Virus record (IMG/VR): IMGVR_UViG_3300007734_000685
Span: 1 to 40,752 of that record
Strand: one strand, 5' to 3'
From: a virus
Length of the DNA: 40,752 nucleotides
Shown: positions 1-40,752 of the stretch, piece after piece
How the letters are laid out: every line of letters starts with the position of its first letter
How positions within the stretch are numbered: the first letter of the stretch is position 1
Translations under genes and position numbers: made by a program
Notes under the pieces: model-generated
The model's input: only the letters and a program-made list of their open reading frames with translations
What the model was told of the DNA's origin: nothing
Databases searched by the model: none

Positions 1-126
1 AGGGTCACAGTTCCATCAAAGAATGAGCCAGACCCTGCATTGGAAAAAATTAAAGCCGATGACAAAAAAGCAGTTCCTCCATCTTTAGAAGTTTTAGCAA
101 AAATGGCTCAATTAAGGAGTAAATAA
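1..126 (+). CDS. Partial copy: C-terminus of DUF1376 replication-type protein
   Basis: Reading frame 1 encodes the last 41 residues of the protein whose full gene is at 39999-40751, ending in TAA at 124-126. It is not a separate gene; it is the other copy of the terminal overlap. The stop overlaps the methyltransferase start as TAATG, which suggests translational coupling of the two genes in the circular genome. Confidence 0.9.
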   Translation, partial: RVTVPSKNEPDPALEKIKADDKKAVPPSLEVLAKMAQLRSK

Positions 127-127
127 T
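1..127. repeat. Terminal redundancy, left copy
   Basis: These 127 bases are identical to 40626-40752. An overlap of exactly 127 at both ends of a contig is what a k=127 assembler leaves when a circular or circularly permuted genome closes. It should be read as an assembly overlap rather than proven packaging ends. The genuine gene order is therefore circular: the gene ending at 40751 is followed directly by the methyltransferase gene at 126. Confidence 0.93.
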
Positions 128-1214
128 GAACAAGATTGAATTTGGTGATTGCCGTGAAATTATGCGTAAATGGGCATCACAAGGCGTTATGGCTCAAACT
201 TGCATAACAAGCCCACCCTATTACGGGTTGCGAGACTACGGGACTGCCAGGTGGGAAGGTGGGGATGTTAATTGCGATCATGTTGAAAGCGAAAATAAAC
301 ATGGAGGACAACGAGCCGACAGAAACCAAGAAGGATACAAAAAACAATACAAAGATTTATGCAAAAAATGTGGTTCTGTCAGAGAGGATAAACAGATTGG
401 ACTTGAGGAAACCCCAGAGGAATATATTAAGGCAATGGTTGAGGTATTCCGATGTGTTTGGGATGTATTGGAAGACGATGGCACTCTATGGGTAAACATT
501 GGTGATAGTTATTGCAATACAAATGGTTTTGCTAGAGCCAGCCCTGAATATCAACGTGAAGGCAGAAACAATATGCCAGCCAATGACAGAAAGTTGGACA
601 AGTTACACGATACAGGTTTAAAAACAAAAGACTTAATTGGAATACCTTGGATGCTTGCATTTGCTTTAAGGGCAGATGGTTGGTATTTGCGTCAGGACAT
701 TATTTGGAGTAAACCAAACCCAATGCCAGAGTCAGTGCAAGATCGTTGCACTAAATCGCATGAGTATATATTTTTGTTGAGCAAATCGTCAAAATACTAC
801 TACGATAACGAGTCAATAAAAGAAAAGGCTATTCACGCTGGAGAGCAAAGAAGTTTTAACTCTCCCAAAAAAGCAATGAGAAATGTAGATGGCAATGTGT
901 CAACTGGAAATGAACACCCTGATGCTTTGCCAGTAGAAGTATCTGAACTGAAAAACAAAAGAAGTGTTTGGACAGTAAATCCAAAACCCTACTCTGGGTC
1001 GCATTTTGCCGTGTTTCCCACAGAACTGATTGAACCCTGCATCCTTGCTGGCGCACCACTTGGAGGAATAGTTTTAGACCCTTTTATGGGGTCAGGAACT
1101 ACTGCCCAAGTAGCCCAAGACCTTGGTAGGCAATATATTGGGTGCGAGTTAAATCCTGAATATGGAAAACTTCAAAAGAAACGTACAGCTCAAACATCAT
1201 TGGATTTTGCATGA
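126..1214 (+). CDS. Site-specific DNA methyltransferase (beta-class)
   Basis: A 362-residue amino-methyltransferase that would transfer a methyl group from S-adenosylmethionine to adenine N6 or cytosine N4 in a specific DNA site. The catalytic motif SPPY is near the N-terminus (residues 29-32). The AdoMet-binding motif DPFMGSGTT is near the C-terminus (318-326), followed by the acidic motif II region (GCELNPEY, 340-347). Catalytic-before-binding order is the beta class. SPPY is commoner in N4-cytosine enzymes, but specificity cannot be read from the sequence. Between these motifs lie C50-x-H52 and C79-x2-C82, a probable zinc-binding insert. No partner restriction enzyme is nearby, so it is likely an orphan enzyme protecting phage DNA or marking it for regulation. 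The start is coupled (TAATG) to the upstream replication gene. Confidence 0.9.
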   Translation: MNKIEFGDCREIMRKWASQGVMAQTCITSPPYYGLRDYGTARWEGGDVNCDHVESENKHGGQRADRNQEGYKKQYKDLCKKCGSVREDKQIGLEETPEEYIKAMVEVFRCVWDVLEDDGTLWVNIGDSYCNTNGFARASPEYQREGRNNMPANDRKLDKLHDTGLKTKDLIGIPWMLAFALRADGWYLRQDIIWSKPNPMPESVQDRCTKSHEYIFLLSKSSKYYYDNESIKEKAIHAGEQRSFNSPKKAMRNVDGNVSTGNEHPDALPVEVSELKNKRSVWTVNPKPYSGSHFAVFPTELIEPCILAGAPLGGIVLDPFMGSGTTAQVAQDLGRQYIGCELNPEYGKLQKKRTAQTSLDFA

Positions 1215-1318
1215 GCCATGCAGACGCAATGAAACTACTAGATAGGATTAAGGATGGAATTCCTTACCCTCTACACCTGATAAACAAAGCACTGGAGTTA
1301 ACTGGTGACTTGGAGTAG
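1211..1318 (+). CDS. Hypothetical microprotein, 35 aa
   Basis: A short ORF beginning MSHADAMKLLDRIKDG whose ATG overlaps the methyltransferase stop as ATGA and whose end overlaps the next gene. I do not recognise a family. The main support is tight coupling on both sides and the lack of any other explanation for the interval. It is predicted helical at the N-terminus. Confidence 0.5.
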   Translation: MSHADAMKLLDRIKDGIPYPLHLINKALELTGDLE

Positions 1319-1517
1319 AAGAAACATTCAAGGCGCAAGTGACAGGGTTCAACTAGAGCAGTCCGAGGCTAGAGAACTCTATCGTAATTGGGAATGGAAT
1401 AAGAATCGTGATCTCATCAGAGCAAGACTTGAGAGAGCAGAGCGAATCTATGGAACTGGTGCGAGAGATCGCATAAGAGCTTTTATGCAACAAATGCAAA
1501 ATGGGACACTTCTATGA
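1305..1517 (+). CDS. Hypothetical basic helical protein, 70 aa
   Basis: Unrecognised small protein with a GTG start, rich in arginine, glutamate and aromatic residues (for example ELYRNWEWNKNRDLIRARLE), predicted as nearly continuous amphipathic helix. It sits between the methyltransferase and the RusA-type resolvase. It overlaps the preceding microgene by 14 nt, and its TGA overlaps the ATG of the next gene as ATGA, so it probably belongs to one coupled operon. A nucleic-acid-binding role is possible from the charge but is only inference. Confidence 0.6.
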   Translation: MTWSRRNIQGASDRVQLEQSEARELYRNWEWNKNRDLIRARLERAERIYGTGARDRIRAFMQQMQNGTLL

Positions 1518-1942
1518 CAATGATGATAACTTTTAAAGTAGACGCTGACCCTGTTGGTAAACAAAGGGCTAGATACGCTAGGCGGGGAAACTTTGTCCAG
1601 ACTTACACCCCTGACAAAACTAGAACCTACGAATCTTTAATCAAAGAAGCCGCAACAGAAGCAATGGGAAGTTCCGAACCATTGGAAACCCCTGTAAATC
1701 TGTATCTCTACATTCGAGCGCCAATCCCCAAGTCTTACTCAAAAAAGAAAGTAGCAGACTGTTTAAACGGCCTTGAGAAACCAATTAAGAAGCCTGACGC
1801 ATCCAATGTGCTGAAAAGCGTAGAAGATGCGATGAATGGAGTTGTTTACAAAGATGACACACAGATTGTGAACATTCATGTAACGAAGGTTTACTCAAGT
1901 CAATCAGGAATAGATGTGTGCGTAAAAGAATGCTTAGACTAA
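1514..1942 (+). CDS. rusA: RusA-like Holliday junction resolvase
   Basis: A 142-residue endonuclease of the RusA family, which cuts four-way junctions made during recombination or replication. The N-terminal VDADPVGKQRAR and the core KKPDASNVLKSVEDAMNG...YKDDTQI follow the family pattern. Likely metal-binding acids are D95, D105 and D114/D115. In the usual PDxDN core the second aspartate is serine here (Ser97), which is odd because that position contributes to metal binding in E. coli RusA. The enzyme may use a neighbouring acid or be weak. With the Sak3-type annealing protein and SSB-like protein of the opposite operon it completes a recombination set. It is coupled by ATGA to the upstream gene. 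Its stop codon lies inside a putative operator (1940-1956). Confidence 0.9.
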   Translation: MTMMITFKVDADPVGKQRARYARRGNFVQTYTPDKTRTYESLIKEAATEAMGSSEPLETPVNLYLYIRAPIPKSYSKKKVADCLNGLEKPIKKPDASNVLKSVEDAMNGVVYKDDTQIVNIHVTKVYSSQSGIDVCVKECLD

Positions 1943-1956
1943 GGGTTTATCCCTAT
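1940..1956. promoter_or_regulatory. Putative operator TAAGGG-N5-CCCTAT (site 1)
   Basis: An inverted repeat with half-sites TAAGGG and CCCTAT separated by five bases, between rusA and the next gene and overlapping the rusA stop. The same pattern occurs near 7971, 8638, 37422 and 39102, always outside or at the edge of genes. A dimeric regulator of the phage or host is the simplest reading. Confidence 0.45.
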
Positions 1957-2007
1957 TTAAAATATTCCATAAAAGGAATAACATTTAATTTTTAACAGGA
2001 GAAAGTA

Positions 2008-2244
2008 ATGGACACAATTAATTTCCAAGCCAGAACAGGCAATGGCAGCGAAGTAGTACAAGTAATCATGTCTTATGACGAAGACATTGATGGAATCTTT
2101 GACAAGAACATTGAATCAGTCTTATTTGAAGACAAAGAAGTTGTTGGCTTGCTTACTGGCGAACAATATTTAGATCTAGAAAAACAAGGTTGCGAAGCCA
2201 TTAATGAGAAAAAGATCTGGCAATTGGAGAATTACGAGCCATGA
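2008..2244 (+). CDS. Hypothetical acidic protein, 78 aa
   Basis: Unrecognised small acidic protein starting MDTINFQARTGNGSEVVQ. It has a strong ribosome-binding site, AGGAGAAAGTA, immediately before ATG; the same cassette precedes several genes of the leftward operon at 37-39 kb. It is the first gene after a 65-base gap containing operator site 1, so it may open a new transcription or translation unit. The pattern of short strands and charged turns suggests a small folded domain. Its stop overlaps the next ATG as ATGA. Confidence 0.75.
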   Translation: MDTINFQARTGNGSEVVQVIMSYDEDIDGIFDKNIESVLFEDKEVVGLLTGEQYLDLEKQGCEAINEKKIWQLENYEP

Positions 2245-2411
2245 ACACACCTATGCCTCAAGATTACATCCAACGACACCTTGGACCATGGCGGTCTTTA
2301 GAGGAGATCATTCGGTGGGTAGAAGCCTATCACGGCATCTATGACACCAAGGGTTGTCCACCTTGCAACAACCACTGCAACCAAGGCAGAGACTGCCCTG
2401 CTAGAAAATGA
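2241..2411 (+). CDS. Hypothetical four-cysteine protein, 56 aa
   Basis: A small ORF overlapping both neighbours by ATGA. It starts MNTPMPQDYIQRHLGPWRSL and ends with C39-x2-C42-x3-C46-x5-C52, a likely zinc knuckle or small zinc ribbon. The family is not recognised. Coupling on both sides and the conserved-looking cysteine cluster support it as a real gene. It may bind nucleic acid or another protein through the zinc site. Confidence 0.65.
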   Translation: MNTPMPQDYIQRHLGPWRSLEEIIRWVEAYHGIYDTKGCPPCNNHCNQGRDCPARK

Positions 2412-2866
2412 GAAAACAAACCAAACGCAAGATTTGGAATCTAATTGATCCAATCATGCACGGCATAGTGGGGGCAGCCATCACCCCTCGTCAAACATTG
2501 GACAAGCTTAGAGTGCTTGAGTACTCCGCATTGGATTCAATTACTAAGGGAACGGGAACTGTCCAAGATTGGCGCATTTTGGTTGATGTCCTGAATCTTT
2601 CCGAAGTTATGGCCAGAGCGGGTGTAGGTCCCGAAGTTATACCTGTATGCGAGAAAGCTCAAGATGCCCTACATAAAGCGGCCATGCGTTACCAAGCCAC
2701 TATGAGAATGGGGTTTGATGGTATTGGCATTCAGGCCATCAGGGAACTAATTGAGTACGCAGACCTTCAGCAGGGCAGTATTTGCCGATCAGAATTTGAG
2801 AAATATGTGAAGAAAACCCGTGACCACATCAGGTCAAACAATCATAAAGTGGTTGAAATCGTATGA
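2408..2866 (+). CDS. Hypothetical helical phage protein, 152 aa
   Basis: A mostly alpha-helical, soluble protein without a recognised catalytic motif. It begins with a basic segment (MRKQTKRKIWNLIDP) and continues with helices rich in Ala, Leu and Arg. Proteins of this look lie in the early regions of many phages of Burkholderiales, but I cannot assign a function. It is coupled by ATGA to the four-cysteine protein and overlaps the next gene by four bases. Confidence 0.75.
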   Translation: MRKQTKRKIWNLIDPIMHGIVGAAITPRQTLDKLRVLEYSALDSITKGTGTVQDWRILVDVLNLSEVMARAGVGPEVIPVCEKAQDALHKAAMRYQATMRMGFDGIGIQAIRELIEYADLQQGSICRSEFEKYVKKTRDHIRSNNHKVVEIV

Positions 2867-3132
2867 GCTTTACAGATGGCATATCACCGGAAGTGCTAGA
2901 AAAAGCATGGGAAATAATGGAAAAAAGGCGCAAAGAAGCCTTGTCCCAGAAGCTTGGTAGACCTGTTTTAGATTGGGGCGGTAAGCGTAAAGGTGCTGGC
3001 AGACCTAGATTCCTGACCTACAACACAACAGTAAAAATAGAACTCAATGCAGTCCAAAAGAAGATTTTGGCTGAAATGGGTGATGGCAACATCAATAAAG
3101 GCATAGAAAAATTAATCAACGAGGCAATGTAA
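2863..3132 (+). CDS. Putative ribbon-helix-helix DNA-binding protein
   Basis: An 89-residue protein with an N-terminal helix (about 8-30), a basic GGKRKGAGRP segment (about 39-48) typical of flexible DNA-binding linkers, and a C-terminal region (about 54-88). The C-terminal order is a strand (TVKIEL), a helix (NAVQKKILAEMG) and a second helix (NINKGIEKLINEAM). That order matches the ribbon-helix-helix fold of Arc/CopG-type regulators, which bind palindromic operators as dimers. This makes it a candidate binder of one of the palindromes listed here, though which one is not shown. The fold assignment is by pattern only. Confidence 0.6.
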   Translation: MSFTDGISPEVLEKAWEIMEKRRKEALSQKLGRPVLDWGGKRKGAGRPRFLTYNTTVKIELNAVQKKILAEMGDGNINKGIEKLINEAM

Positions 3133-3449
3133 TGGAAAATCACGCAAACAAGGCAGTTACTTTTATTCTAGAAAACGCACCTAAATATGCCCTAGCAAAG
3201 GCTACTAGGGTGCAATTAGAGGAATATCGCAAGTCCAAAAAGGCCATTCTCATGTTAAACGAGGAAGGCACACTAGGCGCAAAAGAAATGTATGCCTATG
3301 CTCATGCAGACTATATAGCCCTACTGTTTGAGATCAAAGAAGCAATAGCCCAAGAAGAGGAACTTAGATGGAAACTTGAGGCAGCCAAGCTACGGATCGA
3401 TGTTTGGAAAACTGAAGAGTACACAAAACGAGTGGAAATGAAATTATGA
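3132..3449 (+). CDS. Hypothetical coiled-coil protein, 105 aa
   Basis: A highly charged helical protein. Residues about 20-100 form long helices with heptad-like spacing (AQEEELRWKLEAAKLRIDVWK), so a coiled coil is likely. It starts within the TAATG junction with the preceding gene, and its stop overlaps the next start. Proteins like this occur beside recombination genes in several phages, but nothing in the sequence shows a specific role. Confidence 0.7.
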   Translation: MENHANKAVTFILENAPKYALAKATRVQLEEYRKSKKAILMLNEEGTLGAKEMYAYAHADYIALLFEIKEAIAQEEELRWKLEAAKLRIDVWKTEEYTKRVEMKL

Positions 3450-3730
3450 ACAGAGAAGACATTATTCGCATGGCACGAGAGGCTGGGTTTGTTGACTACG
3501 AACTTGACGATGGCACTACAAACTCATTTGACAAACGATATGAACGCTTTGCCGCCCTTGTCGCTTCTGCCGAGCGTGAGCGCATTTGTGCAGAACAACT
3601 TGAACTGCCAGAGCCAAGGCTAACGGGTAAGTTTTCAATCACCGCAGGGAAGTTTAAATGCACGGGTTGCACGGGAACTTGGACAGACCGTGAAGATGCT
3701 AAACACCATTCATGTAAGGATTACCAATGA
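3446..3730 (+). CDS. Hypothetical zinc-finger-like protein, 94 aa
   Basis: The N-terminal half is helical and charged ([15 protein letters not shown]...[17 protein letters not shown]). The C-terminal third contains [10 protein letters not shown] and a following HHSC, a C-x2-C ... H/C arrangement that would bind one zinc ion. The N-terminal pattern is common in small early proteins of Burkholderiales phages. Coupled by ATGA on both sides. Function unknown; nucleic-acid or protein binding through the zinc site is the reasonable guess. Confidence 0.7.
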
Positions 3731-4074
3731 CTAAAGAAGAACTACTTGACCACCTAGCATTAGAGGTGTTGAGGGTTTCCCCGCAATCAGCCCGTGATGC
3801 GTATCGTGTTGCAGAAGATATGTTAGAACGCAGACAGGAAATTTTGAATAAATGGGCAATGGCTGAGGCTGTTGTTTTTGATGGAATAGAAAAACTTGAA
3901 TTAACTGTTAGATCTGAAAATTGTTTAAAAGCGGAAGAAATTTATACCATTACACAGTTAATTGGATGCACCGAAGAACGCTTGCTTAAAACTCCAAACT
4001 TAGGACGCAAAAGCATAAAAGAAATTACTAATCGTTTAAATGAACGTGGTTTAAAGTTGCGAGGTCAAGCATGA
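3727..4074 (+). CDS. RNA polymerase alpha-CTD-like protein
   Basis: 115 residues. Residues 1-50 are a helical extension of unknown fold. Residues about 54-112 match the C-terminal domain of bacterial RNA polymerase alpha, the helix-hairpin-helix domain that binds UP-element DNA and activators. Compared from memory with E. coli alpha, the DNA-contacting residues R265, N268, G296, K298, S299 and E302 correspond to R62, N65, G93, K95, S96 and E99, all kept within [15 protein letters not shown] and [15 protein letters not shown]. The activator-facing positions differ: D259 is K56, V287 is E84, E288 is R85. The alpha N-terminal assembly domain is absent, so it cannot build polymerase. It may occupy UP elements, recruit or block host polymerase, or tether its N-terminal extension to DNA. 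Its neighbours are small coupled early genes. Confidence 0.85.
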
Positions 4075-4166
4075 CATGGCCATTCCCACCATTCCCAAAC
4101 CCTAAAGATAAAGGCAACAAAGTGCCTAAATTCAATCCTGAAAACTACGAAGAAAGTCCACTATGA
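4071..4166 (+). CDS. Proline-rich microprotein, 31 aa
   Basis: A 31-codon ORF ([17 protein letters not shown]...) overlapping the alpha-CTD-like gene and the next gene by ATGA at both ends. It is proline-rich and probably unstructured. Evidence is limited to position and coupling. It could be a coupling leader for the downstream gene. Confidence 0.45.
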
Positions 4167-4387
4167 CTAAAGACGAAGCATTGAAGTTAGCGTTGGAGGC
4201 GTTGGAAGCCGCTTATGCAAGGCTTGTCACAAAATGTGAGCAAAACCTTGTGACTTACAACGGAGTTGACGTTGACACGTTAACGCTTTCCCAAGAAGCC
4301 ATCACCGCCATCAAGCAAGTGCAAGCAAACGATGCCCTAGAAAAGAAGGCAGAAAACGCAAGAGAGTTGGGGTTGGACTATGACTAA
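4163..4387 (+). CDS. Hypothetical helical protein, 74 aa
   Basis: Starts [20 protein letters not shown], an opening widespread among small phage proteins of Burkholderiales and shared with the gene at 4538 (MTKDELKLALKRAK), so the two may be distant paralogues. Predicted almost wholly helical. No catalytic motif. Coupled by ATGA to the preceding microgene and overlapping the lipoprotein gene by eight bases. Confidence 0.7.
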   Translation: MTKDEALKLALEALEAAYARLVTKCEQNLVTYNGVDVDTLTLSQEAITAIKQVQANDALEKKAENARELGLDYD

Positions 4388-4541
4388 ACTATTTTTAATT
4401 TGCACTTTGTTTTTAACTGGTTGTAGCCCATTTGATGAATATGAATGTATTGATGGCGTGATTTATACCCGCATGGGCAATGTACTAAGGCAAAGCGGTA
4501 CATGGGCTCATACTAAATGTGTATCAAAAGGACAAGCATGA
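4380..4541 (+). CDS. Small lipoprotein, 53 aa
   Basis: MTKLFLICTLFLTGCSPF is a short signal peptide with a lipobox (LTGC, lipidated Cys15 predicted). A mature peptide of about 39 residues with two more cysteines (C23, C47) follows, and these may form a disulfide in the periplasm. Position +2 after the lipidated cysteine is serine, which favours outer-membrane sorting. Small phage lipoproteins often mediate superinfection exclusion (T5 Llp, for example) or modify the envelope; which applies here is inference. The gene overlaps the preceding one by eight bases and the next as ATGA. Confidence 0.7.
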   Translation: MTKLFLICTLFLTGCSPFDEYECIDGVIYTRMGNVLRQSGTWAHTKCVSKGQA

Positions 4542-5014
4542 CTAAAGACGAATTGAAGTTGGCACTTAAGCGCGCAAAACGCGATGAACGTCATTTATCA
4601 AACGCTGAGACACGATATTGGTGTAACCAATACAAATTATTGGCGACACAAGCCATTGAAGCCTTGGCACAGCCAGAGCAACGCAACTTGTCCGAACAAG
4701 AGCATGATGTTTTGATGAATGCAATTAAAGCGTCATCGACGGTTGTCTCTAAAGGGTTCTTGGCACAGCCAGAGCAAGAACCTGTGGGTAGGTTTGCCAA
4801 ATTCACCGATGGTATTTGGCGAGAAGTAACTGATGGGTCTGCGGGAGTTCCTCTCTACACCACCCCACCACAGCGCACATGGGTTGGGCTGACGGATGAT
4901 GACAAAGTGTTAATAAAACATGATGCAAATTTTAACCAGTTTATGACAGCAGGTGAATATGCTGACAGAGTGCAACAGTTAACTGAAGCCAGATTAAAGG
5001 ACTTAAACACATGA
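4538..5014 (+). CDS. Hypothetical 'LAQPEQ...YTTPPQR' phage protein
   Basis: A 158-residue protein from the ATG at 4538, chosen because it overlaps the previous stop as ATGA and has AGGA six bases upstream; an ATG 21 bases earlier lies inside the lipoprotein gene. The N-terminal half is helical. The motif LAQPEQ occurs twice (about residues 44 and 77), followed by EPVGRFAKFTDGIW...GVPLYTTPPQR. That segment is a common, often repeated module in phages of Burkholderiales and Pseudomonas whose function is unknown to me. The C-terminus is again helical. Confidence 0.75.
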   Translation: MTKDELKLALKRAKRDERHLSNAETRYWCNQYKLLATQAIEALAQPEQRNLSEQEHDVLMNAIKASSTVVSKGFLAQPEQEPVGRFAKFTDGIWREVTDGSAGVPLYTTPPQRTWVGLTDDDKVLIKHDANFNQFMTAGEYADRVQQLTEARLKDLNT

Positions 5015-5415
5015 GCGGCTGGCGCAAACGTGGCTTTGGAAAGCATGAATATTACAGAGACAAAAAGCTACTAGAACTTGCAGAAGGTGAGCCTTGTCTT
5101 TTGCAGGTGGCCAAAAATTGTTTGGGGGGGGATGGGTCCACAACAGTGGCTTGTCATTCCAACCTACTAATCCATGGCAAAGGTCGCTCAATTAAGGCAG
5201 ATGACCATCATTCGGTATGGGGGTGCTACCACTGCCACACTTGGCTAGACTCATCCCAAACTGATTACGACACCAAAAATCTAGCATTCCAAGAGGCGTA
5301 TAAAAGACAACTTCACGCATGGATGGATTTGGCAGATAATATTACAATCAGACCTTGGCGCAGAGAAGCCGCTAGGCGTGTTTTAACCCACTTGGGAGTC
5401 CCACATGGACAATGA
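5011..5415 (+). CDS. YbcO/DUF1364-like putative nuclease
   Basis: A 134-residue protein of the DUF1364 (YbcO) family, usually found in the nin-type regions of lambdoid phages and considered an HNH-like nuclease. Cysteines C29, C37, C48, C72 and C75 with HDH-type neighbours (ACHSN, DDHHSVWGCYHCHTW) form the expected zinc/metal framework. Length is normal for the family. A run of eight G bases at 5124-5131 lies within the frame; the frame continues intact across it, but this is a spot where sequencing or polymerase slippage could occur. Coupled by ATGA upstream; its end overlaps the next gene by 11 bases. Confidence 0.8.
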   Translation: MSGWRKRGFGKHEYYRDKKLLELAEGEPCLLQVAKNCLGGDGSTTVACHSNLLIHGKGRSIKADDHHSVWGCYHCHTWLDSSQTDYDTKNLAFQEAYKRQLHAWMDLADNITIRPWRREAARRVLTHLGVPHGQ

Positions 5416-5764
5416 AATTGGTGATCTAGTTCTGACCTTGTTGCATTCTGCGACCAACACTCACATCCTACATTGGCAATCCAAGTCCTATGCAGAACAC
5501 AAAGCCCTTGGCGCATTTTACGAAGAGCTACCAGGCAAGGTTGATGACCTCGTTGAAGCCATTCAAGGCAAGTTTGATTCAACCCTAGAATTCCCTGCCA
5601 CCTACCATACCCCTGCCGATACTGGCAAACGTGAACTGCATGAACTGTCAGAATATTTTGAGGAAAAGCGCAAAGTGCTACCCCAAGATTCTGAGATACA
5701 AAACATTGCAGATGAAATTCAGCAGCTAATAGATTCAACCCTTTATCTCCTACGATTTCCATGA
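5405..5764 (+). CDS. Ferritin/Dps-like helical protein (DUF5856-like)
   Basis: A 119-residue all-helical protein. The segment ILHWQSKSYAEHKALGAFYE and the following VDDLVEAIQG resemble the DUF5856 family and, more distantly, the ferroxidase region of Dps. H32, D47 and E51 have the same mutual spacing (15 and 4) as the second His, Asp and Glu of the Dps ferroxidase site. The first His (H23 of the HW pair) is nine residues before H32 instead of twelve. A role in metal binding or DNA protection is therefore only a possibility. It is the last gene of the rightward early cluster and faces a convergent operon across a 400-base gap. Confidence 0.6.
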   Translation: MDNEIGDLVLTLLHSATNTHILHWQSKSYAEHKALGAFYEELPGKVDDLVEAIQGKFDSTLEFPATYHTPADTGKRELHELSEYFEEKRKVLPQDSEIQNIADEIQQLIDSTLYLLRFP

Positions 5765-5839
5765 TGAATGGCCTCTAAAAAAATAGGGGTCTAAAATTTT
5801 TGAGGGGGGGGTCCTTTTATATGGGGGGACTAACCCAAA

Positions 5840-5901
5840 AACTGTGTTTTTATCCAGTATTACTGTGTTTTCATACAGTATTACAGTGTTTTTATACAGT
5901 G
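5840..5901. repeat. Three tandem 21-bp repeats, each a LexA/SOS-box-like palindrome
   Basis: Units begin at 5841, 5862 and 5883, an exact period of 21. The middle one contains TACTGT-N8-ACAGTA (5861-5880), the full palindromic ends of the E. coli LexA consensus. The first has AACTGT-N8-CCAGTA and the third TACAGT-N8-ACAGTG. The spacer is GTTTT(T/C)AT in all. No promoter-facing gene adjoins the array, so it may be an operator cluster, an iteron array or a repressor-titration site. Period and box matches are read directly; the binding protein is inferred. Confidence 0.7.
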
Positions 5902-6134
5902 GTTTTTTACCAACATTCAAGAAAAACATCAAAAACCCCTTGTAAGTCGTTGATTTTAAATAACGCGCACGCTATTGATTAAAAGGCCGCGCACAATCAC
6001 CCCTTATCAGTTGCCCGATAAAGTAAACCGCGCACGCTATCGCCTGACTCGATAGTCAATCAATAGTCAACGGCAAATCCTGACTCTTTTAAGCCATAAA
6101 AAAGCAAACCCTAGGCAAACCCCTTAATAGATAC

Positions 6135-6158
6135 AAAAAAAGCCCCTAAGGGCCTTTT
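6135..6158 (-). terminator. Rho-independent terminator of the clamp operon
   Basis: On the minus strand GCCC and GGGC arms with a TTAG loop are followed by a run of seven T, ten bases beyond the stop codon of the sliding-clamp gene. On the plus strand the hairpin is followed by TTTTC, so it could also act weakly on rightward transcripts. Confidence 0.65.
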
Positions 6159-6168
6159 CTATCGCTTT

Positions 6169-6792
6169 TTAAGCGGTTATCGGTGTTTCTATCGGTTTTG
6201 TAGTTGGCAAATAGCACCAGGCGGGCACTTTAGCTATTCCCTCACGCGTTGGCATAATCACACCGATAAAAGAGTCATCTAATGAAAAACTCACAATGCC
6301 GCTAGAGTTACCGCGCTGCAAAACAGCGGGAATTTGACGTTTTCCAAACAGTTCCTCTGATACGTCAACAAATCGCACCAACAAATCAGGGTTGTAAGTG
6401 CTTTGCTTTTCATCCTCTGACTTGAAAACTAGGGGAATAACGCGATCAGTATCGGGAAACCTTGCATCATGCGCGGAGAATGTCATTGTAGAGTCGCCTT
6501 GTATGCACTCTACTGAAAAGCCGTTGACATCAAAGTGCAAAGAATCCGCGCCTTGTTTTTTAGTTCCTTTGAGCTTCAAAAGTGCATCAGTTGGCAAAAT
6601 AACGCTTTGCTTTTCATCTGATCTGATGCCATCGATAAGCAAACGGCCTAAAACGTGCCCATCCGTTGCTTCGATGTAAGTGCCCCGATTGTCGCGCACT
6701 ACATTAATACCTTGCAAATAGTACCGCAAATCCTTTTTAGCTGCTAAGTGCAACATTGCACGAATTGATTTGCGTTGAATTGAGAATTTCAT
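6169..6792 (-). CDS. DNA polymerase III beta sliding-clamp-like protein
   Basis: 207 residues from the ATG at 6792; an in-frame ATG 15 bases upstream is part of an AGATGAAAGTAAC sequence that looks like a ribosome-binding region. The N-terminal segment (SIRAMLHLAAKKDLRYYLQG), ATDGH (about 42-46) and the C-terminal VIMPTR (about 178-183, compare the MPMR end of bacterial beta clamps) identify the DnaN family. Bacterial clamps have three domains and about 366 residues, so this is a shortened form. No polymerase is encoded, so it would act as an alternative or competing clamp for host polymerase, or tether other phage enzymes to DNA. Last gene of the leftward 7853-6169 operon, followed by a terminator. 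Confidence 0.82.
   Translation of the reverse strand: MKFSIQRKSIRAMLHLAAKKDLRYYLQGINVVRDNRGTYIEATDGHVLGRLLIDGIRSDEKQSVILPTDALLKLKGTKKQGADSLHFDVNGFSVECIQGDSTMTFSAHDARFPDTDRVIPLVFKSEDEKQSTYNPDLLVRFVDVSEELFGKRQIPAVLQRGNSSGIVSFSLDDSFIGVIMPTREGIAKVPAWCYLPTTKPIETPITA
6748..6761. promoter_or_regulatory. Palindrome GTGCAA-CA-TTGCAC inside clamp gene
   Basis: A perfect inverted repeat (six-base arms, CA centre) within the first codons of the clamp gene. It shares the core TGCAACATTGCA with the palindrome at 6814-6829 in the leader, 66 bases apart. The pair could be an operator with two sites, or two alternative RNA hairpins around the start codon. Confidence 0.35.
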
Positions 6793-6813
6793 AATAGTTA
6801 CTTTCATCTAAAT

Positions 6814-6829
6814 GATGCAACATTGCATC
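6814..6829. promoter_or_regulatory. Palindrome GATGCAA-CA-TTGCATC in clamp leader
   Basis: A perfect inverted repeat with seven-base arms about 22 bases upstream of the clamp start codon. It has the same TGCAACATTGCA core as 6748-6761. It lies between the clamp and the preceding gene, where it could act as an operator, or as an mRNA hairpin controlling translation of the clamp. Confidence 0.4.
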
Positions 6830-6865
6830 GAATAAGGCACTTTTGATGCCTTACCCGCTGGAATG

Positions 6866-7054
6866 TCAAATAGCTAAAAAAGCCGATTGTTTTTGCGCTT
6901 CGCTTGGATTATTCAAGGCCCACCATTCGAGGCGATCATAATTTTCATTGTGTTTGCAAATGTCATAAAGCATTACATTTGCATGAGGCGATCTAAATTT
7001 GATAATTTGCCCCATAAATTGTGGTTTACATGGTGCATTTGTGCCGTTTTGCAT
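6866..7054 (-). CDS. Hypothetical protein, 62 aa
   Basis: Unrecognised small protein starting MQNGTNAPCKPQFMGQIIKF. It has a good ribosome-binding site (AAGGGG five bases before ATG), which separates it from spurious ORFs. Charged and aromatic C-terminal half (YDRLEWWALNNPSEAQKQ) predicted helical. It lies ten bases downstream of the membrane microprotein and upstream of the clamp gene in the same leftward operon. Confidence 0.6.
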   Translation of the reverse strand: MQNGTNAPCKPQFMGQIIKFRSPHANVMLYDICKHNENYDRLEWWALNNPSEAQKQSAFLAI

Positions 7055-7063
7055 AGTTGCCCC

Positions 7064-7159
7064 TTATTTCACTAAAACGTCAAAATAGTGCAAAGCCCCT
7101 ATGCAAAGCATGAGGCCGATTGCAATAGAAGTCAGATAGTCTAAAAAAGAGTTTTTCAT
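7064..7159 (-). CDS. Single-span membrane microprotein, 31 aa
   Basis: MKNSFLDYLTSIAIGLMLCI and eleven more residues: one hydrophobic segment at about 10-27 flanked by charged residues, so an inner-membrane peptide is predicted. AAAAGG precedes the ATG at a suitable distance. Family not recognised. It sits in the leftward clamp operon among small genes of unknown role. Confidence 0.55.
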   Translation of the reverse strand: MKNSFLDYLTSIAIGLMLCIGALHYFDVLVK

Positions 7160-7170
7160 TGTGTGACCTT

Positions 7171-7350
7171 TTAAGAGTTTTTTGCAAGTAAGTTAAATGA
7201 TTTCAACCAGGCGCGGGCCCCTTGATAACTATCGGCCATCATTTTATCGGCCAACTCTCCGCTCTTATATAGCTTTACAACGTAATACCCGTTGTAAGCA
7301 AGTCGCTCAAAGGTAGTGTAATTGCCGTTTTTTTGTTCAGTTACTTTCAT
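7171..7350 (-). CDS. Hypothetical protein, 59 aa
   Basis: Begins MKVTEQKNGNYTTFERLAYN. The start has one of the strongest ribosome-binding sites in the window, GGAGGT about six bases upstream. It overlaps the end of the preceding gene by 14 bases, as expected for coupled translation. The sequence has a strand-rich middle (NGYYVVKLYKSGELADK) and a helical end. No known family. Confidence 0.65.
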   Translation of the reverse strand: MKVTEQKNGNYTTFERLAYNGYYVVKLYKSGELADKMMADSYQGARAWLKSFNLLAKNS

Positions 7351-7516
7351 GCTCTACCTCCGTTATTGATTCCAAATCCCATCCGCCCCAATTATCGTCA
7401 TAATCACTTGTTTGGAGCTCCAACCAACCGGCATCCTCCGCCTTTTCTAAGCTATCGGCTTCAACTTCAAAAGTTACATAAGAAACCCGCTTTAATTCAA
7501 CTTGATACGTTTTCAT
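7337..7516 (-). CDS. Hypothetical acidic protein, 59 aa
   Basis: Start chosen at 7516 (MKTYQVELKRVSYVTFEVEA) because AAGGGG lies seven bases upstream; longer versions would run into the preceding gene. The pattern, a beta hairpin followed by SLEKAEDAG and a WGGWDLESI strand, resembles small phage proteins with an alternating strand-helix-strand fold. I cannot name the function. It is acidic and sits second in the leftward operon. Confidence 0.68.
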   Translation of the reverse strand: MKTYQVELKRVSYVTFEVEADSLEKAEDAGWLELQTSDYDDNWGGWDLESITEVEHESN

Positions 7517-7526
7517 TTTGAGCCCC

Positions 7527-7853
7527 TTAGAATTGACGATAAAGCACGCCATAAGACGTTTCTTTGATGAGCACTCCCTCATCCGCTAAGTAGTCAAGCA
7601 CTTGCGCCTTAATTTCATCCTCATTTTCATTCTGATCTACTTCGATTGAATAGGCTGCAATGACGTTTTCAATAGTGTCCTCTGAAAAGTCGCAACAAAT
7701 CCCGATAACGTCAAATTCTGACTCTATGCCCGTTGAATCGTCTATTTCCTCAAAGTAGTCAAATAGGATGGAAAGTGCCTCATTTGTGAAGTTATCAGGC
7801 CGGAGCTCTAAAAAGGCACGTTGGAAGTCAAAAAGATTGATAGTGGTTTTCAT
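7527..7853 (-). CDS. Hypothetical highly acidic protein, 108 aa
   Basis: First gene of the leftward operon. The ATG at 7853 (MKTTINLFDFQRAFLELR) is preferred; an in-frame ATG 15 bases upstream belongs to the same AGATGAAAGTAAC leader sequence seen before the clamp gene. The protein is dominated by Asp and Glu with few basic residues, mostly helical. Extreme acidity recalls DNA-mimic proteins such as Ocr, but there is no sequence match that I can see, so anti-restriction is only a hypothesis. Expression probably starts from the promoter at 8004-8032. Confidence 0.7.
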   Translation of the reverse strand: MKTTINLFDFQRAFLELRPDNFTNEALSILFDYFEEIDDSTGIESEFDVIGICCDFSEDTIENVIAAYSIEVDQNENEDEIKAQVLDYLADEGVLIKETSYGVLYRQF

Positions 7854-7970
7854 GGTAGTTACTTTCATCTAAGTTAACGGGCAAAACCGCTTTACCCGTG
7901 CATCTAATATAACGATGCAAAACCAACAAAAACATCAGTACAAACCCTAGGTTTACCAACTTAAAACCCT

Positions 7971-7986
7971 TAAGGGAAAACCCTAA
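7971..7986. promoter_or_regulatory. Putative operator TAAGGG-N4-CCCTAA (site 2)
   Basis: Half-sites TAAGGG and CCCTAA with a four-base AAAA gap, 18 bases downstream of the -10 element of the leftward promoter. That is where a repressor would block transcription of the clamp operon. A variant of the five-site motif family. Confidence 0.45.
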
Positions 7987-8003
7987 CCATACGTTAGTAG
8001 TCA

Positions 8004-8032
8004 ATTACATTTGATAAATACGTGAAAATCAA
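8004..8032 (-). promoter_or_regulatory. Leftward sigma70-type promoter for clamp operon
   Basis: On the minus strand TTGATT (8032-8027), a 17-base spacer and TGTAAT (8009-8004) match the -35 and -10 consensus at four and five of six positions. Transcription would start near 7997 and read the 7853-6169 operon after a leader of about 145 bases. Confidence 0.55.
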
Positions 8033-8190
8033 GTGCATTTAATCTTATCCTTTTATATATCTAATCGGATAAACATTACATCTATAAAAGTCATAAGCTA
8101 TTGATAGCAGCCAGATAGCATGAAGCTAGCATTTGCACGGCTTCGCGCCTGATCTGATGCCTGATTGACTCTTTTTATAGCCCTTGGAAT

Positions 8191-8334
8191 GAGTGGGCCC
8201 CTATCTTTCCCCTATTTCAACCCCCCCTATCTATGCAATAAACGCATAACCTTTGCACCCCCCTAGCACTCTCAGCCGTAGAGTGGTGGGGGGGGGTAGG
8301 ACTGGAAAGGGTTCCAAAAGGGGGGGGCCCACTC
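8191..8334. repeat. Nested inverted repeats with C- and G-tracts
   Basis: Outer arms GAGTGGGCCCC (8191-8201) and GGGGCCCACTC (8324-8334) are perfect complements. Inside, CCCCCC-TAG-CACTCT (8258-8272) and AGAGTG-GTG-GGGGGG (8280-8294) form a hairpin with a seven-base loop. The left half is C-rich and the right half G-rich, with several runs of three or more G that could form a quadruplex. Such a structure could be a replication origin, a packaging signal or a transcription block. Confidence 0.6.
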
Positions 8335-8637
8335 ACCCATCCCCGAAATTTCTCAAAAACTTTTTCCTGTTGCAAAGACGCAACACACCTTGATGACTAG
8401 TAGGGAGAGGGATTGTGTGATGGTTAACTGTGGACGAACTATGGCATCCACTGTTTTTACTTAAAAAGAAAGCTTTCAAGCAGTAGCACCTTGTTTATCT
8501 AACTTAACCCTGATGGGCTCTACCTGTATGTTCCCGTTCATTGCTTACTAGAGAGACTGATAGATTCAGTACGTTTATCTGGGTTGGTAAGCTACCTGCC
8601 TTCCCAAGGGCTGGATGATGGCCCCGTATTCATTCTA

Positions 8638-8654
8638 TTAGGGTTTACCCCTAT
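8638..8654. promoter_or_regulatory. Putative operator TTAGGG-N5-CCCTAT (site 3)
   Basis: Half-sites TTAGGG and CCCTAT with spacer TTTAC, about 55 bases upstream of the -35 region of the rightward late promoter. It is a strict match to the motif shared with sites at 1940 and 37422. Confidence 0.45.
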
Positions 8655-8669
8655 GTAAAGGGGATAGCC

Positions 8670-8678
8670 TGTGGATAA
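8670..8678 (-). promoter_or_regulatory. DnaA-box match
   Basis: TGTGGATAA is the complement of the strong DnaA box TTATCCACA. It is followed within 15 bases by an AT-rich stretch (8689-8720). A single box can occur by chance in a genome this size, so it supports an origin only together with the inverted repeats nearby. Confidence 0.35.
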
Positions 8679-8706
8679 CTCTGTATAAGAATCCTATATA
8701 AAAATT

Positions 8707-8736
8707 TTTACTCAAAACTTTTTGGGTAGCTATAAT
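8707..8736 (+). promoter_or_regulatory. Rightward late promoter
   Basis: A perfect -10 TATAAT (8731-8736) with TTTACT (8707-8712) as a four-of-six -35 at 18 bases, in an AT-rich context. Transcription would start near 8743, exactly at the first base of the structured leader, and read the packaging and head genes. Confidence 0.55.
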
Positions 8737-8742
8737 TGTTTG

Positions 8743-8834
8743 GTTGGGACGTTAAGCCAGCATTCAAGGATGTCGATGCAAGATTTTTTCTGGCTTTCCA
8801 TCTTGCTTTGCCAAAGACCAAATTGAGTCCCAAC
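8743..8834 (+). ncRNA. Structured 5' leader with predicted pseudoknot
   Basis: Three perfect pairings lie between the late promoter and the first late gene. P1 pairs GTTGGGAC (8743-8750) with GTCCCAAC (8827-8834). P2 pairs AAGCCAG (8754-8760) with CTGGCTT (8790-8796). P3 pairs GCAAGAT (8778-8784) with ATCTTGC (8800-8806). P2 and P3 interleave, which is a pseudoknot, and P1 closes the whole element. It ends 17 bases before the start codon at 8852. It does not look like a tRNA and I recognise no riboswitch or ribozyme class. A cis-acting regulator, an RNA processing signal or a packaged small RNA are possible. Confidence 0.6.
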
Positions 8835-8851
8835 ACTTTTATAGGAATAGC

Positions 8852-9394
8852 ATGGAATGGACATTGGCACACCCACTGCATGATGTGGACGATATTGTGA
8901 ACATGGCAGACTCAGTCTTTGGGCATGAAGCTGATGGCATACTGACTAGGGACAAAGCCGTGTTCCGCAAGAATGTCACTGTTGCCACTACAGTTCAGTT
9001 GTTTGACAGAAGCAAAGAATTCATTGCGGTCTGCCGTGGACCCAAAGTAATTGACACTTTCCTAGGCCAGGCAGAAGTTAATGATGCGCTGCTAGGGTAC
9101 TGTTGGTTTGATCGTGGCGGGTATACCACCTATGCCAATGATGAAATATCCAATGCCAAGTTCCACCATGTTGACTTAGAATTAAGCCCTCGCTTGCGTG
9201 TGCGCTTGATAAATGAGATGATTGACCAACATATATTGTGGGCAGACAGATGGTATATACCAGTGGTATGTTCCACTTCTATTCGTGCCGAACATGATGG
9301 GTTTATGAAGATTCACAAGAAACGTGGGTTTACTGTACACGGCTCATATGCTTGGCTTAGAACTGAAAAGGGTATGGAATGTTTGAAGAAATAA
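8852..9394 (+). CDS. GNAT-like protein upstream of terminase
   Basis: A 180-residue protein. Its C-terminal half (LELSPRLRVRLINEMIDQHI ... STSIRAEHDGFMKIHKKRGF) follows the helix-strand-helix-strand order of GNAT acetyltransferases, with GF near the end, but no clear acetyl-CoA loop (Q/RxxGxG/A) is evident. Proteins of similar appearance occur near terminase or internal-virion genes of podoviruses (T7 gp13 has a comparable pattern). It could modify a host protein or be a virion component. First late gene; ribosome-binding site TAGGAAT. It overlaps the next gene by 16 bases. Confidence 0.5.
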   Translation: MEWTLAHPLHDVDDIVNMADSVFGHEADGILTRDKAVFRKNVTVATTVQLFDRSKEFIAVCRGPKVIDTFLGQAEVNDALLGYCWFDRGGYTTYANDEISNAKFHHVDLELSPRLRVRLINEMIDQHILWADRWYIPVVCSTSIRAEHDGFMKIHKKRGFTVHGSYAWLRTEKGMECLKK

Positions 9395-9894
9395 GACCCG
9401 AAGGCTCAACTGTTAATTCTGAAGAACTTAAGAAGAAAGCCCGTGAGTATGCCAAAGCCAAACGTGCCCAAAAAAAAGCCATGAAACTAGCCACAGGCCA
9501 GATTGAACCTAAACAAGCCATTGAGACTGTACCTGTCGTGGACGAGTTTGACATGACCGCTTTTGTTCCTAGATCCCAAAAGGCAGCAGGTCGCCCCAAA
9601 TCCATAGTCAACAAGGTTACCGAGTACGGGGCTTTGTTTAATAAACTGAACGATGAGCGCACCTCAAAAGGTCTGCCACCCCTTAAAACAGCCATGGAAG
9701 TCTTGATTGATGCCATGCAGTCTGATGAGCTAGATATCAAAGACAAAGCCAAGATTGCTGATAAACTGGCCCCGTTTGAGTCTAGCCGTGCCCCGATCAT
9801 TTCCGTAGAACACATCCAAAATGTAACTAGGGAAGATGAGGGTGACGCAGAAGATGCGTTAAATGAGTTTCTTGATTCTCTAAGAAAGGTGTAA
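9379..9894 (+). CDS. Putative terminase small subunit
   Basis: 171 residues. The N-terminal 35 are strongly basic and helical (KKKAREYAKAKRAQKKAMK), then comes a GRPKS segment and a helical core (NKVTEYGALFNKLNDERTSK ... DKAKIADKLAPFESSRAPII), with an acidic C-terminus. The DKLAPFE...RAPII pattern is seen in small terminase subunits, which bind the phage DNA and hand it to the large subunit. Distance to the large subunit (1.7 kb) with small virion-type genes between is unusual but not unique. Assignment rests on pattern and position. Confidence 0.55.
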   Translation: MFEEIRPEGSTVNSEELKKKAREYAKAKRAQKKAMKLATGQIEPKQAIETVPVVDEFDMTAFVPRSQKAAGRPKSIVNKVTEYGALFNKLNDERTSKGLPPLKTAMEVLIDAMQSDELDIKDKAKIADKLAPFESSRAPIISVEHIQNVTREDEGDAEDALNEFLDSLRKV

Positions 9895-9897
9895 TAT

Positions 9898-10044
9898 ATG
9901 CCCTTGAAAAAGTCAAAAAGTCCCAAAGCTTTTTCCTCTAACGTCAAGACCGAAATGAAAGCGGGTAAACCGCAGAAACAGGCCGTGGCAATTGCGTACC
10001 AAATGAAACGGGATGCGGAACATAAACGTAAAGGTTCAAAATGA
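9898..10044 (+). CDS. Small basic phage protein, 48 aa
   Basis: MPLKKSKSPKAFSSNVKTEM continues with KAGKPQKQAVAIAYQMKR. This is a common tiny basic protein of phages, recognisable by the GKPQKQAVAIA core. It starts four bases after the preceding gene and overlaps the next as ATGA. Role unknown; nucleic-acid binding is plausible from its lysine content. Confidence 0.75.
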   Translation: MPLKKSKSPKAFSSNVKTEMKAGKPQKQAVAIAYQMKRDAEHKRKGSK

Positions 10045-10352
10045 GTGGATATACATCTGGCAACAATGCCCCCACATTGATGACGCAAGCTCCTAATCGC
10101 AAGGGCAATGCTTCTACTCATGTGGTTTCTCACAGTTCAGGCGTGACTGCGGTTACCCGTGGTAGCGGTGGTCTTAAACAACCACCTGGCAATCAAGGCG
10201 CACCTAAGTACGCACCCGCAACTAGCAACACATCTTCTGGTGTTACTGCTGGCCGTGGTCAAAAAGTTATGGTTGTTACTCAATGCGACTATGACGGCAA
10301 AGCCAAGAACACTGGCTACATGAACGCAGATCGTACCAACTATTTAAAGTGA
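10041..10352 (+). CDS. Hypothetical low-complexity protein, 103 aa
   Basis: Rich in Gly, Ser, Thr, Asn and Pro (SGGLKQPPGNQGAPKYAPA), largely disordered, without a recognisable domain. It resembles the next protein in composition and may be a minor virion or decoration component, though nothing proves this. Coupled by ATGA to the small basic protein. Confidence 0.65.
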   Translation: MSGYTSGNNAPTLMTQAPNRKGNASTHVVSHSSGVTAVTRGSGGLKQPPGNQGAPKYAPATSNTSSGVTAGRGQKVMVVTQCDYDGKAKNTGYMNADRTNYLK

Positions 10353-10359
10353 GATTATT

Positions 10360-10590
10360 ATGTCCTACGGAACAGTAATTAATGGTGGCGCACAAATGCG
10401 TAAGGGTGTCACTAAAGGCATCAACGACAAACTGTCTACACGCACTGCTGAAGATGACCGCAGAGCTACAGTTGCAGGTGCAGTTAACAGTGCTTACAAG
10501 GTGAATACCATTTCATCTCAACACACTAACAACACCAAAGGCGGTGCTTTCACTAAGCCTAGCAATCGTAGCAAAGACTACGCAGCTTAA
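10360..10590 (+). CDS. Hypothetical protein, 76 aa
   Basis: MSYGTVINGGAQMRKGVTKG and the rest is polar, Asn/Thr/Ser-rich, probably extended or disordered (SSQHTNNTKGGAFTKPSNRS). It follows the previous gene by seven bases in the late operon, upstream of the large terminase. Family not recognised. Confidence 0.6.
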   Translation: MSYGTVINGGAQMRKGVTKGINDKLSTRTAEDDRRATVAGAVNSAYKVNTISSQHTNNTKGGAFTKPSNRSKDYAA

Positions 10591-10598
10591 GGACACTT

Positions 10599-10766
10599 AT
10601 GATTATTGAAGAATTTGTCCGTGATGAAGCCAACGAGATTTATGCCGTTGTTGCTGGTGAAAAGATTCATCTGACTACTGAGTATGTGGTAGCCCACAAA
10701 CCTCAGATTGGTGATACTTTGGTTGAATCAACCATTGAACCTGTAGAAGAAGCTAAAACTGAATAA
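10599..10766 (+). CDS. Hypothetical acidic protein, 55 aa
   Basis: A short ORF beginning MIIEEFVRDEANEIYAVVAG, acidic, with strand-rich first half (EIYAVVAGEKIHLT) and a Glu-rich tail. AAGGACA precedes the ATG. It fills the space between two clear genes with eight bases to the next, so it is likely real. Function unknown. Confidence 0.6.
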   Translation: MIIEEFVRDEANEIYAVVAGEKIHLTTEYVVAHKPQIGDTLVESTIEPVEEAKTE

Positions 10767-10774
10767 GGAAATGT

Positions 10775-11422
10775 ATGGCAACGTATGATATTGATGCGCT
10801 GAAGGCAGACTTGCCAACGGCAAAAGAATTGGCTCAGTTTGTTTACGACAAGACAGATAGCACTGTTTCTTTAGACCTTATTGGTAAGCCTAAAGAAGAA
10901 CAGTACATTGTCGCTAAGAATGCTCTTGAAGGTAAAAAAGTACCTGCCGAGTATCTAACTGGCTTTAATCCGTATGTGGAAAAGAAGGATACTATTCCTG
11001 AAGATCCACTGCGGAAGATGCCCAAACGAAGTATTGATTTGCCTGATGAAGATGCACAAATTCATTACTTTGGCGCAACCAATATGCCCCACCCATTAGA
11101 CCCACAGTCTGATAAAAAGGTATACATTGATTTCCGAAAATACGAAAATGGTTTGATCACATATCAAATTACAGGTCCTGTAGAAAAAGTTCCTGTTGGC
11201 GAAAAGCTTAACAAGTACGGCCAAACAGTTCCTGAGAAATATACATGGATTGATCCCCGCACAGAAGAAAAAGTTTTGCGTAATCCAGATGGCACTTTTA
11301 CCAAAGATGGCCGTGGTGTACACACATTTTTGATTGGTGAAAAAGGTGGTGGTGTTTGGTCAATGATTGATAAAGATATTGTTAGTATCTCTGCTAAAAA
11401 TATTGCTGACCCGTGGGCGTAA
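10775..11422 (+). CDS. Hypothetical protein, 215 aa
   Basis: A soluble protein. Residues 1-55 are helical (DIDALKADLPTAKELAQFVY); residues about 90-215 are strand-rich with many Gly and Lys turns (KVYIDFRKYENGLITYQITG, GEKGGGVWSMIDKD). No known catalytic pattern. Its place just before the large terminase and head genes suggests a packaging or virion-linked role, which is inference only. Its TAA overlaps the next ATG. Confidence 0.65.
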   Translation: MATYDIDALKADLPTAKELAQFVYDKTDSTVSLDLIGKPKEEQYIVAKNALEGKKVPAEYLTGFNPYVEKKDTIPEDPLRKMPKRSIDLPDEDAQIHYFGATNMPHPLDPQSDKKVYIDFRKYENGLITYQITGPVEKVPVGEKLNKYGQTVPEKYTWIDPRTEEKVLRNPDGTFTKDGRGVHTFLIGEKGGGVWSMIDKDIVSISAKNIADPWA

Positions 11423-11610
11423 TGGAAGACCCATCAAAAATCTTCCAAAATAAACTGTCATCCCAAGCTGAAGTTTGTGCCCGTAAAACTCTTGAATGGT
11501 TGCAAAAAGACCTTCAAGGATTGCAAAAGCTTCAGCCGGATCAGGTTTATTATCTTGCATATGCTGCACAAATCTTGTTAGACATACGAGATAACTATGG
11601 CAAAAAGTGA
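11422..11610 (+). CDS. Hypothetical helical protein, 62 aa
   Basis: Start taken at the ATG overlapping the previous stop (TAATG); a GTG nine bases earlier would add three residues. Sequence MEDPSKIFQNKLSSQAEVCA then two helices ending NYGKK. It overlaps the large terminase gene by 14 bases. Its size and position would also fit a small packaging accessory, though no motif shows this. Confidence 0.6.
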   Translation: MEDPSKIFQNKLSSQAEVCARKTLEWLQKDLQGLQKLQPDQVYYLAYAAQILLDIRDNYGKK

Positions 11611-13189
11611 GGCAAGTGACTATATCCTTCCTTTGTATAAAGACAGGGCAATAAAGCATTTGATCAAACTTGCTGGCGGCAAAGAAAAAGTTAAAACCTT
11701 AGATTCTGAGCAACTCAAAGCAATGAAAGTTGCTAGGGATAAGATTGCTCAAGATATGCAGTTCAATACTTTGAAATGGTTTAGGCCATTTAAGTATCAG
11801 CAAAAATTCTTTGACATGGGTGCTAAATTTTCCCGTAGGGGGATGATTGCCGCCAATCGTGCAGGAAAAACAATTGCATCGACTTATGAGACTGCCTACC
11901 ATTTAACAGGTCGGTATCCCAAAGATTGGAAAGGCGTAAGATGGGACAAACCCATTATTGCCATGTGTTCAGGTGAATCTTGGGAACAGGTTGCTAAGAC
12001 TTTACAATCTAAGTTATTAGGTTGTGACGATATTAAGCAAAGTTACAAGCTTGGCACGGGTTCTATTCCAAGGGAGTCCATTGATGACAAATCAATCCGA
12101 ACAGATGGAGCTAACGTCTTGGCCATCGAGATTTGGCATGAGTCTGGAGGAAAGTCTAAGCTTTACTTCTCCAACTACACCCAACAAGTCAGGCATTTGC
12201 AGGGTTTTGAATTGGACCTCGTGGTTCTTGATGAGCAGCCTCCCGATGAGACTTTCTCAGAACTTGTTGTTCGTACAGCGTCAAGAAACGGGCAGGTTAT
12301 CTGTTCGTTCACTCCACTTAAAGGTCTATCGGGACTTGTCCGAAAGTTCTGGGACAACATTGACGGCTACTCCCACATCAGGGTTACTTGGGACGATATC
12401 CCTTACGAAAATGAATGGGGAGAATCATTCTTTCCCAAAAAAGAACGAGAACAATTAGCCCGAGACTTTATGCCTTGGGAAAGGGATTGCCGTATAAATG
12501 GCATTCCTTTGGTTGGCAAAGGCGTGGTATTCCCATTGCTTGAATGGCCAACCTATAAATCTGAAGATGTTGATCTTAGGGTTAATGAAAAGCTTGAAAG
12601 GCTAATTAGCTTTGACTTGGGGATTAAAAATGACCCCACTGTCATTTCTTTCTTTTTCCGTAATCCTGTAGAAGAAATCATCTATCTACATAAGCAAATT
12701 ACCATTCCAAGTGGAGAAACTCCAGATGAGTATGTCCATTATTTGCTAGACAGGGAAACACGGGATGTGCCTATTGCTTTGCCGCACGATGCGGGGTTGG
12801 CGGGTCGATATACACTTACAGAACAATCTGTTAGGGAAGTCTTTGAAGATTCCTATGGACTAAACTGTATTTCTGGTGCTATATTAAACCCACCTAACGA
12901 TCAAGGCAAAGTAACTAACCACAAAGCCTATGGAATCAATATAATGCGGATGGGCATGGAGCGTAAAACTTTAATGATTAACGAGTCATGCAAGGCATTT
13001 CTTGATGAGGCTAGAAATTACGCTATTGACGATGCGGGTAAGTTTTCTGATCCTGACGATCACATTGACTCTGCCCGTATTGGCATATTAGCTTTGATTC
13101 AAGGCCATGGAGAATCCGTAGTGAGTAGGGCAAATAACTTTGCTTTTAGGCGAATTGATGTGCCTGAAGGTAAAGTCCAAAGGATATAA
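11597..13189 (+). CDS. terL: Terminase large subunit
   Basis: 530 residues. It is the packaging motor: an ATPase that translocates DNA into the prohead and a nuclease that cuts it. The Walker A region is AANRAGKT (about 85-92), the Walker B strand and catalytic glutamate are LVVLDEQP (about D212-E213), and the nuclease domain opens with ISFDLGIKNDP (D340), followed by further acids (HDAG near 395, DDHIDS near 494). Length and motif order are normal for terminases of P22-like and related podoviruses. The portal gene follows after two bases, confirming the packaging module. Confidence 0.95.
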   Translation: MAKSEASDYILPLYKDRAIKHLIKLAGGKEKVKTLDSEQLKAMKVARDKIAQDMQFNTLKWFRPFKYQQKFFDMGAKFSRRGMIAANRAGKTIASTYETAYHLTGRYPKDWKGVRWDKPIIAMCSGESWEQVAKTLQSKLLGCDDIKQSYKLGTGSIPRESIDDKSIRTDGANVLAIEIWHESGGKSKLYFSNYTQQVRHLQGFELDLVVLDEQPPDETFSELVVRTASRNGQVICSFTPLKGLSGLVRKFWDNIDGYSHIRVTWDDIPYENEWGESFFPKKEREQLARDFMPWERDCRINGIPLVGKGVVFPLLEWPTYKSEDVDLRVNEKLERLISFDLGIKNDPTVISFFFRNPVEEIIYLHKQITIPSGETPDEYVHYLLDRETRDVPIALPHDAGLAGRYTLTEQSVREVFEDSYGLNCISGAILNPPNDQGKVTNHKAYGINIMRMGMERKTLMINESCKAFLDEARNYAIDDAGKFSDPDDHIDSARIGILALIQGHGESVVSRANNFAFRRIDVPEGKVQRI

Positions 13190-13191
13190 GT

Positions 13192-15363
13192 ATGCTAGAT
13201 AAACAAAATGTTATCGTAGAAAACCTTGCAAGTTCATCTGGCAATCGTGGACTTACCGAACAAGTATGCCATGAAGTGTATGTAAAAATGGTTGATTACT
13301 TGAGGCTTACTCAGTCCAAGAATACATACAATCGTTTTACTGATTACCACTATCTGAATATTCCCGTATCAAATTCTACGGAACCTATCCGTGGTATTGA
13401 CTACATTCAGCCTATTGTTGCGCCTGGCATCGACTACGCTACTGCCGTTATCACCAAGTGCCTTATGCCCAACGGCAAGATCAACTTTGAGTTTGAACGA
13501 TTTAGTGAGTCAGATGGCGACCAAGCCCGTCAAGCCACTGAGATGGTCAAATATATGCTCAACAGTAAGAATGATTCTTATCAAGTCATTCGGGATTGGG
13601 CACAGGATTCATTGCTGCACAAAAACGGCATTGTGATGGTTTCCCCATTGCGTAGCCCTGTTACTCAATATAAAGAAGTTGAAGGAACCCGTGATCAACT
13701 GAGGGTATTTGAAACTTTGGCGGGTGAAAAGGGTTTAACTGCCAAACGTCAAAATATGCGTAAGATTGACGTAGACCTTCAAGGTGCTATGCAAGAAGCT
13801 ATGGCTCCTGATGAGTCTGAAGCTATGCAAGAACCTACGGGTGACGAGCTTCAAGAAGCTTTACGCAACAACACTATTTATCGTGCCAAATACAAGCTAA
13901 CTGGCTACGAGACAAGCATTCGAGTTAAGCACGTTGCTCAACATTACTTTGTTTGCAATCCAACTATTTCCACCATTCAGGATCAAGACTTTGTGGGTTT
14001 TTATGACCCAATGACCATCCATGAATGTAAAGCTCAATTCCCATTTGTGGATCTAGAGTTGTTGGCTGACCATGCGGCTTATGGTCCTGCCGGAGCTTAC
14101 CAAGCGGGTGCTTTGGAGAACGACTTAGCCCTTCACGCCCGTGATTCCACGCCAGTGCCAGGTCAAGGCGTTATTGCCTCCCAAGGCGCAGACCGCTATA
14201 GCCGAGTCATTATGTTGACCACCGCATGGATTCGCAGGGACATTGATGGTGATGGTGAAGAAGAGATTGTGGAATGTTGCTTCTCAGGTTCATACATCTT
14301 GTATGCCAAGGAAGTGGACTTCATTCCTTTGGCCAATATGTGCCCCAAACCCATTACAGGTAACTTTTTTGGTTACTCTTTGGGTGAGCGTTTAGTTCCC
14401 CTCCAAGAGTATGCAACGGCAATCCGTAGGGCAGAAATGTCCTTTGCCATGCAGTCCTCTACTCCTAGAATTGGTGTAAATCCTGAATTTTTGGATGCCG
14501 AAGAGATTCAGCGTGGCGTAAGTGCCATGTTTATCTTGGATCGTAAATTTGATCCTACAAAGCACATCTTTGAATTTCAACCTATGCAGGGTAACTTGGC
14601 ATATGTGGAATCAGCCATGAACCGATTTGAGTCGGACAAGATGGCCATGATTGGTATGACTAGCCCAAGCGACACCTTGAATCCTGAAGTGATGAAAGAC
14701 GGAAATTCAGGCTTTAAGCTCCAATTGGCCATGGGTCCTAATCAGTTGATCCAAGATGAAATGGTTAAAAATTGCGCCATTGGCTTGCGAGATGTTATTT
14801 ACATCACTTGGAAGACTTTGGTTCAGTATTCAGATGACTTTAATATTCAGCAATTGGCGGCTACTTGTTTAAAAGGCCAAGAGTTCTTGGATGCTAAATC
14901 TATTGAGAACTTTGAGTTTATTGACCGCAAGATGATCAATATTGACTTGGCTTTGGGCTTCCTTTCAGAGGAAAACCGCCTGACCCGCCAACAAATGATT
15001 CTTCAGGCTCAACAACAGTTTGCTCAAGCAATGATGATGATTCCTCAAGAAGTGCCTGAAATGTTTATCAAGGTTCGCAGACCTTTTGAAGACACTTTGC
15101 GGGTTTTGGGCGTTAAAGATGTGGACGCTTATTTGCCGACCATGGAAGAAGCCGTTAAAATTATGCAAGCTCAAGCGGCCAAGGGTCCTTCTGCTGAACA
15201 ACAAGAAACTGCATCCAAGGTTGAATTGAACAAAGCAAAAGTTCAAGAAAGTGGATCAGTTACTGCTTTGAATATCAGAAAAGCACAAGATATTGATACA
15301 GATGATATGTTTGAAGCTTTGGCAGCTAAGAAGGGTAAGCTTAGTGCCGTACAAGTAGATTAA
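13192..15363 (+). CDS. Portal protein (P22-type)
   Basis: 723 residues, close to the 725 of P22 portal. Twelve copies would form the ring through which DNA enters and leaves and to which terminase and tail attach. The sequence shows the characteristic mixed core (GIDYIQPIVAPGIDYATAVI, the strand-rich RAEMSFAMQSSTPRIGVN region) and a long helical, Gln/Ala-rich C-terminal part (about 600-723), where P22-type portals have the barrel. It directly follows the terminase gene and precedes scaffold and capsid, the standard order. Confidence 0.9.
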   Translation: MLDKQNVIVENLASSSGNRGLTEQVCHEVYVKMVDYLRLTQSKNTYNRFTDYHYLNIPVSNSTEPIRGIDYIQPIVAPGIDYATAVITKCLMPNGKINFEFERFSESDGDQARQATEMVKYMLNSKNDSYQVIRDWAQDSLLHKNGIVMVSPLRSPVTQYKEVEGTRDQLRVFETLAGEKGLTAKRQNMRKIDVDLQGAMQEAMAPDESEAMQEPTGDELQEALRNNTIYRAKYKLTGYETSIRVKHVAQHYFVCNPTISTIQDQDFVGFYDPMTIHECKAQFPFVDLELLADHAAYGPAGAYQAGALENDLALHARDSTPVPGQGVIASQGADRYSRVIMLTTAWIRRDIDGDGEEEIVECCFSGSYILYAKEVDFIPLANMCPKPITGNFFGYSLGERLVPLQEYATAIRRAEMSFAMQSSTPRIGVNPEFLDAEEIQRGVSAMFILDRKFDPTKHIFEFQPMQGNLAYVESAMNRFESDKMAMIGMTSPSDTLNPEVMKDGNSGFKLQLAMGPNQLIQDEMVKNCAIGLRDVIYITWKTLVQYSDDFNIQQLAATCLKGQEFLDAKSIENFEFIDRKMINIDLALGFLSEENRLTRQQMILQAQQQFAQAMMMIPQEVPEMFIKVRRPFEDTLRVLGVKDVDAYLPTMEEAVKIMQAQAAKGPSAEQQETASKVELNKAKVQESGSVTALNIRKAQDIDTDDMFEALAAKKGKLSAVQVD

Positions 15364-15371
15364 GGAATGTA

Positions 15372-15701
15372 ATGAAAAGCTTGGTATTAAATATCCGTGA
15401 TTATTTTAATCGTAGGACAAAAGTTATAGATAGTCATAAGGAGGCCAATGTAAATCGTAAGGCTCTAGTTATAGAAAATGGAGAGTGCGCTAAAAGGCTC
15501 TTGCGGAATGATGATTTTGCGTTGTTATTTAACCTTTACAGGTTTTACTTGCTAGAAATGTTAGAAGAAAGCAAGGACGATGTGAATCGAATTGATAATG
15601 CACAGCGTGTTGCTGGAGTCCGAGACTTCATTGAGTTTATTGAACGAACTGAATATCTCGGTAAGGTAGCCAACAAAAATGTTGAAACTTTAACGAAATA
15701 A
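15372..15701 (+). CDS. Hypothetical protein between portal and scaffold
   Basis: A 109-residue charged, helical protein (KEANVNRKALVIENGECAKR, NLYRFYLLEMLEESKDDVNR). I do not recognise a family. Its constant neighbours, portal and scaffold, make a head-assembly function likely but not demonstrated. Ribosome-binding site AAGGAATGTA lies close to the start. Confidence 0.65.
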   Translation: MKSLVLNIRDYFNRRTKVIDSHKEANVNRKALVIENGECAKRLLRNDDFALLFNLYRFYLLEMLEESKDDVNRIDNAQRVAGVRDFIEFIERTEYLGKVANKNVETLTK

Positions 15702-15709
15702 GGTAATAT

Positions 15710-16819
15710 ATGTCAGACGTAATCGCAAATGCGACCGCCACTGAGCAAACTGGTGTGAATCCGGTAGATGCTATTGCAGGGATGATTGCCGCCAACAGGC
15801 GTAACACTCCCCCAAGCGAAGCAGTTACACCACCAGCGGGACAAGAGGAAGCGCAAGCCAAATCCCCCGAGGCGACTCCTGAAGAGGGGCTCGAACCTGA
15901 AGATGGTATTGATGGGACTACGGAAACTGTAGATTCTGAAGATGCGGATGAGGCCACCGATGGTGTAACCGAACCAATTAACTTCTTAGAGTTTGCGGAG
16001 CAGAATCCTGACATGATGTGGAGAATTCCCAATAAGGAAGCCGAAGGCGGTTTTATTGAGATTCCTGTATCTAAGGCGGCTGCTATTCTTGGTCAAGGAA
16101 GTGCTATCCATGAAAATGCTCGTAAGCTTAAAGCCGAAAAAGCAGATTTTGAAGAATACGAAAGTAAGCGCAGGTCTGAATTAGATGGTTTGCAGATAGG
16201 GTTGGAATTAACTGTAGTACCTCAGTTGCAACAAGCGGCTGATGAACTGGTAAAAATCCAACAATATAACCAGCAATGGAAGCAAATCTACGACAACGCC
16301 ACAGATGATATTAGACGAAGTGAAGCTGAAGCCGCAATGCGTCAGAACAACGAGCTAATACAGGAAAAGTCACAATTCATTCAAGCGAATCGACCGAAAG
16401 TTCAACAGTTTTTTGATCACCGGAGTGAGGTTGTAAAGCAACAGCTTGAACAAGCTCGACAAAGCTTTAGCGACAAAGAATTGGCGAACAAGGCAACATT
16501 TTCTGAATTACGGGAAAAGTTGTCTAAGGATTGGAAAGGTGCAAGTGGATCTTTCGTTCCTGGTGTCCAAAACATTGATTTGGTATCCAGTGATGAGTAT
16601 CTACTAGGGCTTGTTCGGGATGGTATGAAATTCCGAGAAGGTCCTAAAGTGAAGAATGCAGGAGGTTCATTGGCTGCGGCTAGTAAACCAATGGCAAGAG
16701 GCAAAACAGCACCTGAAGATAAGACAGTCGAACTTCAAAGGAAAGCGCAAAGCGGTGATAAGGGTGCGGCTCGTGACCTTTTAGCAACCATGCTTGCCGC
16801 TAATAAGCGGAGGCGTTAA
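15710..16819 (+). CDS. Scaffolding protein
   Basis: 369 residues, typical in composition and position for an internal scaffold. There is a disordered acidic, Glu/Ala/Pro-rich N-terminal region (about 20-90), a short folded segment (NFLEFAEQNPDMMWRIPNKE), and a long coiled coil (about 140-270, rich in Glu, Gln, Lys). A basic C-terminus ends KRRR, as expected for docking to the capsid shell. Lies immediately upstream of the capsid gene. It would direct prohead assembly and be removed before packaging; no protease gene is seen. Confidence 0.8.
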   Translation: MSDVIANATATEQTGVNPVDAIAGMIAANRRNTPPSEAVTPPAGQEEAQAKSPEATPEEGLEPEDGIDGTTETVDSEDADEATDGVTEPINFLEFAEQNPDMMWRIPNKEAEGGFIEIPVSKAAAILGQGSAIHENARKLKAEKADFEEYESKRRSELDGLQIGLELTVVPQLQQAADELVKIQQYNQQWKQIYDNATDDIRRSEAEAAMRQNNELIQEKSQFIQANRPKVQQFFDHRSEVVKQQLEQARQSFSDKELANKATFSELREKLSKDWKGASGSFVPGVQNIDLVSSDEYLLGLVRDGMKFREGPKVKNAGGSLAAASKPMARGKTAPEDKTVELQRKAQSGDKGAARDLLATMLAANKRRR

Positions 16820-16834
16820 TTCAGGAGTTTTATT

Positions 16835-17989
16835 ATGGCAACGATTACATCTACCTCTTTAGGTAATGGTAATGGCGCATACGCAACCGATATCGTGGTT
16901 AAAGACCTCGACATGACTGTTTCTAACTATGTTAAAGATCGTACACCGATCACTAACATGGCTATGAGCAAAAAACGCAAAATCAATTCGACTTTGCACA
17001 TTTGGCCTAACGACTATTTCCGCACTCCCGTGCTGAACGCTAAGTTGGAAGGTGCTGCCGTTGATTCAACTGCTGCCGCTTCTAACACACGTTCTAACTT
17101 GGGCAACTACACACAGATCTTTACGACTGTGATTGGTGCTACAGGTACTGCTCGTGCCGTGGAACAAGCTGGTGGCGACCCACAAGCATATCAAGAAGTC
17201 AAGCAATTGACTGAGATCATGTTTGACGTTGAGTTGCAAATGCTCCGTGCTGATGGTGCTTCTATCAAGTACTCTGGCCAAGCCGCTACTCAAGGTGCAT
17301 CACCCAACAATGGCCGTAGATTTGGTTCTTTGTACGCTTTTGCTGGTACACGTTCAGGTAACCCAACTTCTGGTACTTCTGTACTGAATTTGGCCGCATC
17401 TGATGGTACTGACACAACTACAGCCACTTCTACCAACGTGCCTTTCAATGGTGTGTTGAGCAACTCTGGTTTGGGTTATTTCAGCTTCTCTTCTGGTCAA
17501 ACACTGCAAGCTTTCAGCCCTGTGCTGTACAAGCAGTTGGTGACTGTTGCTGAACAACGCTTCAATGCCAAGATTACCAACATGGTAGTCCCAACATCGC
17601 TGCGTACATCCATCTCTGACAACATTCCTCAGAGCCGTTCTATCAATCGTTTTAACCCTGCTGACAAGGGCGACACAATTGGTACTTACGAAGGTGACTT
17701 CAACTACACCTATCAGATCGATGACTCATGGGTCATGGATCAAACTGGTGCAGACAACACTTCCATCTTGTTCCTGAATCCTGACGTTGTTCAGTGGGGT
17801 TCTTTGCGTGAACTTGGTCCTAACAACGAAGTGTTCTCTAACGCTGATGCCTCTTTGGATCAGTACATCATGGAAGGCACATTGATTGTGCGCAATCCCG
17901 CTGGTGTAGCTGTGTTGGCAGGTATGACAACAGGCGCAGTGGTTACTACCGCTCGTTCTTCTACACAAGTACAGCGTTACTTGGCCTAA
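16835..17989 (+). CDS. Major capsid protein (SU10-type, DUF5309)
   Basis: 384 residues with the pattern of the SU10/DUF5309 major head proteins: PITNMAMSKKRKINST near the N-terminus, then LGNYTQIFTTVIGATGTARA and a strand-rich C-terminal half, consistent with an HK97 fold. No long N-terminal delta domain is present, in agreement with a separate scaffold gene. It has a strong AGGAG ribosome-binding site and comparatively regular codon use, as expected for the most abundant virion protein. A hairpin follows the gene at 18003-18028. Confidence 0.92.
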   Translation: MATITSTSLGNGNGAYATDIVVKDLDMTVSNYVKDRTPITNMAMSKKRKINSTLHIWPNDYFRTPVLNAKLEGAAVDSTAAASNTRSNLGNYTQIFTTVIGATGTARAVEQAGGDPQAYQEVKQLTEIMFDVELQMLRADGASIKYSGQAATQGASPNNGRRFGSLYAFAGTRSGNPTSGTSVLNLAASDGTDTTTATSTNVPFNGVLSNSGLGYFSFSSGQTLQAFSPVLYKQLVTVAEQRFNAKITNMVVPTSLRTSISDNIPQSRSINRFNPADKGDTIGTYEGDFNYTYQIDDSWVMDQTGADNTSILFLNPDVVQWGSLRELGPNNEVFSNADASLDQYIMEGTLIVRNPAGVAVLAGMTTGAVVTTARSSTQVQRYLA

Positions 17990-18002
17990 TCCTAGGGTTT
18001 CT

Positions 18003-18028
18003 GAAGAAGGTCCTCACGGGTCTTCTTT
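18003..18028 (+). terminator. Hairpin after capsid gene (possible attenuator)
   Basis: AAGAAGGTCC and GGGTCTTCTT pair around a TCAC loop (ten pairs including two wobbles), 15 bases after the capsid stop. There is only TTT, not a long T-run, after it. It may reduce read-through or stabilise the capsid mRNA rather than terminate fully. Confidence 0.45.
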
Positions 18029-18048
18029 GGAAAATCATGGAGCATGGC

Positions 18049-18558
18049 ATGGAATTGAATCTCAACAACGAAGAAGCAAAGGTAAACGAGGATTACTACA
18101 CTGGTGGTGTTCTCTCCGGAGGCTTAGAAGGTGCGTTAATCAAAAACGACAAGATGTTCAACGAGGTTAAATCGGGAACTTGGTCGCAGACATTTAACAC
18201 ACCCAACATGAACTACAAAGTTGGGGCTATTGATGGTGAGCGTTATGTTCAATATGAGCAAAAGAACGTGGAATCTGTCAAAGAGTATTGCAAAGAGCGC
18301 AGAGAGTTTTATAAGATGATTGGCACAACGGATAACCCGTTATTTGCCGGAACTTTTGAAGCTATGAACCTGCCTAAATGCTTTGCCCATGAAATAAGTG
18401 GTAAGTGGTTTAATAACCGCCCTTGGGATTTGATTAAACAAGACAAAAAGGACAAAATCCTTTTTTATGCAATTGTGAACCAGTTTTACAGTGATTTTGT
18501 TTGCCACCCTAGCGGAAAAATCCCACTGCCTTATAATCCAATAGTCCCGACCAAATAA
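18049..18558 (+). CDS. Hypothetical head-tail region protein, 169 aa
   Basis: The ATG at 18049 is chosen because GGAG stands six bases before it; an in-frame ATG twelve bases upstream lacks a site. The protein has aromatic and charged residues throughout (NDKMFNEVKSGTWSQTFNTP, CKERREFYKMIGTTDNPLFA), no signal or membrane segment. Located between capsid and adaptor, it may be a minor head or completion protein. Family not recognised. Confidence 0.65.
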   Translation: MELNLNNEEAKVNEDYYTGGVLSGGLEGALIKNDKMFNEVKSGTWSQTFNTPNMNYKVGAIDGERYVQYEQKNVESVKEYCKERREFYKMIGTTDNPLFAGTFEAMNLPKCFAHEISGKWFNNRPWDLIKQDKKDKILFYAIVNQFYSDFVCHPSGKIPLPYNPIVPTK

Positions 18559-18567
18559 GGATGTCTT

Positions 18568-19554
18568 ATGGCTCTTTTCATCCAATCCGGTAACGCTCTA
18601 GTTAGCCGAGTAGCGCAATGGGTAGGAGCCATTCCAACTACAGTGGGATTAAATGCAACAGCATTTAACTCTTCTACTGGTGTAATTACAACATCAGCAT
18701 CAGCAGATGGAATTATTCTAGTTGGCGACTTTATTGGCACAAGCATTTTAAAAGCCTATACAACTGTTTTGGCGGTTTCAGGTACATCCGTCACAGTTAG
18801 CGATATTGAAGGAATTTGGGCAGGAACAACGTATCCTACGGCCATTTTAAAATTGCCAACCAATTCAACATCTGAAATCCTGTCTTGTATTCAATTGTGC
18901 GAGCTAAAAATGCGTACTATTGAACTTCCCGCTTTGCGATCTGATCCATATGGCGCAACGCCTTCAGTTTTGCTTACAGATTCCAATGGTTTTGCCACTA
19001 TCCCTGCGGATATGAACAAGCCTATTTTGTTTTTCCAAGAAACGCCTAATAGTGCAGTCCCGCCAGGCACTCCTGCGGCATCCATGGGTCCTTGGATTAT
19101 TTATGACCGAGTTGGTGACCGAGAAATCATTCGCAGACGCATGATTGACCAACTTTATGTTCGCCCATTTGGTGTGCCACGAGTTATTCGTGCTTCATTT
19201 TCTGAGGTTGGTGGAAAATACATATTTACCCCAAACCCTGGTGAAAACGTCAGTATTAAAGCGTATTACCAACGCACATTCCCATTCCTGTTTGGACCTA
19301 CGGATGATGCACTAAATCCTATTGTTCAAAACAATGCTGCCCTTGCATCATTCCCTGAAGGTTATATGTACGGCACATTGTGGGCTTATTACGATAAAAA
19401 TAAAAACAATGAAGAAGCTCAAAAATGGAATGCTAGATACGAAGATGCTTATGGTTTGATTGAAGACCAGAACTTCAAAGGCAAGTGGTTGGGCGGAGAC
19501 CAACACCTTACTTCAGAATTTCAACCACGCAACTACAGATATTCGTTCAAATAG
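18568..19554 (+). CDS. Head-tail adaptor (SU10 adaptor / P22 gp4-like)
   Basis: 328 residues. The C-terminal 150 residues (VGDREIIRRRMIDQLYVRPF ... NPGENVSIKAYYQRTFPFLF ... YARYEDAYG-type helix) match the adaptor family that ring-stacks below the portal in SU10, phiEco32 and P22-like podoviruses. The first 90 residues are a strand-rich, Thr/Ser/Ile-rich domain (TAFNSSTGVITTSASADGII), which looks like an added immunoglobulin-like or beta module. That is longer than the P22 gp4 design and is the odd part. Position between capsid and fibre genes supports the call. Confidence 0.75.
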   Translation: MALFIQSGNALVSRVAQWVGAIPTTVGLNATAFNSSTGVITTSASADGIILVGDFIGTSILKAYTTVLAVSGTSVTVSDIEGIWAGTTYPTAILKLPTNSTSEILSCIQLCELKMRTIELPALRSDPYGATPSVLLTDSNGFATIPADMNKPILFFQETPNSAVPPGTPAASMGPWIIYDRVGDREIIRRRMIDQLYVRPFGVPRVIRASFSEVGGKYIFTPNPGENVSIKAYYQRTFPFLFGPTDDALNPIVQNNAALASFPEGYMYGTLWAYYDKNKNNEEAQKWNARYEDAYGLIEDQNFKGKWLGGDQHLTSEFQPRNYRYSFK

Positions 19555-19574
19555 GCATAAAGTACTACATTTAA

Positions 19575-22286
<2,712 letters not shown>

Positions 22287-22287
22287 A

Positions 22288-22503
22288 ATGATTACTGAAA
22301 CACTAACACCAGATCAAATTGCAAAGAACTACTCTGCCGCAATGGATAGCGTCAACCTAATCAATGGTGGCAAGCCAGAGATGATGACTGACGCTGAATG
22401 GGCTGACTGCCTATCACGCAACAAAAAACATTTGAAAATCATGTTGGCTAAAACTTACTGGACAACTGAAGATTTGTCACCACTTCAGGCAGCTTCTGCA
22501 TAA
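22288..22503 (+). CDS. Hypothetical protein, 71 aa
   Basis: Follows the fibre gene by one base. Helical and slightly acidic (MITETLTPDQIAKNYSAAMD, MTDAEWADCLSRNKKHLKIM). Similar small proteins often follow fibre or tail genes in phages of Burkholderiales; some fibre genes are followed by assembly chaperones, which is possible here but not shown. Confidence 0.65.
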   Translation: MITETLTPDQIAKNYSAAMDSVNLINGGKPEMMTDAEWADCLSRNKKHLKIMLAKTYWTTEDLSPLQAASA

Positions 22504-22528
22504 TTAATTTAATAGTATAGGAATAGCA

Positions 22529-23584
22529 ATGAAAATAGCAGTGTATGCAATATCTAAAAACGAGGAGCAATTTGTTCAGCGGTTTTGTGATTCGGCTAAA
22601 GATGCAGATTTGATCCTGATTGCAGATACGGGATCTACTGATAAAACAGTTGAATACGCTTTGGAATGTGGTGCAAAAGTCTATGACATTTGTATCAGTC
22701 CTTGGCGGTTTGATAAAGCTAGAGATGCTGCCCTTGCAATGATTCCCCGTGATTTTGATGTCTGTATTTCATTAGACCTTGATGAGGTTATGGAAAAAGG
22801 TTGGCGGGAAGAAATTGAAAGGGTTTGGACTGCTGAAACAACCCGATTGAGATACAAATTTGATTGGGGTTCTGGAATATCGTTTTTTTACGAGAAAATC
22901 CACCACCGACATGGATATCACTGGCATCATCCCGTCCATGAATATCCCCGTCCTGATGGCAGAACCAATGAGATTTATGCCCATACGGATATGCTTTTGG
23001 TAAGGCATTTGCCAGACAACACCAAGTCTCGTGGCCAATATATGCCTTTGCTTGAATTGGCGATTAAAGAAGACCCAAACTGCCCTAGAAACGCTTTTTA
23101 TCATGCCAGAGAGCTAACCTTCTATTCCCGATGGGAAGAGGCTATAACCGCTTTAAATCGATATTTGGCCATGCCTGAGGCTACTTGGCCTAATGAGCGG
23201 TGCTATGCCATGCGTTTATTGGGTAAAGCCCATGAAGAATTGGGAATGATTCACGAGGGTTTGAAATGGTACAGATTGGCTTGTGCAGAAGCTCCTAATA
23301 CCCGTGAACCATGGTGCGAGTTGGCGGTGGCTACTTATCGATTAAGTATGTGGCCAGAGAGCTATGGCGCAGCACTTTCTGCCTTAAATATTAAAAACAA
23401 AGAAGAGGTTTACACCATGGCTCCTGAAGTTTGGACTGAAAAACCATACGATTACGCCAGCATTGCGGCTTGGAGACTTGGATTGAAAGAACAGGCTATC
23501 GAATTCTGTAAGAAAGCTTTAGAATTCAACCCTACAGACACCCGTCTATTGACCAATCTTTCGCAGATGGAAGAAGTGACATGA
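22529..23584 (+). CDS. Family 2 glycosyltransferase with TPR-like C-terminus
   Basis: 351 residues. The N-terminal GT-A domain shows the opening AVYAISKNEEQ, DTGSTDKT (33-40) and the metal-binding DxD as D83-L-D85 in ISLDLDEV, so it should transfer a sugar from a nucleotide-sugar. From about 165 to 345 it continues as paired helices of tetratricopeptide type (AITALNRYLAMPEATWPNER, EQAIEFCKKALEFNPTDTRL), a protein-interaction scaffold. It lies within the tail and fibre block, not with nucleotide genes. Glycosylation of a virion protein, for instance the Thr/Ser-rich fibres, is therefore an attractive idea. Changing the host surface is the alternative. Overlaps the next gene by ATGA. Confidence 0.85.
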   Translation: MKIAVYAISKNEEQFVQRFCDSAKDADLILIADTGSTDKTVEYALECGAKVYDICISPWRFDKARDAALAMIPRDFDVCISLDLDEVMEKGWREEIERVWTAETTRLRYKFDWGSGISFFYEKIHHRHGYHWHHPVHEYPRPDGRTNEIYAHTDMLLVRHLPDNTKSRGQYMPLLELAIKEDPNCPRNAFYHARELTFYSRWEEAITALNRYLAMPEATWPNERCYAMRLLGKAHEELGMIHEGLKWYRLACAEAPNTREPWCELAVATYRLSMWPESYGAALSALNIKNKEEVYTMAPEVWTEKPYDYASIAAWRLGLKEQAIEFCKKALEFNPTDTRLLTNLSQMEEVT

Positions 23585-25200
23585 GCGATTATTCCCGCCT
23601 CCGTACTCCATTTACATCAATGAGTTTTACTCCTGATGTGCCTAGTAACGCTTTAGGTCCAAATGAGTACAACAGCGGGAAGAATATTGAAGCCGATGTA
23701 CGCTGCATAAAGAAGATTTTTGGTGAGATTCAAATTGCTTCTACCATTACTGATATGCCCATCTTTATGGAAGGTGGGTTTCGCTCCGAGACTTCTTGGG
23801 TGTACATAGTGGCAACCCGTAATTCATCTAGCCAAGGTAAATGGTGGATGATTACGGCTACGGGTATATCCAACATCACACCAGGCGTGGGAGCCAATCC
23901 TTCTGCTTATATCTCTGGCTATACGGAAGATATTAGCATCACTTCATCTTGGGTTGGAAATGTCTTTTTTATCAATGACACTGTTCAAAATCCAATGTAT
24001 TTCTTGCCTACAAGCAATGAAATTACAGTAACTTCTGATGCCTCATGGAATTACGATGTTGGCGTAACGTCAACTAGGGCAGGATTTGTCCGTAATTTTT
24101 GTTCTCCCAATGTGGGAAACATCCTTATTTCAGGCAATTTGACCAAAGTTATTGGCGGTACGTCTTATAACTACCCCACAACTGTCAGATGGTCGCAAGC
24201 TTTTGCCAATCAAGGCTATCCAACAACATGGGAGCCAACCCTTTCTAACGTGGCCAATGAACAAGAAGTTCCTGTTCGTGGTCCTTTGATTGACGGGTTC
24301 TTCCTTGGTGGTAATTTTTATGTGTGTAGCTATTGGGATACAGTCGTTTTCTCGCCTATTTCTTACCAAAATACTACCGCACCAATCTTTGGTGTTCGCC
24401 TGTTAAATCAAGGCCGTGGATTGTTTAACAATAATTGTTGGACAAATACGGATGCCAATGTTTATGGCATAGATGCCCGAGATATTTGGGTGTTTAACGG
24501 CTCAGAATTTTCCTCTTTGGGCAATCAAAAGGTTAAAGATTACTTTTTTGCTAACTTGAATCCAACCTATGCGGGTCGGATGTTCATGGTTAACAATACC
24601 CAAAAGTATCAAATTGAGATTTATTACCCTGATCTGAACTCCACAGGATGGTGCAACAAGATGCTATCTTGGAGATATGACCTACAGGTATGGAATGCTC
24701 CAAAAGACATTCAAAACGCTTGTATGGGCACTGAAGGACCTAGATGGATAGACTCATCACCCGACTACTTTAATTTGTCCTCTAGAGCCGTTGTATACGC
24801 CCGTGGAGGCGTTTCTAGCTCTAGGTTGATAGAGACATCTATTGGCAACTCATTTGTGGGTTCTGCCATTGATTCTCAATTTGAGCGTACTAACATTGCT
24901 TTGCAAACTGCCAATGGTCCTGTTCCTTATTCTTCAAAAGTCTATATTCACCGAGTTTTGCCTGAAATAGCGGGTTCTGGTGCAATTAACATTACTGTTG
25001 GCGGTGCTAACTCTACGGCTCAAACTGCTGTTTATGGTGAGACAGGTATAACCACAATTGATACTGATACACCTTGGGTTCCTACTCAACAAAACACTTT
25101 CCGTACTGTCGCTTTGAAATTTGGCTCAAATGATGCCACTGACACATGGAAAATGAGCGCATTGAATATGCAAGCAACTGTGACTGAGGATGCTTTCTAA
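23581..25200 (+). CDS. Tail nozzle / tubular-B-like tail protein
   Basis: 539 residues, beta-rich with many Trp, Tyr and Asn. The segments STLSNVANEQEVPVRGP-like (about 225), GRGLFNNNCWTNTDANVYGI, DIWVFNGSEF and YPDLNSTGWCNKMLSWRYDL are characteristic of the nozzle-type proteins of short-tailed phages, which form the tube below the adaptor. T7 gp12 and P22 gp10 are functional counterparts. Coupled by ATGA to the glycosyltransferase gene and TAATG to the next fibre gene. Confidence 0.75.
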   Translation: MSDYSRLRTPFTSMSFTPDVPSNALGPNEYNSGKNIEADVRCIKKIFGEIQIASTITDMPIFMEGGFRSETSWVYIVATRNSSSQGKWWMITATGISNITPGVGANPSAYISGYTEDISITSSWVGNVFFINDTVQNPMYFLPTSNEITVTSDASWNYDVGVTSTRAGFVRNFCSPNVGNILISGNLTKVIGGTSYNYPTTVRWSQAFANQGYPTTWEPTLSNVANEQEVPVRGPLIDGFFLGGNFYVCSYWDTVVFSPISYQNTTAPIFGVRLLNQGRGLFNNNCWTNTDANVYGIDARDIWVFNGSEFSSLGNQKVKDYFFANLNPTYAGRMFMVNNTQKYQIEIYYPDLNSTGWCNKMLSWRYDLQVWNAPKDIQNACMGTEGPRWIDSSPDYFNLSSRAVVYARGGVSSSRLIETSIGNSFVGSAIDSQFERTNIALQTANGPVPYSSKVYIHRVLPEIAGSGAINITVGGANSTAQTAVYGETGITTIDTDTPWVPTQQNTFRTVALKFGSNDATDTWKMSALNMQATVTEDAF

Positions 25201-26996
25201 TGCCATTCGCACTAACTAATGACCCATCCCAATCGGAAATTTCCGAGGCTATAAATTATCTATTGGCCAACTTTGGCCCCAACTTGTCTGCTGATCCTAA
25301 TAATGGTCAGATCAGTGGTCCATCGGGTGTGGTCATTGCGTATTTGTATCAATACATTGCCGTCAAATATGCCGATAGTTTTGATGGTACTTTGAACTTT
25401 AGTAACAGTCCAACAGGTCGTTTGTACTATGGATTGAGAAATACAAACAGTTCTGTAGAATCAACTAACCCCGCTGATTACATTTGGTTTTTAGCAGCAG
25501 GTGGATTTGGATCTACCAAGTTTTTGTTTTATCAAACAAATGGCGGTCGGCAAATTAACTTCTTTGTTGGCACAACTGCTCCTAACTCGACTTATTTACA
25601 AGAATCAGGCTCTTCAATTGATCTAGATGTAGTGACTACCACTACGGCATATAACACTGCCGCACCATCTATTTACATTTGGACAGCTACTTCTACCCCG
25701 CCCACACGCCCTAGCACTACATCAACCTATACATGGGCTACAGGAGCTTATACGGCTCCTAGTGGATGGGCAACTACACCGCCAACAAACACAACGGCTG
25801 GCAGTGTTTTGTGGGCTATTACGATACCTTTAATCGTCAATGCCAATACAGTAACTTCTACTTTGGATTGGACTAATACTTTTTATCCAATTTATGCGTT
25901 TTCATCTAATGGTTCAGCAGGAACAACGGGCGGGAATGGTATTAGTGCGTTAACTGCTTATAGGGTACAAAGCCAAACTTCTGCACCTCCTGCAACGCCA
26001 TCAAATACATCGGGTGCTACTGCTCCTAGTGGATGGTCATTAACTGCGCCTACTGTATCTGTTGGTGATGTTCTTTGGTATAGCTTTGGTAGATATAACT
26101 CTAGTGCAGCCACATTAGATGGCGTTCCTTCAAATCAAACTGCATGGGGCACTCCTACTGCCGCTTCTATATTCCAAGACATTCGTTCTGACAACTGGAA
26201 TGGTTCAACACCGCCTACTTACGGAACTCCATCTAGTTATGGAACTGTAGGTTATTACATCAGCCAATCTACTGGAAACTGTTATTTCAATAATGGTATT
26301 TTTAGAGGTGACATTACTGGTGCTTCAGGTACTTTTACGGGTACTGTTCAATCAGGATCTACTGGTAACCGAGTGATTTTGAATGAGTCTTCATCTTCAT
26401 ATTTGAAGGTTTATGACTCTAGTGGAAATAGTATTTATAGCCTTATTGGTGTATCAGGCTTGTATGCCAATTCATCGATGACAGGCGCATCTTCTATTGC
26501 CGCATTCACTGCCACAAATGCTGCCGGATATACAGGAACGGCAATTACTGGTAATAATTTAGGTGCTGGTCATGGCGTATATGGCATAGCTAATGATACT
26601 GGCACAACAAAAAATGGTGTTCTAGGTATTAGTGCAGGTACAGGTTCGCAAGCAGCTTCTGTATATGGAAGTAGTCCTGGCGGCGCAAATTTTGGACTTT
26701 ATTGCTTTGGTCAATTTGGAATAAGTAGCAGTACTCTTGTAACCAATTTAAATGCTCAATATTTAAATGGTAATTTGGCCAGTGCATTTGTAACTAGTAC
26801 TGCTGGTGATGCTTATTCTGCCAACAGGTTAAATGGTTCTGCGGGTACAAACGTATTAAGATTTGTACAGGGAACTGTTACAGGTTCATCTGTGGCCACT
26901 TTTAATGCTGCCGCAAAGCCTGGCAGTGCTTCAACCAATGTGTGGATGGAAATTACCATTGATGGCACAACCCTTTACATTCCAGTTTGGACATAA
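25200..26996 (+). CDS. Tail fibre / receptor-binding protein
   Basis: 598 residues. A head segment (about 1-45) is followed by a beta domain and two copies of a module with the signature TAPSGWxxTxPT...VLW (about 179-235 and 272-320). This module also occurs once in the 900-residue fibre ([20 protein letters not shown]). The region from about 350 on is Gly/Ser/Thr-rich with short repeats (GASGTFTGTVQSGSTGNR) typical of triple-beta fibres. The end (ITIDGTTLYIPVW) resembles knob termini of phage tail proteins. A role in host attachment is likely; the receptor is unknown. Confidence 0.75.
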   Translation: MPFALTNDPSQSEISEAINYLLANFGPNLSADPNNGQISGPSGVVIAYLYQYIAVKYADSFDGTLNFSNSPTGRLYYGLRNTNSSVESTNPADYIWFLAAGGFGSTKFLFYQTNGGRQINFFVGTTAPNSTYLQESGSSIDLDVVTTTTAYNTAAPSIYIWTATSTPPTRPSTTSTYTWATGAYTAPSGWATTPPTNTTAGSVLWAITIPLIVNANTVTSTLDWTNTFYPIYAFSSNGSAGTTGGNGISALTAYRVQSQTSAPPATPSNTSGATAPSGWSLTAPTVSVGDVLWYSFGRYNSSAATLDGVPSNQTAWGTPTAASIFQDIRSDNWNGSTPPTYGTPSSYGTVGYYISQSTGNCYFNNGIFRGDITGASGTFTGTVQSGSTGNRVILNESSSSYLKVYDSSGNSIYSLIGVSGLYANSSMTGASSIAAFTATNAAGYTGTAITGNNLGAGHGVYGIANDTGTTKNGVLGISAGTGSQAASVYGSSPGGANFGLYCFGQFGISSSTLVTNLNAQYLNGNLASAFVTSTAGDAYSANRLNGSAGTNVLRFVQGTVTGSSVATFNAAAKPGSASTNVWMEITIDGTTLYIPVWT

Positions 26997-26998
26997 TC

Positions 26999-27271
26999 AT
27001 GCCAAGACAAATAGATATTCCCGCAGAAACTGTTTATGAAGATATCCGTACTATTGAAGAAGTGCCAAGCATTTCTGTCAATGTAATGGTGGGTAAAACT
27101 GACTCAACAGGTGAATTTATTGTTCCTCAACAGTACAACTTGTACATGATTGATGGTGCAAATTACACTGAATTAAATGGACCACCCACTTCATGGGCTC
27201 CTGATAAACCAACAGGTACTTACCGAAATCAAGACTTGTGGCACTTTATTGATATATTGAGGAGTGAATAA
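26999..27271 (+). CDS. Hypothetical protein, 90 aa
   Basis: Start taken at ATG 26999 (MPRQIDIPAETVYEDIRTIE); a TTG twelve bases earlier would overlap the fibre gene. No strong ribosome-binding site is visible, consistent with coupling from the fibre gene two bases upstream. Compact strand-rich sequence. Its position after the fibre suggests an attachment or assembly accessory; function unknown. Confidence 0.6.
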   Translation: MPRQIDIPAETVYEDIRTIEEVPSISVNVMVGKTDSTGEFIVPQQYNLYMIDGANYTELNGPPTSWAPDKPTGTYRNQDLWHFIDILRSE

Positions 27272-27609
27272 TGGGTGGTTTTTCAGCACAATTGCAGTCT
27301 CCTCAATCTTCTGCCCCTGCGGGTAAAGGTGCGGGTATGTCTGCCATGCAAATGGGTCAAAACCCTATTCAAACTCCTGTTTTGCAGAAAATGGAAAAGA
27401 GTATGGATTCTCAGCCTAATGATGGAGCAATAGATCCTACTCAGAACTTTATGCCGAACACTGGAATGATGGGTGGCCAAGTAACTATGCCAGGCCAAGG
27501 CGGTCAACCTCAATTAGGTATGCCTAATGCCTATTCAAATACAGTCAGTCCGTGGGATAATTCAATTAATCAGCCAAAACAAGGTTCTGGCAAAGGCAAA
27601 GGAGCTTAA
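27271..27609 (+). CDS. Hypothetical Met/Gln/Gly-rich protein, 112 aa
   Basis: Disordered, low-complexity sequence (APAGKGAGMSAMQMGQNP, TGMMGGQVTMPGQGGQPQLG) ending in a basic GKGKGA tail. No fold or family recognised. It belongs to the block of Gly/Gln-rich proteins that precede the large internal proteins, so it may be a virion or ejection component. TAATG junction upstream. Confidence 0.6.
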   Translation: MGGFSAQLQSPQSSAPAGKGAGMSAMQMGQNPIQTPVLQKMEKSMDSQPNDGAIDPTQNFMPNTGMMGGQVTMPGQGGQPQLGMPNAYSNTVSPWDNSINQPKQGSGKGKGA

Positions 27610-27611
27610 TC

Positions 27612-28478
27612 ATGGGCGGTGGAAAAGGATCAAGTAGTTCATCTGTACAGATGACTCCCGAGCAACAAAGGTTGCTCACGCTTCAAACTGATGCATTACA
27701 AAATACATTTTTACCTGCTTACCAAAGTACAGTAACGGGTGCTAAAGATGTTTATGGGCAAGTTAACCCATATGCCACTCAAGCGGCTAAAAATACTTAT
27801 GAAAATGCCGCAGGGGTAAGTAACGCTCAACAGACTGTTGGTGGTGAATTAGTTCAAGGTGGTCGCCAACTAGGTTTTGCAGGTGGTGGCGGTACTAAAA
27901 ACATAGCTGATTTAATGTCTACAGGTGGTCAGAATTTGGCTACTGCGGGTACTACAGGTTTGATGAGTTTGTTTTCTCCTGATTACAAAACAGAACAAAT
28001 TCAGGCTTCTTTGCAACCTGCCCGTGAAGCTATTCGTGAACAACAAGCTGGCCAAAACGCCATGTATGGAGCCGCAGGTGGTTTGGGTTCTTCTCGTATG
28101 GCTTTGGCTGACAAGAACTTAGGTCAATTAGGCCAACAACGTCTGCAATCTGCTGCCGCTCAAACTTCTGCCGCAGTAGAAGGTCAACGTCAACAAGCCG
28201 CTAATACATTACTTGGAACTGGCGCACAAGCTTTGTCTGGCGCAGGTGGTTTGTATGGCAATTTGTTAACCGCAGGTCTTGGAGCGGGTGCAACTGGCGC
28301 AAATATATTGGGTCAATCTGTTGATACAAGTGGTAAAGCAATTACTGCCGCTGCTTCTCCAATGGATTTGTATTCCAAATATGCTTCTGTTGTTTACGGA
28401 ACACCTCAAGCTTCTACAACTGCTAATTTTGCTGGTACACAAGGTCAAAAGACTTCCAGCAAAGGGTTTGGATTTTAA
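27612..28478 (+). CDS. Putative internal/ejection protein, 288 aa
   Basis: Begins MGGGKGSSSSSVQMTPEQQR, has long Ala/Gln-rich helices (about 110-200) and hydrophobic Gly-rich stretches (GNLLTAGLGAGATGANILGQ), and ends KGFGF. This composition is shared by phage internal proteins that leave the head with the DNA and form a channel in the cell envelope, in the manner of P22 gp7/gp20/gp16. The family as such I cannot name. Order in the genome (after tail genes, before two 500-residue proteins) fits. Confidence 0.6.
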   Translation: MGGGKGSSSSSVQMTPEQQRLLTLQTDALQNTFLPAYQSTVTGAKDVYGQVNPYATQAAKNTYENAAGVSNAQQTVGGELVQGGRQLGFAGGGGTKNIADLMSTGGQNLATAGTTGLMSLFSPDYKTEQIQASLQPAREAIREQQAGQNAMYGAAGGLGSSRMALADKNLGQLGQQRLQSAAAQTSAAVEGQRQQAANTLLGTGAQALSGAGGLYGNLLTAGLGAGATGANILGQSVDTSGKAITAAASPMDLYSKYASVVYGTPQASTTANFAGTQGQKTSSKGFGF

Positions 28479-28487
28479 GGAAATATC

Positions 28488-29024
28488 ATGGCAGCAGATG
28501 CACCTTTTGGTTTAAGTTTTGGAGATCCACGCAAATACATGGGTCAGAGCCCTTTAGCTGAAATTGGCAAAGCCGCAAAAACAGGTTTAGTTTTGTATGG
28601 CTTGCAACAAACTGGAGCTATTGATGCTTTAGATAAGCTTGGTGTAAAACCTAATCAAGCAGGTACTTTCTCTTTTAACAATCCTGTTGCGCCTACTGGA
28701 ACCGCTCCACCCACAGGTGTTGCAGTGCAACCCGTAGTGCCTAATGCTAATGCTTTTACTCCTGCCGTAGCTACCCCTGTTTATGATAGTGCGCCAATGT
28801 CAACAACACCTCCTGCAAATATTGGTGTAGATGTTCTTGATGGTAAATATCATGGCAATGAACAATCATTTGTAAATCCACAAGCACAAAGAGATTTCAA
28901 TCCTTTTGTGCCACAAGTTGGCTATAACCCAATACAAGCTACTGGTAATGAATATCAACAAATGCCAGGTTATGGCAAATTAGGTAAAGCCATCCAAGGT
29001 ATGGTTGGTGGAATGTTTGGATAA
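28488..29024 (+). CDS. Hypothetical virion-region protein, 178 aa
   Basis: Short helical start (PLAEIGKAAKTGLVLYGLQQ) then a long Pro/Ala/Thr/Val-rich disordered region (VAPTGTAPPTGVAVQPVVPN) and a Gly-rich amphipathic end (LGKAIQGMVGGMFG). Located between the putative ejection proteins, with ten-base spacing and AAGGAA before the start. It may be one of the ejected set. Confidence 0.6.
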   Translation: MAADAPFGLSFGDPRKYMGQSPLAEIGKAAKTGLVLYGLQQTGAIDALDKLGVKPNQAGTFSFNNPVAPTGTAPPTGVAVQPVVPNANAFTPAVATPVYDSAPMSTTPPANIGVDVLDGKYHGNEQSFVNPQAQRDFNPFVPQVGYNPIQATGNEYQQMPGYGKLGKAIQGMVGGMFG

Positions 29025-29033
29025 GGAACAATC

Positions 29034-30596
29034 ATGGCAGAAACTATTGAACAACAAGCTCCTTCAGTTACGATCTATCCAAGTGCTTTGCAAGATGCTG
29101 CCGCTATTAAAGATTCGGCTAATAATGCTTTGGCAACTCGTGATACTAAAGGTTTGATCAATGCTGCCCAACAAATGGGTGTTGATACACCTGAAGGCAA
29201 TGCTACGCTTAAAACTGCTCAAGAGATGCAACAAAGATCTAATGAGTTTAAAAGCATAGTTGCACCAATTAATGAAGCAAAAACTGATGGTGAGCGAAAT
29301 CTTGCTGCCGCCAAAGCTTTGCGTAATGTTAGCCAAGAACCTTTGTATGGTCAGGCACTTATTGCTTTTATGATGGGTCAAAAAGATACTGCTTTTAATT
29401 TGGCCACTGGTGGTGCATTAAAGACCACTACTGAATATGCCAAAGACAATGGCAATATCATTCAAGTAACTGTTAATGCTCTCGGTCAACCACAAGGGTA
29501 TTTTGATGTTGAACAAAAACGTGTCCTTACTCCTGAAGAATATTCAAAGCGGGGTGGCAGTGTTTCTGACATTGACAAAACTTTTGCTATTAAAAGTGCA
29601 GAAGAAAATCGTTCACGTTACAACTCTTCTTTTCAAAACGAAAGAATAGCTGTTAACAAATGGACTGAGGCTTATGCGGGTCTTGCGCCAAAACTTGAGT
29701 TTTTAGATAAGTTTTATAGAAGCGCAAAAACTGATCTTGCCCCTGATGAATATGCAAAATTAGTTGGCTCAATTGCTAACAGTGTTGGTCAATCAAGCAC
29801 TAAATCAAATGCGTCTACTTACTTTAATCAGATCAATGACAACAAAAGCAAAGGTCAAAGTCAAAAAGTTGATGCTGGTCTAGCCGCTAAGTTGGGTATT
29901 CCTAAAGAATTAATTGGTACTGAATTTAGCATTGATGGAAACTATCTTGTTTCTAAATCCAACAATCAAAAATATGATTATGGTGCTTTAAAGCAACAAA
30001 CTGATTCTGCTAGTTTGGCTTCTGAAGCAACTCAAAATAGTCAATCAACATTAGATAGTATTGTTACTTCTAAAAAGTTTCAAGATTCTATTGCTGGTAA
30101 ATCACCACAAGAAAAAGCTAAATTGATTCAGCAAATGAAAACGGCTATTCAATTTGGTAATGAGGTAGGTTCTGAATTAAATAAAGCAGTAGACCAGTAC
30201 GGCAAGCCAACTTTTATTTCTTTGCCAACTGCCGCATCATTTACCGATACGCAAGCACAAGCAATGACTCAACTTGCTCAACATAAGCAAAACGCAGAAC
30301 AAATTGCGGCTTATAGAGATCACTTTGACAAAAATGCCAAGCATTACGATGAGACAAAGACTTTGCCAGTGCCTGGTGCTATTGGTGCGGCTTACACTTC
30401 AAAACCAATTTTTAACGAAATCCGTGATCGTTGGTCTAATGAAATAAATACCATTATGGGTAGTGAATACGTTGCTCGTGGTGCAAAACAACAACCTACT
30501 GCTAAACCTGAAGCAAGATCTTCTGCTCCTGTAGCACCACCACAAACCAACAAGAAACCTACTTTGTCAGAACTTAGAAGACAGGCTGGAGGCTAA
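29034..30596 (+). CDS. Putative internal virion protein, 520 aa
   Basis: A large, polar, mostly helical protein without signal peptide, membrane spans or a lytic transglycosylase motif that I can see. The N-terminal region has short Ala/Asp/Gln-rich helices (YPSALQDAAAIKDSANNALA) and the C-terminus is Lys/Pro/Ala-rich and disordered. Size and position resemble the second ejection protein of P22-type podoviruses. The neighbouring 497-residue protein is its probable partner; the genes are two bases apart. Confidence 0.6.
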   Translation: MAETIEQQAPSVTIYPSALQDAAAIKDSANNALATRDTKGLINAAQQMGVDTPEGNATLKTAQEMQQRSNEFKSIVAPINEAKTDGERNLAAAKALRNVSQEPLYGQALIAFMMGQKDTAFNLATGGALKTTTEYAKDNGNIIQVTVNALGQPQGYFDVEQKRVLTPEEYSKRGGSVSDIDKTFAIKSAEENRSRYNSSFQNERIAVNKWTEAYAGLAPKLEFLDKFYRSAKTDLAPDEYAKLVGSIANSVGQSSTKSNASTYFNQINDNKSKGQSQKVDAGLAAKLGIPKELIGTEFSIDGNYLVSKSNNQKYDYGALKQQTDSASLASEATQNSQSTLDSIVTSKKFQDSIAGKSPQEKAKLIQQMKTAIQFGNEVGSELNKAVDQYGKPTFISLPTAASFTDTQAQAMTQLAQHKQNAEQIAAYRDHFDKNAKHYDETKTLPVPGAIGAAYTSKPIFNEIRDRWSNEINTIMGSEYVARGAKQQPTAKPEARSSAPVAPPQTNKKPTLSELRRQAGG

Positions 30597-30598
30597 TC

Positions 30599-32092
30599 AT
30601 GGCAAAATTTAATGAAGAAAAGTTTCGGTCTTCTGCAAAAGCGGCTGGTTATTCTGATGAAGAAATTGATGCAGAATTAAAAAACACACCCGCCCCTGTT
30701 GGTGCTGCCGTGCCTAACATTGTGCCTATTGCTGATGGTAGAGAAACCACTGCCACTTTTGAAAAAGAAGCACAAGCAAAAGGCGCAGAACTTATGCAAT
30801 CTGCAAAGCAAGAACAACAAGCAACTTTGGCGGCTCCTCCTTTTGATTGGATGAGTGTTGCCAATTCACCCGTTGGATATGTAACAGGCGGTGCAGCTCT
30901 TGGGGCTCTTGCTACTGGTGTTGGATATGCTTTTGGTAAAGCTAAATCAGGTCTTAGTGGAATTAACCAACGCAAAATTGGCCAACCCATAGACAGAACA
31001 ATTGATATCCCTATGGATACAGTTGAAAAAAGAAACATGAGCCCCTTTGCTCAACAGTTTGAAACAACATATGGTGTTCCTTTATCCAAAGCCGAGGCAA
31101 TCACGGGTGGCCCAATCACCAATCCAAAAGATGCCGCAATTATTGGTGGAGCATTAAAAAATCAAGCTGGTATTTCGGTAAACAATCCTTACCAAACAAG
31201 CCCATATACACAACCAACTACTGGTCCTTTCTTTAATCCTGCTCCTCCTGCCGCACCGCAAGCTCCTGTTGCACCAACTGATCCACTTGCGCCTAGACCT
31301 AATCCATACATGACACCTAGTGTTCAAACAGGTGTGCAAACTGGTAATGCTACTCAGGCAGTTCAGGCAGTTGTTGCTCAAGAACTTGATAAAGCCACGG
31401 GTGTAGCTCCTACTGAGCCTGTAACACCCAAAGCACCCAAAAAAGAACCTGCTGTAGCAACATTTAAAACATTGGCAGATGTTCCTAAAGGATATGAATT
31501 CCGTTCTGATGTTGGTAATCTTGATAGATCCATGTACAACATTCTTGGCCCAGAACACCGCCAATATGCTAAAGAACTTTTAACTGGTGGGCAGATGTTT
31601 GGTAATTCTCCAAATGTTAATGCTGATGTTTCTAGGTTAAGTACACAATATTTCCAAAAGCTTCAATCTGAAATTCCTGAAACAATCTTAAGTAGAGATG
31701 AGCGCAGAGCGCAAGGCATCCCATCTAAGTTTGGTAACTATGGCCTCCAAGGTTTTGGTAAAGCCGCCAAAGTTGGTGGTGTTGCAGGAACATTGTTTGC
31801 CGTAGCAGATATTGCTAATGCGGCTCAACAAGGTAAGTATGGTCAAGCTGCCGTTCAAGGTGTTGATGTAGCTACAGATTACATTCCTATGGTTGCCCAA
31901 CTAAAACAAGGTTTGTCGCCAAGGTCTGTTGGTGAAGGTTCTACTCTTTCTGCAGAACAAGTTCAACAACGACAAAATGCATATTTGCTTGGCAGTCCTT
32001 ATGCCCAAACAGAGCAAGCCAAATTGGCTCGTCTGAGAGAAAAAGCTGGTGCTGGTCGTGGCATAGCTCCCCCATCTGCTTACATGAGGTAA
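30599..32092 (+). CDS. Putative internal virion/ejection protein, 497 aa
   Basis: Starts MAKFNEEKFRSSAKAAGYSD, has a Gly/Ala-rich hydrophobic segment (about 97-118, VGYVTGGAALGALATGVGYA) that could insert in a membrane, a Pro-rich linker (about 200-280), and a second apolar helix region (about 380-420, KVGGVAGTLFAVADIANAAQ). The combination of membrane-prone helices and disordered linkers is usual in DNA-ejection proteins. No muramidase motif seen. Last of the ejection-type genes before the lysis block. Confidence 0.6.
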   Translation: MAKFNEEKFRSSAKAAGYSDEEIDAELKNTPAPVGAAVPNIVPIADGRETTATFEKEAQAKGAELMQSAKQEQQATLAAPPFDWMSVANSPVGYVTGGAALGALATGVGYAFGKAKSGLSGINQRKIGQPIDRTIDIPMDTVEKRNMSPFAQQFETTYGVPLSKAEAITGGPITNPKDAAIIGGALKNQAGISVNNPYQTSPYTQPTTGPFFNPAPPAAPQAPVAPTDPLAPRPNPYMTPSVQTGVQTGNATQAVQAVVAQELDKATGVAPTEPVTPKAPKKEPAVATFKTLADVPKGYEFRSDVGNLDRSMYNILGPEHRQYAKELLTGGQMFGNSPNVNADVSRLSTQYFQKLQSEIPETILSRDERRAQGIPSKFGNYGLQGFGKAAKVGGVAGTLFAVADIANAAQQGKYGQAAVQGVDVATDYIPMVAQLKQGLSPRSVGEGSTLSAEQVQQRQNAYLLGSPYAQTEQAKLARLREKAGAGRGIAPPSAYMR

Positions 32093-32094
32093 AT

Positions 32095-32319
32095 ATGGCT
32101 GAAGTTACTCACGAACAAATCTACGAGCGACTTGTTGAAGTTGAAGCCAAGGTAGATAGCATAGACAAGAACACAAAAGGTCTTGTAGAGGCTATAAACG
32201 CCCTTGATGGAGCTTTTAAAGTACTTGGATGGATTGCTTCTGTTGCCAAGCCTATTCTTTGGGTAAGTGGTTTAATCATGGCCGCTGGTGCGGTGTGGCA
32301 GACTTGGATTAAAAAATGA
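32095..32319 (+). CDS. XhlA-like holin/hemolysin-type protein
   Basis: 74 residues: an N-terminal amphipathic helix or coiled coil (IYERLVEVEAKVDSIDKNTK), then one transmembrane helix (about 45-68, WIASVAKPILWVSGLIMAAG) and a short basic end. This is the layout of XhlA-type proteins, which assist holin-mediated lysis. Coupled by ATGA to the next membrane microprotein; it opens a cluster of small membrane proteins ahead of the lysozyme. Confidence 0.7.
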   Translation: MAEVTHEQIYERLVEVEAKVDSIDKNTKGLVEAINALDGAFKVLGWIASVAKPILWVSGLIMAAGAVWQTWIKK

Positions 32320-32408
32320 TTGATTGGGCTGAAGCAATTATTGCCGCAGCCTGTATCACTTGTTTTGTAGTGTTCTGTAGCTACATCATTTTATGGGCGT
32401 TTCCGTGA
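32316..32408 (+). CDS. Single-span membrane microprotein, 30 aa
   Basis: MIDWAEAIIAAACITCFVVF followed by CSYIILWAFP: one transmembrane helix with three cysteines. Its ATG overlaps the preceding stop as ATGA and its end overlaps the next gene. Similar tiny proteins accompany lysis genes in several phages. Probable lysis accessory. Confidence 0.6.
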   Translation: MIDWAEAIIAAACITCFVVFCSYIILWAFP

Positions 32409-32692
32409 GATGGCTAATAGCACTGGCATTAATTCTTTCACTTCACTCTACAGGAAAAGACTTATGTAGCGTAAGAGAGTTTTACTCAATTGCGTGGGGT
32501 ATCCATGACCCTACTGAGCGACATAGATTAATGGTTGAGTGGCTTACAAAACATCAGTACTTATGCAAAAGTACCGACTATAGAGTAATCTGGAACAACA
32601 TGGCCGAATGGGGTGGAAACTCTGACTCACATCATTTAAGAGCTTTGGTGATTCATGGATACAAAGAAGCACTTGAGAGGGAAAAGAAATGA
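32393..32692 (+). CDS. Hypothetical secreted/anchored protein, 99 aa
   Basis: An N-terminal hydrophobic segment (VRWLIALALILSLHSTGK, about 5-20) is a likely signal peptide or anchor. A soluble domain with two cysteines (C25, C53) and several Trp and His follows. An alternative GTG start at 32405, overlapping the previous stop as GTGA, would remove four residues and is equally plausible. It may act in the periplasm during lysis. No known family. Confidence 0.65.
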   Translation: MGVSVRWLIALALILSLHSTGKDLCSVREFYSIAWGIHDPTERHRLMVEWLTKHQYLCKSTDYRVIWNNMAEWGGNSDSHHLRALVIHGYKEALEREKK

Positions 32693-32925
32693 TCGATACA
32701 ATCAAATTATTCCCAACTGTTCAACCTTCTGGTTATCCTGACAAACACGATCTTGCTCAAGTAAAGCTAGAGAAACAACATGAAATGAACAAGGCAAATG
32801 AATTAGCCAAGCAAAAACAAGTGCAGTTACAAGACTTAGAATTTGAGATTTACACAAAAAAAGTAGTTCAAGAACAACTCCGCATGGAAATATTCACTAA
32901 CCGAAAACTTGACCTGTACGCATAA
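32689..32925 (+). CDS. Hypothetical coiled-coil protein, 78 aa
   Basis: After a short strand-like start (MIDTIKLFPTVQPSGYPDKH), the rest is a continuous charged helix with heptad character (QHEMNKANELAKQKQVQLQD). No signal or membrane segment, so it is not an obvious spanin. Coupled by ATGA to the previous gene, in the lysis cluster. Function unknown. Confidence 0.65.
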   Translation: MIDTIKLFPTVQPSGYPDKHDLAQVKLEKQHEMNKANELAKQKQVQLQDLEFEIYTKKVVQEQLRMEIFTNRKLDLYA

Positions 32926-32933
32926 GGATGAAC

Positions 32934-33182
32934 ATGGAAGATTTAAAGGGAAGACTTACATTTGCAGTAACTTTGATGGTTAGTGCAACATTGTGTATTT
33001 GTATCATTTCAATGGTTGTTGCTTTTTTGCTAGGACTATGGGCAAAAGAAGTCGAAAACTCAGAAATTTTTGCCATGCTTCACCCTGCTTTTCAAACAAT
33101 CATTGGTGGTTTTATTGGGTTACTAGCAGGTGTACGCTTATCCCATGATGATGATAATTGCTCTAAATGTAAGGATGACTGA
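32934..33182 (+). CDS. Two-span membrane protein, holin candidate
   Basis: The ATG at 32934 has AAGG six bases upstream and is preferred over the ATG at 32928. 82 residues with transmembrane helices at about 10-35 (TFAVTLMVSATLCICIISMV) and about 47-67 (AFQTIIGGFIGLLAGVRL), ending in a charged tail with two cysteines (NCSKCKDD). Size, two spans and charged C-terminus fit class II holins, which open the membrane at lysis time. The next gene is the other holin-type candidate. Confidence 0.6.
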   Translation: MEDLKGRLTFAVTLMVSATLCICIISMVVAFLLGLWAKEVENSEIFAMLHPAFQTIIGGFIGLLAGVRLSHDDDNCSKCKDD

Positions 33183-33676
33183 TGCTTGATATTCTTTCTG
33201 GTGGTTTACTAGGTTCAATCTTTGGTGGCATCTTTAGGATGGCTCCTGAAATCCTTAAGTGGCTTGATAAAAAGGATGAAAGGCAACACGAGCTTGCACT
33301 TTTTTCTCGCCAATGCGAATTAGAGCAAATGCGTGGCCAAATGAAACTTGCAGAAATTGGCGCACAAAGAGAAGCAGCAATTGATGTGGGTGTCATGGAT
33401 GCCTTCAACAACGCCATTACACAACAAGCAGAGATGGTTAAAGCGGCTGGTGGTTGGGTGGCATCCTTATCCGCATCTGTACGTCCTGTAATGACTTATT
33501 ATTTGTTGGCAATGTATGGAGCCGCAAAAACAGCGGCAATGATATTAGCTTATTACCACGGACAAGCACTAACTGAAGTATTGGCTAAATCTTGGAATGT
33601 AGATGACATGGCTCTATTGACAGGAGTCATTAATTATTGGATGATCGACCGCACATTATCTAAACGAGGACTGTGA
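33182..33676 (+). CDS. Holin of the GTA 3-TM type (PF11351-like)
   Basis: 164 residues. An N-terminal Gly-rich amphipathic segment (LSGGLLGSIFGGIFRMAPEI), a long charged helix (KKDERQHELALFSRQCELEQ), and C-terminal hydrophobic helices (about 88-125, ASVRPVMTYYLLAMYGAAKT) reproduce the pattern of the gene-transfer-agent 3-TM holin family. Adjacent to the lysozyme, separated only by the HNH gene. It probably sets lysis time together with the two-span protein upstream. Confidence 0.7.
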   Translation: MLDILSGGLLGSIFGGIFRMAPEILKWLDKKDERQHELALFSRQCELEQMRGQMKLAEIGAQREAAIDVGVMDAFNNAITQQAEMVKAAGGWVASLSASVRPVMTYYLLAMYGAAKTAAMILAYYHGQALTEVLAKSWNVDDMALLTGVINYWMIDRTLSKRGL

Positions 33677-34173
33677 TGGGAAAAGCATTTAATTATGTTC
33701 GTGGAACTACGGAGGAGCGTTTTTGGTCAAAGGTTGACAAACGCAATCCAGAAGATTGTTGGGAATGGCAAGCATCATTAGACACACGAGGTTATGGTAA
33801 CTTTGGAGTGCCCAAAAATGATGGCACTGGGCGTTACCTCATGCAACGAGCTCACCGCATGGCTTGGGAGTTTACAAACGGAAAGTTGGAAAGCTCGATA
33901 CAGCACCTATGCCATACCTGTGATAACCGAAAGTGTGTAAACCCCGCCCATTTGTTTATTGGCAATGCCAAGGTAAACATGGCTGACTGCATTAGCAAAG
34001 GTCGTTTAAATGACCGCAGTGGAGAAAACAATCCACGAGCCAAGTTGACCGCTAATGATGTGATTGATATTAGGGCTTCTGCTTTGCCCTTGTCGCAATT
34101 AGCAAAATACTATGGTGTGGCTAAATCTGTGGTTGGTTATGCTAAACGTGGCATTACTTGGCGTGGTCTATGA
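33676..34173 (+). CDS. HNH homing-type endonuclease
   Basis: 165 residues from the ATG with GAGG six bases upstream. A His-Me-finger nuclease core is evident: HRMAWEFTNG (H60), then QHLCHTCDNRKCVNPAHLFI with H77, C79, H80, C82, C87 and H92 as metal and active-site ligands. The C-terminal part (TANDVIDIRASALPLSQLAK ... YGVAKSVVGYAKRG) is a helix-turn-helix DNA-recognition module. It sits between holin and lysozyme, the usual style of a free-standing homing gene, and its stop overlaps the lysozyme start. Confidence 0.85.
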   Translation: MGKAFNYVRGTTEERFWSKVDKRNPEDCWEWQASLDTRGYGNFGVPKNDGTGRYLMQRAHRMAWEFTNGKLESSIQHLCHTCDNRKCVNPAHLFIGNAKVNMADCISKGRLNDRSGENNPRAKLTANDVIDIRASALPLSQLAKYYGVAKSVVGYAKRGITWRGL

Positions 34174-34613
34174 ACTTAGAGATAGCCGCTTCACTATGTA
34201 AGCAATTCGAGGGATTTCGCTCTAGGCCGTACCTATGTCCAGCCGGAGTGCCCACAATAGGCTATGGGTCAACGTATTACGCAAATGGGGTAAAAGTCAC
34301 ATTAAATGACCCATTAATAAGTTTGGAAGAAGCAAACAATCTTTTAATGCACGAATTGGAACATAACTATTTACAAGGTGTTCTGAGAAACTGCCCAATA
34401 CTTATGACAGATGAACGCAAGTGCAATGCCATTGTTGATTTTGTTTATAACTTGGGTATTGGTAGACTTCAAACATCCACTCTCAAGCGAAAAATCAATA
34501 TTTCTGATTGGGAAGGTGCTAAAGAACAATTGATGCTTTGGACCAAAGGTGGGGGCAAAGTACTGCCTGGTTTACTCAAGCGCAGACAAGCTGAGTGCTC
34601 TTTGTTAAACTAA
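34170..34613 (+). CDS. Endolysin, glycoside hydrolase 24 lysozyme
   Basis: 147 residues from the ATG overlapping the preceding stop as ATGA; a TTG start twelve bases upstream is less likely. It cleaves the glycan strands of peptidoglycan. The catalytic triad follows the E-8-(D/C)-5-T rule with E14, C23 and T29 in FEGFRSRPYLCPAGVPTIGYG-type sequence (positions 13-33). Cysteine rather than aspartate at the middle position is a known variant. No signal-arrest segment is seen at the N-terminus, so release would depend on the holin. The motif DFVYNLGIG is also typical. Confidence 0.92.
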   Translation: MNLEIAASLCKQFEGFRSRPYLCPAGVPTIGYGSTYYANGVKVTLNDPLISLEEANNLLMHELEHNYLQGVLRNCPILMTDERKCNAIVDFVYNLGIGRLQTSTLKRKINISDWEGAKEQLMLWTKGGGKVLPGLLKRRQAECSLLN

Positions 34614-34643
34614 ACTGTAATAAATATCCTATAAGGTGTTGTA

Positions 34644-35018
34644 ATGCCTAACATTCCTACGCCAGAACAAACACAAATCTTTGCACAAAGTGTCAAAAAA
34701 TGGCAGCAAGTGTTAAGTCTTGGTGATTGGAGAATTGAGAAGGGAATCAAGCCAGCTAAACAGGCTATGGCCTCTGTGGAGTTTAATACTCAGGCTAGAT
34801 TGGCTACTTACAGACTAGGTGACTTTGGTGCTGAGAAGATCACACCAGAGTCTTTGGATCAGACGGCCCTGCATGAATTGCTTCATGTCTTTTTGCATGA
34901 CTTAATGACTGTGGCGCAAGACCCCAAATCTTCTCAAGATGAGGTGGAGATGCAAGAGCATAGAGTCATCAATCTGCTAGAAAAGTTACTTTCAAGGGAT
35001 TCCAATGGGTTCACATAA
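34644..35018 (+). CDS. HExxH putative metallopeptidase
   Basis: 124 residues with TALHELLHVFLHD, in which H77, E78 and H81 form a zinc-peptidase HExxH motif. E102 or E105, 21-24 residues further, could be the third ligand as in gluzincin-type enzymes. The fold around it (a strand MASVEFNTQARLATYRLGDF before the motif helix) resembles small SprT/minigluzincin-like proteins. No signal peptide. It follows the lysozyme by 30 bases with AAGGTG as ribosome-binding site. Substrate unknown: virion maturation, a host protein or cell wall peptides are possibilities. Confidence 0.65.
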   Translation: MPNIPTPEQTQIFAQSVKKWQQVLSLGDWRIEKGIKPAKQAMASVEFNTQARLATYRLGDFGAEKITPESLDQTALHELLHVFLHDLMTVAQDPKSSQDEVEMQEHRVINLLEKLLSRDSNGFT

Positions 35019-35991
35019 CGAAACGTGTACGGATATGGAGTTCATCCAACTTTGGGAAAAACTACAATCTGCAACTGAAATAGCTAAACACCTTGGAATC
35101 CCCAATAGAGCAGTTCATTTGCGCAGAAGGTGGATTGAAGAAAATCATAAGATTACCCTCATAGCAAAAGACCATCGTGGTGCTAACTATGCCGTTAACA
35201 GACCAAAATCCTTCTCTCCTTTAAGACAAGTAAAACTCGGCATACTGGATGGGACTGTCATAGTGTTCTCAGATGCCCACTTCATCCCAAGTCAGCGTAC
35301 AACGGCTTTTAAAGGGCTTCTATGGGCTATAGAACAGTTCAAACCCAAAGCAGTGATATGTAACGGGGATGCGTTTGATGGAGCCTCTATATCACGCCAT
35401 GATATAACTGACCAACCCCAAACTTCTGTCATCCAAGAGCTAAAAGCTTGTCAGGGTGCATTGGGTGAAATTGAGGAAGTTGCCAAAGCGGCCAGACACA
35501 ATGTAAAGCTCCTGTTTACATGGGGGAATCACGACATTCGGTTTGGTAATCGTTTAGCGCAACACGCACCACAATTTAAAGAAGTTCAAGGCTTTAAGTT
35601 GACAGACCATATCCCAGATTGGGACTTCTGTTGGGCAGTATGGCCTACCGAGCAAGTCATTATCAAGCACCGATATAAGGGTGGAATCCATGCAACACAC
35701 AATAATACAGTTAATGCTGGTGTGTCTGTTGTTACTGGCCATTTACACTCTTTAAAAGTGACACCATTTTCTGACTACAACGGATGTAGATACGGGGTAG
35801 ACACAGGAACATTGGCTGAAACTGACGGACCTCAATTTACTTATGCTGAGATAAATCCAAATAATCACAGGTCTGGTTTTGCGGTGCTTAACTTTTTTAA
35901 TGGCCAACTTTTATGGCCGGAATTAGTCCATAAGTTTGATGAAGACCAGATTCAGTTCCGTGGAGAAGTCATTGATGTAGGTGCATTTTGA
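35005..35991 (+). CDS. HTH-linked calcineurin-like phosphoesterase
   Basis: 328 residues. Residues about 10-45 form a helix-turn-helix (SATEIAKHLGIPNRAVHLRR). From about 83 on is a complete metallophosphoesterase: D90-x-H92 (FSDAHF), G121-D122-x2-D125 (NGDAFDG), G174-N175-H176-D177 (GNHD), H229 with H232 (IHATH), and G245-H246-L-H248 (GHLHS). The two-metal site is thus intact. It would cleave phosphodiesters, perhaps DNA given the HTH; other substrates cannot be excluded. It overlaps the HExxH gene by 14 bases with AAGGGA as ribosome-binding site. Confidence 0.85.
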   Translation: MGSHNETCTDMEFIQLWEKLQSATEIAKHLGIPNRAVHLRRRWIEENHKITLIAKDHRGANYAVNRPKSFSPLRQVKLGILDGTVIVFSDAHFIPSQRTTAFKGLLWAIEQFKPKAVICNGDAFDGASISRHDITDQPQTSVIQELKACQGALGEIEEVAKAARHNVKLLFTWGNHDIRFGNRLAQHAPQFKEVQGFKLTDHIPDWDFCWAVWPTEQVIIKHRYKGGIHATHNNTVNAGVSVVTGHLHSLKVTPFSDYNGCRYGVDTGTLAETDGPQFTYAEINPNNHRSGFAVLNFFNGQLLWPELVHKFDEDQIQFRGEVIDVGAF

Positions 35992-36131
35992 GTGCATGGC
36001 TAATCATTTTGACGGGGGGCATCTATGCCTACATTGCTGGTGAGCAGCTAATGAAAGATAACCCACACATGGCCATTGTCTATGCGGGTTATGCGTTTAG
36101 CAACGTGGGGCTTTACCTATTAGCAAAGTAG
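35988..36131 (+). CDS. Two-span membrane microprotein, 47 aa
   Basis: Begins with TTG overlapping the previous stop as TTGA: MSAWLIILTGGIYAYIAGEQ, then a polar turn and a second hydrophobic segment (MAIVYAGYAFSNVGLYLLAK). Two short membrane helices are predicted. Such proteins recur at the end of phage late regions. The start codon is unusual, but the coupling and membrane pattern support it. It ends eight bases from the convergent leftward operon. Confidence 0.6.
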   Translation: MSAWLIILTGGIYAYIAGEQLMKDNPHMAIVYAGYAFSNVGLYLLAK

Positions 36132-36139
36132 CTTATAGG

Positions 36140-36352
36140 CTACAACGGCTCTTGAGCGTTTAAAGCAAAGGTCGGCACTTCTTCTTCAACGTCATCCTCA
36201 GAGTTGTCAACTGCTTCATAGTCAACCGCCCAGCCATGTTCTTGTTGGAACTCAATAAATTCCTGAATGATCTGTATTTTTTCAAAATCATATGAGTTGA
36301 TGGTAAGGGTTTCATCGGAAGCCCAATCTAATTCAATTGTTAATTTGTACAT
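36140..36352 (-). CDS. Hypothetical acidic protein, 70 aa
   Basis: Last gene of the leftward operon. MYKLTIELDWASDETLTINS suggests a beta hairpin, then a helix (DFEKIQIIQEFIEFQQEHGW) and a very acidic stretch (NSEDDVEEEVPT). Ribosome-binding site AGGAAAAA. A palindrome (36370-36384) stands just upstream of the start. No known family. Confidence 0.65.
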   Translation of the reverse strand: MYKLTIELDWASDETLTINSYDFEKIQIIQEFIEFQQEHGWAVDYEAVDNSEDDVEEEVPTFALNAQEPL

Positions 36353-36369
36353 AATTTTTTCCTGTTAAC

Positions 36370-36384
36370 GCAACAAATTGTTGC
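36370..36384. promoter_or_regulatory. Palindrome GCAACAA-A-TTGTTGC
   Basis: A perfect inverted repeat with seven-base arms in the gap between two leftward genes, 18 bases upstream of the start at 36352. It could be an operator or a hairpin in the operon mRNA. The half-site GCAAC is shared with the hairpin at 8368-8385 and resembles the clamp-leader palindromes. Confidence 0.4.
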
Positions 36385-36413
36385 AATGAAATACTAGGTT
36401 AAGTTTATGTCAG

Positions 36414-36719
36414 TCAAATGTCCTTTTTAAAGACTCCGTTAGGCAACAGTGTGCCTTTGCGATTCTTGATTTGATCGTATGCAACTTCCATACAGTCTAC
36501 CAAATTAATGTCTTGAAGAGCGCAATAATTGACAAGACAGACCATGACATCGCCAATAGCGTCCACAATAGCTTCCTGGTCATTTTTAATGGTCGCATCT
36601 GCTAATTCCCCCATTTCAGATACAGCTTTGAGTAATTGAGACTCTGGATTACTGTTTTGAATAATTTTGCGAGCTTCTGCCCATTGGATTATTTTTATTT
36701 CTATATCAGCATAAGACAT
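36414..36719 (-). CDS. MazG-like nucleotide pyrophosphohydrolase
   Basis: 101 residues, all helical. The metal-binding pattern of the MazG/dUTPase-like superfamily is visible: E35-x2-E38 in SEMGELAD and D53...D57 in DAIGDV, followed by VNYCALQDINLVDCMEVAYD and a NRKGT...NGVFKKD end. It would hydrolyse NTPs or dNTPs to monophosphates. Phage MazG homologues are thought to adjust the nucleotide pool or alarmone level during infection. It is in the replication/recombination operon, fitting a nucleotide role. Confidence 0.85.
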   Translation of the reverse strand: MSYADIEIKIIQWAEARKIIQNSNPESQLLKAVSEMGELADATIKNDQEAIVDAIGDVMVCLVNYCALQDINLVDCMEVAYDQIKNRKGTLLPNGVFKKDI

Positions 36720-36928
36720 TATTCTTCCTCCAAAAATGGATCACCAAAGTTGGACATTATTCCAGTTTTGGTATTAAATAAGTTATCACCAACCTTAGTG
36801 ATAAGTTCACCATGAGGGGAAATGTAGTTTTCACCTGCTTTGACAAACACCCCACCATCTTGGTTGATTAACATATTATCAGTTTTTGTGTAAACCCGTC
36901 CTGAAAACAGATCAATGATTGATCTCAT
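36719..36928 (-). CDS. Hypothetical protein, 69 aa
   Basis: The ATG at 36928 overlaps the upstream stop as ATGA and has GGAG six bases before it, so it is preferred to the ATG at 36940. Sequence MRSIIDLFSGRVYTKTDNML then repeated short Gly turns (GGVFVKAGENYISPHGELIT), suggesting a small all-beta fold. It ends one base into the MazG-like start region. Function unknown. Confidence 0.65.
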   Translation of the reverse strand: MRSIIDLFSGRVYTKTDNMLINQDGGVFVKAGENYISPHGELITKVGDNLFNTKTGIMSNFGDPFLEEE

Positions 36929-37212
36929 ACTATTCTCCAAACAGTCATGTTGCGGCCATTAGGACCCATTACACGCAGTCCTGAGTCTTCGATAAACCCT
37001 TTCTCAACCAAAGTAGAGCGTCTAGCCCTGTAGGTCGATTTATGGGTTTTAAAGTGCTCATTCATTTCATCATCGGTAAACCCGTTCTTTCCTTTGGAGT
37101 GGGCATATGAGTAAACAAGTCCCTCAATGTAGGGGAGGTCTTTGCTTATGCTTTCGGCAGCTTCAATTGAAGTGTCTTTAGCATTTCTACGAAACAGTTT
37201 AAAAAAATCCAT
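36925..37212 (-). CDS. Winged-helix-like regulator, 95 aa
   Basis: After a basic N-terminus, residues about 25-95 read as a winged helix: helices (YIEGLVYSYAHSKGKNGFTD, DEMNEHFKTHKSTYRARRST) followed by LVEKGFIEDSGLRV and a wing with NGRNMTVWRI. This pattern is seen in phage proteins that recognise DNA ends or operators. It starts a sub-operon after a 228-base gap containing a 14-bp palindrome, making autoregulation plausible. Ribosome-binding site AGGAGAAAGTAATC. Confidence 0.6.
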   Translation of the reverse strand: MDFFKLFRRNAKDTSIEAAESISKDLPYIEGLVYSYAHSKGKNGFTDDEMNEHFKTHKSTYRARRSTLVEKGFIEDSGLRVMGPNGRNMTVWRIV

Positions 37213-37328
37213 GATTACTTTCTCCTAAAAGGGTGGGGTACTGGCGTTCGTCCGGCATTTCTGCCCGTTTTCCCCCGTTATATGGTCGGGAATTACCTAA
37301 GTATTCTGCTATTGGACATATCCGCTAC

Positions 37329-37342
37329 CAAATCTAGATTTG
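37329..37342. promoter_or_regulatory. 14-bp perfect palindrome CAAATCTAGATTTG
   Basis: A perfect palindrome in the 228-base non-coding gap (37213-37440) upstream of the winged-helix gene. It is a candidate operator for that regulator. The rest of the gap shows GC-rich short repeats (GGCATTTCTGCC-type) and no ORF on either strand. Confidence 0.45.
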
Positions 37343-37420
37343 TACGGGGAACTATAGCGAGTCATTAGGTCTATGCTTTCCAACTTGTTTATCCCGATAC
37401 TGTTACAGCTTCCAAGTTTG

Positions 37421-37439
37421 GTTAGGGTGCTACCCTAAC
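37421..37439. promoter_or_regulatory. Operator/hairpin GTTAGGG-N5-CCCTAAC (site 4)
   Basis: A perfect inverted repeat with seven-base arms and TGCTA centre, two bases beyond the stop of the SSB-like gene. It is the best copy of the five-site motif family. As RNA it would form a hairpin at the end of the Sak3-SSB transcript, but there is no T-run, so DNA binding is as likely as termination. Confidence 0.5.
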
Positions 37440-37440
37440 A

Positions 37441-37710
37441 TCAAAAAGGCGCGTCATCCATGTCATCAAAACCACTGCCTTTACGGGTAGGGGCAGAACT
37501 TTGACGAGCGGGCTTCTCACCATCAAATGGTTCTTTGGCATTAAACCAACCATCCCAATAATTTCCACAGGGGGTGGCATCCATTTTGAATGAAATGTTG
37601 CCTTCATCATTGATAAACACCGAGCCGCACTTGGCGTATCGTTTCTTCATGTCACCAGTCTTTGGGTCTTTGTATTCACCCACTGTGGCGATTGCATCTA
37701 AGCGTTTCAT
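37441..37710 (-). CDS. Small SSB-like protein with acidic C-terminal tail
   Basis: 89 residues. The first 60 are strand-rich (LDAIATVGEYKDPKTG, KRYAKCGSVFINDEGNISF), compatible with a minimal OB fold. A flexible linker leads to the terminal GFDDMDDAPF, which copies the DDDIPF-type tail by which bacterial SSB recruits replication and repair proteins. It would coat single-stranded DNA and attract host partners. It follows the Sak3-type gene with a four-base ATGA overlap, a classic pairing of SSB with annealing protein. Confidence 0.7.
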   Translation of the reverse strand: MKRLDAIATVGEYKDPKTGDMKKRYAKCGSVFINDEGNISFKMDATPCGNYWDGWFNAKEPFDGEKPARQSSAPTRKGSGFDDMDDAPF

Positions 37711-38276
37711 GTACTTTCCTTCATTTTTTCTTTGTAAGCCTTAATGGCCGACCTTACCTTACTATCAGGTTTGAGCGTATCCCAAACCCTAATGCGAACT
37801 TCGTTATCTGTAATAGATTCCCATTCGCCATACATACCTGGTTCATCACCGGCATCGTATCTCTCTTTGATTGCTGCCACAACCGCATCCACAAGGCTTG
37901 TATCAAGCTCTGGCAGGTCTTCACCCGCATAGATATACAAACCTAATCCATGGAGGCTTAAAGCCTTTGTCATGCATCGCATGATGGCAGTGTTAACCGC
38001 AAAGGCATCTGGGTGTTGGATGGCTTTGTTGCGGTGGTCCATGACAGGCAGTTGGCAGGTCATAGGTTTGCCAAACAATGTAACTGTCACCCACACCATG
38101 TATGTGCCGTTGATATCGGTATAGCATTTGTCACCAAACATCTGCACTTGGAAGTGAGCATTAGGATCGGCCTTGAGAGCCTCTGCCCATGCCCAAGCCC
38201 ATGACAGGTATGTCAGGTTGCCTTTTTTCTCTGTATGTTCGTTTACGTTCAGTTTGAGCAAGTCATTTACTGTCAT
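37707..38276 (-). CDS. Sak3/DUF1071-type single-strand annealing protein
   Basis: 189 residues with the family features NLTYLSWAWAWAEALK (20-35), PVMDHRNKAI and the strongly conserved C-terminal core MTKALSLHGLGLYIYAGEDL (about 102-121). DUF1071/Sak3 proteins belong to the Rad52-like annealing proteins that drive phage recombination. No matching exonuclease is evident nearby, so it may work with host exonucleases. Coupled to the SSB-like protein downstream and complemented by RusA. Confidence 0.85.
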   Translation of the reverse strand: MTVNDLLKLNVNEHTEKKGNLTYLSWAWAWAEALKADPNAHFQVQMFGDKCYTDINGTYMVWVTVTLFGKPMTCQLPVMDHRNKAIQHPDAFAVNTAIMRCMTKALSLHGLGLYIYAGEDLPELDTSLVDAVVAAIKERYDAGDEPGMYGEWESITDNEVRIRVWDTLKPDSKVRSAIKAYKEKMKEST

Positions 38277-38277
38277 G

Positions 38278-38475
38278 TTATACCTTGTGATTTTTAAATG
38301 CGTTATCGTATTCTTCTTTGATGATTTCTAATTGAGTGTTGTCATCAAGGTCTTTGAAATCTACCCAATCCATCTCACCGCAACAGACAAACTTTTGTCC
38401 TTTAGGTTGAACGCAATATGGGCAGTACTTTGTATAGGCGTACTCTTCCTTGTATTCGATGATGTAGTTGTTCAC
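38278..38475 (-). CDS. Hypothetical zinc-binding protein, 65 aa
   Basis: The GTG at 38475 (MNNYIIEYKEEYAYTKYCPY) with CAGGG upstream is preferred; a longer version would start with TTG inside the preceding gene. CPYC and CC (about 18-21 and 32-33) make a probable single zinc site; the C-terminal half is an acidic helix. The next gene is the annealing protein after one base. Function unknown. Confidence 0.65.
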   Translation of the reverse strand: MNNYIIEYKEEYAYTKYCPYCVQPKGQKFVCCGEMDWVDFKDLDDNTQLEIIKEEYDNAFKNHKV

Positions 38476-38491
38476 GATATCACCCTGCCTA

Positions 38492-38662
38492 TCAAATAGG
38501 TTTTGGAGTTTCAAGTTTTTCTACTTTCTTAGCCAACAACCAGTTGTCGCCAAGATAGCGCACAGAGCGAATCCATTGACGTTGGTAGCTACGAATTGTT
38601 TGGGGGGGCGCATCATAAGTCATAAACAATTGACGGACGTGCTTGAGTGTTTCTGTTTTCAT
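38492..38662 (-). CDS. Hypothetical basic protein, 56 aa
   Basis: The start at 38662 is set by the excellent AAGGAGAAAGTA cassette directly before ATG; the longer frame upstream overlaps a better-supported gene. Sequence MKTETLKHVRQLFMTYDAPP then QTIRSYQRQWIRSVRYLGDN: helical, rich in Arg, Gln and aromatic residues. Nucleic-acid binding is plausible from composition only. Confidence 0.65.
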   Translation of the reverse strand: MKTETLKHVRQLFMTYDAPPQTIRSYQRQWIRSVRYLGDNWLLAKKVEKLETPKPI

Positions 38663-38672
38663 TACTTTCTCC

Positions 38673-38837
38673 TTAAGATAAAATTTTAATTTCTGCATCA
38701 TCAGCGTCTGCATAGACTGTGATTGTGAAGTTACCATCTTTTGTTTTGATGATAATTTCTCTAAATATTGATGTGCTGGTCATGCTAATTGCACCAAGTT
38801 CAATATCAATTACTTTTTTAATGTCCATATCTACCAT
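38673..38837 (-). CDS. Hypothetical protein, 54 aa
   Basis: Starts MVDMDIKKVIDIELGAISMT; strand-rich second half (REIIIKTKDGNFTITVYADA). The ribosome-binding cassette AAGGAGAAAGTAAA is present. Spacing of ten bases to the next gene and twelve to the previous one is regular for this operon. Family unknown; the alternating strands suggest a small beta-sheet protein. Confidence 0.65.
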   Translation of the reverse strand: MVDMDIKKVIDIELGAISMTSTSIFREIIIKTKDGNFTITVYADADDAEIKILS

Positions 38838-38849
38838 TTTACTTTCTCC

Positions 38850-39050
38850 TTAGTGAAGTGAATCGTATGCTTTGTCAAAGAGGACATCACCATTCTGGTC
38901 GGCTAGTTTGACTAGTTCCTCATCAGTGAGTGGTGTGCCATCTTCGTAGCAAGCGTAACTGAAGTACGCATCCGAGAAATCAGGATAATCTTTACTATCG
39001 ACACCATCTACTTCGATGTCTACTACGTTTCTGCCGTTTAGTGTTGCCAT
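38850..39050 (-). CDS. Hypothetical acidic protein, 66 aa
   Basis: First gene of the leftward operon. VDIEVDGVDSKDYPDFSDAY and YEDGTPLTDEELVKL are a recognisable pattern of a widespread small phage protein of unknown function. Strongly acidic. The start has the AAGGAGAAAGTA cassette. Its promoter should be in 39051-39152, shared with the divergent rightward genes. Confidence 0.72.
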   Translation of the reverse strand: MATLNGRNVVDIEVDGVDSKDYPDFSDAYFSYACYEDGTPLTDEELVKLADQNGDVLFDKAYDSLH

Positions 39051-39101
39051 TACTTTCTCCTTAAGAGCCTCTAATGTGCCACGCCTTTTAAATTATTTGT
39101 A

Positions 39102-39117
39102 TTAGGATAAACCCTAA
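39102..39117. promoter_or_regulatory. Putative operator TTAGG-N5-CCCTAA (site 5)
   Basis: Placed in the 102-base gap between the divergent operons starting at 39050 and 39153. It is one G short of the strict motif, but extends symmetrically as TATTAGG...CCTAATA (39100-39119). Its location between divergent starts is ideal for a regulator that controls both directions. Confidence 0.5.
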
Positions 39118-39152
39118 TAGACAAGCAAAAAAACAACACTACTATTCTGCTT

Positions 39153-39335
39153 ATGAACATCATTGAACTACTTGAAGAAGAATCCGCTGAAGCTCTATTG
39201 GCTTATGCCTATAACTTAGTGATAACTTACAACCAACATCCTGGCGACCGAGATGCCGCCATTGTTGGTTTAATAGCCAGAGCCTTAGAACTCCACATTA
39301 AAAAACCCATCAACATTTCAGGATTGTATAAATGA
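39153..39335 (+). CDS. Hypothetical helical protein, 60 aa
   Basis: MNIIELLEEESAEALLAYAY onward is helical and acidic, ending basic (LHIKKPINISGLYK). No strong ribosome-binding site is visible. First gene of the rightward early cluster, directly after the divergent control gap, and coupled by ATGA to the HTH gene. Likely a regulator partner or antirepressor-like factor, but this is conjecture. Confidence 0.6.
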   Translation: MNIIELLEEESAEALLAYAYNLVITYNQHPGDRDAAIVGLIARALELHIKKPINISGLYK

Positions 39336-39715
39336 CTCAAGCCGCATTAATCAAAGCTTTGCAAAATGGACCATTGACTTCTAAAGAGGCAGAAGATTTG
39401 ACGGGTATGTCCAGATCTACTGTCCTGTCTACTGCTAAAAAAATGCGCTACAAGGGTGATTTAAGCACTGAGCAGGTCAGGATTGGCCGTTTTACAGTGG
39501 CTAGGTATACACTGGCAGAACACTTGATTGAAAACAAGAAAAGTAGTGTCCATGCTGACAAACTAAATCCCTTTGATATCAGGAATGCACAAGGTATATT
39601 TACACCTACAGAGTACAGAATAATGAACGCTCAAGCACGGAATTTCTACAAGGGCAATCCTACCTTTACCACTTACTCAAAGGCGGTTTCCAGTGAAAAC
39701 AACCGACAAATTTGA
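39332..39715 (+). CDS. Winged-helix DNA-binding protein, 127 aa
   Basis: Residues about 1-60 form a helix-turn-helix with wing: LIKALQNGPLTSKEAEDLTG, then MSRSTVLSTAKKMRYKGDLS as recognition helix and a strand hairpin (VRIGRFTVARYTLAE). The C-terminal half is polar without a ligand domain. Second gene of the early cluster beside divergent operator site 5, so a transcription regulator role is likely. Its end overlaps the next gene by 23 bases. Confidence 0.68.
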   Translation: MTQAALIKALQNGPLTSKEAEDLTGMSRSTVLSTAKKMRYKGDLSTEQVRIGRFTVARYTLAEHLIENKKSSVHADKLNPFDIRNAQGIFTPTEYRIMNAQARNFYKGNPTFTTYSKAVSSENNRQI

Positions 39716-39890
39716 CGCTGCCGTACAGTGTGCGGGTAAGCATCCCTTTCCGACATTTACGATAGCTGAGTCCACAATCAGTAAAAAAAGAGATAATTCT
39801 TTTCAGATTTACAAATGTGGACATTGTCATTTTTTCCATATTGGCCATTCAACGACCAACTATAGAAACTTGAAACGCAGTCAAAAATAG
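39693..39890 (+). CDS. Zinc-ribbon-like protein, 65 aa
   Basis: GTG start. The core YKCGHCHFFHIGHS (C42, C45 plus His) is the half-zinc-ribbon seen in many tiny phage proteins; the first half (MKTTDKFDAAVQCAGKHPFP) adds another Cys/His pair. It overlaps the HTH gene, and the promoter for the replication gene lies within its 3' end and beyond. Function unknown. Confidence 0.6.
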   Translation: MKTTDKFDAAVQCAGKHPFPTFTIAESTISKKRDNSFQIYKCGHCHFFHIGHSTTNYRNLKRSQK

Positions 39891-39898
39891 GTTATATT
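39870..39898 (+). promoter_or_regulatory. Strong sigma70-type promoter
   Basis: TTGAAA (39870-39875), exactly 17 bases, then TATATT (39893-39898): five of six consensus bases in each element. It partly overlaps the end of the zinc-ribbon gene and would start transcription near 39905, giving a leader of about 94 bases before the replication gene. Confidence 0.65.
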
Positions 39899-39904
39899 GT
39901 TTTG

Positions 39905-39998
39905 AAACACGGCTAGGTTTGGCTTGATCACCAGACCGAAAAGAGTTCCTCCCTCTCCTGCCGCAGTTTCTTTTAGGGGGCAGTAAAAGGCGAGTGTC
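39905..39998 (+). promoter_or_regulatory. Structured leader of the replication gene
   Basis: Contains the hairpin GGTTTGG-N8-CCAGACC (39916-39937, one G-U pair) and CTGCC pairing with GGCAG (39958-39962 with 39979-39983), then AAAAGGCG before the start codon. The layout recalls the leader at 8743, though without sequence similarity that I can see. It may regulate translation of the replication protein. Confidence 0.4.
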
Positions 39999-40751
39999 AT
40001 GCACTATTACCAGTTTCACATTGGTGACTATATGAGTCACACGAGGCATCTTTCTCTTTACGAGGATTTGGCTTACAGGCGGTTATTGGATTTCTATTTT
40101 CTACATGAGCAACCTATCAAACATAGGGATGTTGCCCGTCAGATCGGCATGAGAGAGCATGAAGAGGATGTTTTGACAGTCCTTAATGAATTCTTTTTAT
40201 CAACCCCAGAAGGCTTTGTTAACCCAAGGGCTGATAAGGAAATTAACCAATACAAAGAGTTTTCTGAAGCAGGAAAACGTGGGGCTGCTAAGAGGTGGTC
40301 AAAGCCCCCTGATGGGGAGGCTATTAGCCCCCCTAATGCTACCCCAATAGCAACCAATAACCATAAACCAATAACCAATAACCATAAACCAATAGATAAA
40401 GAAAACAAGCGAGGCTCACGCCTCTCTCAAGATTTTTGTTTACCAAATGAATGGAATTCTTGGGCAAGAAATGAAAGACCTGAATTAAATGTCTTGCAAA
40501 CTTTTGACAAATTTAAGGATTACTGGATTTCTTCACCTAAAGGGACAAAGCTTGATTGGTTTGCTACTTGGCGTAATTGGGTGAGAAGCACCAATGCGCC
40601 AAAAGTTAATCCTGCCGACATTGTGAGGGTCACAGTTCCATCAAAGAATGAGCCAGACCCTGCATTGGAAAAAATTAAAGCCGATGACAAAAAAGCAGTT
40701 CCTCCATCTTTAGAAGTTTTAGCAAAAATGGCTCAATTAAGGAGTAAATAA
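39999..40751 (+). CDS. DUF1376 replication-initiator/helicase-loader-type protein
   Basis: 250 residues. The N-terminal 95 match DUF1376 (MHYYQFHIGDYMSHTRHLSL, EDLAYRRLLDFYFLHEQP), a winged-helix domain found in phage replication proteins of the O/YdaU kind. A Pro/Asn-rich linker (about 100-140) contains a duplicated TNNHKPI. A conserved C-terminal segment follows (PNEWNSWARNERPELN ... FDKFKDYWISSPKGTKLDWF), the DnaT/O-like helicase-loading type motif ending in a Trp-rich helix. It would recognise the origin and recruit host DnaB. The 21-bp DNA repeats in the linker could be the origin. It is preceded by a good promoter and coupled to the methyltransferase after circularisation. Confidence 0.8.
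   Translation: MHYYQFHIGDYMSHTRHLSLYEDLAYRRLLDFYFLHEQPIKHRDVARQIGMREHEEDVLTVLNEFFLSTPEGFVNPRADKEINQYKEFSEAGKRGAAKRWSKPPDGEAISPPNATPIATNNHKPITNNHKPIDKENKRGSRLSQDFCLPNEWNSWARNERPELNVLQTFDKFKDYWISSPKGTKLDWFATWRNWVRSTNAPKVNPADIVRVTVPSKNEPDPALEKIKADDKKAVPPSLEVLAKMAQLRSK
40353..40394. repeat. Two perfect tandem 21-bp repeats in replication gene
   Basis: ACCAATAACCATAAACCAAT plus A occurs twice in direct succession (40353-40373 and 40374-40394), followed by an A-rich stretch. The repeats encode the TNNHKPI duplication of the linker. Iterons inside the initiator gene are the arrangement of the lambda O origin, so this is a candidate origin. Confidence 0.6.
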
Positions 40752-40752
40752 T
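40626..40752. repeat. Terminal redundancy, right copy
   Basis: Identical to bases 1-127; see the left copy. It contains the 3' end of the DUF1376 gene and its stop codon. Confidence 0.93.

Follow-up and report, generated by a model that had tools for sequence, protein, structure and literature searches.

We find that a 115-residue protein (P0001), encoded in the window (the whole 40,752-nucleotide stretch of IMG/VR virus record IMGVR_UViG_3300007734_000685 analysed here), carries at its C-terminal end a true alpha C-terminal domain (alpha-CTD) of RNA polymerase rather than a generic helix-hairpin-helix (HhH), joined to an N-terminal helical hairpin, and that this fusion protein is common to at least 100 related environmental phage contigs. 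Phages that attack the alpha-CTD and alpha-CTD-named phage proteins in databases were already known; new here are the definition of the family by its two domains, the assignment of the hairpin, the apparent single capture, the pattern of residues across the family and the linkage to a recombination operon. Domain identity, conservation, selection and common ancestry within phages are established at the level of sequence, and the function discussed below is our reading of these data.

The source of the window is a freshwater-type phage. Its genes include those for terminase, portal, major head protein and endolysin, together with a RusA resolvase, a Sak-type annealing protein, MazG and a primosomal protein. 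The best named relative, MW202484 (deposited as Podoviridae sp.), shows a 76% match in the portal/head region, and host contamination was ruled out by the terminase, portal and major head protein along with this match. In 369 gammaproteobacterial genomes, searched through the portal for hints of a host or prophage, there was a single weak match and nothing usable, and PADLOC gave no match for the window protein. The fusion gene begins with an overlap on the stop codon of the small open reading frame before it (Table 1), which places the gene within a tightly packed early-type gene run and suggests, from the arrangement of the two frames, that both may be co-translated.

Table 1 Coordinates of the hairpin/alpha-CTD fusion gene, its domains and its contact residues in the window.
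Feature	Coordinates	Strand	Evidence or remark
Hairpin/alpha-CTD fusion gene (P0001), 115 aa	3727..4074	+	ORF; viral homologues; dN/dS ~0.12 in close clade
Small upstream ORF	3446..3730	+	Stop overlaps fusion gene start (ATGA)
N-terminal helical hairpin, residues 1-52 (helices 3-17, 22-52)	3727..3882	+	HMM, hhalign, AlphaFold
RNA polymerase alpha C-terminal domain, residues 52-106 (Pfam), fold on to ~residue 112	3880..4044	+	PF03118, PDB, Foldseek
R62 = E. coli alpha R265, main DNA contact	3910..3912	+	Invariant, 47/47 members
N65 = N268	3919..3921	+	Kept here; H/R in 40/47 members; N in 39/39 rpoA controls
G93, K95, S96, E99 = G296, K298, S299, E302	4003..4023	+	Alignment to family
K56 = D259 (sigma-facing determinant)	3892..3894	+	Charge reversed
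R85 = E288 (part of CRP-type determinant)	3979..3981	+	Charge reversed

The initial annotation had read residues 54-112 as a bacterial alpha-CTD, and profile, structural and fold comparisons agree. Residues 52-106 score 71.6 bits against Pfam RNA_pol_A_CTD (PF03118), for which the cut-off is 23.8 (E=4.5e-20, and 1.2e-21 in the genome-wide search), and a phmmer search against the PDB returned RNA polymerase alpha subunits only (best E=1e-15). The generic family HHH_5 reached 13.6 bits, below its cut-off of 27, contradicting an origin as a generic HhH repeat from another family. An AlphaFold model built on a 47-member alignment has a pLDDT of 94 and shows helices 3-17 and 22-52 followed by the alpha-CTD helices, and its Foldseek matches are RNA polymerase alpha-CTDs such as 1lb2, 3k4g and 1z3e, including CAP- and Spx-bound forms. 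The NCBIfam rpoA equivalog scores 72.8 bits against a cut-off of 227.8 and covers only positions 229-296 of 298; the alpha-NTD assembly domain is absent, so P0001 is a stand-alone, phage-encoded alpha-CTD, as first described, and would be unable to join RNA polymerase as alpha does.

P0001 aligns with E. coli alpha without gaps (35 of 62 positions identical, 56%), and the residue equivalences first proposed, including Lys, Glu (E84) and Arg at D259, V287 and E288, are therefore correct. The statement that all main DNA contacts are kept holds for P0001, which carries R265, N268, G296, K298, S299 and E302, but not for its family. We counted residues in 47 family members, 34-95% identical to the window protein, and in 39 distinct gammaproteobacterial rpoA CTDs as controls. 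Across the family, R265, G296, K298, P293 and N294 are invariant, while position 268 is H in 13, R in 27 and N in 7; positions 265, 268, 296, 298, 299 and 302 show no variation in the controls (39/39). The close subfamily keeps S299 and E302 throughout, and the distant subfamily has lost both with one exception each, having G at 299 in 27 of 28 members and F/L and others at 302. Judged from these alignments, only the core DNA-contact set is kept family-wide without exception. Because most members have H or R in place of N268 and nearly all of the distant subfamily lacks S299/E302, canonical UP-element recognition may be altered there. The mean alpha-CTD charge is +2.5 in the distant subfamily versus 0 in E. 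coli.

The protein-contact surface follows a different pattern. In the rpoA controls, position 259 is D/E in 39/39 and position 288 in 38/39, and the aligned sequences mark D259K and E288R of the window protein as real charge reversals; V287E is uninformative because position 287 varies freely in rpoA. An altered activator surface, as initially proposed, is thus borne out at 259 and 288 but not at 287, nor at T285, E286 and E261 (activator/sigma determinants), which are kept. In the window's subfamily, the D259/E288 changes suggest that the usual contacts to sigma and CRP have been lost. As a family trait, however, selective loss of the CRP-type surface did not stand: in the distant subfamily 259 is mostly acidic, 288 is nearly always acidic and 287 is R in 26 of 28, which points to subfamily drift rather than a family-wide decoy surface.

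The N-terminal part, initially described as a 50-residue helical extension, does consist of two predicted helices within residues 3-52, but it is a known common phage hairpin instead of an unknown effector. An HMM of family residues 1 to ~50 detected stand-alone small proteins in the same phage genomes (E 1.9e-8 to 1e-3), of the form 'GMTLRDYFAAKAMQGL...AYxxADAMLKAREA' ('DYFAAKAMQ...AYxxADAMLKAR' type), and hhalign of the family N-terminal alignment against them gave 97% probability (E 1.1e-10). These proteins match phrog_2201, phrog_37111 and phrog_20565 and, more weakly, phrog_30599 ('transcriptional regulator'); a direct PHROG scan of the family members gave weak phrog_2201/20565 matches (E 0.035-0.048) and none for the window protein itself. 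The stand-alone PHROG proteins are thus homologous to the P0001 N-terminal domain, but they lack the alpha-CTD. Named phage records with a stand-alone form number 74 and include phages of Pseudomonas, Burkholderia and enterics; those listed are hypothetical or unannotated. At two loci (L029 and L030) such a gene directly follows the fusion gene. The hairpin profile found nothing significant in the PDB; its role is perhaps dimerisation.

A first scan detected the family in 32 viral contigs, and a profile scan gave 120 IMG/VR matches, of which 80 loci were kept, down to 31-38% identity. At least 77 genes within the fetched viral loci encode both domains, so the two-domain form does recur in other phages. 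In the close clade, the median dN/dS is ~0.12 (hairpin 0.17, alpha-CTD 0.09), indicating from codon comparisons that both domains are under purifying selection. One contig (L017) carries two diverged hairpin/alpha-CTD genes, at 2577-2960 and 5001-5384.

We built a tree from 102 rows of alpha-CTD segments, whose inner branching order is weak because the alignment has only 67 columns. The hairpin-fused phage proteins together with L052, which has a different N-terminus and an alpha-CTD 68% identical, form one clade with support 99/99 beside gammaproteobacterial rpoA. This single clade, including L052, suggests one rpoA capture followed by N-terminal domain shuffling. A pattern scan of 84,980 bacterial and archaeal genomes, by a method that reaches close relatives only, found no relative, and two scans of genome contigs found no two-domain relative, the second giving only bacterial rpoA-like alpha-CTDs. 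Among 143 gammaproteobacterial genomes there was no clear two-domain form, the alpha-CTD lying in rpoA-like frames of ~325-430 residues with few exceptions; genome G035 has an extra short alpha-CTD ORF, the flanks of which we inspected. Several database candidates were set aside: the flanks of the 'phage' record MT836419 are a bacterial ribosomal-protein operon with a full rpoA, and the 'fecal phage', Salmonella, Listeria and similar 'phage' records with an alpha-CTD, several annotated as rpoA, were not counted as phage homologues.

P0001 shares with the rpoA alpha-CTD its fold and R265/G296/K298, plus N268/S299/E302 in the window member, and differs from it in lacking the alpha-NTD, in D259K and E288R, and in carrying the phage hairpin. 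T4 Alt/ModA ADP-ribosylate alpha R265 (PMC2988021), and in phiKMV-like phages Rac leads to alpha-CTD cleavage (PMC7552054); these phage strategies likewise bear on the alpha-CTD, but they target the host subunit, whereas with P0001 the phage carries its own copy of the domain. BREX PglW also has an alpha-CTD-like domain outside rpoA, with other partner domains. Phage proteins named after the alpha-CTD are already in public databases including UniProt, apparently uncharacterised, one being ORF40 of Erythrobacter phage vB_EliS-L02, named in a genome paper (PMC9127768); they contain the same domain as P0001 but are recorded as annotations only. All 128 residues of A0A6J5MNY7 align with P0001 (38%), and on this basis that protein very likely belongs to the family. 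A literature search covering papers outside subscription found no functional study of a phage-borne stand-alone alpha-CTD, nor of its partner domain or operon context.

Other phage proteins use the alpha-CTD with different partners. At L057:4563-5264 and L085:4515-5201 it lies behind an N-terminal HTH, which in L057 is sigma-70 region 4 (Pfam E 1.1e-8), so that this type differs from P0001 in its partner domain while likewise placing the alpha-CTD outside rpoA. The two group separately from the window's family in the tree (support 96/87), and by domain content may possibly be one-chain sigma4/alpha-CTD regulators. We also observed a phage alpha-CTD with an apparent coiled coil (L070:4386-5180), one with an unassigned N-terminus (L052:4797-5189), a protein annotated as pyrophosphatase whose alpha-CTD is N-terminal (L036:4995-5861, Ruegeria phage vB_RpoS-V16 gp23), and an alpha-CTD protein with an unassigned N-terminus annotated as RNA polymerase subunit alpha (L037:1950-2591, Bacillus phage Goe8 gp5).

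Our preferred reading, which we hold at roughly even chances, is that P0001 is an early DNA-binding protein affecting host-polymerase transcription via AT-rich or UP-like sites, with the hairpin as an oligomerising or partner module. A captured host alpha-CTD, fused to a phage-specific hairpin, would bind promoters of the phage or the host at AT-rich, UP-like DNA; the hairpin, which probably oligomerises or binds a partner, would give avidity or supply that partner; and the net effect on host-polymerase transcription would arise from UP-element occupancy or from recruiting or displacing alpha-CTD partners. A role in transcription is favoured by the PF03118 match and fold, the family size, viral restriction, R265/G296/K298 invariance and the dN/dS of 0.12, by the 99/99 clade near gammaproteobacterial rpoA and the early-type gene clusters, and by the fusion in other phages (L057) of an alpha-CTD to the sigma-70 region 4 HTH, a clearly transcription-related partner. 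It is weakened by the replacement of N268 with H/R in most members, the loss of S299/E302 from nearly all of the distant subfamily, the location of ~40% of members in a recombination operon, and the promoter-like sites in window 1-9500, which are below chance (10 observed, 18 expected). A more specific version, in which a detached, phage-owned alpha-CTD made multivalent by the hairpin occupies UP-like DNA and thereby excludes host alpha-CTD from strong promoters or marks phage promoters, we propose only tentatively.

The gene neighbourhood makes a role in recombination the main rival to transcription control, because ~40% of members (31/77; 13/43 after 95% dereplication) lie directly between an ERF/Sak ssDNA-annealing protein and a YqaJ exonuclease, usually with SSB next and genes often overlapping. 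Neighbour labels (annealing protein, YqaJ, RuvC, SSB) come from sequence reading and homology to scanned window proteins, those for YqaJ, RuvC and SSB being without a profile check of their own. Here the alpha-CTD would be re-used as a dsDNA-binding HhH module acting in recombination or replication with the annealing protein, exonuclease and SSB rather than with RNA polymerase, which we regard as somewhat unlikely, at perhaps one chance in four. It would fit the occurrence of this arrangement in both subfamilies, and the more basic character of the distant subfamily (+2.5 vs 0), which lacks S299/E302. However, the remaining 60% of members, that of the window among them, lie outside that operon, clustering with RusA or RuvC, an HNH nuclease and a phrog_858/DUF5856 gene; early operons hold regulators too; and the close alpha-CTD is nearly host-like (56% to E. 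coli), beyond what bare DNA binding needs. Both kinds of neighbourhood are early-type, which is compatible with a transcription role and not proof of it. At window 2208-5011 and most related loci, we also noted many paralogous small ORFs with a common N-terminal start, several of them flanking the fusion gene (111 in 52 loci, forming one loose cluster).

Alternatively, the alpha-CTD copy could act as a protein decoy that titrates or redirects host transcription factors, sigma or a phage regulator, with no need for DNA. Activators are known to dock on the alpha-CTD, the window protein keeps T285, E286 and E261, and the attacks on the host domain by both T4 and phiKMV-like phages (PMC2988021, PMC7552054) mark it as a worthwhile target; yet the invariant positions are the DNA contacts R265/G296/K298 and the protein contacts at 259, 261, 287 and 288 vary, opposite to the prediction, making a decoy improbable. 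A generic HhH repeat or a decaying, functionless host rpoA fragment, at which the weak HHH_5 similarity (13.6 bits) might hint, is hardly credible given the 71.6 bits for PF03118, a dN/dS of 0.12 between diverged phages, over 75 viral homologues of the same two-domain form and the single supported clade.

Modification and cleavage of the host alpha-CTD are known phage strategies, and a widespread, conserved clade with its own copy would represent a different control of host polymerase. If the multivalent, UP-occupying reading is true, the promoter-recognition domain of the polymerase has been captured as a takeover factor by a large, apparently unstudied environmental phage clade; if the recombination role is true, that domain has found a surprising re-use in recombination. 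The variation within the family (N268H/R, S299G, E302F/L, D259K, E288R) is a natural mutant series for DNA versus protein contacts of the alpha-CTD, and its members are small, confidently folded and amenable to in vitro tests.

Elsewhere in the window, three tandem 21-bp copies of ACTGTGTTTTNATACAGTATT lie at 5841-5903, between two convergent genes that end at 5764 and 6169. The middle copy is a perfect LexA/SOS-box-like dyad, CTGT-N8-ACAG, and the other two have one mismatch each; single matches to this pattern occur at chance level, and it is the tandem phasing that stands out, so that the repeats could be a candidate repressor-binding or titration site. The protein encoded at 6169-6807 (-) matches the central domain of the DNA polymerase III sliding clamp (PF02767 E 6.5e-7, phrog_947); the RusA-like resolvase label on its top-scoring PHROG is probably wrong. 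The window has more runs of 7-9 G than expected (11 vs 2.8; 0/100 shuffles as high), including those at 5124-5131, 5804-5811, 8221-8227, 8288-8296 and 8320-8327, and most map to the ORF-poor stretch 7870-8850 or its vicinity; that stretch also contains a 19-nt inverted repeat (8190-8208/8317-8335).

Follow-up and report, generated by a model that had tools for sequence, protein, structure and literature searches.

A covariation-supported double-pseudoknot RNA family in environmental phages and its probable kinship with the Rhizobiales small RNA Atu_At1

GOLLD and ROOL RNAs are structured RNAs of hundreds of nucleotides that are often found in phages near tRNAs, and the stable RNAs C and D of phage T4 are small, stable non-tRNA RNAs of unknown function that are encoded in the phage tRNA cluster. 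GOLLD and ROOL RNAs are reported to be oligomeric (PMC12286853). The described RNA closest to the element studied here is Atu_At1, an independent small transcript (PMC3738593) that maps to positions 55165-55272 on the minus strand of plasmid pAtC58 and coincides with pAT_55271R of Agrobacterium fabrum C58. The pAT_55271R transcript is 118 nt long by RNA-seq and about 140 nt on a Northern blot (PMC3738593, Table 4), its ends are confirmed by 5' and 3' RACE, and its RPKM values are 45 (log), 866 (stationary), 3597 (AB medium), and 877 (induced) (PMC3738593). No function of Atu_At1, and no paper under that name, was found in the literature searched. By BLAST, 204 plasmids carry Atu_At1-like DNA, almost all of them from Rhizobiales. 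The plasmid neighbors include ligD, xth, catalase, and CsbD genes, a gene content that hints at stress without proving it. On Ti plasmids, an Atu_At1-type RNA is seen upstream of a VirK-family gene (L416:2979-3105, pTi_GV3101).

The element in the window

The window is the whole stretch of DNA that was analyzed, the 40,752 bases of IMG/VR virus record IMGVR_UViG_3300007734_000685. From these letters alone, an earlier note described three perfect stems of 8, 7, and 7 bp packed into 92 bases at 8743-8834 on the given (+) strand, and all three are present. Stem S1 pairs 8743-8750 (GTTGGGAC) with 8827-8834 (GTCCCAAC), S2 pairs 8754-8760 (AAGCCAG) with 8790-8796 (CTGGCTT), and S3 pairs 8778-8784 (GCAAGAT) with 8800-8806 (ATCTTGC). 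The interleaving of S2 with S3 is evident from the sequence and was then confirmed by covariation among relatives. When the 92 bases were shuffled 20,000 times with dinucleotide composition preserved, 0.7% of the shuffles contained two interleaved perfect 7-bp stems and 8% contained any perfect 8-bp stem, and the nested minimum-energy fold of the element has a z of −1.3, which is not significant. Given these frequencies and the unremarkable nested energy, the single sequence is only moderately surprising and could not settle the question; confirmation of the element comes from covariation across relatives. The element is the sole match in the 40,752-base record to the covariance model described below (8740-8838, 114.5 bits), and no Rfam family reaches its gathering score over it.

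The element was also proposed to begin at a transcription start, which is supported by the upstream sequence. A sigma-70-like promoter at 8707-8736 on the same strand, composed of a −35-like TTTACT (8707-8712), an 18-nt spacer, and a −10 TATAAT (8731-8736), matches the consensus at 10 of 12 positions and places the predicted +1 at about 8743. The −10 box is retained as TATAAT, TACAAT, or TAGAAT in relatives with and without the RNA. Other features of this upstream region were observed in passing. The stretch at 8695-8730 (TATATAAAAATTTTTACTCAAAACTTTTT), which precedes the −10 box, shows conservation among relatives whether or not they carry the RNA and is possibly a site for a phage-specific regulator; the non-coding stretch at 8480-8660, upstream of the promoter, is strongly conserved in close relatives; and a terminator-like hairpin lies at 8608-8624. 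At its other end, the element stops just short of the first late gene, as had been noted: it ends 17 nt before the start codon of an uncharacterized gene (8852-9394, + strand) that is preceded by a Shine-Dalgarno-like AGGA at 8843-8846. This gene encodes 180 amino acids with no PHROGs or Pfam family and is the first of an operon leading to terminase and portal.

Covariation and the invariant core

At least 80 relatives of the protein encoded downstream of the window element were collected from IMG/VR, and nine loci upstream of such homologues show the element by eye. A pattern built on the core gave dozens more members in unrelated contexts, and two additional patterns, which placed no constraint on the 5' half and on S2, respectively, enlarged the set. 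A covariance model, R1, was built from S1, S3, and S4 only; in the first searches, members score 56 to 115 bits and everything else 16 bits or less. The alignment contains 100 distinct sequences from environmental phage contigs, a lower bound on the size of the family, and each of 20 phage records has exactly one copy. In about 85,000 bacterial and archaeal genomes, the exact core pattern is absent save for one match, in Verrucomicrobiota DNA, that is without the downstream parts of the element and was judged to be chance. Searching phage and plasmid records with the element's own nucleotide sequence yielded no real member: a match in an Erwinia phage has no covariance-model match, and matches on Rhizobium and Enterobacter plasmids failed as members on follow-up. 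At the other element-bearing loci, no Rfam family reaches its gathering score over the element, and the only Rfam families found are tRNAs.

Compensatory changes in related phages, the proposed test of the element, are abundant in all stems, and the element is not refuted. In a 42-member set, 96.9% of cells are paired and 20 of 26 pairs are changed on both sides; in the 100-member set, the values are 96.0% and 24 of 26. The covariation score is reached by none of 500 shuffles, in which pairing is only 74-77% (versus 96-97% in members), and a one-column shift of the partners lowers pairing to 43-48% in the 100 members and to 43-50% over both sets. S1 (8743-8750 with 8827-8834) is highly variable in sequence, with 95.3% of cells paired and all eight pairs double-changed among the 100 members. 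S2 is absent from R1, and its arms (8754-8760 and 8790-8796, the latter inside the S3 loop) are still 99.6% paired, with six of seven pairs double-changed and variants such as AAACAGG/CCUGUUU and AAGCUCG/CGAGCUU. The third stem is perfect over 7 bp in the window, as had been reported, yet only 6 bp (8778-8783 with 8801-8806) are conserved in the family: all pairs of the stem are double-changed, and 8784-8800 is unpaired in 56 of the 100 members. A fourth stem, S4, escaped the first reading. It pairs 8764-8767 (TCAA) with 8823-8826 (TTGA), crosses S2, and abuts the 3' arm of S1 directly; 99% of its cells are paired, three of four pairs are double-changed, and its variants include TCGA/TCGA and TTGA/TCAA. 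Mutual information, which is blind to structure, ranks the pairs of S1, S3, S4, and S2 at the top, along with a lone pair between 8777 and 8813 that is C-G in 50 and U-A in 27 of the 100 members. The G-U pairs are located on the named strand, as would be the case for an RNA transcribed from that strand.

About 24 unpaired positions are invariant among the 100 members. The invariant single strands are GGAUGU (8768-8773, 100 of 100 members), UUUU (8786-8789, between the S3 5' arm and the S2 3' arm), UC (8797-8798, after the S2 3' arm), and ACCRAA (8817-8822, directly before the S4 3' arm). ACCRAA is kept in 42 members whose search pattern left it free, and both GGAUGU and ACC-AAU are likewise invariant in members from patterns that left them free. 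An alternative closing stem between TTTGGT (8739-8744) and ACCAAA (8817-8822), suggested in the earlier note, is unconserved: the bases around its 5' partner vary freely, and ACCRAA is nearly invariant for reasons other than this pairing. A five-pair helix of 8773-8777 with 8810-8814 was also discarded, since only 8777-8813, in another register, covaries well. In some relatives, an extra segment of about 12-35 nt is inserted between S3 and ACCRAA, at the site corresponding to 8807-8810 (L009:874-1007, L085:969-1079, L143:1930-2044, and also L303 and L313); the pairing of this segment was judged by eye. The element is a double-pseudoknot RNA selected for its structure and for a constant unpaired core. 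The RNA family, at first a hunch from a single sequence, is now defined by at least 100 distinct members whose covariation supports a double pseudoknot.

Transcription and genomic setting of the family

In 53 non-redundant flanks that have no element C (described below) upstream, a TATAAT box (at least 5 of 6 matches) ends 14-15 nt before invariant G8751, which is 6-7 nt before S1, in 13 cases; every other distance is represented by 0 or 1. L125, which is antisense to its neighbors, has TATAAT 6 nt before S1. Downstream, 23 of 74 non-redundant members have TTTT in the 14 nt that follow S1, compared to 4.2% of random positions in the same contigs. These promoter and T-run statistics suggest that part of the family forms its own transcription unit. 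Most members have no recognizable promoter and lie inside operons, and the many without a −10 box or TTTT must ride on operon transcripts. No strong terminator follows the window element, so there the RNA would also be the 5' end of an mRNA.

The neighbors across relatives include HNH, DNA polymerase A, 5'-3' exonuclease, TerS/TerL, lysozyme, and SSB-like genes. In some relatives the element separates TerS from TerL or precedes TerS; in others it follows an HNH gene, falls in a DNA-polymerase/exonuclease region, or has a holin-like gene on one side and a lysozyme gene on the other, or an SSB-like and a YqaJ-like gene on its two sides. In the holin-like/lysozyme and SSB-like/YqaJ-like groups, it is antisense to both neighbors, as seen in L104/L119/L137 and L120/L125. 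Copies are also present in tRNA arrays, between tRNA-His and tRNA-Tyr in L197 and after tRNA-Arg in L159. At the site of the window element in sister phages, an approximate classification by simple regular expression finds this RNA in 11 of 77 classified loci, three of them together with element C, and other RNA elements, tRNAs, or nothing recognized in the rest. The proposed tie to late expression is thus incidental, as most relatives are elsewhere and some are antisense to their neighbors. These varied, antisense, and tRNA-array contexts argue against an element acting in cis on one gene, and the context pattern is what would be expected if the RNA were an accessory gene and not an element controlling a single gene. 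The findings point to this position as one at which these phages exchange tRNAs and a number of unlisted small RNAs.

Several of these neighboring RNAs deserve a brief description of their own. A tRNA-Asn, or tRNA-Asn with tRNA-Thr, lies upstream of the window-gene homologue in L018, L019, L033, and L058, where the pseudoknot RNA lies in other phages. Element C is found upstream of the pseudoknot RNA, often directly before it (L022, L112, L113, L127, L147, and others), and has a constant frame, AACACGCAUGRRGAUU...AGUCYYCAGCCGUGUUGG, around a highly variable interior of 30-70 nt. Its 3' arm shares GTT with the 5' arm of S1, so the element C stem and S1 may compete. The element C interiors of L010 (about 4850-4950) and L012 (1056-1151) contain a tRNA-like T arm (GTGGGTTCGATCCCCAC) and an acceptor-like stem; ARAGORN called no tRNA in them. 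Element B, also unlisted and about 60 nt long (L113:345-400, L185, L240, L330-L392), has the layout CGUCU-UGGAC(A/U)CGC-AGACG-NNAAAGCGANG(U/A)GGG-stem-UGGAAKC-stem, and its pattern is matched by 68 viral contigs. By eye, its two stems covary, and a CAC/CUC loop covaries with a downstream GUG/GAG, which suggests a pseudoknot. The L113 copy of element B has no Rfam match at E 5.

Relation to Atu_At1 and alternative readings

The earlier note knew of no riboswitch or ribozyme with this layout. Rfam agrees, in that no family is matched at its gathering score; a probable distant relative is nevertheless known, Atu_At1 (RF02496), a Rhizobiales small RNA of neither class. In a low-threshold scan of L113 against all of Rfam, RF02496 aligns over the full length of the element (19.9 bits, E 0.46). 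Against 25 phage records it gives five hits, the best four of which are exactly the element (L287, E 0.0023; L240, E 0.0027; L102, E 0.0067; L090, E 0.12). The phage RNAs score 16-21 bits (best 21.2), below the RF02496 gathering score of 60 bits, and RF02496 has no match in the window. The phage RNA is below the formal Rfam cut-off and hence is not filed as an Atu_At1 member. In the reverse direction, the best place for R1 on the 543-kb pAtC58 is Atu_At1, and its best match is also the Atu_At1-type RNA on a Ti plasmid and in the L492 phage; this amounts to three of six records bearing such an RNA, the other three having their best match elsewhere or none. R1 scores on Atu_At1 RNAs are 14-18 bits, within the noise range of large replicons, and a chance match inside a sugar-kinase gene on another plasmid is higher (20.8 bits). 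The reverse evidence therefore rests on position and not on score.

A MAFFT alignment of both groups misplaces the 3' part, so the helices were located member by member. Across eleven Atu_At1-type RNAs, S1, S2, S3, and S4 occur in the same order around GUYAA, GGAUG, UUUU, and UC. S2 has seven of seven pairs in ten of these RNAs and six of seven in one, with A-U replaced by G-C in two; S4 varies as GATAG/CTATC, GACGG/CCGTC, AACAG/CTGTT, and GATGG/CCATC; and compensatory changes are found in S1, S2, and S4. Both the phage and the Atu_At1 groups have the same helices, in the same order and with covariation support, S4 being placed unclearly by the script in three of the eleven (L417, L421, L546). 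The bacterial form also occurs in phages: an RF02496 member scoring 88.7 bits, which exceeds the cut-off, is packed tightly between two genes on the 42.7-kb phage contig of L492, which also has Erf-like and RecE-like genes. Matches of an Atu_At1-like pattern in viral contigs are otherwise mostly chance, with L492 the one true member.

We favor, with a probability of roughly 0.6, the reading that the family is the phage branch of an Atu_At1-type kind of RNA, a trans-acting small RNA that here forms the first 92 bases of a late transcript. The only named member of this kind would be Atu_At1, an independently transcribed small RNA of Rhizobiales. In the proposed fold of about 92 nt, S1 would close both ends, S4 and S3 would stack inside, and S2 would connect the loop of S3 with the segment that separates S1 from S4. 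The pseudoknots may thereby gather the invariant single strands GGAUGU, UUUU, UC, and ACCRAA into one surface, and the RNA is envisaged as a stable small RNA acting in trans, with this surface binding a conserved host partner, either protein or RNA. In the window phage, it would be an accessory RNA cassette that occupies the first 92 nt of the late transcript, and probably an exchangeable one, because the position before the same late gene holds tRNAs, other RNA elements, or nothing recognizable in other phages.

A cis-acting 5' leader, which would shield the late mRNA from 5'-end-dependent decay or tune translation of the first late gene, is unlikely. It accords with the window and its close relatives, where the element extends from +1 to a point 17 nt short of the start codon, and with the operon copies, which lie a few nucleotides after a stop codon and 16-26 nt before the next start; however, relatives are antisense to both neighbors, in tRNA arrays, or before unrelated genes, sister phages are without the element at the same site, and the approximately 24 invariant unpaired bases exceed the needs of a stability stem. 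The copies in tRNA arrays, or packed between genes in either orientation with one copy per phage, recall instead a small catalytic RNA, self-cleaving or of another kind, that would process phage transcripts, for which theta ribozymes beside phage tRNAs are a precedent (PMC10879173). The two pseudoknots, invariant unpaired core, and variable stems would suit such an RNA. No Rfam ribozyme model matches, though, the outer S1 would keep both fragments together, and the Atu_At1 transcript, with RACE-mapped ends, is longer than the element, so no cleavage is evident (PMC3738593); we regard this reading as distinctly improbable.

The 5' leader position in the window and the aptamer-like invariant core could also be those of a metabolite-binding riboswitch controlling the downstream gene. 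With downstream genes that have no common pathway, antisense and tRNA-array copies, and no expression platform seen, this has very little chance of being correct. A packaging RNA working with terminase, like the phi29 pRNA, is scarcely more than conceivable: the element lies just before or between terminase genes in several groups (L142, L113, L149) and the window operon leads to terminase, but other groups carry the element in DNA-replication or lysis regions, relatives on bacterial plasmids have no terminase nearby, and sister phages are without it at the same site (the site only, not whole genomes). Finally, AAGGATGTCGATG resembles a ribosome-binding site with starts, and the frame that begins at the AGGA-UG inside the element is open for 18 codons in the window, as a short coding leader for an attenuator peptide would require. 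In the 100 members this frame stops after codon 3, 4, 7, 13, 14, 18, 22, or 24, or never within the element, and the sequence changes track base pairing instead; on the variable stops, a leader peptide was rejected as having practically no likelihood.

The preferred reading, a phage branch of the Atu_At1-type RNAs, invites a broader and more tentative one, to which we give a minority chance. A single RNA fold, so far known only as an obscure small RNA of Rhizobiales plasmids, would be common to plasmids and many environmental phages; a captured host stress RNA expressed from a strong promoter might reprogram the host or blunt its defense, or the core might be a new catalytic RNA. The Atu_At1 link provides a culturable, genetically tractable relative in which function can be examined with no need to propagate the phage.

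Among described RNAs, T4 RNAs C and D are like the phage pseudoknot RNA by description alone. GOLLD and ROOL are alike in being structured RNAs without an assigned function and differ in their length of hundreds of nucleotides and their reported oligomeric state; no Rfam match to either is present in the window. Theta ribozymes, HDV-like RNAs of gut phages, are likewise small double-pseudoknot phage RNAs that are often in tRNA arrays and sometimes far from tRNAs (PMC10879173). They differ in their P1/P2/P3/P4 layout and 5' cleavage site, whereas in the phage pseudoknot RNA S1 encloses everything and there is no P3 hairpin. An HDV-like topology was considered, as the S2/S4 order recalls P1/P2 and CRAA recalls J4/2, and was set aside: S3 stands where P3 would be, the whole is enclosed by S1, and the element loci match no HDV-like Rfam model. 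Atu_At1 differs from the phage RNA in a spacer before S4' that is about 20 nt longer, an S4 of 5 bp rather than 4 bp, and an S2 of AACCGGA/UCCGGUU in place of AAGCCAG/CUGGCUU. In the Rfam consensus for Atu_At1, the S2 arms are unpaired with each other, which suggests that this structure omits the crossing helix. Both RNAs are intergenic and on mobile replicons, the RACE-mapped 5' end of Atu_At1 (55271) lies about 2 nt before S1 (PMC3738593), and both share the arrangement S1 - GUYAA + S2 - C - S4 - GGAUG - S3 - UUUU - S2' - UC - S3' - spacer - S4' - S1'.
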